Source: Cloeon dipterum (Eukaryota; Arthropoda; Insecta; Ephemeroptera; Baetidae). Taken from it: a DNA stretch of 64,000 nucleotides. The stretch spans positions 14,746,501 through 14,810,500 of the forward strand of contig NC_088787.1 in NCBI RefSeq assembly GCF_949628265.1, in the 5' to 3' direction. A program made the position numbers and the translations under genes. Below the pieces are notes generated by a model, which saw only the letters and a list, made by a program, of their open reading frames with translations, did no database searches and was not told the origin of the DNA. Below, piece after piece: positions 1-64,000 of this stretch (its first letter is position 1; each line of letters starts with the position of its first letter).

Positions 1-964
1 TCTGTTATATATATTATGTGGAAAGGAGATAATAATAAAACAACCATTTCATTTTTTATTTCAGTGATTTATGTTTTATTTTATGTGAAAAGACGAAAAT
101 TCAATATTATCACTTTTCATCGGATGTATTAGGCAATTGATTGATTTTGAACCAATGGCTTTGACAGATAATCAACTGACGCTGCATGGACAATTTATGG
201 AAGTTATTCAAAATTTAAAAAAAAAATGCATTTCAGAAGCACTTAGGTGTGTTCAGTAAGACTCAAAAGTACAGAAAACGGTTACATCTATATTTGAAAA
301 ATCATTACATACACTACTTTCAGGTTTACTCATAATTTAGACGTATTTACAAAATATATAAATTTATAAATTAAGGCAGGGATTTATATTACAGGAGGAT
401 TTGCATAGGCGCCGCTGGGGTACAGTCGGAGGTGGCACCGCCGCTGACTAGTCTCCTAAAGGCCGTATTCACTTACTTTGTTAGCGAACCAATCAATTTG
501 TAAAAGTGCGATAAGATACCAAGATCGAGTCGAGACTCAAAAGCAAGGGGCACTACTACACTTCATTTGGACTGGGCTAATTGAAAGCCTGTGTATTCTT
601 GGGAAGAATAAAAAAATGAGATAAAAATTAAGTGAAAAAATAATCTTTATTTGCAGCAAATGCGGGACTTTCAAAAATTTTTAAAAACTATCGCTGGATT
701 TGATTTTTGTATTTCCTCTTATCTAAAAAAAAAATGCGAAGGAAAGGTATAAAAATGTTGTGCAACTTGATGGAGTTGGACACCAATAAAACTATTCTGC
801 GTAGCCGTATAAAAAAACCTTTCTTGAAACTAAGAAACACATTTGATTATTGCCCGTGAAACTTTGTTTCTTCAAATTCTTCTGAGACGGAAGACAATCA
901 AATGTTTCCAAAATTCATTTCTAATTCATCGGTTCGCTAAGAAACTAAAAAGCAAAGACGGTAT
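1..964. other. Downstream flank and probable 3' UTR of hedgehog
   Basis: No coding sequence is supported here. The hedgehog transcript runs leftward into this stretch. A minus-strand AATAAA (plus-strand TTTATT at 646-651) is a plausible poly(A) signal about 315 bases past the stop. The rest is AT-rich, apart from a small GC-rich patch near 405-450 and an inverted-repeat element described separately. Confidence 0.5.
474..947. repeat. MITE-like element with imperfect terminal inverted repeats
   Basis: TTAGCGAACCAATCAATT at 481-498 reappears inverted at 923-940 as the complement of TTAGCGAACCGATGAATT, differing at two positions. The similarity continues weakly outward for about seven bases on each side. 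The enclosed DNA is AT-rich with no open frame, as in non-autonomous DNA transposons. I could not settle a target-site duplication, so exact ends are uncertain. The element lies in the presumed hedgehog 3' UTR and contains the candidate poly(A) signal. Confidence 0.45.
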
Positions 965-3900
965 TTAAAAGAGCATACCCTGTGGCAATACCCTTTGCGC
1001 GACCCAGTAAAGTGTACTGGCGTACCAGTGGACTCCCACTTGCGGCGCTGGCGCCGTTCTTGCGACGCTGCCTGTGATGGACGAAAACAGTGCACGGATC
1101 GCGTGCCCGGCATTGTTGATAAGGCGATAGGGCGCGAAAGCCATGTGCGCCACGGACTGGCTGTTGATGACGGCGTAGCACGAGGCTCCCACTCCGTTCA
1201 CTACCAGGGTGCCCGTTGCGGTGAGGGGCGCGTAGACACCCCGCTGCTTCTTCGACCCCACGAACTCCACCACGTCCGACTCCAGGGTGCCGTCGCCGCT
1301 GGAGTCCAGCCCCAGCAGCTCGTCGCCCTGTTGAACGTTCCCTACAAAAGAAAATGAGTTTAACATAAAAGATTTCGATGGAAATTAAACTGTGTTGTAT
1401 CCCCAAAAGTATCAAATTTCTTATTTCTATCAATTTATCGGAACAGCTTTGTTCAAATTTTAATGGTTTGCTGCATTCTAATTTAAAAAAAAATTATGAC
1501 GGCGTAAATTCCATTAGTATTGCGGCAACTTATGATTTTATGAATTCAATTTTTAGTCAGTAGCCCCTGCTGGGGACAACCTAACAGCTCTGCGGGTGAG
1601 CCATTTGAAAAAGGAGAGATCGGTTTGCTTTTTTTTACTAAATTTTAGTGCGATTTTAATAACAACAAATATTTTGAGTAATTTATAGTTTGTTGTCCGC
1701 CGTCGCGGCATTCTCACCTGCATAAACAGCAAGGGTTTCGTGGGGTCGGCGCACAAGTAGAAGATGAGTGGGAGTGACGGCCAGCCGCCTGCCCCCTTTT
1801 GTGGTGATATCAACAAAATATCGCATCTCCTCGGGGTTCCTGTCCAGCCACAGCAGCACCTCCGAATACTGGGTTTGTCCCGTCTGCGCGTCAACAGTGA
1901 GGATTTTCTGTCCCACTTGAAGCTCTGACAACGGCACTTGACGACCATCAGAGGTTTGCACCGCAGTATTGGCAGTGAAGCAGCCGCCACCCTTGGTGTG
2001 GGATTTTTCTACAACGGCAAAGAAGAATTCTTAGACCCAATTTGAATTATTTTAAATAAAATTAATTTCCATTGTGCAAAGCCATCTTTTCCCTTATTTT
2101 GACAATATTTTTGATAATTTAGAGAAATGGTTTGGACTGTACATACCTGACTTGACTGAGCAGTGGATGTGGGATTTGCTCTCGTAATTGACCCAATCAA
2201 ATCCAGCTTCGACTGCCAATCTGGCGAGCATGCCTAGTCTCGAACGCTCTCTGTCCGATGTAGTTATGTCTACGGCGCGACCTTCGTAGTGAAGGGTGTC
2301 TCTGCTGTTGAAGCCATCTTCTTCCCATCCTTCGGTCACCCTTAGCTTCACGCCCGGCCACTGGTTCATGACCGAAATGGCCAAAGTATTTACTTTCTCG
2401 TTCAGACGCTGTGAACAAAAATGAAAAACGTCAATTAAACACGAAACAAAATCGAGCAGAATCGTTCATTGAATATTCAAGGCAGGAGCGATAAATTCAA
2501 TATCATCAGTTTTATTTTTTATCCCATAGTATTGAAGAGCATCAAGGTTGTCGTGCATGTTTTTGTGTGAGCAGTGACTCTCACTAAATATTTAACCCAG
2601 CACGAAACTATTTGCTTTGTTAAATCCAGCCTATTAACTGCTGGGCGCTGCTGCTGAGAGGATCTCGTCCCTCTGACGTCGGATTTCAGTTGCTGGACGC
2701 GTTATTTTTGTAAAACAATCCTCTAAAAGCGCGAAATTCCTCTCTGAGGTTGTTTCTTGTAAAAGCGGAGAGCCTGTTGGTCATCACTCCTTTCATAAAT
2801 CTTCTCATTTTGTACCTCCAGTATTTCTCAGCGCGGAGGAATTAGTTTGAGCAGGATAATAGGTGTTTATGCATATTGCCGCTAAGTGACATTAAGTTGA
2901 TCGTGTAAAATATATTAAAAGAAGCGAGAGAAGGGGCATCCAGTGTAAAAAAGGGCTCGGCTGCGCGGCGGAACGATAACGAGGCTGGGGGATTAATTTT
3001 GAGTGTTTGAGTGCGCGTCAAATCACGAAATCATCACACCTGTTGATAATCCTGGCGAGGGCATTTATAAATTGGAGCTAATATGCCCGAGAGAGAGAAA
3101 GAGAGAGAGAGATACCTGGCTAGTTGCCTGCTGCCACTCGGCTGCCTCTCAGGTATCTGATCAGGTAAACACGACCGACCAAGGCCCTGAGAGAGGGCAG
3201 GTAGGCAGCCGGGCCTTATCTCACCTAATTAAATCAGACTCGGCATTTGCCAAACGGCATTTTTCACTCGCATTTTTATTATTCACAGACCGAGCCGCCG
3301 CTCTCAGCCGCTGCTGGCCGTGATTTATTTCCACTTTTTCTGTAACCGCCATTCAGACTCCTTTTCATTATCCTTTTTTCTTGTTGCAATCGCGCAGCAC
3401 AGATCGCAAGAGCGCGCTTGCAGGCAAGCCGGCCAGAAAATAATGCTTTTCTTCAAGGCGGCAGAAGGCCGTTCATTAATTTTAGTTGGAATTGCACTTT
3501 AATGCGGCCTCCTCGCTCGTCAACTTATCTTGTTTGCTGAAAAGTACCTCTGTTTAATTTTTTCCGCGTGCTGCATTGCCTTACTTGAAATTGAGCTACT
3601 TGACTTTTTGCGAGCGTACGAAATGGACGCAGAATACAACATTGACAACAATTGTCGTTTTTATATCAACGAAGACTGCAAGGAACACTCTCCTGCAAAA
3701 TTTGTAAATAAGATAACAAAATTATCCCATTCATGCAATTGAAAAATTAACTAGACGCGTAAATATCCTTTATTTAAATTGGAAGCTGTATTTCAGGAGA
3801 CTCTGATCTTGAAAAGTTTTCTGGCACTCAAACTTACATGGGGATTTAAGAGCCAGCTACAAAATGTCATCTGTTTTTACCTCTAAAATTATTTGGGTGT

Positions 3901-6900
3901 GAATGAATAAATGAAACAGTTGGAATTTTTATAATTAGGTTTCTCAGTTACAAGCGATTGAAACATTTTTGGAAGAAAGAGTATATAAATTCCCATTGAA
4001 AAAGCACTTAGTACTGCCATGCGTATGACGGTGGAATCATTCAAAAGAAATACATGAAACAAGCCGCAGTTTAGGTGTGGGAAACGTTTGTTCAAGCTCA
4101 TCTGTAACATTATTTATATTTTTGTTGTCCGCGTGAACTGAGAGTCGTGGTGCCGCCGTTTTGATGGTCCATTAAAATATGAGGCTCGTTAAAAGACTAT
4201 AAAAAGTGATCTATTTCGCGGCGAGCGGAGCATCATGCAGGCGCGCCGCGATTGTGATTTTTGACTTGCTTCCCCGGCACCCAATATTTATGGTTTTATG
4301 GCATTGTTAAAAGCCTTTATAGGCGCTTCTCTATTCATTTTATTTCGACCGCCGTGGCAACGATGCGTGCACATGAACACACTAGAGCGTCAGTTTCCCT
4401 CTTAGAGTGAAGGCACGACGCTGCGAACAAGGAAAACAAATCAGCACGCAGGATATCACCTATATGGATTTCACCTCAAAAGTTAAGTACATAGGACACG
4501 GGGGACACAACAGCAGCAGCCACAGCCACCGCCGGCTTTTATGACGCCGCTAAAGGTGGTTTGGATGCTGCCGCCAAAAAATAAATCATTGACTATTGAC
4601 TCCAGGTGATGTTGTGTATGTTGTCGGGAATGCTATACCTTTGTCCTTTCAATAACACGGGTTCCCTTTTACGTACAAACCTCAATATTTATCCGTCCAA
4701 CGTGTAAACTGGATGTATGGCAATGTAAGGGGGAAAATAGCCCCGCAGAACCGTATAATAAAGATTACTTTGAAACTAACTTGTTGCAGCATGCGACGCT
4801 CTTCGCCGCGATTTTACTAATTGAGAATAGGATGTGCCGAAAATCCTGTTCAATATAGGTTATTTCACGCGGATTAACAAAAGCGTGCGACCATTTATTA
4901 GTCAATATATCGTTTTGAGGATGTATCCTCCTGATGATCATAAAGAGTTAGAGGCGAACATAAATAAACGAAATAACTGTCGCGATAGAGGTGACAAATG
5001 GGCTGACGGTGCGTCAGATCAGGTCACCTTTGCTCTACCTGAGAAGCACTCTCAGGTATCAGACCTGACTCAACACATTCATATTTTACAGGCTCTTGTG
5101 TGACAAATTCAGGGGCGGTCGTCTGATCATTATTTTATCTGATCGCGCTCGACCAGCACTAAACGACCCATATTACACTCTAACAATAAGTGAAAACACC
5201 CAACAAAACATCACAAAACCAGTTTCAATTGTGCGCTTGCTCACGCTGGAGACAGATTTACGCTCACAAACAAAAGCCAGCTACTTGATATCTCGTTCTT
5301 ATTTGTGTAGATTCGTTTGCCTTTCTGCACGCTTTCTTTTAATTTCAAAACAAAAAACGCATTAATAGTCCGGCCTTTTCGGTTGCGCTGTAAAAAAATC
5401 CTTCTTCTTGGTGGTTTGATATCATTCGAATAAATTTTCTATGGGTGAAGATTACTCCAAACCCGAGCCTTTTGGGTAAAAACGCAGAAACAGCTACTTT
5501 GATCACAAATCGAGAGGCGCACTTCAAGTGCCGCTCTTTTCCTGACGAGAGCCGAGGAGTGAAAAAGGAAGAGGTGTTGCGTGGCCGTCGAGGAGGTGAG
5601 GCCCCCGGGGGCGGCCAAGGGGTCCCATTAGCTGCACGCACGGCCTCAAAAGAGCCGCCGCGCTCAATTGATTTTTCGCCGCCGCTTTCCGGAATTTTTT
5701 TGAAACGCGATGTGTCCAATAAAAGGCTCGTTAGCCAAGTAATTTACAACTGCAATTCCAGGCCCCACACACTAAATATTTATTCCACATTATCTCTCTT
5801 TCTGCCGGCCGCGCGGTCTTGTTTTATATTTTATTTGATCCGCGCGTCCACAGCTGTGGCCGTGCAACGCACGCCGCGCTTGCTCCCTCCACAAGTGATT
5901 ATATAAAACTGTTTCCTTTTTTTTATTCAATTTTCATGCGTTAAATTCCATCCTCTCATGCGAGCTCTAGAACCGAACAGAGTTGAAGGCTGAAGTGCAT
6001 ATCCATGCGATGTAATTTTAGTTGAAATGGGTTAAAAAGGCACGACCGAGGAATCGCAGGAACGGGCAAACTCGTTGCGAAAAGCGTGTGCACTTTAAAG
6101 CAGCTGAATGAGGTTTTTGCAGCCTTTGAGGCCACTTTTCAGCATGGGCGTCTTCTGCTCAAAAGGTTGACTACTTTCCGATGCTGACGTGATACGTGAT
6201 TTTGATATAAAAACCTTGGCGCGAGGTATACATAATAAAATATACGGTGAAAAGGGCTGAAGTGAATGCATGAAATGTAAGTTTCCAAGAAAACCGCCGC
6301 CGACATTTTCCCCCGCAGGAGCCAGTGAGGCAGCTATATGGTCGATTTGTAGAAATTTATGATGTAAAAGGAAGGAAGGTTGCTGTGTGAGAGAGCGCCG
6401 AGTGAGAGAAGACAGAAGACGAGGAGATGCATTTGTGGGATTCTGAGCTGGATTTTATGTGTGCGTGATTGGTGGCCGCAGCACAATGAGAATAAAAATG
6501 GCGCTGGCTGGATAAAAATGTGAGAGAGCATTTATCTGCTCAATGATCGGCCCCTCTGTTATTTTTTCATCCAGCACAAAATTCCCTCCTCCATGTTTTA
6601 TTGTCAGATTTTGTATTGTGCGCGCAGCTTGGCGGCTGACTCTCCAGTCCGCAGACGATCGAAGAAGAAAAAAACTTCTCGCTTCTTTTCCCTTGACGCC
6701 TTACGCACTTCACCATTCGCGCCCGCCATAGATAAAAAATCGTTTTTATAGATCTCCGCGCGTCTCGGAATCAAGAAAACTGCTGCTCACGCTGATGTGA
6801 AATTTTACAAACCGATCTCCTATCTTGACTTTGCATCTGATTTCACCATTTTGCTCTCGGCTCGCGCGGCGTGAAATCGTTTAAATGCGATTTTTCGTGT

Positions 6901-9900
6901 TCTACTCGAGCAATTTACTCTGCTGCTGTTCAGCGAAATATTTCTCATATGAATAGAAAAAGACCTTGGCACCTTCACACGTTTAACAAATAAAGGTTGG
7001 TTGATCTTCTGGTTGCACGCAGGTCACCGCAAATTTCAAAAAATGATTGAATGGGGGTACAATGACCGCAGGGGAACACGCATGCAGGCTATATAGCTTC
7101 TATTGTGCTCATTACCTGCCACCCACTGGACATCTTTCAAAGTAAAATAGAAAAGCCTGAGCGAGGGATGCGGTTTAGGGTTGTGGGACGCGGTCGTTAA
7201 CAGGTTCACACGGTCAGACATTATCTAAATGCCGTGCACTTTCAGTTTCTCCCACGCACATTCATCTTACCCTATTCAAGCAGGAGGTCATACCAATTTG
7301 AAGAGTTATAAAACGTGTTCTATACAAATTTATCGGTCATTCTTCTTTGATTTTGAAGCTGAATTTCGCAAAAAAATATCACAATTTTCTCTTCACACGC
7401 TGGTTCCAAGATTTTTAAATAAAGACTGAATATTTGCCTTTTTAGTAAGGCTTAACTCGGTAAATTATTTGATTGCCATAAATATAAACCATGTATGACG
7501 TGTTATCTTATAGAGGGTTATTAATAAATGCAGGCAGGCCTGGTAGTAAAAATCGTGCAACATGTTGATAATTAATTGGATAAGTTGGATAACTGGAGAA
7601 GAGACGTGCAATGCTTAGTTCTGGCGCAAAGCAGTTGCGACTATAGAAATAAAATCATTAGACACTCTCATCGGTAGAAAAAAACAAAGTAAAGAGCGCG
7701 CCGGGCAGAAGCACGCAGGCGAGCAGCAGCTCGTCGTTTTAGCCGCTCAGCCAGAGAGGTGTTTAAAGACTTTTTAAGTGTTTTGAGAAAGGCATATACG
7801 CGCTGCTTTGGATGTATGCTGTGTCTCTACTGTTATGGGAGTGTTGTTTTGATTGTTGACACGCGGGCGGGTCTCCGAATGAAACTTGCTGGCCAGCCAC
7901 AGCTTTTTAATAGCCACACCGCAAACTCTAGGGTTTTCGAGGCGTTGGGTCCGTCGTCAGGTGCGGTGTTTCTTGACCCTCAGGGTACAGCTCAGGTCAC
8001 GCCGCGCGGCGGCCATCTTGGCCGCTTTGAAGTGCCGCTCGAGCACCAATCAGCGCTGCCCCGCGTCCCTTCTCTGATCATGTTTCCTTGCGACCCCCGG
8101 GCCCCTGGGAGCCCAAAATTGCCCTTCGCTGGCAAAAATGGGTTGCGGTTGATTTTTAATGTTTTAATTTAAAATTAAAGTTGAAATAAATTCATTGATT
8201 TTGCTCTGATCTCCTTTTGATTTGAGTGCGTTGAAACATTTTTATTTTTTACTACCTTTCTTTGAACAAACATTACAAATAATTTATCAGGTAAATGAAA
8301 CACAAGTAACGATACAAAATTAATAAAAAGTCCCAGCAAATAAAAAATATTATCAGTCGGACAAACTAAAAGCGCTCTCGAGGTGTGTTTCACAATTAGT
8401 TGAAAACAACTACAAGGGATATTGGGCTATCGCGCTGTTAAGACCCTATTATTCAACCCGCTGAACAAGTCAACTGTTGTTGGGAAGCCCGATTTATGTG
8501 CATGTGTGCACACCTGAGCCGACAGCTGCGTTTTTAGTTTTCCATCCGTCTTTTTTGTTCAACAAAATCAATGTAAACCCAAAGAAAAGCATTTTAAGAA
8601 ATCAGCTTGCCGTGATTTCATCTAGTTCCCTTTCACCTGCTCTATTAAGCGAGATTTTCTTTAACAGTTTCAAAGGACGAGTCTTTCCATCAGTCAATGA
8701 AATAGCTTCTGACATATTAAGAGAGTGAAGAGCAAGAGACAAAACACAAAGGAATCCGCCCAGAACCTAAACTTGTTGGTGGAAGTTTGAGGCAATTGCC
8801 CCAAAGAGCTGTGAAAATACAAAAGTGTTTATGCGATGCGAATCGACACAATAGGTCTTTTCTTGTGACTTCTGCTACAAACTTTGTCACTTTTCCAATT
8901 ACGTTTTAAAGGCACAACAGGAGTCCTTGTCGACAGTAAAGATATTGTCACAACAAATGCTTTTCACTAAAGTTTCACCGTGACGTGCTTTGAAATCTAT
9001 AAATTTGGCAATTCATTTGTTAAGTTTTGAATTTGAGTTATATGTATAACTATTGCACAGAACACACGGTATCGTGCTGGGATATACAATTGAAATAATT
9101 TTAAACAATGCGTGAAAAGACGGATTGGAGAGATTTATTACCAAAAATTTGCTTTCAATATACTTTTCTTTGTGAGGAAGCTCATTTTTTTGACTAAATT
9201 TTAAGCTTTGGATGAAATAATTATGAAAATACCTTTCACAATGCACAAAATAAAAAAAGATACATCAAACAATGACTTATAGGAACTGAGGGCACTCATT
9301 TTATGAAAATGTATTTGCAGCAGTTGAGCGGCCAGAATATTTAATTACATGATAAAGTTTTCCCATTAAAGCATTAGTTTTCCCGAGTGGATAAAACGGC
9401 ATCCCATTAAAAACTAAATAATGATATCATTTTATAGATTGGTGCAGACTACATTTTTGGAAAAATTGATCTCTTACTCGTGCATTTAAATCTCCAGAGA
9501 AAGCTCTAAACTGGCCGGTTAAATAAAATTCCATTGTGTCGCACGGCGAGTGTATTCGTCGCGCGAGTGAGGAAGCGCTGGGGTTGCTTGGCGTGAAGCT
9601 CCTAGAAGATTATGAATGAATGGCAATCGAGAAGAGCAGCGTGCCTGATTTATTCCACAGTGTGTAAGAGTATGGCGCAAAGCGAGACCTCCAAATAAAA
9701 TAACCCAGTGCCGCGATTCTTTTGTTTGGCTTCCTTTAGGTGCGCGACACCGATCCTGCAGGCTCAGGTATCGCTCAACCTGAGCAGTGAAACCTGAGTG
9801 CAGGCGACATCACCTTAATTTGATATTTATTTTTATTTATTTGCCACGGCTCTCTGATTTCACAGAGCGAGACAATTTTTCCACACCGACCCAAATTCAA

Positions 9901-12900
9901 ACCGCAGCCGCCAAATATCTTATTAAAACAGCATGTTCGATTTAGACGAGACTACGGCCATGAGGGTAAGCACCTGAGCCGGATTAGATTTGCATCTTCC
10001 GTTTTGCGCGAAAAAGAATGTCATCGAGACGACCGGCATTCTTTTTCGGCATCCAGTTTTCATTCAAACTATACCGACCACAAAATATTTTGAAACCTCA
10101 AAGAAACCACCTTCCCACATGCCCTTCCTTTTTCATGAAGTGCTTCCCCTGATTTTCACACGTTTATTTTTTCATACAATATATGCACAGCATCGACAAT
10201 TTACTTGGAAGGGTTGGAATCATTAACTCCAACGTTGCAGTAACCGAAGCAGTCTCATTCATTGCGCTATCAATGGCTCGTTGAATGAAAATGATTAAGA
10301 TAATGTTAATAGATATCTATTAGTTGTTTGAGTTTCATTCACGGCGTGAATCTCGCATTTTTAGCAGGTGTTTGCAGACATAAAAAACTGTTTTTAAATT
10401 TATGAGGAGATCATGTCGTTTATGATTTGAGAATTAATTGAATATTTTTTATAGTTAAATATACTTAAGTAGCAATTCTAACTTAACAGAAAATTCATGT
10501 AATAATCCGATTATTTTGAGAAACTGCCGAGAGTAATAATTACTGTATAACCATTATGCATTTATAAAAAAGAATAAATAAAGTGAGTGGCTTATATTTT
10601 ACTATTAGTCCAAAATAGTTCGGATTTTTTCACATGGCAACTTTTGCTTCATAAGGTGCGTAAAAACGTTTTTCAGACGAATAATGATTAGAGGATGGAT
10701 AAAAGCTGCAATGTTTGGACTATAGTGCTGATATTTGCGTATTTTGTGGCTGACATTTTTAAAATATTCCAATGATTAACGATTCGAGCATGATGCAATC
10801 ATCAGTGCATGATGATTTTACTGAATCATCAGTAAAAGATTATTTATTAAATCTTACTAAACAAAGTAGAACCTAAAATTATTCGACAAACCGTGTCTTT
10901 GTGATTCATGGCTGTATCAATCAGAAATTATGCTCTCCGAAATCAATAATGTTTATTTTTTCCTTTGTGTGCGCAAACAAAGCGAATAATACATCGACGC
11001 AATCTCATAGCCTGAAAAATCAGCGCCTACGTGGGGGGGGGGGGGCGAAAAATGCCCCTATAATGTGGTGGTCAAACGTGGTGACGGACACGTCAGCTCC
11101 CCGTTTTGTTACCCATTCTTCGAAACATTTTTCTGTTGCTACGTTCCCACAGTACTTACGAGTTGGAATGTAGAACTGACCGCCACGAGATTTTACTTCC
11201 AAAAACCTTCAATCCTTCAATTGATGTTTTGAAGAGTAAGTGACACATTTTTGTGTGACAACTGAAAAGAAACCTCCAACAGCGTTCAGGGTATATGAAA
11301 GGATGATCTGCTATACACCCCGAAATGTTTTTACAAAGACAAACAACACATTTCCCACGAGAATTAAAATATAATACACATTTTTCCTAATATAAACGGT
11401 TGGTATTGGTGTTTATTTTCCTTATATATCCTGGTATTTTATTTATATTTTGTGGGAAACTAACGTTGCCATGAATACAAGTCAGCATGTTTGACCGCAA
11501 CATTATACTCTCAACCAGGGGTGCATCTCGCCCCCACACGTAGGTGCAATTTTCAAGGTCAAATTGTATCAATGTATGAATACAACTTTGTGCCATTCTT
11601 CGATATAATTCAAAACTATCGAAAATTAAAAGAAGCTTGTCTGTGGATTTATTAAAGGGGTGCAAAGATACTGCGTAAAAAACTTGACTCCCGCTGACAG
11701 TAGCTTTAAATAGCGTGGGAAAACGCCGATGTGTCCTGGGTCCCTTCACCCTGTTGACAATAACCTAACACTTTTGTATACAGTTTTACAGTTGCTTTTT
11801 GTCTAGTGATATATTATATTGGAAAACGTGGCAACCAATCCATACAATGGGTCAAGCTTTTCTTCCTCGTGGTTTTACGTAACCTCAATGAAGCTAGCGT
11901 GGAGATCTTTACTTTTATAGCTTTACGACTCGGGGCGTTAGATGCGCTCAAGTCAATTACCACAGCCGGTTTGCTTTTTTAAGATCAAAACTGCCGGGCA
12001 AGGCAGTGCGCATCCACTAAAGTCAAGTTTCCCATCTAAGAGGTATAATTATTTGAATGAAAATTAAATCATACCCTTTTTGGAATCAATGAAAATTCTA
12101 ACTTAGTCTATTGAATTATTTAATTGACGCTTATAAATTATTTTTCTATTTAAAAATATCAACTGTCTGTAACGCAAGGGTGGTTTCTTTTTAGATGAGT
12201 GATCCCATCTACACAAATTTGAGTGTGAGTAAATAATAAAATGTACACCTCAGCCCCCTATTTGCACTTTAATTTGCAAACCTATTAAAATTTAAGAAAA
12301 ATCAAAGTAAAGAGAAAATTTTTCTACATTTATTTCTGGATTTTTATGAAAATCACCATAACAGGTGTAACTGCCGTGACCTCCAACCTCTATATGGAAA
12401 TATCTAATTTTGGAAAAATATAAATATTGTTTTCTGATTTTGTAAGGTAATCTAAAAAATTTCTCTATTAATCGATACATTTTTACGCATGTTTGTATTT
12501 TTAAGAAAAGTTAATTTATAATATTTTAAAATTGAAAAATTGGCATCGTGTGTTGGCATTTGAACACAGAGTTGTAAATGTACTTTCCCGCACAAATTTT
12601 GTGTGATCATGTGACTGCAGTGTTCATTCATTCATTCATCAATAACACGCAACACATTTGTGTCAACCCTTTGTATTATTGCTCTCTTCTGCACATGTCT
12701 AATGCAATGCACTGTTAGTATGATGCCTGCCCCCATGGCTAAAATCGCGCCGGAAATATTGTTAACTCTCTCATGATTATCTTCCCAGAAAGCTCTATTT
12801 CATTTGTTAGTAGAAATCAGGACGTTTCTGCGGTTCTAAAATAGGGTCCGCTGTCACAGGTGGCGGCTTTCTTTCTGCTAAAGAGGCAGAAAGCTGAAGA

Positions 12901-13857
12901 TTTTTAGCAGAATATGATCCACTCAGATAAGTTTTAGCGGCTGCTTATTTTCGCTCGTCGCTAAAATAGAGGCAATCCTTTTGTATGTGTGCGAAAGGAA
13001 GTGATAAAAAGGCAAATAGCAGGATGGAAATCATATTTGTCGAAGTCTGCGCTGCCTGGCGGCAGCTTTCGTGCGTTCCGTGCTGGCCGGATTTTGATAT
13101 TTTTTGAAGAGCGCGTCTTGTCTCGAGCAATTCAAATATTGACTCTGACCCAGCCAAAAAATATCCAACCCCTGATAAAGAAGAAAACTACGCACACAAC
13201 TCTGTTTACTTTAACGAAGAGCAGCACTCGCCCGCGGTTTTATAATAATTCCCATTTCGTAAAGGCCAAGCCCTCGCGCCGCGTGTTATTCAATTAATAC
13301 GAGACTGTATATCACAGATGCAAACGCTCTCCTTTCTAGTTGATAAGACGCGCGGATCGAGGTTCAATGTCAGACAGTGAGAAGACGATGGCTCTAATTA
13401 AACTAAACTGCATAATATTGTTCTTGTATTTTGCACGTCGGTCTTCCCTGCGTTTCGCACGCAGCCACATTTATTTTAAATCAAATTTTATCGCTGAAGA
13501 ATCGAAAATAGTATTTTTAGTCACAAGAAGTTGCCAAAAAGTTGCGACAAAAATGTAACTTACAGTTGTCATAAGTCGGTCGGCTCCAGTTCCTTCTTCG
13601 TCACGAAATACGATATCGGGATTGTAATTGGGCACTAGTTCGCTGAAACGACTGTCGTTGCGAACTATCCTTCCTTCTGCAAGTCCACTAGCACCAAGGG
13701 TGTTTTCCGCAGCATTGGGAACCTGCTGGTTGAAGACGAGCGGGCTGAGTTTTCGCCCCGTCCTGATTCGCTGGCCGCCTCTGCCGGGTCCGCAGGCCCA
13801 GGATGGGCCGGAGCCCAGCAGAAGCAGCAGCATTACACGAGCAGCACAGGCACTCAT
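965..13857 (-). CDS. hh: Hedgehog morphogen precursor (four coding exons)
   Basis: Secreted, autoprocessed, lipid-modified signalling protein. Coding exons on the minus strand: 13857-13564, 2408-2147, 2008-1718 and 1341-965 (407 aa). Residues 1-21 form a signal peptide ending just before Cys22 of CGPGRG, the palmitoylation site. The signalling domain carries the [10 protein letters not shown] and HIHCSVKS zinc-site segments and AVEAGFDWV. Autocleavage is expected at Gly194-Cys195 of the GCF motif that opens the Hint domain. VTPTH supplies the Hint Thr/His, and [10 protein letters not shown] lies in the cholesterol-transfer region. Splicing is phase 0 after LMTT, then phase 1 twice. The third intron falls inside Hint, so there is one more coding exon than the usual three. 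The protein is somewhat shorter than Drosophila Hh. Start is the first ATG, directly before the hydrophobic leader. Identification is essentially certain. Confidence 0.97.
7950..8130. promoter_or_regulatory. GC-rich YY1/CCAAT module inside hh intron 1
   Basis: A GC-rich island in otherwise AT-rich intron DNA. It holds a perfect 7-bp inverted repeat, GCGGCCATCTTGGCCGC at 8009-8025, whose centre is a YY1-type CCATCTTGG core. A CCAAT box follows at 8046-8050. This combination is typical of a TATA-less promoter or an enhancer. No transcript can be assigned. Confidence 0.4.
11033..11045. repeat. G13 homopolymer run
   Basis: Thirteen consecutive G residues in the first hh intron. It could be a real mononucleotide repeat, and its length is prone to assembly or sequencing error. 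Confidence 0.9.
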
Positions 13858-14077
13858 TCCATCACTGAAGAATACTGTCCGCCCTGGACACTTTGCGCAG
13901 CGGAAACCTGGAGGCGGGGCGTTGGAAGAGGGGAGGCGCTCCGCCTCACCTTTCTTAGCACGTGCCCTGCCGGGATCGACGCTACCTGCTGCACAGGGAG
14001 ATGACTAACATTCTATCTGGCACTATGCACTTTTCTGCTGCTTTGAATCTACTTCCCATATCATCTCCCCCTCAGTA

Positions 14078-14090
14078 AATATATATATGG
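14078..14090 (-). promoter_or_regulatory. Candidate TATA box of hedgehog
   Basis: AAATATATATATGG on the plus strand reads as a TATA-like element on the minus strand. It lies about 220 bases upstream of the hh start codon, which would leave a 5' UTR of roughly 190 bases. No other start signal nearby is as clear. Placement rests only on composition and distance. Confidence 0.4.
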
Positions 14091-15089
14091 GAATTTGGGT
14101 CTGTGGGAACATTATATATGCTCCTGTTGCATTTCTAGACGGAAGACGAAACCTTTCCTTGATGAGCCAGAACGAGCAGTCACTTAAAAATGAACTTCAG
14201 GTTGAAATTTCAAATTTCGTAGGTATTTTCAAATGCTTGTCAGATTTGGGGGTAACTCTATTTTAGTATTTTTTTTTTGTGGTTTATGTGTTGGGTTTAT
14301 TCATCATATTACACTCTAATTCCTATTTTACAAATAAAATGCGCACTTGCAATCTCAATTTTCAATAACTTATTGACAACTTGAAAAAAACAAGATTGAG
14401 ATTTGAGTTTTGATGAAGTCAATATTTACATGGGCGACTTATTAAAATACGTCAAATGTTATAATAGCTTATAGCTTTAAGGTTCATTGTTAACTATTGA
14501 ACGATACATTTAAAGTTTTCTCTTTCATCACTTATTGCATAAACACTGCAAAATTAAACAGTGTACATAAAGGGTTGCATTGAAACCGTAAAATATTAAT
14601 TAATTTTTTGCCTCTCACGTTTCAAGATCTCTGTTTAACGTATAACCAGAAAAGTATTTTTCATTCAATGCGATCGCGCTGTTTGCACTGTTTGTTAAAA
14701 CATTCTCTCAAAGACTAAACTGATCGGTACAAATCGTACGCAGCAATGCTAGAATATTTTTGGCCTGATTTCAGTTTATAGTTAATTCGATACTTTTGTT
14801 GCGAAATTATTAGTTTCAAACATTATGACATAAAAACATTTTCTAAATATTTATATTAAAAAAGCTAAAAGATAAGTCAGCCCTGCTTTCAATGCGGGAG
14901 TAGCCCCTCTTCATTTCCAACCGCAGCTTGACCAAAAACGGTACAATATTTTCACGTTTCCCCCAAATATTAGTTGGACCATTATCCCCTCCTTTAATTT
15001 TTTGTAATTTTATAAGAGTTTTAATCATCTTTAGTTGATATCTTTCCTTCGATAACGCAAGTAAGGTATGTATATTTTAAAATATTCGA

Positions 15090-15181
15090 GGTCTCAGCCG
15101 CAAGATTTTGAGGCGGTGGCTGGCCAAACCACTACAGCGCTTGCCACTGCGGTGGCTAGTTTCTGGCTCAGCTTGTGCTAT
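15090..15181. repeat. Partial relative of the hAT-like MITE
   Basis: It begins GTCTCAGCCGCAAG and continues into AGGCGGTGGCTGGCC. That matches the terminal and subterminal sequence of the intact 277-bp element (15792-16068, reverse orientation) and of the copy at 27581. Only about 90 bases are recognisable. Flanking similarity (TATTCGAG against ATTTCGAG) is too weak to call a target-site duplication. Confidence 0.5.
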
Positions 15182-15791
15182 TATTTCGAGTTGACATTGA
15201 CAAAGTGAGCGAAACTTCAATTTTTTCCAGCATTTGTCTAACTTTTGATGCCTACGGCTACTGTAAACAGGCGTACGTTGCTGTTCATCAACTGCACAGC
15301 TTATGTACAACTGATTCTACCAAACAGTGTGAGAATAATGAAAAATGGACAATGAATTTTCTCTGCTACCGAGAACGTCAGATTTCTAACAAAGTAATCT
15401 TTATTATGGTTCTATAGGGCTATTTTTCTCCACAGTTTTTTGTTCTTTTTCAGTTGTTAACGCGGAACCGGATAAACTGTAATCTGACAAGGCAGGTCAA
15501 TGTCCGTGTTTTCATTCTTTACAATTTGGCATCCCCCCAATTGTTCCTTCAATAGAACGCAATATCTATTTCCACATATGATGGATAATACATATCTTGC
15601 GAAAACTCTTCATGGTCACTGCCCTGTTTGAATTGAGCAAGAGCTACAGACCTGTCCTCTAAAGAACTATTTTAAATCTTTATTTAGTGAGTTTTAGTTC
15701 GGACACTAAAGAAAACCATTTGAATTCTATAAGCTTTCAACAGGTGAGTAAAACAAGGGGTGGCAGCCACCCTCCTTCGACGTTTAATGAA

Positions 15792-16068
15792 CAGAAGTCT
15801 CAATCAGCCACGCCAGTAGGCCAATTGTATGGGTCATATATGGTCAAGCACCAGCCGCCGTGACTTTGGCTAACAAGGCTGTGCTAGCCGCCGGTAAAAA
15901 GTGCTGGAGGAAAAATTGGGCTCCGCAATCAAGCTTCGCTTTTAAAATTTGTATTGCCGTACCAGCCGCCGGCAAATATGCTCAGCCACCGCAGCGGAGC
16001 CTTAATTCGGCTGAAGCCGGTTCAGCCAGCCGCCGCTTAAGATTACGTGGCTGATTGTGAGACTTCTA
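15792..16068. mobile_element. Intact 277-bp hAT-like MITE with 8-bp target-site duplication
   Basis: The terminal inverted repeats read CAGAAGTCTCAATCAGCCACG on the left and, as complement, TAGAAGTCTCACAATCAGCCACG on the right, differing by one end base and a two-base indel. The element is flanked by a perfect 8-bp duplication, TTAATGAA, at 15784-15791 and 16069-16076. The duplication has T at position 2 and A at position 7, as hAT insertions favour. The interior is rich in GCCGCCGG and GGCGGCTGG motifs and encodes no transposase, so the element is non-autonomous. Confidence 0.85.
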
Positions 16069-17145
16069 TTAATGAATTCTGGTGCTAAAATCAATCTATT
16101 AGAATCTTTTCTCATCATTCTTTTACCTTATTTTCTTCATATATGCTGGATTTATCTGTCCTGAGTTCAGACTGAGTACCTTTTGCCACAAATTCTTATA
16201 TAGGGATATATTTAGGTAATGGGGTTAAATGCTGTAATGTCTCTTTTAGCTAGGTGACTCTTCTCTCTGTTGATTGCTAGACTATCTGTGAAATAAATAT
16301 TTTAACGCTATAGCTATCCATCTGGTGTTACTGACTAATTGAGACGATTACCGATTATTAATTAAAGCTGATCAAGCAGCTAGGACCGTGCAGAAAAAAT
16401 GAAAGAACTATTTTTTGGATCTGACCATCCTACATAAAAAAATGTCCCTGAACGATGCACATGGTGGGAAATTGTCATTTGACATTTTCTCAGACTTCCA
16501 AATTACCAAAATGAATGATTTTCTTCCAACTGACCAAGCTGTGTTTTTGTTACGTATTTGGTCCCTTCCGGGTCCCATCCGGTCCACGCGGATGTTCATT
16601 GTTATATGCCATCCTCGTCGCCACTGGTGGTCCGGAAGGAGTTAGGAAAGAACTGGTCAGTTCGACTGCTAGAGATAGACTAATTTATTTCATACTTCGC
16701 ACTCTCTGCGTGTTCACATTCATAAAATACCTGAGTGGATATTTGAGATATAACATTTATTAATCATGTTGCACAAATATTTATTTTGGTTTCCTTCTAA
16801 TCAACTTAATTGCCTATCCATTTGTTGCAAAAAATGTATTTTATACCTGCTAAAATGGCAATAATAGCACGTTGGTCGATGTTATATACTTCCCCTTTTA
16901 GTAAAACAATTATTCAGAAAAGATTCTCACCCACTTATCAGATTGCATGATAAAGGTTTAAATATTAATAATAACTTCCTACTGTTGTTGAGGACGATTT
17001 TGCTGCTGGAGGGCAAGTGAATATGACAACCACTGCTGCGACGGGAAGAGAGCCAAAGTGACCTGATAGCATACGCTGCCAAGCGGTCCCCTTGAAATGC
17101 ATAAATATATTAATTTACTTCTTCATAAATTAATTAATGTTTTTA

Positions 17146-17713
17146 GAATAGAATAGAATATTTATTAAACGCCAACCGCGTACAACTATTTCCAGCATTT
17201 ATATGAGGCAGCTTTGGTTAAAGTCAAAGGTTTTAAAGGACAATCAAGAATGTGGTACATACTATACAGATCAGCATTACAATAACTACATTTACATTTG
17301 TCGGTAACATCCAGGTGAAAACAAGAATTTGTGCAAATAAGAAAATGATACCCATGAAATGAATATCTGGTTAACATGGAACGATCCTTACAATTCGTTT
17401 TCTTCCAATCGGTATTTAACATTGCGGGAGTATAATAGAATTTTGGATCAATATTTTGCTTTTTAATATTCATATTACTTACAAACTTGACAAAAGTTTC
17501 GGAACAAGTGAGAGAGAATTTTGATTTTAGCTCATTAACGAATAGGTCGGTCTGTACAAGTTCATAAACCAATCTCGAACGCATTCGTTTATCAACGCCC
17601 AGTGCCTTTTTAAAGAATCTAGATTTAGCACTTTCTAATTTATTGAAATCATTTAAATTTAAATTAATTAATTTAAATTTAATTAAAAATGTTTTTTTAT
17701 TGCTAAAAAACAA
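17146..17713 (-). mobile_element. 3' fragment of a non-LTR retrotransposon (copy 1)
   Basis: An open frame on the minus strand (17713-17186, about 175 codons) resembles the C-terminal part of a LINE-type reverse-transcriptase polyprotein. It has FFKKALGVDKRMRSRLVYEL, then DRSMLTRYSFHGYHF, then a Cys/His knuckle CKCSYCNADLYSMYHILDC. The reverse transcriptase and endonuclease are absent, the usual 5' truncation. After the frame a short 3' UTR ends in GCGTTTAATAAAT (complement of 17160-17172), followed by a tandem ATTCT tail. A second copy of the same family lies at 19443-19920. Confidence 0.7.
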
Positions 17714-19442
17714 ATCCTCGCGTTCCCAACATTTTTAGTTACAGTTCTAAATATATTTATCAGGACTAAATCAAACAGCCTCAGTGACATCTTGTTTGCA
17801 TTAAAACTATACTATAATGCATGGAATGCTTTTCTTTCTTCAGTTGTGCTTTCATGCTGTGCAAACCACAAAATGAATTTGTCAGACAATCTACTTTTTG
17901 CATTCCTTATTCGTTTAAGAACAAAACACACTATATATAATGTGCTTAAAAAGGGAAGAGTATAAAGTCAAACGGGGACGTTTTAAAATTGTTTTGAATT
18001 GCACTTGTATGTATTTGGTACAACATAGCTAATAAAATTCTGGGAAATAAGATTCTATTATTAAAAAAGACACAAAAGACATTTTTGCTGTCAAGAGGTA
18101 GGATATAGAGTGAGGATGAGTTGCTGTCAATATTTGGTTGGTGATACATCATTTCCACGCTGACGTGTATACCTCGAGCATGAGGTGTCTACCATTGTTA
18201 GAGACATGCTCAATGAGAAAAATAATATGAACTCACCCTTCCCAATGAGTGCAACTCTCTGCGTTTTGACCTTTCCGCATTCCTGTTCCTTTGAACGTGT
18301 CTCGCTCTTGACACTTCAAAATAATTCCAATGAAATATACTGACAATGAGCCAGAAAGATCGAGTCCATTGTGTCCATTTTTGACCTTCCTGTATGAATG
18401 GGAACGTATCGTATTCACCAAATAAATTGAGTTAGAATTTAAAGGAAATGCTCATTCTCAATTTAATGCACAGTATATATGATTTCAGGATTTTCTTGTG
18501 GTGTTTCTTCCTTGCTTTTTAACCATTTTTAAAAGTGGATTTAAATGAAGGCTGGACTAAAAGCTGCTGCATTTCTTTTTTTTAAATTGCATTGGAGCCG
18601 TCCGGAATCTTCCCTTGCAATCTTAACAGCGCAGACTTGAGGGCGTTGTGGTGGCTGGCTGCGGGGGCGGCTCATTTGCATGGGCGATCTTTATCCTATC
18701 TGACTCAACAATGGCCGTTGGCGCATGTTTATACATTATAAAAAATGAATACGCGCGGCGGCCGACTGGCGCGCATACAAGTAAAAGCGAGTGAATGCGC
18801 GTGGGCCGAAAATAAATATCACAGGTGCTGGATTTTTCATTATCTTTCTCAGCTTCCACGAATCTGGCCGAGTGCGTCATTTTTCAATTCAAAATTCTGT
18901 CATGTGTGTTTCTCTTTACTTAAAAAAGACTTGTGTCGCACATTTATTATTCTTTCACACAGCGGCGCACAGACAAAACAAAGCAGGGCTGCGGCTCCTG
19001 CAGGATGCTGAGAGCGCCAGTCTGCCCTTGCATGCATTTCGAATACAATCGTGATATTTTCATTTTTCCGCATAAACAATAAGCGTCACAAGTTCTCAGA
19101 AATGAAACACTCATAGCCTTTTAATAGTATGCACACAAATCAAAAGTTGGAGATGCTCGTTTCTCACATCAATGTGGAGGATTAGTTTTTTTAGTCTACT
19201 TCGAATGATCCAATCAAAATATAAATTAACGTAAGCTAAGAGCAATATCTCACCTGATTTGGAAAATCGATCTAATTAAAATATTAATATTATTCTAACG
19301 CAATTCTTAAATTTTTCCTCTACAGCTTTTCTTACCAGACGCATATTTCCCATTCATTTAATAATTAAAACAACCTGGTATGCAATTGAAATTATCTGGC
19401 CACATCTAACTAATATAACTTAAAAGAGTTAACACTCGCTAC

Positions 19443-19920
19443 TTTAAAAGAAAGTGCTTGGAATTTCTAATAAGTTCAATTTATCTCGTTACGCGTATGA
19501 CATGATTGCGAAAGACTCCAAGTTCTATGTAACTGACTTGAAAAATAGATTTTACTTACCAGAGACTGCGGTGTATAAAAAGTTGTGTGAATCAAAGAAA
19601 ACAAATAGACTGTTAATTTGTGCCAAATTCTTCGAGACTGAAACTATGATTAATGAGAACTGGCGTGGACCAGATTTTCCTGATCGATTCATTTTTACAA
19701 GATTTGCTTGTCATATGGCTATATCATATGTTTTCTGTAGTAATGCAACGTTTCATTATGAACCTATAACGACCATTGTAGATGTAATTTCTATTGCGAG
19801 ACTTGTGAAAAATATCTTATTCAAAAGTATATTCAGCAAGAAAATTGACTTGTAAAATTGATAAAATATAGATTTAGTGATGTATTGCGTTTAATAAATC
19901 ATTAAATTTTTCATTCAATA
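19443..19920 (+). mobile_element. 3' fragment of the same non-LTR retrotransposon family (copy 2)
   Basis: The plus-strand frame (stop near 19855) aligns by eye with copy 1 at 17.2-17.7 kb: KKVLGISNKFNLSRYAYDMI against KKALGVDKRMRSRLVYELV, and DRFIFTRFACHMAISYVFC against DRSMLTRYSFHGYHFLIC. Beyond that the zinc-knuckle cysteines are lost, so this copy is decayed. It has the same terminal GCGTTTAATAAAT at 19887-19899 as copy 1. Orientation is opposite. A dead, 5'-truncated element. Confidence 0.65.
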
Positions 19921-20540
19921 ATTAAAGGATATAATAGAGTCATAAACCAGATTGTATTTTTTTCCTGCAGCTACACTTGTCACTATTACTTATTCCTTTT
20001 GTATTTGAGAAACGCAACAAATTCCATGCAATTTGTAAAGTCCGATAATTTTTGCGTGTGTCTCATACTGATTCATCAAAAATTCTTCAAGATTTGAGCT
20101 TTCATCTTTTATTGGCAATAAAACCATTCGCTGTAACCTTCTCATATAAGACGGCCTTTTGCAATGCGATGCAGGAGCGGGCAAAACACAAGCGTTGAGA
20201 GCTTGACGCTACAGACGCATTCGTTTAGTGACGCAACAATATTTTTATTTTGCGTGCTGTAAAGATGCAAAGGTAGCAATTTGCGGCATGAAAAATTATT
20301 AATTAATATTTAAATTTATAGCTCCATACAAATTTTTACTGTTTGCAAGGTGCGCACAGTCTGACGATAAATTAAATTTATAATTTCTTTGATTAATCTA
20401 AGCTAAATATTATATATAATATAGTGATAAATTTTGGTTGTCCTTGTTGAATAGCAAGTAGTACAGTTCATTATTGTTTGTTAAATTTAGCAATATTGAT
20501 GCAACGTAGAATAATGAATTCAGAGTACCAAGAAATAGTT

Positions 20541-20780
20541 AAATTTCAGATTTTTCCAAAATTCTTGGTAAAATATGGATTTTTGCTTGATTTTGATCCC
20601 TCTTCTCGCGATCTATCCAATGGTGTGCGAATTATGAACTAAATTTCCCTTCTGGCAAAATAAATCATGATTTCCAATAAGGGGACAATGCTCGCCGCTT
20701 GATTAGTATGCAACCCTTTGAGCAGATCTTCTCAAAACTTTATAAACGGCAACCTTGGAAAATTTTAGCTTTTTCCTCAT
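20541..20780 (-). repeat. Dispersed repeat, copy A
   Basis: Read on the minus strand, this stretch matches 28470-28806 on the plus strand. Shared blocks include CTTATTGGAA, TGATTTATT, CCAGAAGGGAAATTTAG, AATTCGCACA and GGGATCAAAATCAAG, in the same order. It has no open frame. It lacks about 88 bases present in copy B. Probably a decayed mobile element of unknown class. Confidence 0.7.
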
Positions 20781-23700
20781 TTTTAGAGTGTTTCAAGTAA
20801 AGGCAAAAAGTATTTCTACCATATAGATGCGCTCTCCCAACAAGAAAGAATTTACAGCCTAAATTCATAAAGAGAAAATAATCGCATATTTTGGCAGACA
20901 AGGACTAGTTTTTGTGTCAATGTTTGGAATAGTTGCGATGTAGCTATAGCTGACCTGCGGTCGGATCTTTTTATCCTCTCATCAGCGGCAGATTAGAGAA
21001 GAGCGTATAGAGAGCTAAAAGTTGTCTTTGAATATAAGCCCGCACGCAAGAACTAGAATTTTCATTCGCATAGCACTCCACGAGGGAGACTTATATTCTA
21101 ACAAACAGTGGGAATCGCGGGTTACACAACTTGAGAGCGAGTCTGCTTCCCTCAGCGGGTCAATCGACTTGGTGTTGTCGAACTGTGACAAACGCGACAC
21201 TTTGCTGTCAGATCAATGAAACATCCATTTCCTGCTGTGTACGGACCTAGCAATGATGATCAGTTAACTGCTTGTATTATAGCACGCTTTCACGATCATT
21301 GGGGTGTCTCGGCAGCGGGAAAAGGGAGAGCCAAAGCTGTGTCGCACTTACCTGGGACAAAAGGAATTCGAGGGGTTGACTCATATTGAGAATGAGCAAA
21401 AGCAGCAGCATTAGCGAGAAGCATTTTCCCTGGAAGGTGTTTGGGTATGTTTTAGGCGCTGTTTGGACAGCAAGGTTTGACAACAAAGGCGCCGACTAAA
21501 GTTACCTGCCTGACAACACAAAAAAGGCACCCAACTTTTTAACAAGCCAGCACAATGAAACGAGATTTATCTTGAAGGCACCCGCAGCGGGTGACATCGC
21601 TCGCTCTTTCGAATCCAATTGCATTCTTGGCCAAATTGAAAAGCAAACCAGCGCTCGATCATAGTAAATGTAGAAAATGCACCACAAAACCGCTCCTCTT
21701 CAAAGCTACCGCAACCCTCACACGTACAATAAAACTGCAATTTAAAAGTTTAAACCGCCTCCCTGTATATATATATTATATCTTTGTTGAAATAATCATT
21801 CGTGCATTTTTTTTGCCTTTTTTCGCGCCAATAGTTCTGAATTGGAATGCTGGCCAGCAAGAAAACGCATTGCATTCAAAATAATTCCGCTTCACTGCTG
21901 AGAGAAACTCCAGCATCGAAATCTGCGTGAAAAGATTTTGCTCCGCGTGCGGTTCAGTTCCTCTTTGATTGACAGAAAATAAACATCCTCTTGATTTCTT
22001 TTACAAATGTTTTGTTACCTTCTCACAAAGCATGTATTCGACAGGACCAGGCGTCATATGCCCGGTCAACGAATTCTAAAGGGGTAGATCAAACAGAAAA
22101 ATAAGGAAGGCTATACATTTTTTTTAGATTCTTGATTTTAAAGGTGAAATATTTACTGCCATGAACAATTCAAAGATAAAATAGAAGTCAAAAAATTTTA
22201 ACAGCACCTTTCTTTAAAATTATAGGCAAGAATACATTTAAAATATATTTATTTTTTTATCTAAAGATGAATTTGAAAAAGTTGTAGGCATCTGGAATTT
22301 ATGAGCCTTATTACAGCAATTTTTAATATATTTAAATATAAAACGATGAACATTAATTTTTCCTAATAGCCCACGAATTTAAAATTGTCATTAATTGATG
22401 CCTGGATATTAAGGTTGAAGAGACTATTTGCAAGTATATGAAATAGTCATTTGTTTCTCCATGTGATGTATGTAAAACCTTTTTTCAAGACTATGCATTG
22501 CGTAAAATGCGAAAATCTGGCAAGCGAAGTACAGTTCTACCGTCGATTGTGTTGCACTGCACGTGGAGAACACAATAACAAAATTTAAACAGGGAGACCA
22601 TAAAATTTTGCCTCGTTAAAGTGAAAATGAAGCAAAGCATGCAAAACAGCTGAGGTTTACCATCAGCTTGCGGGTCGTCTCGTCTTGTAAAAGACGAGTG
22701 CTTTACACGAAAAACACAATCAACAAAAGCAAAACATGGGGAGCGTAAAATTTGTACTATGTCTGCTGCTAAACTGAACCATTTGGGAATAAAAATACAC
22801 GCACTCTCACTCTCTCTGGAATACCCTCTCTTCTGACTTCTGAGAGACGAAGATTTATTGTGAACGTCAATAGTGTCGCGTGCACGCAGGGAAGGAAACT
22901 GAATGGGCGGGACGCAGGAATTTTAAATTCAAATTGGCACAATGAGTGTAAATCTAAAGCGTAATCACCAAGACGTGACCCCCTAAGCGCACCGCAAAAA
23001 ATAAACACCTTTTACACGCACTCAATTTGAGCGGCATTGTTCGACAAAATGCACCCGAATAAATTATCATCCTGAACGAGAGAGAGAGAGAGAGACGCAG
23101 ATTGTATAATATAAAGGGACGAGATTTTAAGAGTCGCGGAGGCCCCTCATTCGTCTTTCTCTGGCTCGTCTGCGCGCGGCACGACTGGCAAAACAAACAA
23201 GCTAAATTGCTTGCTAAATAGTTTTTTGTGTGAATCGGCGTTATATTTGACATCTCGAGAAGATTTATTCGTGTACCGAGGACGTCGCGGAGGATGCATG
23301 TAAGAGATTTTTCAAGCCCATCCAGAGCCAAAATACTTCGACATTTTCTAATTTTAACAACTACACGCGGAACATTTTCTCTTCCCTTTTTGTTTCTTAT
23401 CAATTTATAGTCAGCTTGTTAAAAAGTATAAAACGCGCCGTTCCGCCAAATAAAGTGTATTATGACTGCAATAAAAAGCAGTCTGGGCAAATTAATTTAA
23501 TAGCCCTGGTTGCTAGACGGTTAAACTGCTCGCTGCACAGCTCAAAAACGTCTTTTAATGGGCGTTTATATTAATCAAATTAACACCAAAACATCACTCT
23601 AGAGCTCATTAATTTTGGCTAATTTATATTTGAGTCGTGTTTCTCGCATCTCTTCGCTTTTTCACCACTCTCTAAAAATGAAGGTTGTGCACAAGTTGAC

Positions 23701-24229
23701 TTTGAAGATTTACCCAGACCTAAAGCGAGAGTATTAGCCAAAAATCATAGTTTTATAAAATTTCATAATTTACATAAGGTATCATCCCGTTGGACAGGAT
23801 AAAAAATTAAATATGTCGCTATTCAGTGATTTTTAATTTTACCCATTCAAAGTTTTTGGTATAACCATGTATATAATATTTGATACGTGTATATTTGATC
23901 AAAAATATTAAATCCTTGCACGCTTCAAGAGAGGAAAAATTAAGAAATCATTTTTCAGAGCATTTCACCTAAATTAAAATTAATCTAAGGTGGGAAAGAT
24001 AAAATAATTTGTAGAATTCAAAAAGAAAATATTTAATCGTTAAAGTTTAACAGTCCAAAAATGAATCAATGATAGTTTAATTTTTACGGTCACGTTCCTC
24101 ATTGCTCACGTTTAACTGTCAGCCAAAGGGAATAAATCAGCGTGAAATAAGCTCAAATCAATTACAATTAAAGCGAACTTGATAAGGACTTAAATCGACA
24201 ACGATTAATTATCTTAAGTGGCAAGGGCG

Positions 24230-24440
24230 CGCGAAATGTGCTCGCAAAGGTGCGAAGCGGAGGCGAGTCCGACGAGAGCGAGGCGCACCTGGCCGGGTCT
24301 CGACGGCACACCGCCCGGCACGCGCGCCTCCTGGGTGGTCGGACCACCCAGCCGGTGTCTTGTGCGCGCTCTGCCGCCTCCACCGACACCCCTGGAAGGC
24401 CTACCCCTAAGATTTCCTCGACTTCTTAGGGCTGGCAAGC
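24230..24440. promoter_or_regulatory. GC-rich patch with palindromic GLI/Ci site pair, upstream of hh
   Basis: A CpG-rich island in AT-rich DNA, about 10.3 kb upstream of the probable hh promoter. At 24332-24350 it contains TGGGTGGTC-G-GACCACCCA: two perfect 9-bp matches to the GLI/Cubitus interruptus consensus GACCACCCA, back to back with one base between. Open frames cross the patch on both strands but none resembles a protein, so a regulatory reading is preferred. That these sites act on hh is inference. Confidence 0.5.
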
Positions 24441-27068
24441 AATCAAAGGACTTGAATTTAGGTTTCCAAAAATTTCAAATTTTCTGAGGAAAAAACTGAA
24501 AATTTTGAAAATCTAAAAATTTATTTTGTTTGGAAGAAAAGATGGTCAGAATAATTATTCAAATGAATTGTTTCGCAAATTCAAATTTTTTGGGTGAATT
24601 CTGAACTTGATTTAATTTTCACAGGTGAGTCTACCTGCCGTTTCTACTCACCTTGGACCTTCAGATGGTTCTCACGGCAGGAATTTTGTCCTCCCCCCGC
24701 CCGTCTCTAATTAATGTCTCTCCGCGTCTAGTTTGAATTCTTGACGGCCCAGACGGCCCAACGGGGGCCCGTGCCAAGTGAGCAGGCTGCAAAGTAAAAA
24801 GAAGAGGAAGGCGCGAGGTCACCAGGTCTCGCGGGTCGGAGGTTAGCGCGCGCGTCACCTTCAAGGAGATCTTTTTCCAGCGGAAATTGCCCAAATCTTG
24901 CAAACATTTTTTGCTTATTCGCGCATCTTCTGCGCCAAAGCCGTTTTACCTGGAATCCAAAGCGGGCGGGGGATTTAAAAACGCGTAAAAATTCCACCTT
25001 GATATACAGGATGAATTGTCTGCCGAAAGCAGCTTATTAGCAAGGTAGAATATTTTTCGAATGGTTTTTTACTCCTAAACGAAACGTGTGTTGAAGTTTT
25101 ATAGCATTTTACTACTTGTTTGGATCGCGAGGAAATTTTCACCGAGACGCTTCATGAATTAAAACTGAAGCTCATTCTTTTTCCTGGTGCGACCGGCCTG
25201 CTTAAATAATTAGATGCTCACGAGCACATTTTAATTTTTCACCGCGCAGAGAAGTTGTATCTCCTTATATTGAAAGTCTGGCCCCACACTTTTCAGCTGA
25301 AACGAAACCCTTGGAGCAAGAGCAGCACTGTGAGGCGTGAAAACGAATTTTCCGTGTGCGTCTGCGGCACTGCTCTTGTGTGTTTGATTAGGCTCAAACA
25401 AAAGAAAAAGAGCCGATGGTAGAAAAGAATCCTCCAGAGAGAGAGAGAGAGAGAGCGAGAGCGAGAACAATCTCTGCCGCTAAATAGTAGTTTGCTGGGT
25501 GTTTGATACAGCGGAGAAGTATTTTGGGTCGGTGTAAGGCCGTTATTACCGTCATCATGTCTGTCAGGAAAAAGAAAATTGATTTTATCGAGGCTGGCTC
25601 CTTAAGCACCGTTGTTGTTTAATTTTATTGCCGCCTCTCAGTAAATAAATCAGCCGCTCTCAAATATTCCTCACCTTCCCAACCGAAACCCTTAAAAAAG
25701 TGGATTCAAGGAGGGGACAAAAGGGAAAGCCATCTGGCGTGTGAAGGTGAATCAAATCTAAAAGAAACGCGCAGCTACCGACCTCTTAGGTCCATTTATT
25801 TCAACTATATACTCTTGCATGGTACCATTGGCCGAGACATTATTTCATAATTATGCCTCAACAACGTTTGTGCTCACATTGTACACCTTTCATTCCATAA
25901 CCGTTTTTGTGTTCTTATGTTTCTATTTTTGCTCTTTACATTTCCATTTATTGTCCAGCTTACTTGTTAGTTCGTCCAAATAACGCTATTTCACATGTCG
26001 GTTCCAGCAGAGGGTTCTGACTTGACCAAATATAGACACAAATATTTATGTGTATAGGCTCAAGGGTATTGGAGCAGATTTTGAAGATATTTGCAAGTCA
26101 AGTGTGTGTTTAAATTTTAACAATCTTGGCCAATTTCTCAAAATACATATAAATATTGCATTTGTTCTAAAACACAACATTGATCAACACGAGCTCTCAC
26201 CTTTGCTTCAATAATTTTCAATACATTTTTGTAAATATCGAATCCTGTGTGTTCCCACCCTCACGAAGAAGTTAACAACAGTCAATTTCAATAACAACAT
26301 CATTTTTCGACTTGTAGAGCAATGCCAGTCTTTTGTATTCGGAATTGATATTAAGTTATAGCAGCTTATAATTAGTACGACATTTTCAGTATCAAAGATG
26401 GGGCCTTGTAAGAGCGCTGGTTAATGAATCTAAAAGTGCTGTTCTAAAAGGTACTCTTATGAAGAGCTAAAATGCTTTTTGGCAACAATTAATTAATCTT
26501 AAGTTAATACTGTATGAAAGTAGTTGTTAATTGTCTTGTGCTAGTCCATTAGAGCAATGTGGTGTGTGAGAGATTAAAGATGAAGAGCGATAAGTATAAA
26601 GCATCTCTTAAAATAGTTGAGGTGACCGCAGAGCATGAAGTAAGTGAAGCTCCAAACATGTACAACCGGCTCTGCTTCTGAGTGAGGCGGGTTGCATAAG
26701 ATGCCTGGAGTGAAGATGAATGAGACGCGAAGCATCATATAATAAGAATAAAAAATGAAATTGATCTATGAAAGCTGTGAAACCTGAACACTATCGAAAT
26801 TTCATCTCAAAAAGACTGATATGGAAATGAAACAAACACCGCTCAAAAATCAAATCACATTTGAGAGCTGCCTAAAATCCCTAAAATCGTATTTTCTCAT
26901 TTCTCACGACATTATCAGTGTGTTCTTGCTGGCCACCTGCATAAAATGAAGCGTATATAATATAAGATTATAAATATGTTATGTATATCCCCAAGGGCAG
27001 TCAAAGGAAGAGGAATAGAACTCTTCAGTGATATGTGCTGCGCGAACTCGCAGAAGGTTCATCATATC

Positions 27069-29240
27069 TCACTCATCGCAGAGGAGGCGGAAAGTTGTGA
27101 GGCCAGCGGCCACGCAGGCGGTCAGTTCGATCCAGAAGCGGCGCGATGGCGTGGGTCGGGCCGCCATCAGGCAGGCCAGCGGCACCAAGATGTGCAGCAG
27201 GTCGGGCACCATCAGGGCCACGTCCCGCACCACCTGGTGGGCCAGACCACGCGCGGCCAGCACATTCTCCACGAACTGGTCGCGGGCGGCCAGGAAGGCG
27301 TGCACCATGCCAACGGCCACGATTGGCAGCACGCCGCGGCTCGTCACGTTGACTTCGCGGTCGGCCAACCGCAGCACCGCGTAACTCGCGCCAACCTGAC
27401 ACCAAAAATGAGAATATTAGTGATAGAAATTCGGGAGGATAGAGAAGCACAGCTTTACTATGTACATATCAATTCACAATTTGCGGAAGCCCTTTTAGAA
27501 CATTTAATGTACCTATACTATTTCAACAAGTATAAAATAAATTTTGCATAAAATAGAGGAATCAAATAGGTAATTAAACCTAGTGGTCTCAGCCACAAGA
27601 TTTAAGGCGGCGGCTGGCGGGACCGGCTTAGCCAAATTTTTTTCCCGGCGGCGGCTGCCCATTTTTACCAGCGGTTGAAAAAATTATTTAATTGAGGAAA
27701 GATTGAACCGTACCTCTGAGACAGTGAAGTACAGTTGATGATGCCATTGCGTGTAAAAATCGTCGTTCCAATAATTGAGGTAGGACCACCAGCTGTAGTA
27801 ATGCGGGAAGAGAGCGGTTAGGAAAAGTAGGGCCATTGGAAAGCGTAGGCGGCCGTTTACGGCCAGCATGGCCATCCGCTTGATGGCCTCGTATAGGGCC
27901 ACGATGGCCAGAACAGTCAGCATCCATATGAGCAGCACGTTGCGGGTCGCGTTAAAATAAAAATGCTTGTAGGAAGCCACCCCAGTCTCATAGGTGCCCT
28001 GGAAAATCGAAATTGATTAGTTACGTGATAGTGTGATCGAGTTCATGATTAGACGTAATTTTCCAGTGGGAGGTTGGTTGCATCCTGTAGTTTATCAAAG
28101 TTAAGTTTAATTTAAGTTAAGCTTTTTACAGAAAATTTGTGAAAAAATCATTTTTGCCTTTAACTCAAAGAATAATACATATATGTAATTTGGTTCAATA
28201 CATATCAAAGCTAAGAAGTGTGCTCATAATAAGATTCTGGCTCAGCCCATAAAAAACCCAAGAAGTGTGCACATGATGAGAATGTGGCTCAACCCATAAC
28301 AAAAGCATGGATTGTGACACTTTTGATTTTTGTACTAATACAAAAAAAATCATGTAGCTTACATAAATCTTTTACAAGTATCTGCCCTTAAAAAATTGTG
28401 GCAACCGTTTAACCATAAAGGCTATATGGATGCGCCGATAGTATTTCTCTCAGTGTACAAGATAAAATTTATGAAAAAGCCGAAAATGCTTAAAATTTTC
28501 CATAGGCTACCGTTTTAATATTTGATAAAATCGGATCAAAGTTTGCATGCGAATCAAGCTGCGGGTAATGTCTCCTTATTGGAATTTATGATTTATTATA
28601 CCAGAAGGGAAATTTAGCTCAAATTATTATTCTTGCTCTTAGTCAAATACAATAAAATACATTGAATAAAAAGATTTCAGGTAAGAAAGGGCGAACAGTA
28701 ATACTAGCGAAATTCGCACATCATTGGGCAGACCGTGACAGGAGGGATCAAAATCAAGTAAAAAATCATTGACAAACAATTAAATATTTTCGAAAAATCT
28801 GAAATAGTGCCCTTAACCGGTCGATTTTACCCATCGAATTATTACAGGCACGTGAAATAAAAATGCTAAGTGTTTAAAAAGTCTATTGATTAATTCTTTA
28901 AAAGATTCCTTTCTGATAAGAGAACATTTGGGGTGGGTTTCACAGTTGGTGGCTGCGAATGCGTTGTGACTGCGCCAAGCGCAGACGAAGATTAATGAGT
29001 GCACTCCGGAATCGATTTCATCCCTGCCGCTCCAAATCAGGAATCTAACTGCTCCCCCAGAAGAGTATGCTGCCAAACTAGTTTTTGGTTGCCAGCGATG
29101 CTTATCGCGACAAGTGCGGGGCGAGTTGAGCGATTCGGTCGAATACTCACTTTAAAAATAGTATCCCAGCAACTGCAAGTGCACGTGAATTTGTCGACCT
29201 TGCGGGCGTACTTGGACCAGTACTTGGAGAGCACAGCCAT
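27069..29240 (-). CDS. Multi-pass membrane protein of unknown function
   Basis: Three coding exons on the minus strand, 29240-29151, 27998-27714 and 27395-27069, give 233 aa with all junctions in phase 0. The start chosen is the first in-frame ATG (MAVLSKYW) after a strong acceptor at 29306. An unspliced ATG at 29345 would add 35 residues. Hydrophobic segments lie near residues 51-70, 80-97, 144-158, 181-205 and 211-230. Notable is the aromatic stretch FPHYYSWWSYLNYWNDDFY near 91-109. A cluster of three cysteines (CTCSC) sits near 20-24. I do not recognise the family. It is divergent with, and about 0.8 kb from, the Rab gene. Introns hold a MITE fragment and a dispersed repeat. Gene reality is well supported by frame continuity and codon content; function is open. 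Confidence 0.75.
27581..27676. repeat. Truncated hAT-like MITE in an intron
   Basis: It starts TAGTGGTCTCAGCCACAAG, with a hAT-type YARNG terminus, and continues AAGGCGGCGGCTGG and GACCGGCTTAGCC. This matches the end of the intact element at 15792-16068 (reverse orientation). The second terminus is not found. It lies in the last intron of the membrane-protein gene. Confidence 0.55.
28213..28306. repeat. Two-copy diverged 47-bp tandem repeat
   Basis: AAGAAGTGTG-CTCAT begins at 28213, and AAGAAGTGTG-CACAT begins exactly 47 bases later at 28260. Both units continue with a GGCTCA-CCCATAA block at the same offset. The pair lies in the first intron of the membrane-protein gene. Confidence 0.75.
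28470..28806 (+). repeat. Dispersed repeat, copy B
   Basis: Matches the reverse complement of 20541-20780 in ordered blocks. It contains about 88 additional bases (roughly 28621-28709) absent from copy A. No coding potential. It lies in the intron between the first two coding exons of the membrane-protein gene. Confidence 0.7.
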
Positions 29241-30035
29241 GTGCAGCGGCGGCAGCGCCAGCGGCAGTGCCAGCCCTGCGAGGGCCGCCACCGTCGCTCC
29301 CCGCACTGAAACAGAGCACAAAAGATAAGCCTCACCGACAGACATTAATTTCCATGGTAGTATGGGGGGCGCAAGAAATGAATAATGCACGCTGCTCGAG
29401 AACAACGGACCAAATTAGAGTGTGCGAAAATAATTAACAATGCAGAGACGAGCCGCGTGCCACTCGTCCCGCGGGTTGCATAAGGGGGCAAACTGCTTAT
29501 TACGCGAGAGCACGCGTGTCTATATAGTGAATCTGGAGCAGAGCCAGATTTCACCCCAAATTTTCCTGCTGCGTCCTCGCGACTTGCTAATTACATGCCC
29601 CAGAGTTAATTACCCCCCACGCCTTGAGATCGAATACTTGCTTGTGTGCGCTCAGTTTCGTCATCAAGGTGCACCCGAGCGAAAGAGATCACCCTGGCAA
29701 CGATCTGGCAGCCTCCTTCCGCTCGAGCACAGACTCCGCGTTAAAGGAGGATAGGGAAAAGTATAAGAGCGAGAGCGAGAGCGGCCGCCTAAGCGATCAG
29801 CCAGAGGTGTGGCTTCGGGACAAGCGGCGGCCCAACAAAGACCAAGAGGCGCTATTTCTGGCACACAATAACAAACAAAAAGCGGCAAAGGGCGCGAAAC
29901 AACACTCACTGGACAGCTAGAGCGAGCGACGTACACGCGGCGCCGCCAGCCAGCTGACTGAGACTGACGAGCGGTGGAGGGTGGCTCTGGGGTGGATGCA
30001 TGACTCACTCATGGATCGATAGGGGTGAGTCCAAC
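29241..30035. promoter_or_regulatory. Shared divergent promoter region (membrane protein / Rab)
   Basis: About 0.8 kb between two head-to-head genes, GC-rich relative to its surroundings. On the minus strand, TCAGT-type initiators near 29960-29970 are followed by a strong donor (GTGAGTG near 29912). That would join a non-coding exon to the acceptor at 29306. No TATA box stands out. A bidirectional promoter is plausible but unproven. Confidence 0.4.
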
Positions 30036-31604
30036 ATGGCGATCGAGTGCACAGGCACCTACAAAATTCTCGTGCTGGGTGACTCGAATGTGGGCAAAAC
30101 GTGCATCGTCCACAGGTACTGCGATGAGAGGTACTACGACACCTACATCTCCACCATAGGTACGCACCCTGACGCGCCTCCGACACCTGACTCGCTCACT
30201 CACACTCTGACACCCTCTTACAGGCATAGACTTCAAGCAGAAGATCATAAATTTGGACGGGAAACCTGTCAAGCTGCAGATATGGTGAGTCCCTTTCAGG
30301 GCAACTGTTCATTCAGCTCATGTCAGGTCGAGGAACGGATTCTGCTGGGTTTGGTTCATTTATTCAAGTATGTTTTTTGCAGCCATTCTATATAGCTTCG
30401 GCTTTTTAATTTAATATTTTTAAAATTTGACCTTTCAATGAAAATTATATGTCATTCTTACCCTCTTAAAGGGAAAAATTTGGTCTCGAAAATTTGAATA
30501 TAATTTTGATATTATTATAGTTGTTTATTGCGCGCAAACTGACAGGATCGATAATTGTTGCTCTCAGCTGGTACGCTGTACCAGAGCATACTTGGATAAT
30601 GTTCTGCGCACTTTTATACAAAATTTACATTGCGCAGATGTCTGGAGCGACGGAGAAAGTAATGAAATAAGAGATGAATTGCGAGCGGCTTTAAAAATCG
30701 ATAAATGTATTCCATTACAAAATATTTAATATCTTATCGCTGCATTCTGTCACTTCTAGTTACATGAAAATACGACAAAACTTCGTGAATGACAAATTTA
30801 TAGCAATAATATATTTCAGGGATACGGCGGGACAGGAACGGTTCCGAACCTTGACAACGGCCTACTACAGAGGTGCAATGGGAATCCTTCTCATGTACGA
30901 CGTCACAAGCCTAGAATCATTCAACCACCTTTCATACTGGCTCAGAAATATTGAGGAGGTATAGATGTACAAATATTAACTTACACCGTTAAAAAAATTG
31001 ATTGTTTTACAGAACGCCTCTCCCGATGTGATAAAAGTATTGGTGGGAAACAAGTGTGACCATATAAGTCACAGATGCGTCGAGACTGAACGTGGAATTA
31101 AAGTGAGTAAATTAATATTTGGAAATATACCAGACTTTGCAATTTCGTTTTTAGATTGCAGAAACTTTTGAAATGCCCTTCTTTGAGGTGTCTTGCAAAC
31201 AAAATATCAACATCGAACGCGCATTCCTCACCCTGGCAAGGAACATAAGAGAGCAATGCGATTCCAAACAGGTTTGTTGATTATATAATCAATTTTTGGA
31301 ACATTCATATTAAAAATAACTTCAATATTTCCCATTTTTATCCACTCAGAGGCCTATATTTCCCTATTTATTTTAGATCGGATTTTTTTTCAAACAACTA
31401 ACGTGGCATTGTAACAAATTTTAAAATATTTTTGGGGCAACACAACAGTACCATCGATGCAAATATTTTTGGCAACATCAAATTGATTTTGAACTTTCTC
31501 TTATTTTGAAGGTTTTGGGCAATGAACGTGAAAAGAGCTCGTCGGAAATCAAGCTTAGCGGCGACAGCACGCGGATCACGGAACAGTGGCGCTGCAATTG
31601 CTGA
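30036..31604 (+). CDS. RabX4: RabX4-like small GTPase
   Basis: Membrane-traffic GTPase. Six coding exons: 30036-30159, 30224-30284, 30820-30958, 31013-31102, 31155-31271 and 31512-31604 (207 aa). P-loop GDSNVGKT is at 15-22, switch I contains YISTIGIDFKQK, WDTAGQE is at 62-68 and NKCD at 121-124. EVSCKQN takes the place of the usual SAK-type guanine motif. The last exon ends in CNC, a Rab CXC geranylgeranylation signal, which fixes the otherwise hard-to-find terminal exon. The sequence is of the Rab8/10/15-like type and, as I remember it, closest to insect RabX4 ([29 protein letters not shown]). The exact orthology is my inference. It runs tandem with the kinase gene downstream. Confidence 0.8.
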
Positions 31605-31716
31605 TCTCCCAAGACTGATAGGATTGACCACTATTTTATACCTTGCTGGCGAGGACGAACGATCGCACACACATACACAAACGAATTGCCGCACGGACAT
31701 AACAGACCGAACGCGT

Positions 31717-31730
31717 GCATATATATATGA
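31717..31730 (+). promoter_or_regulatory. Candidate TATA box of the NEK-like kinase
   Basis: GCATATATATATGA lies in the 252-base gap between the Rab stop (31602-31604) and the kinase ATG (31857), about 130 bases before that ATG. Composition and position only. Confidence 0.35.
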
Positions 31731-31856
31731 AAAAGTGAGAGAATCAGCTGCATTTCTAGTGCGTAGTGTTTGCGCGGCGGTTGTCATGGTGTTGAGAGCC
31801 GAAACCAGAATTATTGTATAGGAACCTGCATCATTATACGTGCTGCTGGCGGCGAC

Positions 31857-34800
31857 ATGGCTGACCTGATCCCAGGATACGACAAGGTCCGCACCGTCGG
31901 CAAGGGTAACTCCGCCTCGCACCCTGACCGCTTCTTTGGCACAAAGTCGCCCCTACCCCGGTTTATTTTCCCTCGTGGAAATCACATTTTCAATGTGGAC
32001 GTTATTCGATTGTATGATTATCACTTGATACTGTGAGACTACAAAACTCTGTCATGGCTTTTTAACTGTCGCGGCTGAGCAATAAAAACTTGGATATTGC
32101 ACAAGTGTGTACCTTTCCCATTGCTCCAACTCCTATAGATTAAATTTATGAGTTCCAGTTTTGACCTCCGTTTATTTCTGTGCAAATAACGGATTCTCAT
32201 TGAAAAATCGTGTTTTGAAATTGATTTATTTGTCCAAAACCGACTAAATTAACTATTAATATGCCAAAATTTTAAAATGTGTAAAATTCATAAAAAAATA
32301 ATGAAATTTGAAATTATAAATCGCTGTAAATCTAAAAATCTTATTTGTCTCAAGCTTATAATATATTTTTCACGCGGAGAAAATAAATTTTTATTTGGAA
32401 ACGGTTAAAACTGTAAATTAAAAATATGGCAACAATATGCAAATACAGTATATAGCTGAATTGCTAGTTAATAGCTAAGGAAATTTCATTAAATCAAAAT
32501 ATAACTTTTTACTGAAACACCGACTGTGTTAGTAAAAAATCAACTCTTTAACACTCCCTTGCGAAATCAGGTGCATTTGGCCATGCCATTCTTTATCGGA
32601 GACACGTCGATGGCCTCATGGTGGTCATCAAACAAGTTCAGCTGACCGAGCTGGAAGCTACTGAACGCCAGCTGGCCCTTAACGAGGTTCAGGTCCTCGC
32701 CAGTCTCAACCACCCAAATATCATCAGGTAAAAGCGGGTGACATTTAATACTGATCCGAGATAAATAAAAGAAAATATTCAAAAGATACATTCGGAGCTT
32801 TGAAAGAGGAGGTTCGTTGCTGATAGAAATGGAATACGCGGACGGAGGGACTTTGGCACAGTTGCTAGGGCCGCGGAATACACCTCTCTCGGAAAGGGCC
32901 GTTTTGCATATTTGGTCGCAGCTGTCGTCTGCTCTGGCGCATATGCACTCAAGAGGCGTTTTACACCGCGACCTAAAAACAGCCAACGTTTTCCTGACGT
33001 CCAGTCTCCAAGTCAAAGTTGGCGATTTCGGAATATCTAAAGTATTTGTAAAATTTTGGGCGACTTTGTTAACTAACTAGAAAGTAATGATTTCAGGTTC
33101 TGACGTCACGAGCACAGGCGCAGACGATTTTAGGAACGCCTTACTACCTGAGCCCCGAGATGTGCCAGGGACTCGAGTACGGTTCCAAATCGGATATTTG
33201 GGCCTCGGGGTGTATCCTGTATGAAATGATGAGCTTGAGGAAACCGTTTGACGGGGAAAATTTGCCTGCATTGGTGGCCAGAATAATCGCGGTAAAATAT
33301 TAAGTCTACGACGCTGGAGTATGCAACCGGGAGCATTGCGAAATGTGGCCGGCTGCATACTTACAGCATTGAACAAATTTTCACTGCGTTCTCGCCATCA
33401 CAAACGTAGGGCATGTTCGAGCCGTTAGACAGCAAGCAATACTCGCAAGGGTTGCGAAGCTTGGTCGGATCGATTTTGCAACGCGATCCTGAAAAGAGAC
33501 CTTCGGCAGCGGAAATTTGCGAAGAATGGCTGCCACCGCTGCTGTTGGGCCTCTCTCGCCTGCGGCTTTCGATTAGGAGGAGCCGATCGGTGGTGTACAA
33601 ATGTGCGCCCACGATGGAAACAATAGAAGCGATTCCCCTACCACCCACATCCACCCTGGCTGACTTTTCAGCCGGACCTGCCCACTGTCTTGCATTGACC
33701 ACGGGTATTTACAATTTTAAACTTTTAAAATCCCCTAACGTGATGCCATTAAGGTTGTTTTTCTATTAAAAATATTAAAAGTGCAAAGGAAAATTAACCA
33801 TCCAAAAAAAATGAACAGAGAAGTTTTTGTTAAAAATTAAAATTGAAAAAGAAGTTGAGTAGGTTCAGTTTTAAATTTGAAAATGTTTTGAGCAAATCCC
33901 TACTAACTTGATCACATCAATAAAATTTGCAAAGACAACCAATATTTTCCTCTCGAAAAAATTTTCCTTTTTTAAAGAAATTATATAGATCGTCTAGAAA
34001 AAAAATAATTAATTCTGTCTGCTTATTAATTACCTATTGAAATTTTACAAAAACAAATCCTTTTTCAAGAGGGAGATGTTTATGAGTGGAAGGGAGATGA
34101 GTTGCCTGTTGTGGTAAGGGACGTTCGAGAGCGACGATTGAGCCTGGTTGCAGCTGGGTTGGGGTTCAGCATTGTGGGCAGCGAAAGTGGCGTTTTAGTT
34201 TCCTGGGGCCAGGGACAAGATGGGTGCCTCGGGCATGGTGATTTTGAAAATCAGAACACGCCGCGGATCATAGGTGGACATCAATATTAAAATTACTTGC
34301 TTGTTTTTAATTGGGATGTTATAGAAATTCTTTTAAGTGTCGGAATATCACAAGTGAGTTGCGGAGACGATCACGTGTTAGCTTTGGATGAGGACGGTTA
34401 TGTTTTCTGTTGGGGCCAAACGCAACTTGATGGTGTGCAGAAAACGTAATTTCGTAAACTCATTTTCTTAAAAATTTTAGCATAACTTTCTTACTTCAGG
34501 GCAACACCTGTAAAAGTTCAGGCATTAGCCAATGAGAAATGTAAAATAGTGTGTGCCAGCCAAAGCTGCAGTGCAGTTATAGCTGAGGATGACTCTATTT
34601 GGGTTTGGGGAGACAACGAGGGAGACCGACTGGGATTAGACAAGCCCGGGATTCTCGGCTTCAAGGTAATAATTTTTATACGACCCTTTTATGATGTTTG
34701 ATATCCTGGTTATGTGACAGAGTAAAATTGTTAACACCACAACGCCGGTGAAACTGACAATCAAGGCGAGGGATGTTTCCATTGGAAAGGAGCAAATGGT

Positions 34801-35627
34801 TGCGATCACGCCGGACAATAGAATCGTTCTTGTTGGAGGGCCAAATAGCGGTCCAGTTCAGGGAATCAAAGGACCGGTGAAAGTGAGTCTTTCGGTGTGA
34901 AATTAATATTTTGAAGATAAGGATTTTGTAAATCCATATTGAGATGGCATGACAAAACAGCTACATACATTTGGTTACACTCCACAATGTATTTTCTGCA
35001 CGCTAAAATTGATTGAAATTTTATCGTCTATCCAAAAAAATTGCTAGCTTTTGGTAAAAACTTACCTATTGCCGGATTAAGAGGTCTAAAAAGCATGAAC
35101 TGCATTTTGTTATCTCGCGAACAAAATGATAACAAAAATTTGTCGTCATGGCAAGCGCACCCACAGTTAGCACGCTACGCCCGTATGCTAGAGCAGCCGG
35201 CGCTCGCCTTTTAAGTGCTGCCGCTCGGCAATTATCTTAAACGAAAACTCCTAAATGCGAGTTTCTATAGCTAGCGGACATTCTGTCTTCGGGATATATC
35301 GCCGCCACAGACGACCAAGTCATCTATTACTGGAGCCGCCCTGAAAAGCCAGCATCCTTATTTTCTCTTAAATTTTTCAAGACGGAAAATGAAGATGAGG
35401 GCCAAGATAAATTCGAACGTCCAAACGAAGTGCTGGCGTGCGTAACAGAAAGTCGTATTTTATTGTTTTGAAACACTCCTTTTTCCAGTGTCTACGGTCC
35501 TCGTCTTGGCGATTTGCAAACCTCGGGCCAGAATGTGTGGCTAGTGGTGCACACCGGCGCTCCTTTGCCGCCGGGCCACTCCACGGCCGCCCCTGAGTGG
35601 CTGCGCAAAGAATTGAAAGACGAGTAA
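31857..35627 (+). CDS. niki: NEK8/NEK9-type protein kinase with RCC1 repeats (niki-like)
   Basis: Serine/threonine kinase of the NIMA family. Eleven coding exons: 31857-31905, 32571-32727, 32786-33041, 33097-33291, 33410-33704, 34070-34273, 34325-34445, 34500-34665, 34721-34882, 35271-35437 and 35489-35627 (636 aa). Kinase residues about 8-275 include GKGAFG, the ATP-binding Lys37 (VVIKQ), HRDLKTAN with catalytic Asp131, DFGISK with Asp149, and GTPYYLSPE. The second half has RCC1-type blades (VSWGQGQDGCLGHGD, CGDDHVLALDEDGYVFCWG, VWVWGDNEGDRLGL-like). This layout is shared by NEK8, NEK9 and Drosophila niki, which act at cilia or in mitosis. A poly(A) signal AATAAA is at 35817-35822. Several introns are under 60 bases. 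Confidence 0.87.
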
Positions 35628-36099
35628 GACCGGAGCAGTGGCAAATTCTGCGGCGAAAGGAAAAAAATATGCTTGGCCAGACACGAGTGGCGCAGGACAT
35701 AAAAGAGACCCACCGAGAAGGATGAAATTCATTAAAATTTATATACCGTCGTGATTCAAAATTGTGTTTGCCGTCAATCGATACAAAAGTACACAAGTGT
35801 TTGGTTCCCTGAATTTAATAAAAAATATTATGCTTTTATAAAACAATGGCTTTTTACTTCAATAGTTCAACAACATTCTGAAGGAAATATCTGATTTTAA
35901 AATAATTTTACTCAAAACTCTCACATAGTTACTCATCCAATCACATAAGCTTTTAGTTGCCTTGCTCAATTTAAAAAAATATCAGAAAAATATATTTCCC
36001 ATCGTTATTTTAAGTTCTAGGCAACACAGTGCATTGAGAAACAGACCAAAAAATATTTATTTTTGAGACCTACTACGCAATTAGTCTAAACGAGAGAGT

Positions 36100-36500
36100 G
36101 CATAGGTATGTCGTGGAGCAGAGGGGGTGGTCGGAGGGGTGCTGCGGCGCTGCCATCTGCCGGGGCACCCCTTGCTCCACTCACTCACCATAGAGCACCC
36201 GCGCGGTCGCTTTTTGTGCGCGTGCCTCGGCACTGGAGGCGACGTGTGAGTCACCGCACCGACTATTGATCGACGCGCCATCTTGGTCGCACCCTTTTCG
36301 GCCGCTCTGCCGCCCCTTTCGGCCTCACAGCCGCCCCCATGGACTTTGGATAGGTCCGCAACATCGAGGTAGGTTGTGAATATTAGTTGCCCCCGTGGTG
36401 ACAGTTGTCACCTACCCTGACACGCGCTGGGCCCAGAAAACCAAGCGTTCGCCGACCTTGAGGTCACCCTTGGGGGTGGTAGGTCTCCACCACCCCCGGC
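36100..36500. promoter_or_regulatory. GC-rich promoter-like patch with YY1 motif
   Basis: CpG-rich DNA with a CGCCATCTTGG YY1-type element near 36277-36287. A possible plus-strand non-coding exon follows, ending at donor ATCGAG|GTAGGT near 36369. Read on the minus strand, the YY1 site overlaps an ATG opening a 66-codon frame of unknown reality. At 36472-36497 a 9-bp inverted repeat GGGGGTGGT / ACCACCCCC flanks eight bases. It could be a distal RUSC promoter or an unannotated RNA start. Confidence 0.4.
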
Positions 36501-39500
36501 CACCTTTGAACTTCCGGTTGGTCACGTTTTTTTGCCATATCAAAATTAAATTTGTACAAAATTTTAATTTTTAAATCCGATAAAAGGGATTTTGCGCGGC
36601 AGGTCAAAGGTCACTGGTATCTCCGTTGATAGCTCGCAGCCATTTAAAGGTCGGTTTCAATATTTTTCACTTGACAACATGACATTTATCTAAATCGACT
36701 GTTTTTGTCTATTTTGGGCACTATGTCATCTGAGAATCTGGTGCAGGTTGAAATATTTGGCCACTTTCCATTTTCACTCTTTCGTTGTGTTGAGATCCCG
36801 AATAGGAATCGGGTTCGTCGACCCATCAGATTTGTTGCACCCCTATTTGTCTACCCTGTTGGTTGACAGTTTTTTTAGTTCATTCCAGCGCGTTGATTAA
36901 AAAAACACCATATATATGTAATGCAGCTTTATTTATGCGCATTTTTATGGCAAAAAATATATTGACAGAATTGCGTCGTGGATGAAAGTACAGATTGACT
37001 AACATCCAAAGTGCTTTGCATAAGCTTGTATCTTGTATGTATAGCATACGAAGCGGTTTTAAAAAGCCCAGGACCAGTATTCATTGTTGTATTATGCACA
37101 TTTATGCCACATGAGCCGCGCGCCTTTGGCGTATCAGACGGCAGACTTTATGCTGAGTGGCCTATTTTCGAGCAACAAAGAGATTCATGCAGTTGTGGAC
37201 TCACAGAATGAATTAATTCTCCGAGCTGGAAACTCGACAGGCTCTGTTGTGAGCTATATGACTTTACATTTTAAAAGAAACACTGCTCCCAATCCGTTTC
37301 GCAAAAGAGACGTTTATTAAATTAAGTGCGTTTTATAATTTAGTTTACGTAAGCATATCAAAGTCTGCCTTGCACAACCAAAAAGTGACTGCTGGCAAAT
37401 CGATAGCCTTTATTTTTAGCAAACTCGTGATTGGTTTACTCAGACAATTGGATGCATGTGCGCCCACCCAAAGTTTGGCAAGCACATGAATAAAAGCATT
37501 TGGCCACGTGAGAGCTGCTTTGTGCTGAGGTTGTTCGGAGACAATTAATGGATGGCTCCGATGGCTCAAACAACGAAAACGAATTTAAAATTCGGAGTAT
37601 TATCTACAATAATTTTTGAGAGGGGGTAAAACATCGCCAGAAGAGTGAAATTTGACGAGAGCCAATTAATCTTATCCAGATGGCCCTGGCTGCAATTGGA
37701 CCTATCGAAAAGTGCTTGTCAAATTCTTCGAGTGAGGCGCACCACGAGGCGGGTTAGGAGTTAATTGAAAAGTTAATTGGTAGATAGCTCTGGCGTCTGC
37801 AGGGCCTCGAGAGTGTTGGTTGCCCTTGCCTGCTCCCTCATTTCTTTCTCGAGTACCGTGGAGGCACAAAAATGTGGCCGCGCGGTTACTCATTTATTTA
37901 TAGGCCTCTAATTCCACACAACATGAAGCGCGAGGGACAAAAAATTGGAGCGAAAGAGCGGCACAACCCCTCATGTCTATACCAACGAGACGTAAAAGCT
38001 GCTGGCACGACAAAACGTGTGGGGGATTGAAAGGGTTAGATGGACGCACTATTTTCAACCCGTCTGACATTTAAGTCACGAGCAGGAAGCACATTTATTC
38101 ATGACTTTTCACGCCGATGTTTAGATGCAGTAGACTATATACTTGTACAAAAGATATTCCACACACTGCGGGGTACACTGTTATGCAAAAACTATTCAGC
38201 CAGCCGCGTTAGACATAACAAAACTCAGCACACTATGCCGGGAGAACGCGCAGCTGCAATGTGCTGATTTGCTGAGGTTTAAATATTTATTTTCACGCAG
38301 TTAGTTTTTGGTGAAATGTCCAGAAGAAACTTTCCATCTGTAGCCTATGTTTTCTAGGCAGTTCCAAATATAAGGAAAACTGATAAATGTATTTATCTTC
38401 AGACACAAATAGAATTGAAGTATTCCTAAGACTCATATCAAAAGCTTCTACGAATATTTTAACTTAAGTATAATTATACGTCATAATTTACTATCCTGTG
38501 TTCATTTTAATCTTTTAAGAGTAAATTTTAAGGTCCAAATTTAAAGGTGTCAAAACGAAAAGGAAAAATTGATCTACAGGAAAATGAACACAAGTTAACA
38601 AAAGCTGTCATTGATGAAATCGTTTTGTTGAATAATTTATAAGGCGGAATCTATTTGGAGTTTCACTATTGGGATACAAGTTAGATTGAAAAAATAACTA
38701 AATCACTTTTGTTTCATGTTTTATCCACTTTTACTCCAAAATAACTAATCAGACAGTACAAACAGCGTCCTATCAGTTTTATGTTTTAAAAAGTTTAAAA
38801 AAACATGCGGAAACCCTGCAATCTTTCAACGCGCCTTCAACGAAAAGGTTTCACACGAGATAACAGTGCGTTTCCCTAAAGAGGTTTCCAAAATATGGTT
38901 TTGTGGGTTTTGTTTATGTCGAAAACTCAGAAAATTATAGATAAACTTTTATTATCTGTACATGAGTACCGCGTGAGAAGCAAGCAATTAACCTCACAAC
39001 TCACTTAGTATTTATTAAAAATGCACACACTAGACTACATTCATTACTCTCAGTCTGCCGTAAGAGAGAGAGAGAGAACGCGCGCGCGGCTAACTAGAAC
39101 ATTATATGCAGCCTCATTTCGATATTCTGGGTTGTTGGAAATTTTTCATTGCCGCCTGGTTAACAACGCTCCTGCGAGTGACTCGTCAATTAATGGGTTT
39201 GAGTTTTGATGAGGCAAAACAACCCGCTGAACGTGGACAAAAACAACGTGTTGAGCGCCAAGCAGCCCCGCGGGTTATAATGGTAAATTAGCACATAATG
39301 AGGCAAAGGGTGAGTCATGGATTTTTGGCAAATATCGGCGATCAGCCTGCCTGGCACTTTTTGCAGGTGAACTCAGCGCGAGGAGAGATCTTTCTATTTC
39401 TCCGTGTGTTGGCAAACACACTCTCGCGTGGCTTATTATTCAAATAAAACAAGCGCCAGGGGACGCACCACACTGCCTGTGGCCGCAGAGCGGCGCACCA

Positions 39501-41342
39501 AAATAAATTTTTACTAGTTACCCCAAATGCTTTTTACTTGGAAGCAGTTGGGGCCGCGGCCAAAGCGAGGGAAAAAACCCGCTCGAGATTATTTCAGGAG
39601 TTAAGCTGTTTTTATGCCACCTCCAGCGGAGAGAAGGTGACATTATAAGGCCTTATTTTTTCTATATCCGGCGTCCAAACTATAAATAATTTTTATTTTG
39701 GTGTTATTTTTTGTGTGTTTTGTTGATAACTTTCCAGAAACTGTTTTGGTAAATAATTCGTTTTACTATGAATTTATCGATCACTAACATCGTGGAACTG
39801 CTAATAGCAATGCTAAAAACGCCAAAAGCGGTAAAAAGTGGACAGAAAGTAAAAAATTATTGTTTCTAAACTTCATGCATTTATATAGGATTTTATCATT
39901 TTTATTTTTACGGTGTAACGCACCATTTTATCCCTAAATTTTACCTCTCGCACTGTCATCACCAGCTTATTTAAAATTGGTTTGCAGGAGCTACCAAATT
40001 TTCTCTTTTTTTCATTATTTGGCAAATTCTGTCCTGCTCCTCTAGGCCAGCAGTTGTCATCCAATGCAGGGTACCAATCGACTCGTTCTATATAGTTCAT
40101 CCCTTAAATATCACACTTGCAAAGAACCAAAGACTCGTAGCAACACGATAGTTATTTCTATTTAATAGCCAAGCGTAAACAAACGATTGATTCTCTTTGT
40201 AATTTTGGTTAGTGCAAATGAATTGAGCTAATGGTCCTGATGGTGCGTCCCCGTTTAGTTAATTGTTCTCGGCTGCGATGTTGGAGCTCAGTTAAAATTT
40301 TGGACCCACTGTTCCACAGCAGGTATCATATATTTTTGTTGAGTGAAACCTTTTTTTAAAATGCTTAACAAAAAGGTGGCCTGATAAGAGTGAAATGGAA
40401 TGACGTCATTGTTATACGACGGGGCAATAGCAGCAGGGTGAAAGGGCATTAACAACCACGCTATATAGAATTTCCTCTGCCACGGATTGGCCCTCCTCTG
40501 CCTCCTTTATGTTTATACACCACGTGATGACGTAACTCTGCACGATTAGCACGACACAATCTCCCAAAAGAACCATCAATAGCTCTCAAAGCGCGTCTGA
40601 TCAAAGGAGTGACTCTCATCTGCACCACTTGTTTGTTTTGCATCCCGCTCTTGGGATACACTTTAATGGCTCGTCGCTTGATATCATCTTATTTTATATT
40701 TAACAAGAACCTATTTAACATATTTAGGTAGAGCGTCTTCGTTGAGATTAAAGACAAATGCTAATGACGCATAAAAAACCGCAAACGGAAAGTCCGTTTG
40801 GCAAAATTTGCAACCTTCTGTGGTTTGAGGTAAGCAGTGATTCTAAAGCCATGTTTGTGAAATAGAATCGCGCCTGCGGATATGTTTGAAATGCATAAAA
40901 ACAAACGAGTGGCTTTGCAACCTAAAATTTTAATCTTTGCTCTTAATTAATTCAACCTACTCAAAATTACATTTTCGCGGTAAGCATCTGGATTCAGCAT
41001 TTGGGGGTAAAATTTTTATATGAGCAATTGGATAAAAACAACATGTTATATGTACTAACAACTAAAAGTTAAAGGAAAACCAAACGTTTCAAGAATCGGA
41101 GCTAGAACTCTGAAAATGCATGATATTTAACCATATGGAACGTGTTATTTAGCACATATTAAAGTCGAAAAACAAAAAAACGAGACAATTCATTCGATAA
41201 TGAAAACAAACAAATCTGTTCAGTCAAACACAAGCCGAGGACCAAGTAGTGCCCCTCTCGGTCGGTCGCCCCTCCGACTGCGTGTCTCCGGGGGAGAGCC
41301 GCGTTTAGAGCGTTCGCTCCGAATGGTCCAGAAATAACATCT

Positions 41343-41575
41343 TCAGTGCTCGTCGGACTATGTCCCTATGCTGGTGCTCGCGCTGTGTCTGATGACCAAA
41401 CTCCTAGAGTATTCCTCGGGTCGCGTCTTGTACGTCCAAGATGCCCCGGCCCCCACACAAAAGCCCAGGGAGGGCTCCAAACGGCCCTGCCGGCGGAGGG
41501 CGCGCCGGGCCCCCGCAAAAACGCAACAGGCCCCGAGGAACGATAACCACAACGAGTCGTGCGACAATAGGAAAG
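41343..41575 (+). promoter_or_regulatory. Probable RUSC promoter and first exon (possible N-terminal coding extension)
   Basis: A TCAGT initiator at 41343-41347 sits in a GC-rich patch. A 10-codon upstream frame starts at 41360. A longer frame starts at 41368 (MLVLALCLMTKLLEYSSG, leader-like, then Arg-rich). It reaches donor AGGAAAG|GTAGAG near 41575. Splicing to the acceptor at 42715 would join this frame in phase to the RUSC ATG at 42721, through Glu-Lys. It may instead be entirely 5' UTR. Confidence 0.4.
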
Positions 41576-42720
41576 GTAGAGCACCAAGATGGCTGCCGTT
41601 GGGGGGCCCCGGGCTCATTGTGCGGGGGTGGTGTACACATAAACAATAATTATTGCGGAATACGTTGTGCAAGTGCTGCACACTCAGCCTGTTTTCGCGA
41701 TGATTCAATCGCGGCTTGCGAAACTGCTGCGTAACCCGAACGAATCATTTAGTTGGGCGTCCAACACAGGGTTGGGTTCGCGCCATCTTAAATTTTCTTG
41801 ATTTTTTTTCAGAGAGTGGTTATTTTAGATTGAGTTGCTAGATCTTACGCGCACAAAAAATACAGACGTTAATAGTTAACCTCTGATGCACGTACGCATC
41901 AGCAACTTAATTTTTCTTCCATCATTTAAAAGTTTACAAGTAAATATTTTACTAGAGATAACTTCTACGATTAGTAGAATACAAAACAAAAAATAGCATT
42001 CCAATTTGTTAGTAAGGAAAATAAAAGTTTGAACAAAATAGCTATAATAGAAAATGTTATGAATCAAGAACAAATTAAGGTTTTACTATCATCAACCATT
42101 CAAGTGATAAAAAAATTGTAAGTTAAATGCATTAAACTTTCTGTTAGCATGATATTTATTGCAATTTAAATGAAAACACTTCACAACTTGGCATTAAGCA
42201 GTAGTTGTAAATTTAACAATCAATCAATCAATCTGATCAAAATTCTTCAATTTTTCAATTGATTAAAATTAATTTAAAATTATTTGAGGCATTTTGCTCT
42301 CCTCTGAAAATATTTAGCACGCAATGCGAAATATTAGAAGGCGACAAGAAATCCCAGGAGTGCGCAGACTGCACTCACTTGCGTGGCAACGCGACGCGAC
42401 AAAACCTCTCTTTATTAGTCACTTCCTGCATCAATTCAAAGCATCTGGCTGCTCTCCTCTCTCGCATCGGAATGACTGGATGACATTATTGTAATGCCCT
42501 CATCTAAAGAACACATTTATTTATTTTGAATAGCGAGCTTAACTGCGCAATTCATATGCTTTTGAAATACGGAGATTTCAGCGATAGATTGTTGTTATTT
42601 AGTTTGTTAAAGAAGAGCAAATAATAAAATCAATCACGTGCACTTGATATAAATCTATATTTTACAGAAGAAAAAAAAATCATTATTTTTATTAACAGTC
42701 GACAAATTGTTACAGAAAAA

Positions 42721-45700
42721 ATGGGTGACCCAAACTGCAACAACCGCGGTTGGTGCGGCGAGGGTTGGCCCCGGAAGGGGCTGCTCTCGACCTTCAGCAT
42801 GTCAACGTACGACGACCTGGCCAGGGACCTGGACGCGAACCTGGCCCAAATCGATATGGACGAGGAGTTGGACATGCACTCTGTGCTCACCACGGTCAAC
42901 AACTATTCCGACTCGCAATCAGACGCATCCAGCAAGGTAATTAATTATACTCTATTACGCCTTTCGTGCCCGGTTTTTCTGCCCGGCGCCTTCACGTGCT
43001 CAGATAATTTTTAAGCAAAGTTAAGCTGTCGTGCTTTCGTGCGAGTGAATGATTTCCATATCTATTCGTTTTATTCGACTTTTCACGCAACCCCGTTACA
43101 CTGACGTTTATTCTGATGGATAAATTGTAATCTGCGTTTTCTTAAAACGTTATTAAGCAGAGGCACGCAGCCCTACCTGACTTTAAATTATTTCAAATGA
43201 GCATGAATCATGTTGTTTTACCTTTTCTATATTTCTCTCTTCTGATCCCTGTTTTGAGAGAGCGTGTTTTAATAATGAGTTTCAGGAGAGCGTGTGCCGG
43301 TCAGAGCCTCTATTCTCGCCGGTCAAAGACTCGCCCCTGACCAATTTGACGAACATTTCTGTCGATTCCTTGGATCTCGAGGGCGACATTTTGCTGACCT
43401 GCCAGGCCAACAAAGACAACTACACCATAGCTTTTGAAGACTACAGCACCGCTGGTACGCATAAATCATTATATAGAAGCGTCGAGAGGCAAAAATGATT
43501 TTTTCCTGCCCTTCAACAGGCGAAGACAGCTGGTGCGGGAGCCGCAAACTGTTTGATGTTTGCAGCTCCAGTTCGGACGAAGGCCTGGGAGCGGGCCCAG
43601 GGGCCCCTCTCAGCCTGGTGAGGCGACTCTTCCTGAAACAGCAACAGAGAAGCGAGGAGAGGATGAGCACCTCAAGCTCGAGCGAGCTCGACAGTTCGAG
43701 CAGATTTTGCCCAGCGAATATTAATGCACTTTTAAACAAGGCTAGAAAGGTAGCATATTTTTTCCAATGATTTAGGACTTAAACACTCAAACATTTATTA
43801 TCCAGGTAACCCAGTCGACACAAACTGAGGGCCAAAGTTTAAACCAGAGCGTACAGACCCGTTCTATTGCTGGGCAACAACACCAAAGTGCCAGCAGGCC
43901 CCACCTTCAAGTTTGCTACCCAAACTATGCCTTGCCCGACCTTTCCTTCCTGAAGACGGCCGGTACACCACCAGGAGCTACCGTTCATCTCGCGCCGAGA
44001 GGTCCGCCCACCAGAGCGGGAAGACCCGGTCGCCCGAGGCCGTTCTCTTTGGACGACGTCGAAAGGCTTAAGGACAAGGGACTTTCTCACGTAAGAGATT
44101 GGGACAGTCTGAATATTCTATTGCCTGCTGAGTGCAGGCAGATTCTTGAGGGGTCAAGCTCCTCCTCAGGGTATCATAGCCCTGCCACCCCTAGGACACT
44201 AGTGAGAGGAAAGGTAAAACATTGCACTTAAACTGCAGGAGCTGTTTGGAAATCAGGTTTGCTTCAACAGGGAAGCAAAGATGAGTTGAACAACAACCCG
44301 TGCTGGGACCAACAAACCAGTGAGGATGTGCTGAGGTTGCGAGCTCAGGTGTCTAGTCAGCTGCTCAGAACAGTGCAGTTCGCACCCCCCAATTCCCCGT
44401 GCCATCCACCAAAAGATGAAATATCAGAAGTTATTCCCCAGCAACACCGTATTCCCTTCAGTCTGCCTCTCAACCTGGACCTTTCAAGCGTATCAGGTAA
44501 ATTACGTCAGCCCTTGGACTTGAAAGGTTATGAAAATAGTAGTTAATTTCCCAGACATGGTGAGCTCGTTCCGCGTAGCATGTCAGCAGTACTCGGCGTG
44601 TCTGTCGGAACCAAACACACTGCAGACGGTGGCACTTCAGCAGATTTGCCCCGCCCTGACAGACATTCTGAGTCACGGTCTTCGACCTGAAGTAGACACC
44701 GGTTTTGGTATGGTGCCTAATTCAGCTTGGCGAGTGGTTGAAGCGGCCGCGCACAGCGGTCAAATCGCCAAGGCTTTGAACGACCTGTTGATGCGAGTCA
44801 ACGCTGACGATATGCTTACTGAAGGACCACTCAAAGTCAACGCTTTTATCTTCGGACTTATAAAGTAAGTATCTTAAACAAAAGCCAAAAATATCGTTAG
44901 AACGTTGCAGCAAAAAAATGAAATTATTAAAATTTTAATTAAAAAATGAATCATAACTTAATGTGGATTTTTTTCGTTAAATTTTCAGTGTTGGTGCGCT
45001 TGGAGCATGGCTGTCACTTTTACGAACGCGAGAGTCGCTAATCCGCAAGCACTACGTGTCCACCGCCTTCCTGGCCGGCGCCAGTAGCATTGCCCGGCAA
45101 CACTTTGACGCCGTGGTGGCCGCTGCGGACGCATTGCCCAGGCCACCAGCGCACCTGGACCTGTTGCTTGAGGTGAAACGGCTTCAGCGCGGCCTGAGGC
45201 CGTTGCTGAGTCGTCCTCGTTCTTGCGTCCACGAGAACCTCAGCCTACAGCTGGGACAAAATGGACCGGAAGAGCGGAGGCAGCGCCGCTGGTCGGCGAC
45301 CGCCTCTCCAAAGCTCGCACAGGCTCTTGAACGACTGGTGGCCGAGGAAGCGGCCAAAGCGGAGGCTTCTTCTGAAGAGCCTTCTGAGGCGGACAGTTTA
45401 GAGACCAGGTACCACAATCAATTTATTGTAGAATTCAATGGCTAGGAATTATGAATCAATAGAGCTGAGCTAAATTTTGAATTGATTATACCAACGTCTC
45501 ATATTGTAAAGAGATATGTGTCTTAATATTGCCTTCTATGCAATTCTGCTAATTGATTAGCAGCCACACTCCGAAAATATATATTATTTTTTAGCTCTTT
45601 ATATTAAACCAGTCCATCAATTTACTAAATAATACAAGGCTTTGATTTCACTGCTCTATGTATTAGCTCAATAGAAACATTTTTTCTAGATAAGTTTAAT

Positions 45701-46394
45701 TAACTTCGTAAATGATTTAATCTAAAAAGCCACGTCTGAAATGTTTCGCAGGGATCGATTTAAGAAATTGCAACGCCAGTGGGAGCTCATGAGCCGACCT
45801 TCGAGGATCCCCAGGCTCATCAACTCACCCTCCAGACCTATGGCACCCTCGTGGCCTCCCGCCCACACCCCCTCTCCGCCGCGGCCCGTTGAGCTGCGGC
45901 AAAAACCGTTTAAAGCGCCACCCCCTACCCCTCCTAAGCCCAAGACAACAGTGAAACCGCAACCCGCTGCGAAGAAACCCGCCGTCAGTTATAGGGGACA
46001 ACCACTGAGGTAAAATCAATTTGGATAGAACGCAGTTAGAGTTGCTGCAAATGTCAATTAGCCAGTTCACTTTCTCCATCAAGACTGTTTCATTAAGTGA
46101 TTGGAAAAGAATCAAGTTTATATCAATGTTTCGTAATAATAATGCTTTGTGAAGACAGATGGCTAATGGGGCTTTGTTGCATCGTATTGGAAATCAATTG
46201 GCAATTTAGCATTGCTAACATTTTGTACTTTCAGGCGTGTACAGACTGTGAGGCATCGGTTGGGAGCCGAGTCAGGCCACCTGAGTTACGACAAGGGCCA
46301 ATCGCTAGAAGTGCTGGTCTTCGTGGACTCGAAGTGGCTCCTGTGTGCCAAGGGGGCTCTGAAGGGCCTGGTGCCCCGCGAGGACGTCATGTGA
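42721..46394 (+). CDS. RUSC: RUN and SH3 domain protein, RUSC1/RUSC2 family
   Basis: Cytosolic adaptor; vertebrate RUSC proteins link small GTPase and signalling complexes to vesicle transport. Nine coding exons: 42721-42936, 43286-43454, 43520-43749, 43806-44213, 44271-44496, 44555-44864, 44989-45408, 45752-46009 and 46235-46394 (798 aa). Residues 1-416 are Ser-rich and low complexity. The RUN domain spans about 417-580 (SSFRVACQQYSACL, FIFGLINVGALGAWLSLLRTRESLIRKHY). A Pro-rich linker follows (PPPTPPKPK). The C-terminal 50 residues form an SH3 fold (LSYDKGQSLEVL, DSKWLLCAKG, KGLVPREDV) that lacks the usual ALYDY. The order RUN-linker-SH3 at the C-terminus is diagnostic. The start is the first ATG after acceptor TTACAG at 42715; a longer N-terminus is possible. 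Poly(A) signal at 46767-46772. Confidence 0.85.
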
Positions 46395-47843
46395 TCTCAC
46401 ACAAGGCTCCGGGGCCCATCCAAGGCGTGCCCCTAGGTCCGACCAACCGACTCTCGACTGAAAGGACTGATGGACAGTGCAATTTTGCTTGTGTGCAATT
46501 CTCTCATACAGACAAAAATTCAAAGTGCAGCATTTACTTTATAAGAGCAGGTTATATAGCAAGTTTCAGACGTAAGGGTGTAATTCTAATTGCGAAAGAA
46601 AAAGCTGTAATTATAGTGAACTCTAAATACCTGTAATTATGTATATCATCGATATATATCTCTCAATAAGGTGTACCTTAGCTGGTAAGAACGTAAGTAA
46701 TCCCACAGCTTACAAATTACTAGCAGCAAACAAGCATTGTAAGTCGAAACTAACTGTGCAAAAATCAATAAAAATCTATATATCACTACATCGCACAAAC
46801 GCTGTATTACTTTTGTTTTGAAAACATCAATAGCGACAAGGCCAATGGTGCATAATTTTGGCTATATAGTTATTTAAAAAATAATAGCTATTTAATTAAT
46901 GAACAGCAGGTCTTTTTCGTATCGCGCAGACCGAATTTCGTACAAGGTTGAACGTTTTTTCCTGCTAATGATGCGAGCCACTGAGTGTGAACTAAAAGGG
47001 AGGTAATAGTGATCGGTGGCCTGTGAGAGAGGTTTTAGACGGTCCTTCACGCTATCAAGCACCCAGCTAAATGTGGCTTGCAATGAAATTAAATACATAT
47101 ATGAATAAATACCGTAAAAAAATACTGACACCCAAATGAAATTTATTTCATTTCATGCAAAATTCATTCCACTTCGTTTTGGGTGTCATAATTAATTAGC
47201 AATCTTCTAGAAGTCGCATTGATATCATAATTTTTCTTTAACTACATCTCTATCTATCCAAGAATCAGACACAATCTACTCATAATTAAACAGTTTGAAA
47301 GTCTTGTGAACAACCACAATGGAGAAACTGAACTATATGGAAAAAGATTAGAGTGAGATTGAGCTTATTTGAAAAACTAGGCAACAGGCCAAGCTATAAC
47401 TATACACCCGAGTAATTATCACAATGTGCTCTCTTTCATATACGTATCAAGCGCTTGAAGAACCCTTATTAAGTAAAAATGGCATTTCTATAGGCACCTT
47501 GCAAATAGTATAAATATGTTGCAAGGTACTAGTAAGTTACGTTGGTCGATTAATTTATAGCAAGTTTTATAATGTGTACAGGTTTCGAGGCGAAATTGCT
47601 CGAGTTGAAAAACTGGAAACGTCAATTGCAAATTTTTTAACAATCGTTCAAGGTTACGCGCCGGCAAGTTTTATTTCCGTGCCCCAAGCAAGCGGAAGGA
47701 AATAGCAATTTAGCCATCGGATCTGGTCAAGAGATGATTTTTTTGCAGGAGCAAAAAATTGGTGCGGAGGCCACAAAGGATGGAGTTAATGCACACGCCG
47801 ATTGTAAGGTTGACACTTTCGAATCCCACCACGCTCAGGCAAA
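46395..47843. other. RUSC 3' UTR and intergenic DNA
   Basis: The RUSC 3' UTR runs to about 46.79 kb. Beyond it the DNA is AT-rich with no supportable gene. A 63-base inverted-repeat element lies at 47126-47188. Confidence 0.6.
47126..47188. repeat. 63-base hairpin-forming inverted repeat
   Basis: TGACACCCAAA at 47126-47136 is perfectly complementary to TTTGGGTGTCA at 47178-47188. Partial self-complementarity continues inward (ATGAAAT...ATTTCAT). It could be a tiny MITE relic or encode a structured RNA. No target duplication is evident. Confidence 0.6.
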
Positions 47844-47844
47844 A

Positions 47845-47911
47845 TTATTTAAGGGCCGGTAGCGGGGCAGTCGCCGCTCAGTCAGTCTAGTCGGCCGCAC
47901 GCTCAGCCCAG
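47845..47911 (+). promoter_or_regulatory. Probable black promoter and 5' non-coding exon
   Basis: A TATA-like TTATTTAA at 47845-47852 lies about 30 bases before a TCAGT initiator at 47878-47882, the classic arthropod core-promoter spacing. A short leader then ends at donor CCCAG|GTCAGT (47911/47912). The matching acceptor TTACAG ends at 50926, 21 bases before the black ATG. This implies a leader intron of about 3 kb. The assignment to black is inferred from position. Confidence 0.5.
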
Positions 47912-50900
47912 GTCAGTTTTTGCATTCTTCCTTCCTTCCTCTCGCCTCGACCTTTTTACGTTCCTTCGCAAGCTATACTTTCAAATATTCGGCAAAGTCA
48001 CTCGAAACCTTGCACGAAAGCGATCATTCCATCAATTGCTCAGCAGCTTGTTGCATTCTGCAAAATCACTTTAAATTATTGCCCTTAACTCACTTTCGTT
48101 CACAGACAGAAACACCAAATTAAGTACAATTTTTCTTTCGTCATTTTTCATTATAACCACGTTAAAAGGAGTAAATTCCAAATAAAAATTCAAGGCCTTT
48201 CACTCATTTAAAGTTTGCTGATCTATATTTTAAGTTTTTACTGATTAGTCGTAACATGTATAACGTGAATTCATTCAGATTGTGAAGTAACTTTTGTTTT
48301 TTTATAAATAAATCAAGTGATCTTCAGCAGTAAATTTATTTATTTCTAAAAATCAGTGGCTTTAATCGAATTGGCTTTAACTAACAAATTAACTTTTAAA
48401 GCTGTCATTTAAAAGATTCTTTTTGAACATTTAAATTGCTTATTTGGAGTTATTATACTATTGGTTGAATGCCAACAAGCGGTTGAAAACTTCAAAGTAC
48501 CTTTAAGTTTCAATCTTTCAAGCGAGATGTATCCAATTGCGATTGATTGTATTTCTAGGGAACTATTTTAATTTCCTCTCACCTAAACACTATATTACCG
48601 TAAATGTTTAATTGCTCTTAATTGCTCGATATAGTCTTAGTTGCACATTTACCCTTCAGACCCCACAAATGCAGCGTGACTTTTATTTATTTGCAATGCA
48701 GGCTTTACTGGATAGTTGTTTAAGTGTTGTGAATCAGAGCGCGTAGCGAAATCCCCTTTGGTTAAAAATCACTGGTAGTAGAAGTCAATATAATGGCAGT
48801 AATTATACACGCACACGCGAGTCAGCGTGTTTGAATGTCTCTACGTAACTGACAATTCAAAGGAAATAAATTGGAACGGATTGAGCAAAATTCTTGTAAG
48901 ACCAGGATAATAACGATACACTTTATGGAGAGCGAGAGCGACCTTGACTCACCGTCACTCATGAATAAAACAGCGCGCGCCGACTTTTTTCTAGCCGTCC
49001 TAGAGCCAGACGGCTGGCCGATGCCCGACCTTTTTTCCTTAGTTATTTGCTGGTTAAACCTTGATCTTGATTTTTGCGTCGGATCAAAATACAAAAAAAC
49101 TGCTACCTTCAAAATCGTTTGTTTCCGTCAACTAAATAACTTTTACTCCTTGCTCTTCGCCTATGTTGTAGCACATAAAAAGCAGCAGTTAATAAAACCT
49201 GATTAACTTTCAAATTGAATACATGTCACTAACGTCGATAGTTTTAATAGTTCAAAGTAGGAAAACAGCTATTTTGATTAATAGTTAGTTACTAAAGCTA
49301 CGCTCTTTTTTAATACAAGAAGGATTCTAAATTGCTAAATCGATAAAATTCAACGACAAGCAAGAGATATGTGAATTTTATGTCAGCTCTGACGGTTGAT
49401 TTCATTTTTGTAAATACGCTAGAAAAAATACAACACAATATACAAAATCTGCCTACTATCTTTTCTTATTGATCGCGGGAGTTGATGGGTTTGCATAATT
49501 TTCAGCTCGCCTTCTGCGAGTTCCGAGCCATGTTGTTTGTAAAAGAGATATGAGAGTTTGTTTTTGCCCTTTGCGAGGGTTTAACCTTAACCACAAGCCA
49601 ACGCAAAAATGTTTGCACAGGAAGGCGCTTTTAAGTTAATACTGACCACCGACCACAATGCACCGAGTATTAAGTTAGCAGAAGAGGGAAATAACAGAGG
49701 CCCTACTTCCTCTTTAACGAATAAAGGATGTCAGCATTTTGTAATTACTTTATATGAAGTCTCAATATACATTCAAGTAATCAATAAAGCAAGAGTGCGT
49801 AATTGTTAGCAAGTACCGCACTGTGCCATAAAAACCTGAAAGCAGCCGATCTCTGCTCTACCTAAAAATATCACACCGAACACAGCAAATCAGATTTCTC
49901 TTTCGTCTGGGAAATCCAAGTCGAACAGGTGTTGTGTATTGTGCATTTGTGTGAATGTAAGAGTCTAATAACGGTAAATATAACCATGCAAACTTTTAGA
50001 ACACGATACATGCACTTCAAGACAAACTGCAATATATCATTGTATGTACTCTTAGCATTTTTATGAATTTTATCGTTTTCTTTCAAATTACGACTTTAAT
50101 ATCAATGACAGCCTCGTTCACATAATTTTGTATATTAATTTACCAAAAGTGAAAACCCTCAATCAATTTTACTTTTTAACAGCACCGACGTTACTTTTTT
50201 GCAATAAGCCCCTGAGCGATTCGCCTCTCAAACCCATTTTGACGTCATTTGCAGATGCAGACCGCTTTGCATTGTTTTGATCTCTCTCCTGATAAATTTT
50301 CCCCGTAGTTTCCTGCGAGAATTTCCCCAGTGACGTCTGTTGAAAACCTCAAAAGTATTCATCCAGTTACCGCTTGTCTTGAAAACCGGTGTTTGAATAA
50401 TCTCACTCGGCCGCAATGCAAATTATCTTTTTTTACGATTACTAATAAGTTATTGAATATCGGTTTCTTGAAACAAATTTCACGAGGCATAATCATGCAA
50501 AAACAAACCAATACGATTGGTCTGCTACTGCGCAATTTTTCACGTTCGCTGGGACAACAAAGCGCGGAAACGAAGGCGCAAAAATAAATGTATCAAATTG
50601 TAACCTTGGCCCGTACGTTCAACTGAAATTGCGGTGCTCAATTAAACAATTAACTCTATAGCACCTACCAAAACAGCAATTTAAATTCTAAAGAGCTAAA
50701 TAGTTCCTGAATATCAATAATACCAATGCGAGCAAGTAAGTGGTATCGAGTTTTTCCTTTATGAAGGATCAGAACTTAAGTGTGTCCTATTGGCAAGCAA
50801 ACCATCAAATATTGTATAGTAAGAAATTTAATACAAGAGTGGCAGGAAGCGACAAACAAACCGACAAATAGTGTAACGTACCGGTTGTCCTGGCAGAAAA

Positions 50901-50926
50901 AATTGGTCCCCACTCTTTTCTTACAG
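47912..50926 (+). other. Probable 5' leader intron of black
   Basis: About 3 kb of AT-rich DNA without a supportable gene, bounded by the donor and acceptor given for the black leader. A 7-bp hairpin (AGCCGTC/GACGGCT) occurs near 48993-49015. Confidence 0.4.
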
Positions 50927-50947
50927 TTTAGTATAAAACCCGGGAAG

Positions 50948-53231
50948 ATGCAGCTTTGCAATCAAAAAGTGGCGAAACTCAATCAGAGCCTCTTCCAACA
51001 GATGCCTGCCTCCGATATTCCCACGCTGACCGTCTCCGACGACGAGATGGAGGCGATGGAGGTGCACCGGCACTGCGCTACCCTCTCACCCGCCAGCTCT
51101 AGGTCCAGCACCCCTGCGACCCAGAAGGGCGATGCATCTGACAAGTGGTTCGTCAGTCTCGCTGAGAGAGGACAGCACGAGGATTTCCTCACCAGGGCGG
51201 CCTCCCTCATGTTGCAGGAGGCAGTCTTTAAGGTTGCAGACAGGAATTCTTCCCGGTGAGTGTTTTATTTTAAAGCTAGATTACATCAAAATTGCAAAAA
51301 ATTTGATTATTTCAAGTTGGATTAAAAAAATTAAACCAGCTATTTTTTTAATTTTTAGTAAAACTATGCGAAATAAGACCTCAAACTGAATGATTTTTTT
51401 TGTTTGTTTCCAGAGTGTTGGAATGGCAAGAGCCTGAACAGCTGAGGCGACTGATTGAATTTGACGTGAACGAGGCGCCAGTCTCGCAGGACCGTCTTCT
51501 CGAGCTTATGGACGACGTCATCAGGTACAGCGTGAAAACCGGCCACCCCAGATTCGTGAACCAACTTTTCTCCAGGTAAGAAAGGAAAAACGTAGCCAAC
51601 AATTTAAATTTTAAACATTAATTCAATTTTAGTGTTGATCCGTACGGTCTAGCAGGGCAATGGCTTTGTGCTGCCCTGAACCCTTCGGTTTACACTTACG
51701 AGGTGGCCCCTGTTTTCACCCTGATGGAGGAGACTATCCTTTCCGAGATGAGGAAAATCGTCGGTTTTACCCAAGGCGACGGACTTTTCGCCCCAGGAGG
51801 CTCCATGGCCAACGGATACGGAGTCAGTTGCGCCAGATACGCAAAATTCCCCAAAGTCAAGGTAATTTTCTTAATTTATGATAATATTATGACACATTTT
51901 CTTTATGCACTTTGGACAAATTTTAATATATTTTTCTGAAATTAGACAGAGGGCCTTCGTAACCTGCCCCGTCTTGTGGTGATGGCCTCCGAGGACGCAC
52001 ATTACTCTGTGCAGAAAATGGCTGCTCTCTTTGGCCTCGGTGCCGACAACGTGTACTCAGTGGCCGTGGACGAGCGTGGACGCATGAACCCCTCCGACCT
52101 GGAGGCTCAGGTGGAGCGCGCCAAGAGCGAAGGGGCCGCCCCGTTCATGGTGCTGGCCACCGCGGGAACAACCGTCATGGGCGCCTTCGACCCCATCCAG
52201 AGCATTGCCGATCTTTGCGAGAAACATGACATGTGGCTGCACGTGGACGCTGCCTGGGGTGGCGGCGCTCTCATGTCCAACATGCACAAACACAAACTTG
52301 ATGGAATCCACAGGTGAGAAAGGATGAAGGAATGAAAAATTAAAAACCCTGTCCCGTTAACGTAATCTGAATGAAATATGAATTCCTCAGAATGTGAGAA
52401 AATAGCTTAAGTCTTTAAATCAACTTTTAGAGCTGACAGTGTGACCTGGAACCCTCATAAGCTGCTGGCCGCTCCTCAGCAGTGCTCAGTTTTCCTCACC
52501 AAACACTGTGGGGTGCTGTCAGAATGCCACTCAGCGGCAGCCACGTACCTCTTCCAACAGGACAAGTTCTACGACACGTCTTTGGACACAGGCGACAAAC
52601 ATGTCCAGTGCGGACGCCGCGCCGACGTTCTCAAGTTCTGGCTGATGTGGAAAGCCAAGGTACTACATAATATCCCTTGCTATTTAAGGATTTTTTTACC
52701 ATTTCTACGTTTTCATAGGGAACTAGCGGACTGGAAGCGCACATTGACACAGTTTTCGACGCAGCTGACTACGCAACCAAAACTTTAAAATCCAGGGCTG
52801 ATTTCAAGCTGGTTCTTGATGAGCCTGAGTGCACCAACGTCTGTTTCTGGTACATCCCACCCTCCCTCCAAGGGGTTGACCCCAAGAGTCATGGATACAA
52901 TGAAAAGCTTCACAAGGTATATTCAGTTAACAGCTCAGAAACATTATATTTTAACTAAAATTGTCAAACTTCGGCATTAAATTTTTGTCTATTTATCGTC
53001 ATTTCACTTTTCACGTTTTTAAAGCACTGTTGATTAAATTGCGGCACTTTTTTGTAGGTCGCACCCAAAATCAAGGAGAGAATGATGCGCGAGGGAAGCA
53101 TGATGGTGACGTACCAGCCTCTGAGACACCTTCCAAATTTCTTCAGACTGGTGGTTCAGAGCTCAGGAGTAACCCATGAAGACATCGATTTCTTCATCCA
53201 CGAGATCGCCAGACTAGGGGCCGACCTCTGA
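50948..53231 (+). CDS. b: Aspartate 1-decarboxylase, Black type (PLP-dependent)
   Basis: Pyridoxal-phosphate enzyme of the GAD/CSAD family, likely making beta-alanine from aspartate for cuticle tanning. Seven coding exons: 50948-51255, 51414-51575, 51633-51861, 51946-52313, 52431-52659, 52719-52916 and 53058-53231 (555 aa). The core has [40 protein letters not shown] and NPHK with the PLP lysine Lys366. The following PQQCS has Gln372 where vertebrate GAD and CSAD have Leu. A Gln at this place is reported to mark insect aspartate decarboxylases, hence Black rather than GAD. The N-terminal 100 residues are Ser/Thr-rich and less conserved. Poly(A) signal at 53338-53343. It is convergent with RMND1. 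Confidence 0.88.
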
Positions 53232-53654
53232 ACAAAACGCGGATTTTAATTTATTTTATTCTTTAGCCTTCCCCTTATATTACTATGGCCTTTTCGCACA
53301 TATAAGTTGTTAACAGTTGATGTAGACTGCTGAGCATAATAAATAAATTATAATTGTAGCATAAATTTCTGATATTATTTCACTTTTACCAAGTAATTTA
53401 ATTTGGAAGCATAATTATGGTTTTCATACTGCGACCAGAGACCAAAAACACCAAACGCACTCTGCGTAGCTAAAATTTAATTGGTCCAAACCAAATATCG
53501 TTATGGTAATAATCAGAAATACTTGTAGTGGCTTTCATTATCAGGTGGTTTGAAATTCAGAGCTACAAAATAGTTAGCTCAAGACCTTTTAAAAAATTAA
53601 TACTGGTGCAGAAAATTAGAGGGAAAACTTGGAAGGACCCTACCTTAACTGGAT

Positions 53655-55334
53655 TCAGTCTTCCTCTTTGGAGGGCGTTTCCAACTCGTTTCCAAAAATT
53701 CGGTCGTAATAGTGAAGAAACTCGAAGGCGACCTCCACCATGATGAGCACAATGATCATCCATTCCAGACGAACGTGATGCCTGTCACTCAATTTAGCAG
53801 AGAGCAGTTCGACCAACTCGAGGCAATGGCTCAGTCTTTCGTTCATCACTCTAGTGCGTCTGTTGATGCTCAAGTGGCTGATCATGCGTAGATACAATGG
53901 TTCCAGGTGCTCTCTGTCCCAATAGAAATCTGGAGTGTCTAACAAGTCAGACCGGAGGTTTATAAGATGCCGCAGAGCAAAAAGTTCGCCAGTTTTCCGC
54001 AGCACTTCAGACTGGCTCAATTTGATGGCCCGACCTGCTTTCAAGTCCTGAAATATAGGAGGTTTAGAACCTTGCAGTAATCATAACACAACTTTAGGCT
54101 ATAAGTTTAATTGGTTAATAAATAAAAGATTAAATTCAGGGGATATATTGTATACTGTATTAAAAACAAAATATTCATACCTCTGTTACATATTCTATGG
54201 AGTCGATGTACTTTTCTAATGCAGATTCCCATGAGCCCAGTTTAACAGAAAGAGCCACCGCATTGGAGACAGTGAACTTTTCAAGTACCAGATTTTCGCC
54301 TCCATTCCAGAGGACCAAATTTCCATCTATAAGACTACTCTTTCTGTGTTCACTGTAGCTGTAAGTCATGGATTCTGTTTCTTGGACCGCAACATCTTCT
54401 GTCAAACTCCTCAACTCGAAGGGCTTCATGAAAGTGAGTAAAGCCTGACTTTCAATTTCATTCATATTCCAAACAACCAGAGACCCTTCTCGGAAAAAGA
54501 AAATATCTCTAGGTTCTGAGCCAACCTCATACTTGGCAGTTGCATGAAGAACCTCTGTAAAAGTTTCAAAATAACCTATTAAAGTTATGAACGATTTGGC
54601 AAATAATGTTGAGCAAACCTGGCTCTGAAGCACCGTCTTCATCAACAAATGTAGGTTTGTACAAGTCTTGTTTCAAGAGAGCTGATTTGAGCGCTTGCAA
54701 GTCGTACTCCTCTGCAGTTGGAATTGCACTCATGTAGTAATGCTGCAATAATACAAAATGTTGATATCAAAATTGATTCTAATAATTTAAAGTCAATTTA
54801 TAAGATCTCTTTCAGGGACAATGTATAAAATAAAATGTTGTCACAAGAAATCAAGGTTGCAAGTTTTTAAGGGATAACAGGAAGAAACGTTAGGTTGCTA
54901 TTTTATTCAGCAAATAATAATGCTGAGCTCATGATTTTCTTTTGGAATATCCGGAATATCATTATCATAAGGCAAGCGGCGGTAGTAATTAAAAATAGTC
55001 CCGCAAAGCAAGATGCTCCCAAGAGATTAGTTAGTTACAGCGCATACATATTCAAAAAGTGCTTTGGCATTTAATTTCTTCTTTGACAATAACGACAACC
55101 TTTGCTTGCTTCTGCCTTCATTGACATATTATGTATATAATAAGAATGGAAAATTACCCCTGGCATCAACCTTTTTCCTTCGTCCTCAAGTGGCTTCCTC
55201 TTACGCTTTTTTATCTGCAGGGCAGATAGTGAAGGGGGTCCTCCGCTAGCAAATCGATGCACATTTACGATAATAGGAGTTTGGCGATGAACAGCTCGTG
55301 CCAGTGGGGCAACCACCCGAATAAATGACATCAT
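53655..55334 (-). CDS. RMND1: RMND1 homologue, mitochondrial (RMD1/DUF155 family)
   Basis: Mitochondrial inner-membrane protein needed for mitochondrial translation in vertebrates. Four coding exons on the minus strand: 55334-55158, 54742-54619, 54554-54181 and 54047-53655 (355 aa). The N-terminus is Arg-rich without acids (MMSFIRVVAPLARAVHRQ), a likely import signal. Family blocks are IPTAEEYDLQALKSAL, IFFFREGSLVVWN, KFTVSNAVALSVKLG, KTGELFALRHLINL, TPDFYWDREHLEPLY, and VMNERLSHCLEL. A C-terminal membrane segment follows (LEWMIIVLIMVEVAFEFL). The start is the first of two adjacent ATGs just after an acceptor, so an untranslated exon lies upstream. Its length is near that expected. It is convergent with black and divergent from the zinc-finger gene. 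Confidence 0.92.
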
Positions 55335-56309
55335 CCTGTAATCAAATATAAACGATTTAAAAAAATAATAAGTATACATTTATCGTTAGAAACTAACGAA
55401 GTTAAGAAAATACATAATAATATGGTATAAATACATGTTGTTTCATACATTACACAATGTAAGCAATGCGTTAGACATTATTTATTTATGAATTAATCAG
55501 AATCAAACGAATCAACCCTGCCAACAACTATTATGATACATAGTAAGTGAATCGTCAATGCCGAATCATAGCTTAAAAATAATATTAATACATACGTTAT
55601 ATTAAATCAGGCCGAATTCTAAATATAAGGATCTGAATCTATCTTTCAATTTTTTTCAAACACTGCTGCAGGACAAGAGCAATCAACAGAAAGCACGAGC
55701 ATGAGCGCATGGATATGGATCAAAGGTGTTTATTTTGGTTAGTTTCTCTTAATGGCACAGGATGGCGCTGGGAACCTGCAGGTTATCGCCTTACTGGATG
55801 GATTCTTCATTAGCTGGTAGAAATAAAGATCAATCTCTAAGTCAGTTTATGATGTTTACTGCCATCTACACCAACAATGGCTAACTACATACATATTCCC
55901 TTACAGCTTCTTTCGCTCCCTCCGATCTTCCCTCCTTTTTATGTTTCCCTACAATCATTCACATTCACATTGCGCAGTCCCTGCACCTGCTGTGCTGTAC
56001 CCACTGTCGTTGTTGTCAATTGACTTGCGTGCATTTGTTGGCTTTTCGAAGGTTTGTGAAATTCATTTCGTAAAAGAATTTTTTAAATTTATATTAATTT
56101 TTATCGTTCTGCCTGATGATACAGTACATAATGCTCACAAACAAATATACATACATACACATATTCCTTAACAGGTTGTGAAGAGTCATGTTATTACATC
56201 GTTAGTGTTTGTCAACCATACATACACACGCTTTCGTATTGAGCCTGCATCAGCGAATATATACAAGACTCTCTGCAATAGCCTTTGATGGTATTGTTTA
56301 CATCGCATC
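55335..56309. promoter_or_regulatory. Divergent intergenic region RMND1 / zinc-finger gene
   Basis: About 1 kb of mainly AT-rich DNA between two head-to-head genes. It must hold the RMND1 leader exon and both promoters. I see no decisive TATA or initiator motif. Confidence 0.4.
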
Positions 56310-59300
56310 ATGAAGAACCGAAAGTCGGCCGCTTGGTCTAAGAGAGTCAAAGGAAGACCACCTTTAATTAAGAGCATCCCAGTCGAGGCCAGTGTGCCAC
56401 AACCTGATGAAAATGAGTGTGTCGGTTGTGGAACTAAGGAAGAGATCCTCATTGCCTTACCAAGGGACACGAATCCCAAAGATTTGTTCCCCAAATATGT
56501 GGTGAGTTTGCAACGAGTTACATAAAACTCAAAGAAACCGTGTTTAAATATACTTGCATATTCCACAGAACGACACAAGTCGTGGCTGCATTAGCTGCGT
56601 GTACCACGCCATACAAGTGCACCAAGTGCGAGAAGCAATGTCCTACAAACTGGACGATTATGAACATCCGAAGCATTGTTGCTTGGTCTGCAATGCCACC
56701 TCAGGACTGATGCCCATGAGTTCCGTGGAAGGGGCCAGAGAAGCTATCAGCCACTCAACCATCAATGCCCCAAACATCAAAAAGTACCTGAAAGTTCAAT
56801 GCCGCCTCTGCATTTCGTGTGCCTATCCTTTGCAGTGGCTTTACAATACGTACGTATAGTTATAGTATGAAGAGTTACAATATCTTCTAACTCAATCACA
56901 TCCACGGAATGTTTCACAATCAACGTATATTTTTTGACCTTAAAATGATTGCATACCTCACAAACGAAAAAATTCACTAGAAATTAAAACTTTGTTTTTA
57001 GGAAGTCTTAAATTTTGCACTAAATATTAACTGTTGATAACCTGCAGATTATTTTTAGTTGCTACTCTCAAAATATTTTATTCGTACTCTAAATTTGCAA
57101 TATTCGAGGCTTTCGGAAGCATAAACAAAAGCAATAATTTGTTGACGGGAGCTCAATTGCTATTAAAACACAATATTTCTTGTGTTTATGTGCTTTATTT
57201 GAGTGTTCCAGACTGAGTTGAACTGAATAGTTTCATATTTTTCCCAATTTTAAAAATTTGTATCAAACTTACTACTAAACATATTTTGTACCTGTTGATG
57301 GTGCACACAGTCAAATTCAATATACCGCAGCAATATGTTTTTGAGTTGCGATTAAATTGTATTTTTATCATAATTATTAAAATTATGGTCATTTTGAATG
57401 CAGTTTCCTGGCAAAGAGGAGCACATCAAGTAATCTCTCACACATCACAAGAAAAAAGGGGTATTTAAAAAAAATATTATTGCACCTTTCGCTTCTTGTA
57501 TGCTCTTGCACGGCTAAATATTTTCATTGTGCACTAAATTAGTTCCTCGTTTAATGTCAGTTGAATAGTTAAGCACACAAAAAGAGCTCAATACACAAAC
57601 GCACCCCAATGCAAAGTTTTAATGTTAATTCTCAAATCCAGATAGTTTTCTATCACTAATGCTCTCTAAGTTCCCCATGAAAGAAACAATAGGCTTCATC
57701 CTCGTTGCTCAAAAACTCCTTCCTTCATTCCTTCAACAAGAAGTTTCATAGTAGGCTGCTGTTGGAGCAGTAGTTGTGTTTTTCAATGAATTAGGGCGCT
57801 ACTATGATGCCGAAACTGTCGGAGGATTTAAGAAGGAAGTTTTATGAGCAGCAAGGATGAAGTCCGTTTCTCTCAGTTCCGGGAACAACCAACCCCAAAC
57901 GCAAACGTTTTTACTTATGTGTTTGAAAGTAATTCAAGCTTGGATGAAAAAATACGGCCTATTATGAAAAATGAATTTATTTCAAGAAAAACTAATTACG
58001 CGTGAAAATGTTTCTTCTGCGTCTTAGAGTTTTTAAGTTCTTGAGAGAAAATTGCCACTAACTTGAGGTTTGTTCAATTCTTGAGAGGTAAATTAACAAC
58101 AAGAATTCATCCCTCATTGACTTCAGATTTTTTGTAAATTTTTTATCTTTTTCAATTATGTATTTTATCTCATGAAATAGGGTGGACTGAATTCCCCGAA
58201 ACTGGTCGAGTTTGATAAAATAACTCGGAAATTAACTAGTATGAAGTCTTTATATTTTTTAACCTTTGCTCAACACTTCCCGTGGGCTATGAGCTCACCA
58301 GGTCCCAATAACACCGCCAAGTGAATACCATGGGGCCCGAGTGGCCGCAGAGGAGCTTGGGCCCAATGTTGCCTTCTTTTTTCCTTCTTGCACCGAGGTG
58401 TTTTATTGATACGCCAGACAATTGTCCCTAAAGCCGCTGAAAAGGTGCGAAAACCAGCAAGTGGCGAGTCGGCCCAGGTGCGCCTCCCAGCCCATTGAGC
58501 TATTTGAGCATTTCGACTTTACAAATCACATAATCAACCACCTTTTGCCACCTACTTCTTCCAGGCTGCTTGTCTTGCGCATTAAATATAAAACGCATAT
58601 TTTACCTAATGCAATGATAAATTAACCAGGTTCAAATTTTTGCAGTGTACCGATGTCTAAAGCAGAGCCAAGACTGACACCAGCAATCCAGAGCAGCGGA
58701 AGAACAGCTAAAAGGTCAGCGTCGGCTTTAATAGTTGTGAAAAAAGAGGTGCTTAGCAGTGATCTATCTGATGAAGAAAATACAAAATCATCCAGGAGAA
58801 AAAGCATCTCTAATGTTCCAGCTAAAACTAGCAAGTCAAACGCTCACGACGTAACGATACAAAACGGACTTGCGCAAACTCGAGCCAGGAGAAATGTCAA
58901 ATTGGAGATCAAGGTGGTAGAAGTTGAAGATTCTCCTGCAACAAAACAAAGGACCAAAAAAGCTACTCAGATATCAACAGCAACCAGAACAAGGCGGGTA
59001 AATCCAATCAAAAAAATGGCGTTTGAATCCGAGGAGGAAGTTGGTTCTCCGCCTCCTCTAAAGAAATCCAAGGCTGAAGGAAGACAAAGCCGTCTGCGAA
59101 CAAGAGCACTTCCTCGCGTAACCAAAACAACAGCTAAACAATCCACAAAGGGTTCCATTGCGCCTAAGAGTATAAAGGGCAATGCCAAAAGAGTGAGACC
59201 AAGGTTTCTGCGCCCATCTCTGAGCCCCCCTCCCAAGCTGATGAACCGCAGGAACACCGAGCCGCAGGAGAGGGTTTGCGAAACATGTCAGCAGATTTTC

Positions 59301-60062
59301 TACTCTGGGTTAGAGCTTGCTTTGCATGAACTTCGGCACACAGGCAAAGTGCTTAGGGTCAGCCTGGACCGGTATGAAATTCCAGAGCCCTTGCAGAAAA
59401 TGGACAGCAGCTACCTCTTTGAATCGCCAGTTAATTTAGCCGGGCCATCCCAGTCTCTGAAAATGAATGAAAATGAGAAACTGCAGTTCGAGTTCAGTGA
59501 GCCTGAACAATTGACCGAAACTCAAAACAAACCAGAAGAGGCTGATGTTCAAGAAGAGGAGAAAGAGGTCCCTGCAGAAGAGCAAGTGCCATTTGAGGTT
59601 GACTCGAGAGACAACAGCATGGATAATACTGATTCGCATGATGTTGTTGGAAATCTGATCGATAGCCTGAAGGATCCAACTGATGATGATACCCTGGCCA
59701 AAGAAGTGCCAGAACCCCCAAGAGCAACACTCATTACAAATATGCTATCATTTGACTTCTTTGCGCCGAGTAGTCCTAAGGAGTCTCGAAAGTCGGTGGA
59801 CAACTCGCCGTGTGAAGAACTGAAGACTCCTCCTCCAGTGATAGGCAGCCTTTCCTTTGACTTTTATGGACCTGACGATGACTCGCCATCTAAGAACCAT
59901 AGCATGTTCGGCGCTGCCCATGTAGATCCAGCTCGGGCTCTAAAGTTAAACTCAGCCAACCCCTCAATGCCCATTCCCTCTGATTCGGATAGTTCATTCA
60001 TAACCCCGCCCAAAGTGCGGCCGATTGAGGTTGAGCAAACACTTGACGATCCTTTAATCTAG
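56310..60062 (+). CDS. Zinc-finger protein of unknown family
   Basis: Three coding exons: 56310-56501, 56569-56849 and 58646-60062 (629 aa). The last junction (AC|T) preserves frame across a 1.8-kb intron, so I treat the two open regions as one gene. The N-terminus has a GRPP AT-hook-like element (residues 15-20). A Cys-rich module follows with CVGC, CISC, CCLVC and CRLCISC pairs spread over about residues 38-147. The middle is Lys/Ser-rich with nuclear-localisation-like runs. A single canonical C2H2 finger starts at Cys369 (C-x2-C-x12-H-x3-H). The tail is acidic and holds two similar motifs, MLSFDFFAPSSP and SLSFDFYGPDDD. It is probably a nuclear chromatin or transcription factor, which is inference. 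I do not recognise the family. It is convergent with the protease gene. Confidence 0.75.
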
Positions 60063-60312
60063 ATTTTTCCTCTTCACTATGATTGGGGGTGCAAGATACA
60101 TTTCTACGCACCTCTCCCTTATCGATTAACTAAGGTAGTTTTACCAATTATTTGATTCGACACATAAAATGTATATATGCTCATTTGGCAAGTGTGCAAG
60201 ATTATGTTATGGGATAAATACTTAACAGCTTATTAGATTCAAAATATAAAATTCATAAATTTTATGAAACCCGTCTTAAATTCATAAATATGTCCTGTGA
60301 ACTCGAACGTGT

Positions 60313-62812
60313 TCAGCGATTTACTGCAACGCCTGTTTCTCTTGAGACCCAGTCTGCAAATTTGCTTAGGTCCGTAAACACAAAATAGTTTTTTGGGTCA
60401 CACGAGGCTGTTGTCGAGTCCTGCAAGGATAAACTAACCATTCCTCGCAAGAACCACTGTCCAGGGCTGCCTATGGCTTGGGAGTAGAATCCACCACCGC
60501 TGTCTCCGTTGCAAGGGCCAGAACCTGTATTCAGTCCAAAGAAATAAAAAATTATTCTCTGATGTTTGCGTTTGGTTTCTTTTTCATGCAACTCTTACTT
60601 CTTACTAAAATAAGTTCATTCAAGATAAAAATAAACTAATAAGTTCAGTGAATTTAAATTAACTTAATTCATGAAAGAACTAGTAATAAATCTAAAATTA
60701 TTCAACTGTGCTACGCTTGAGTAAATTCTTGACAGTGCCTGCTGAGTTAATAAAAAGAACATCATAATGAGTTCTAACAAACCATTAAAGCCTCAACAAT
60801 TTAAAAAGGAAAGTCGGCAACTAAATAGACTTGATATTTTCCGCGGATGTTAAATTCTTTTGTCCAAATTGAAATAGATATTACCATCTCGTTTCCCCGC
60901 ACAAAAGGTTGTGTTTGATGTGATGTAATAAAAATTTCGATGGCTTCGAAGGCATTCCTCTTGACTCACTATTGGTAAGGAAACCAATTTAGGCTCGCTT
61001 GACACTTGGTTTCCGTTCTCATCTCTGCCCCAACCGATCACCTTTAACGATCAAAAAAGGGAAATAAAATTCATAAACATTTTCCGGCTAGATCATTAGC
61101 TATTTTAGAAAGCAAAACTACGGGTAACTTGCGCTCCCATGCTTACCTTTCCATCGTCTTCATATTCAAGCCACGAATTATACAGACAGGCAGGTTGCAC
61201 AGTAAAGCTATACTCTGCTGGGCTGCTCAAAACGAGTACAGCGAGATCGTTATCAGAGCTGACTCCATGCCGGTACTTTGGGTGCACTTTTACCAATGAA
61301 ACCTAAAGACAAGTTTTACTGGTTAAACTGTCACATTATATATTTATGTCGGAGCGCATTTTACCCCTTTGGCCTGCACGTAGCTTTCAGTGAAGTCGAG
61401 AAGGTAGTGTTTGCCTAGGTATATGACGATGCTTCTTGGTTCAATCAATTTTTGCTTCTGGCTTTCCACATTATAAACGCAGTGTGCGGCTGTTCCGAAT
61501 TTAAAATGTAATAATTTGTTTAAATACTAGTCTTATGGCGGTAGTTCACCTAGAAATAATTACCAGTTATAACATGCTGTTTGGAAATCAGTGTAGCACC
61601 GCACTGAAATCTCTGGCCTGTTCCAGTTGTGACGAACATTGCGGCTAGCCATGGCCAAGATCCTCTTCTTAGCGAATTTCCATTGATGACTAACTGATTA
61701 GTTGCTACTGGTATGCCACAATCGTCTAGAGAAAGCCAAGAAAAATCAGTTTTGCTGAAAAAAAAAATCTCAAGGACCACCCTCAAGCACATTTTTGGTC
61801 TAAATTAACGAAAAATTTTGTCAAACGCAATGTGAGCTTAAAATTTTTATTATCACGTGTACAATATAATATGATTTTATGTTTTACCTTTCAGAAAGGA
61901 CTGAGGTGCGGTCTCCTTTTTTGTGGTATGAGCAGGTTGCTTTGTTACGAAAAACTTGTTACTGGAGACAGGCGGTCGCTGAGGCTCTTGTGGTTGCTCT
62001 TCAGCTTGGACTCGAATTGCCGACTCAGGTAAATCAGAATCAGTGACACTAGGTGCAAATGTTATACGTGTGGGTGAGGTCAGCATGTGAGTCAGGGTTA
62101 TGGTTGTATATCCACCAGTCATGGCTAGAAAAATGAAACTATATATATTATATATGGAATAAAAAGATATTCCAGTTGTATGGGGTTAATGCTATTAATA
62201 AGAAAAAAATCCAAACACAAACAAATTTTAATTAAATTTGATTTTTAAAATTGCACACGCTTCTTGAAAAAGCCTATTTGCTAAAAGATCGTTCCTGCAT
62301 TTTAGTAGATTATAATTTTTCATCTTAAATACATATCAGTATTTCAATTATTATACCTTCAGGGACCTGCTGGCATAGCGTTTCTTCATTTGCGCTAACT
62401 TCCAGTAAAATTGGTAGTGGATTTTGGATAGGGAAATGCACTGAGTAATAAATTGATTGCCTATTTCCCTGGAGCAGCCTGCTGATCAAAAAGTCTTTGT
62501 CGTCTTTGAGGTCTATTCTACCTACATATTTCTGCAATGTACTAAAGATAATGAAAAATTCAATCAATTAATATTGCTGTCATTACTTACTGAGTTAAAA
62601 TAAACTGGGATGAGAAATCGCACCATAACTCTGATTTGCGTACTGTCTTGAGGGGGCGGGATGAAAAGCGCTCCAAACACTTGGCTGTTGTCTAAGTAGT
62701 AGTAGAACAGTCGTGGGCATGGAGAAGCAGGAATCGAACCATACTGCTGTCTTCCTGTGACCCAAGAGCAGGTCAGGAAGACCAAGAAGAGAGCCGAGAA
62801 ACAGCCTTTCAT
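60313..62812 (-). CDS. Secreted gd-like S1 serine protease
   Basis: Extracellular protease related to gastrulation-defective. Eight coding exons on the minus strand: 62812-62591, 62531-62357, 62124-61888, 61725-61564, 61489-61365, 61302-61147, 61041-60885 and 60524-60313 (481 aa). A signal peptide is at 1-20. A GD_N-like domain follows (CPRLFYYYLD...FGALFIPP, KYVGRIDL), then a Ser/Thr/Pro-rich linker. The catalytic domain opens CGIPVATNQLVING. The triad is His268 (TAAHC), Asp326 (DNDLAVL) and Ser420 (GDSGGG). The residue six before the active Ser is Gly rather than Asp, so trypsin specificity is not expected, and no Arg or Lys precedes LVING. Members of this group act in dorsal-ventral or immune cascades; the role here is inferred. 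Intron phases are consistent throughout. Confidence 0.88.
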
Positions 62813-64000
62813 TTTCGGTGATTCTCAAAACAACACCTGAGAACTGATTACTTCAGCATGCGGTCGACCTCCACGAAGTGTATGCTAGAGTTATTCACAT
62901 ATATTAGCGAGCGAGCCTCTTCCATGACTAGCAGGAATGTTTTGCAAGAGAGTTAGATGAGGAAAATCAGTGCTAGAAATTTGTTGACTTTGAAATTTAA
63001 CTTTGCTTCTTTATACTGATATTGATTATAGATGCAGTCCATTTTTAATCGAAATAAATAATTTAAAGTAAGTTTATATAATTTAAAATTTTGCGCAGTC
63101 AAGTGCAAATATTTAGGCACGTTATACAAAAGTCTTTATACATATTCTCGTGGCATTGGGCACAGTCGTTAAATTTTGACTTTTATCGGCATAGTAATTT
63201 CTATCAACTTCTCCCACTCTTAGAAAGTATAAAAACCTCTTTAAAGACCACCTACCTTCACCGATTCCGTTGTGTGGATGACGTATTTGTTGTTTTTCCA
63301 CATTTTAACACTTTTGCAGCGCAACTCTAAAGATCACAACGTCACAATTGCTGTTTCAATTTTAACCCGAATAAAAGGGAAGCTCAAATGGATTCAATTT
63401 TTATCCAATTTGAAAATGAGCTAATATCTGGCTATGACACCAGTTCCCTGCGCGGCAGCAGAAGTTTCAGGCCCTGGAACGCAATAGGGACTGTTGTAAT
63501 CAGTGACTGCTGCGCCGAAGGGTATCCTCGGTGGCCCAGCGTAAAACAATTAACAGAGTGGACAGCTGGATCCGAAATATTGGCCCGCGGCACTGAACAG
63601 TGAACAGGGGAAATTACGTATTTCCAAAGCAGGCACTTGCTGTGTTTGCTAAAGGCAGAGGCGAGTGCACAAAGTGGGCATTGTTTGTTATTCTGCTCTT
63701 TGCGTCGGATTATTGTGGCCGTGCTGGCACGGCAAGAAGAGACAGAAGCTCTGGAATTTTAATCAGTTTGTGACGCAAACTTTGGCAGCATGGCTTAGAC
63801 AATGCTAATGCACGACCAAGAGAGAGGGAATCCTGTTCTGCCTGATGGCTTTGAGTGATTTCCCCGGACACCGAAATTCAATATAATGGTAAAGTTAGAT
63901 TCATACCTCTTGTACCCGCTCTTGCTGCGGTGTGAGAACACACACGGCACATTGATTATGATAGTTTTCACCCTGCATGCTCTTGATTCTTGATGTCAGC
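62813..64000. other. Upstream flank of the protease gene
   Basis: About 1.2 kb presumably holding the protease promoter. The open frames here are short and show no recognisable protein. The window ends without another gene in view. Confidence 0.5.

What the first reader, a model, noticed from the sequence alone, without database searches (positions are those of the whole stretch)
24332..24350. Back-to-back perfect GLI/Ci sites upstream of hedgehog
TGGGTGGTC, one base, then GACCACCCA: two exact copies of the 9-bp GLI/Cubitus interruptus consensus in palindromic array. Two exact 9-mers in this arrangement are very unlikely by chance. They lie in a CpG-rich patch about 10 kb upstream of hh, the gene whose pathway ends in Ci/GLI. 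I noticed no other exact match in the window. This suggests a feedback element through which Ci activates or represses hh. The target gene is inference; the sites are seen.
Basis: partly seen in the sequence, partly recalled or inferred. Interest (0 to 1): 0.78.

Follow-up and report, generated by a model that had tools for sequence, protein, structure and literature searches.

The report
Twin Ci/GLI sites upstream of hedgehog
Next to the hedgehog gene of a mayfly lie two perfect, mirror-image copies of the DNA word that the Hedgehog pathway's own transcription factor reads, a tight exact pair found nowhere else in its genome assembly, which suggests that the pathway may directly control the gene that starts it.

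Summary
Window 24331-24351 is a perfect 21-bp palindrome with two exact optimal Ci/GLI 9-mers (GACCACCCA), one base apart, in a CpG-rich patch without coding evidence, 10.5 kb upstream of the presumed hedgehog ATG (minus strand). The organism is probably the mayfly Cloeon dipterum. Among 709 exact 9-mers in the 190-Mb genome this is the only exact pair 0-30 bp apart in any orientation; the patch is not a repeat. Exact 9-mers also cluster at classical Hedgehog targets here: four in 5.1 kb upstream of patched, nine in 107 kb at engrailed/invected, and (weakly) three in a Wnt cluster. The genome encodes a Ci whose finger-4 and finger-5 helices match GLI1. So these are probably real Ci sites. That they regulate hh is the best guess, not shown. 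I favour a silencer read by the Ci repressor. Against: only two sites, no weaker helpers within 1 kb, no conservation or chromatin data obtainable here, mixed fly evidence on Ci75 and hh, and a palindrome gives the second site almost free (0.2-0.5 such pairs expected genome-wide under that null; the place next to hh is the improbable part). Published embryonic ATAC-seq of Cloeon could test openness at once.

The parts
24331..24351 (.). Perfect 21-bp palindrome (10-bp arms, 1-bp centre) holding both Ci/GLI sites
   Evidence: unique in genome
24332..24340 (-). Ci/GLI site 1: GACCACCCA read on the minus strand
   Evidence: exact match
24342..24350 (+). Ci/GLI site 2: GACCACCCA on the plus strand
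   Evidence: exact match
24151..24400 (.). CpG-rich patch around the palindrome (60% GC, CpG o/e 1.23); 24190-24440 is single copy; no Pfam match in the six open frames tested
13471..14004 (-). open frame with the hedgehog first coding exon (presumed ATG at 13857; exon limits not refined)
   Evidence: Pfam HH_signal 5.1e-29; ATG letters
2094..2465 (-). open frame with a hedgehog exon, rest of signalling domain (limits not refined)
   Evidence: Pfam HH_signal 2.6e-43
1683..2030 (-). open frame with the hedgehog Hint domain, first part (limits not refined)
   Evidence: Pfam Hint 1.8e-25
965..1384 (-). open frame with the hedgehog Hint domain, second part (limits not refined)
   Evidence: Pfam Hint 1.9e-29
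27069..28016 (-). two open frames (27069-27416, 27684-28016) with the 3' coding exons of the neighbouring gene (uncharacterised protein; alternative target)
   Evidence: 202 of 203 residues as in a Cloeon dipterum protein

Best explanation
The palindrome is a high-affinity Ci/GLI binding element in the upstream regulatory DNA of hh, and it most likely works as a silencer. Ci would bind either 9-mer through zinc fingers 4 and 5 (contact fingers recalled). In cells without Hh signal the processed Ci repressor would sit on it and keep hh off, limiting hh to the Ci-free (Engrailed) cells that make the ligand. Where Hh is received, full-length Ci would relieve the block or, less likely, activate. 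The two site centres are 10 bp apart, about one helical turn, so two Ci molecules would face the same side; whether both fit at once is unknown. Shown: the sites, their uniqueness, their place, a ci gene, and clustering of the same word at other Hh targets. Inferred: binding, target gene, sign.
For: Two exact optimal sites 1 bp apart, the only exact pair 0-30 bp apart among 709 sites in 190 Mb, 10.5 kb from hh. The word is in use in this genome: the patched locus has 5 exact sites in 80 kb, 4 of them in 5.1 kb upstream of the gene, and no other of the 504 permutations of the word reaches that count (next best 4, an overlapping word). Of the first 100 of 709 sites listed, the two densest 50-kb stretches fall at en/inv (7) and patched (5); at 20 kb a Wnt cluster has 3. 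The first 100 sites of the reversed control word show at most 2 in 20 kb and 1 within 50 kb of patched and of the Wnt cluster each. Ci finger-4 and finger-5 helices are identical to GLI1, recalled. Literature passages: GACCACCCA is the optimal Ci site and such sites can repress in embryos (PMC4887206); Ci75 is said to repress hh (PMC4559392; PMC4866710). No Pfam match, not a repeat, not part of a longer inverted repeat.
Against: Only two sites; no other site with up to 2 mismatches (C at positions 4 and 6) within 1 kb, below the 3-per-kb filter of PMC4692483, where only 23% of top clusters worked (80% at known or suspected targets). Density around hh is not significant (P = 0.067). The word is not enriched genome-wide (709 against 885 for its reverse). 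Short inverted repeats exceed shuffles in this genome, so the second site may come free with the first. PMC4559392 itself reports eye-antennal disc results that do not fit Ci75 control of hh. Two Ci proteins 1 bp apart may hinder each other. No conservation or chromatin evidence.
Confidence: 0.48

Rival explanations
1. Same element, opposite sign: full-length Ci activates hh through it (positive feedback or relay) in some tissue.
For: All sequence evidence above applies equally; exact sites upstream of patched, a gene that Ci activates, are the same word (PMC4887206 passages). PMC4559392 reports anterior clones in which raised Ci155 goes with raised hh.
Against: The Drosophila statements seen say that Ci75 represses hh; a tail-to-tail pair is not the arrangement at this genome's patched, whose four upstream sites are spread over 5 kb.
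Confidence: 0.17
2. Ci binds here but regulates another gene, such as the neighbouring uncharacterised-protein gene (27.07 kb to about 29.3 kb, its 5' end matched by eye) or an unannotated transcript from the CpG patch.
For: The patch is 2.7 kb from that gene's last coding exon and 10.5 kb from the hh ATG.
Against: The element is downstream of that gene and upstream of hh; I know of nothing that links that gene to Hh signalling (no search made).
Confidence: 0.1
3. Another GLI-superfamily factor (Opa/ZIC-like or GLIS-like) is the real reader.
For: Finger domains that look like both types are encoded in the genome (L035 and L036; family labels by eye and recalled).
Against: The word is the Ci optimum and clusters at patched and en/inv; ZIC/GLIS sites are recalled to be longer and different.
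Confidence: 0.05
4. Chance: a short palindrome happened to contain the word; no function.
For: 48 of 84,382 comparable 9-mers in 287 kb have their reverse complement within 30 bp downstream; at that rate 0.2 such pairs of this word are expected genome-wide. A second rough estimate, from one other inverted pair among 732 occurrences of permutations of the word in 264 kb, gives 0.5. At gap 3 or less the estimate is 0.004-0.05. The finding was picked after the fact from a whole window.
Against: It must also fall near hh: 30 kb of 190 Mb is 1.6e-4, so the joint chance is about 3e-5 to 8e-5 before allowing for after-the-fact choice of motif and gene.
Confidence: 0.2

Closest known systems
Promoter-proximal Ci enhancer of Drosophila patched (ptc-prox)
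   Same: Exact optimal GACCACCCA sites in non-coding DNA of a Hedgehog-pathway gene (PMC4887206 passages)
   Different: Three sites next to the promoter and required in the wing; here two sites in a 1-bp-spaced palindrome, 10.5 kb upstream, at the ligand gene, untested
Genetic repression of Drosophila hh by Ci75
   Same: Would be the regulatory link that this element carries out (PMC4559392 and PMC4866710 passages)
   Different: No direct Ci site at hh was named in the passages or listings I saw; PMC4559392 also reports results that do not fit Ci75 control
Computed Ci/Gli clusters of Drosophila (inv, rdx, gsb and others)
   Same: Homotypic Ci sites predict Hh-responsive DNA, best at known or suspected Hh targets (PMC4692483 passages)
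   Different: Those need at least three sites in 1 kb; this has two

Membership tests
Ci/GLI-dependent cis-regulatory element | Contains a Ci/GLI binding sequence | tested here: met
   Two exact optimal 9-mers
Ci/GLI-dependent cis-regulatory element | Ci protein with the matching DNA-binding fingers exists in the organism | tested here: met
   C2:11963046-11964248, finger-4 and finger-5 helices identical to GLI1 (recalled query)
Ci/GLI-dependent cis-regulatory element | Bound by Ci and site mutation changes expression | not testable with these tools
   Needs CUT&RUN and reporter assays
Ci/GLI-dependent cis-regulatory element | Open chromatin in embryos | not testable with these tools
   Public Cloeon ATAC-seq exists (PRJNA1084266; PMC11491810 section 25) but could not be read here
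Ci/GLI-dependent cis-regulatory element | Conservation in related mayflies | not testable with these tools
   No insect DNA collection was open to me; only relatives' proteins were reached
Homotypic Ci cluster as filtered in PMC4692483 | At least 3 sites in 1 kb | tested here: not met
   2 sites; none other with up to 2 mismatches and C at positions 4 and 6 within 1 kb, (their matrix was not at hand). Known enhancers of dpp, stripe and hairy have two sites and otd one (same paper)
Dispersed repeat or foldback element | Further copies in the genome, or longer inverted arms | tested here: not met
   Single copy; flanks no more complementary than shuffles (311 of 500 reach the score)
Known structured RNA or tRNA | Match to an Rfam family or a tRNA gene | tested here: not met
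   0 matches in the window at gathering score; 0 tRNA genes

The most novel reading that the evidence does not exclude
Ci directly controls its own ligand gene through a single palindromic double site, a dyad that lets two Ci molecules bind face to face as a strong silencer; the arrangement would be the cis-DNA behind the reported Ci repression of hh and would date direct Ci-hh feedback to early winged insects.
Probability: 0.25. Interest if true: 0.75.

Novelty: new member of a known kind. Interest (0 to 1): 0.52.

Why it matters
Repression of hh by Ci is reported from fly genetics, but the passages and listings I saw name no DNA site that carries it out. A 21-bp candidate in a paleopteran insect makes the question directly testable. 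The side result also matters: the exact Ci word clusters at patched and engrailed/invected (and weakly in a Wnt cluster) in a mayfly, so the optimal Ci code appears to be shared between mayflies and flies.

Tried and rejected
Coding exon: several 60-90-aa open frames cross the patch on both strands, but none of the six tested has a Pfam match at E 0.1. Structured RNA: no Rfam or tRNA match; folding z-scores are -1.8 and -2.8 for the two strands (9 and 1 of 200 shuffles fold as well), which I did not pursue. Repeat: rejected. Longer inverted repeat: rejected. Ecdysone-receptor-like inverted repeat: rejected on spacing, by recalled motif, without a call.

The first inverted-repeat count used a low-complexity filter that hid the palindrome itself; one search is the corrected count (milder filter). 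Its 48 of 84,382 leaves out the palindrome's own two 9-mers (50 with them) and includes a tandem repeat family. The upper gap-3 estimate used 12 nine-mers; a recount gives 11, so 0.046. The list of exact sites showed only the first 100 of 709, all on C1 below 28.4 Mb, so the cluster ranking covers that part only. In it, groups at C1 15.6, 5.4 and 4.9 Mb equal the Wnt group at 50 kb (3 each) and exceed it at 110 kb (4 each); they were not identified. The reversed control list covers C1 below 19.2 Mb, short of en/inv. The patched first coding exon rests on a weak match (26 residues, E 0.028); the next exon is firmer (E 1.7e-7).

Papers: only search listings and passages were seen, plus the outline and one section of PMC11491810. 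PMC12119339, PMC7556880, PMC2744877, PMC11206446 and PMC7119169 gave nothing decisive.

Full report
What is there. Window 24331-24351 reads CTGGGTGGTCGGACCACCCAG, a perfect palindrome with 10-bp arms around one base. It holds two exact copies of GACCACCCA, which PMC4887206 calls the optimal Ci motif (passages). They are the only exact copies in the window and in 184 kb around hh. The patch around them is single-copy, CpG-rich, without Pfam, Rfam or tRNA matches, and its flanks do not extend the palindrome.

Where it is. The window lies on contig C2 of a 190-Mb genome. The neighbouring gene's protein agrees in 202 of 203 residues with a Cloeon dipterum protein. The hh protein's best match is another mayfly, Neocloeon triangulifer, at 71%; no row of the 120 listed is named Cloeon. 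So the organism is probably Cloeon dipterum, or a very close relative. hh is on the minus strand with its presumed ATG at 13857; the palindrome is 10.5 kb upstream, between hh and the 3' end of an uncharacterised-protein gene near 27.07 kb.

How unlikely it is. The genome holds 709 exact 9-mers, fewer than its reverse (885), so the word as such is not enriched. Exact pairs 0-30 bp apart: one tail-to-tail, this one; none head-to-head; none direct. If sites were independent, 0.02 pairs of this orientation would be expected genome-wide. Sites in a palindrome are not independent. In 287 kb, 48 of 84,382 nine-mers of like GC have their reverse complement within 30 bp downstream (50 with the palindrome's own two), which gives 0.2 expected pairs; one other inverted pair among 732 occurrences of permutations of the word gives 0.5; at gap 3 or less the estimate is 0.004-0.05. 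The palindrome alone is therefore only mildly surprising. Its place is not: 30 kb around hh is 1.6e-4 of the genome. The product is about 3e-5 to 8e-5 before allowing for the after-the-fact choice of motif and gene. By density alone hh does not stand out (2 sites within 50 kb, 0.42 expected, P = 0.067).

Does this species use the word? The patched locus was found by Pfam and by a match to solved PTCH1. It holds 5 exact sites in 80 kb, and 4 lie in 5.1 kb upstream of the gene, 0.7-5.8 kb from the likely first coding exon (weak match) and 1.8-6.9 kb from the next, firmer one; 0.02 are expected in such a stretch. Among 504 permutations of the word, none other reaches its count there. In the first 100 of 709 sites that the tool listed, the densest 110-kb stretch (9 sites, C1:21.71-21.82 Mb) turned out to hold engrailed and invected, the next patched. 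A group of three lies among Wnt genes (P = 0.024, weak; other groups of that size were not identified). None of 2,000 uniform placements reached 4 sites in 6 kb or 9 in 110 kb. The first 100 sites of the reversed word reach at most 2 in 6 kb and 4 in 110 kb. So the exact word very probably is a working Ci site in this animal.

How it likely works. Statements in PMC4559392 and PMC4866710 (passages) say that Ci75 represses hh in Drosophila, and PMC4887206 says that optimal Ci sites can repress even in Hh-responding embryonic cells. The simplest reading is a Ci-repressor silencer of hh. PMC4559392 also reports eye-antennal disc results that do not fit Ci75 control of hh. Activation, another target gene, another GLI-type factor, or chance remain open. 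The site centres are 10 bp apart, near one helical turn, so two proteins would lie on one face; simultaneous binding is untested.

What speaks against it. Two sites only, none other with up to two mismatches within 1 kb, against a published filter of three per kb; in that study 23% of top clusters worked overall and 80% at known or suspected targets (PMC4692483 passages). Conservation, openness and binding could not be tested. Embryonic ATAC-seq of Cloeon dipterum is public (PMC11491810) and should be consulted first.

Novelty. Direct Ci control of a pathway gene is a known kind. A Ci site pair at hh itself, in this palindrome, was not seen in my searches (listings and passages of the papers named; most subscription journals are not held).

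Noticed in passing
G000:C1:21712101-21819592 (outside the window): Nine exact Ci 9-mers in 107 kb at the engrailed/invected pair; found as the densest cluster among the 100 listed sites, then identified by Pfam PF10525. Suggests direct Ci input to en/inv in mayflies, as for invected in flies.
   Followed up: partly
G000:C1:16421052-16426165 (outside the window): Four exact Ci 9-mers in 5.1 kb upstream of patched; the patched protein is rather diverged (26-50% to recalled Drosophila Patched by segment).
   Followed up: partly
G000:C1:10865120-10882077 (outside the window): Three exact Ci 9-mers inside a cluster of Wnt genes.
   Followed up: no
G000:C1 near 15.59-15.70, 5.37-5.46 and 4.86-4.92 Mb (outside the window): Four exact Ci 9-mers in 110 kb at each; genes there not identified.
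   Followed up: no
window flank, C2 about 14827937-14828130 and 14836560-14836750 (L027, L028): Two tandem arrays, 8.5 kb apart, of a palindromic unit (AAAAGCGGCC and its reverse complement) at 90-bp spacing.
   Followed up: no
protein hits P0145, P0147: A JGI metagenome contig of 9,113 bp is listed for both, relatives of the neighbouring gene, so it probably comes from another mayfly and could show whether the palindrome is conserved.
   Followed up: no
window 17186-17734 (-) and 19448-19855 (+): Open frames that look by eye like retroelement remnants between hh and the palindrome; no Pfam match.
   Followed up: no
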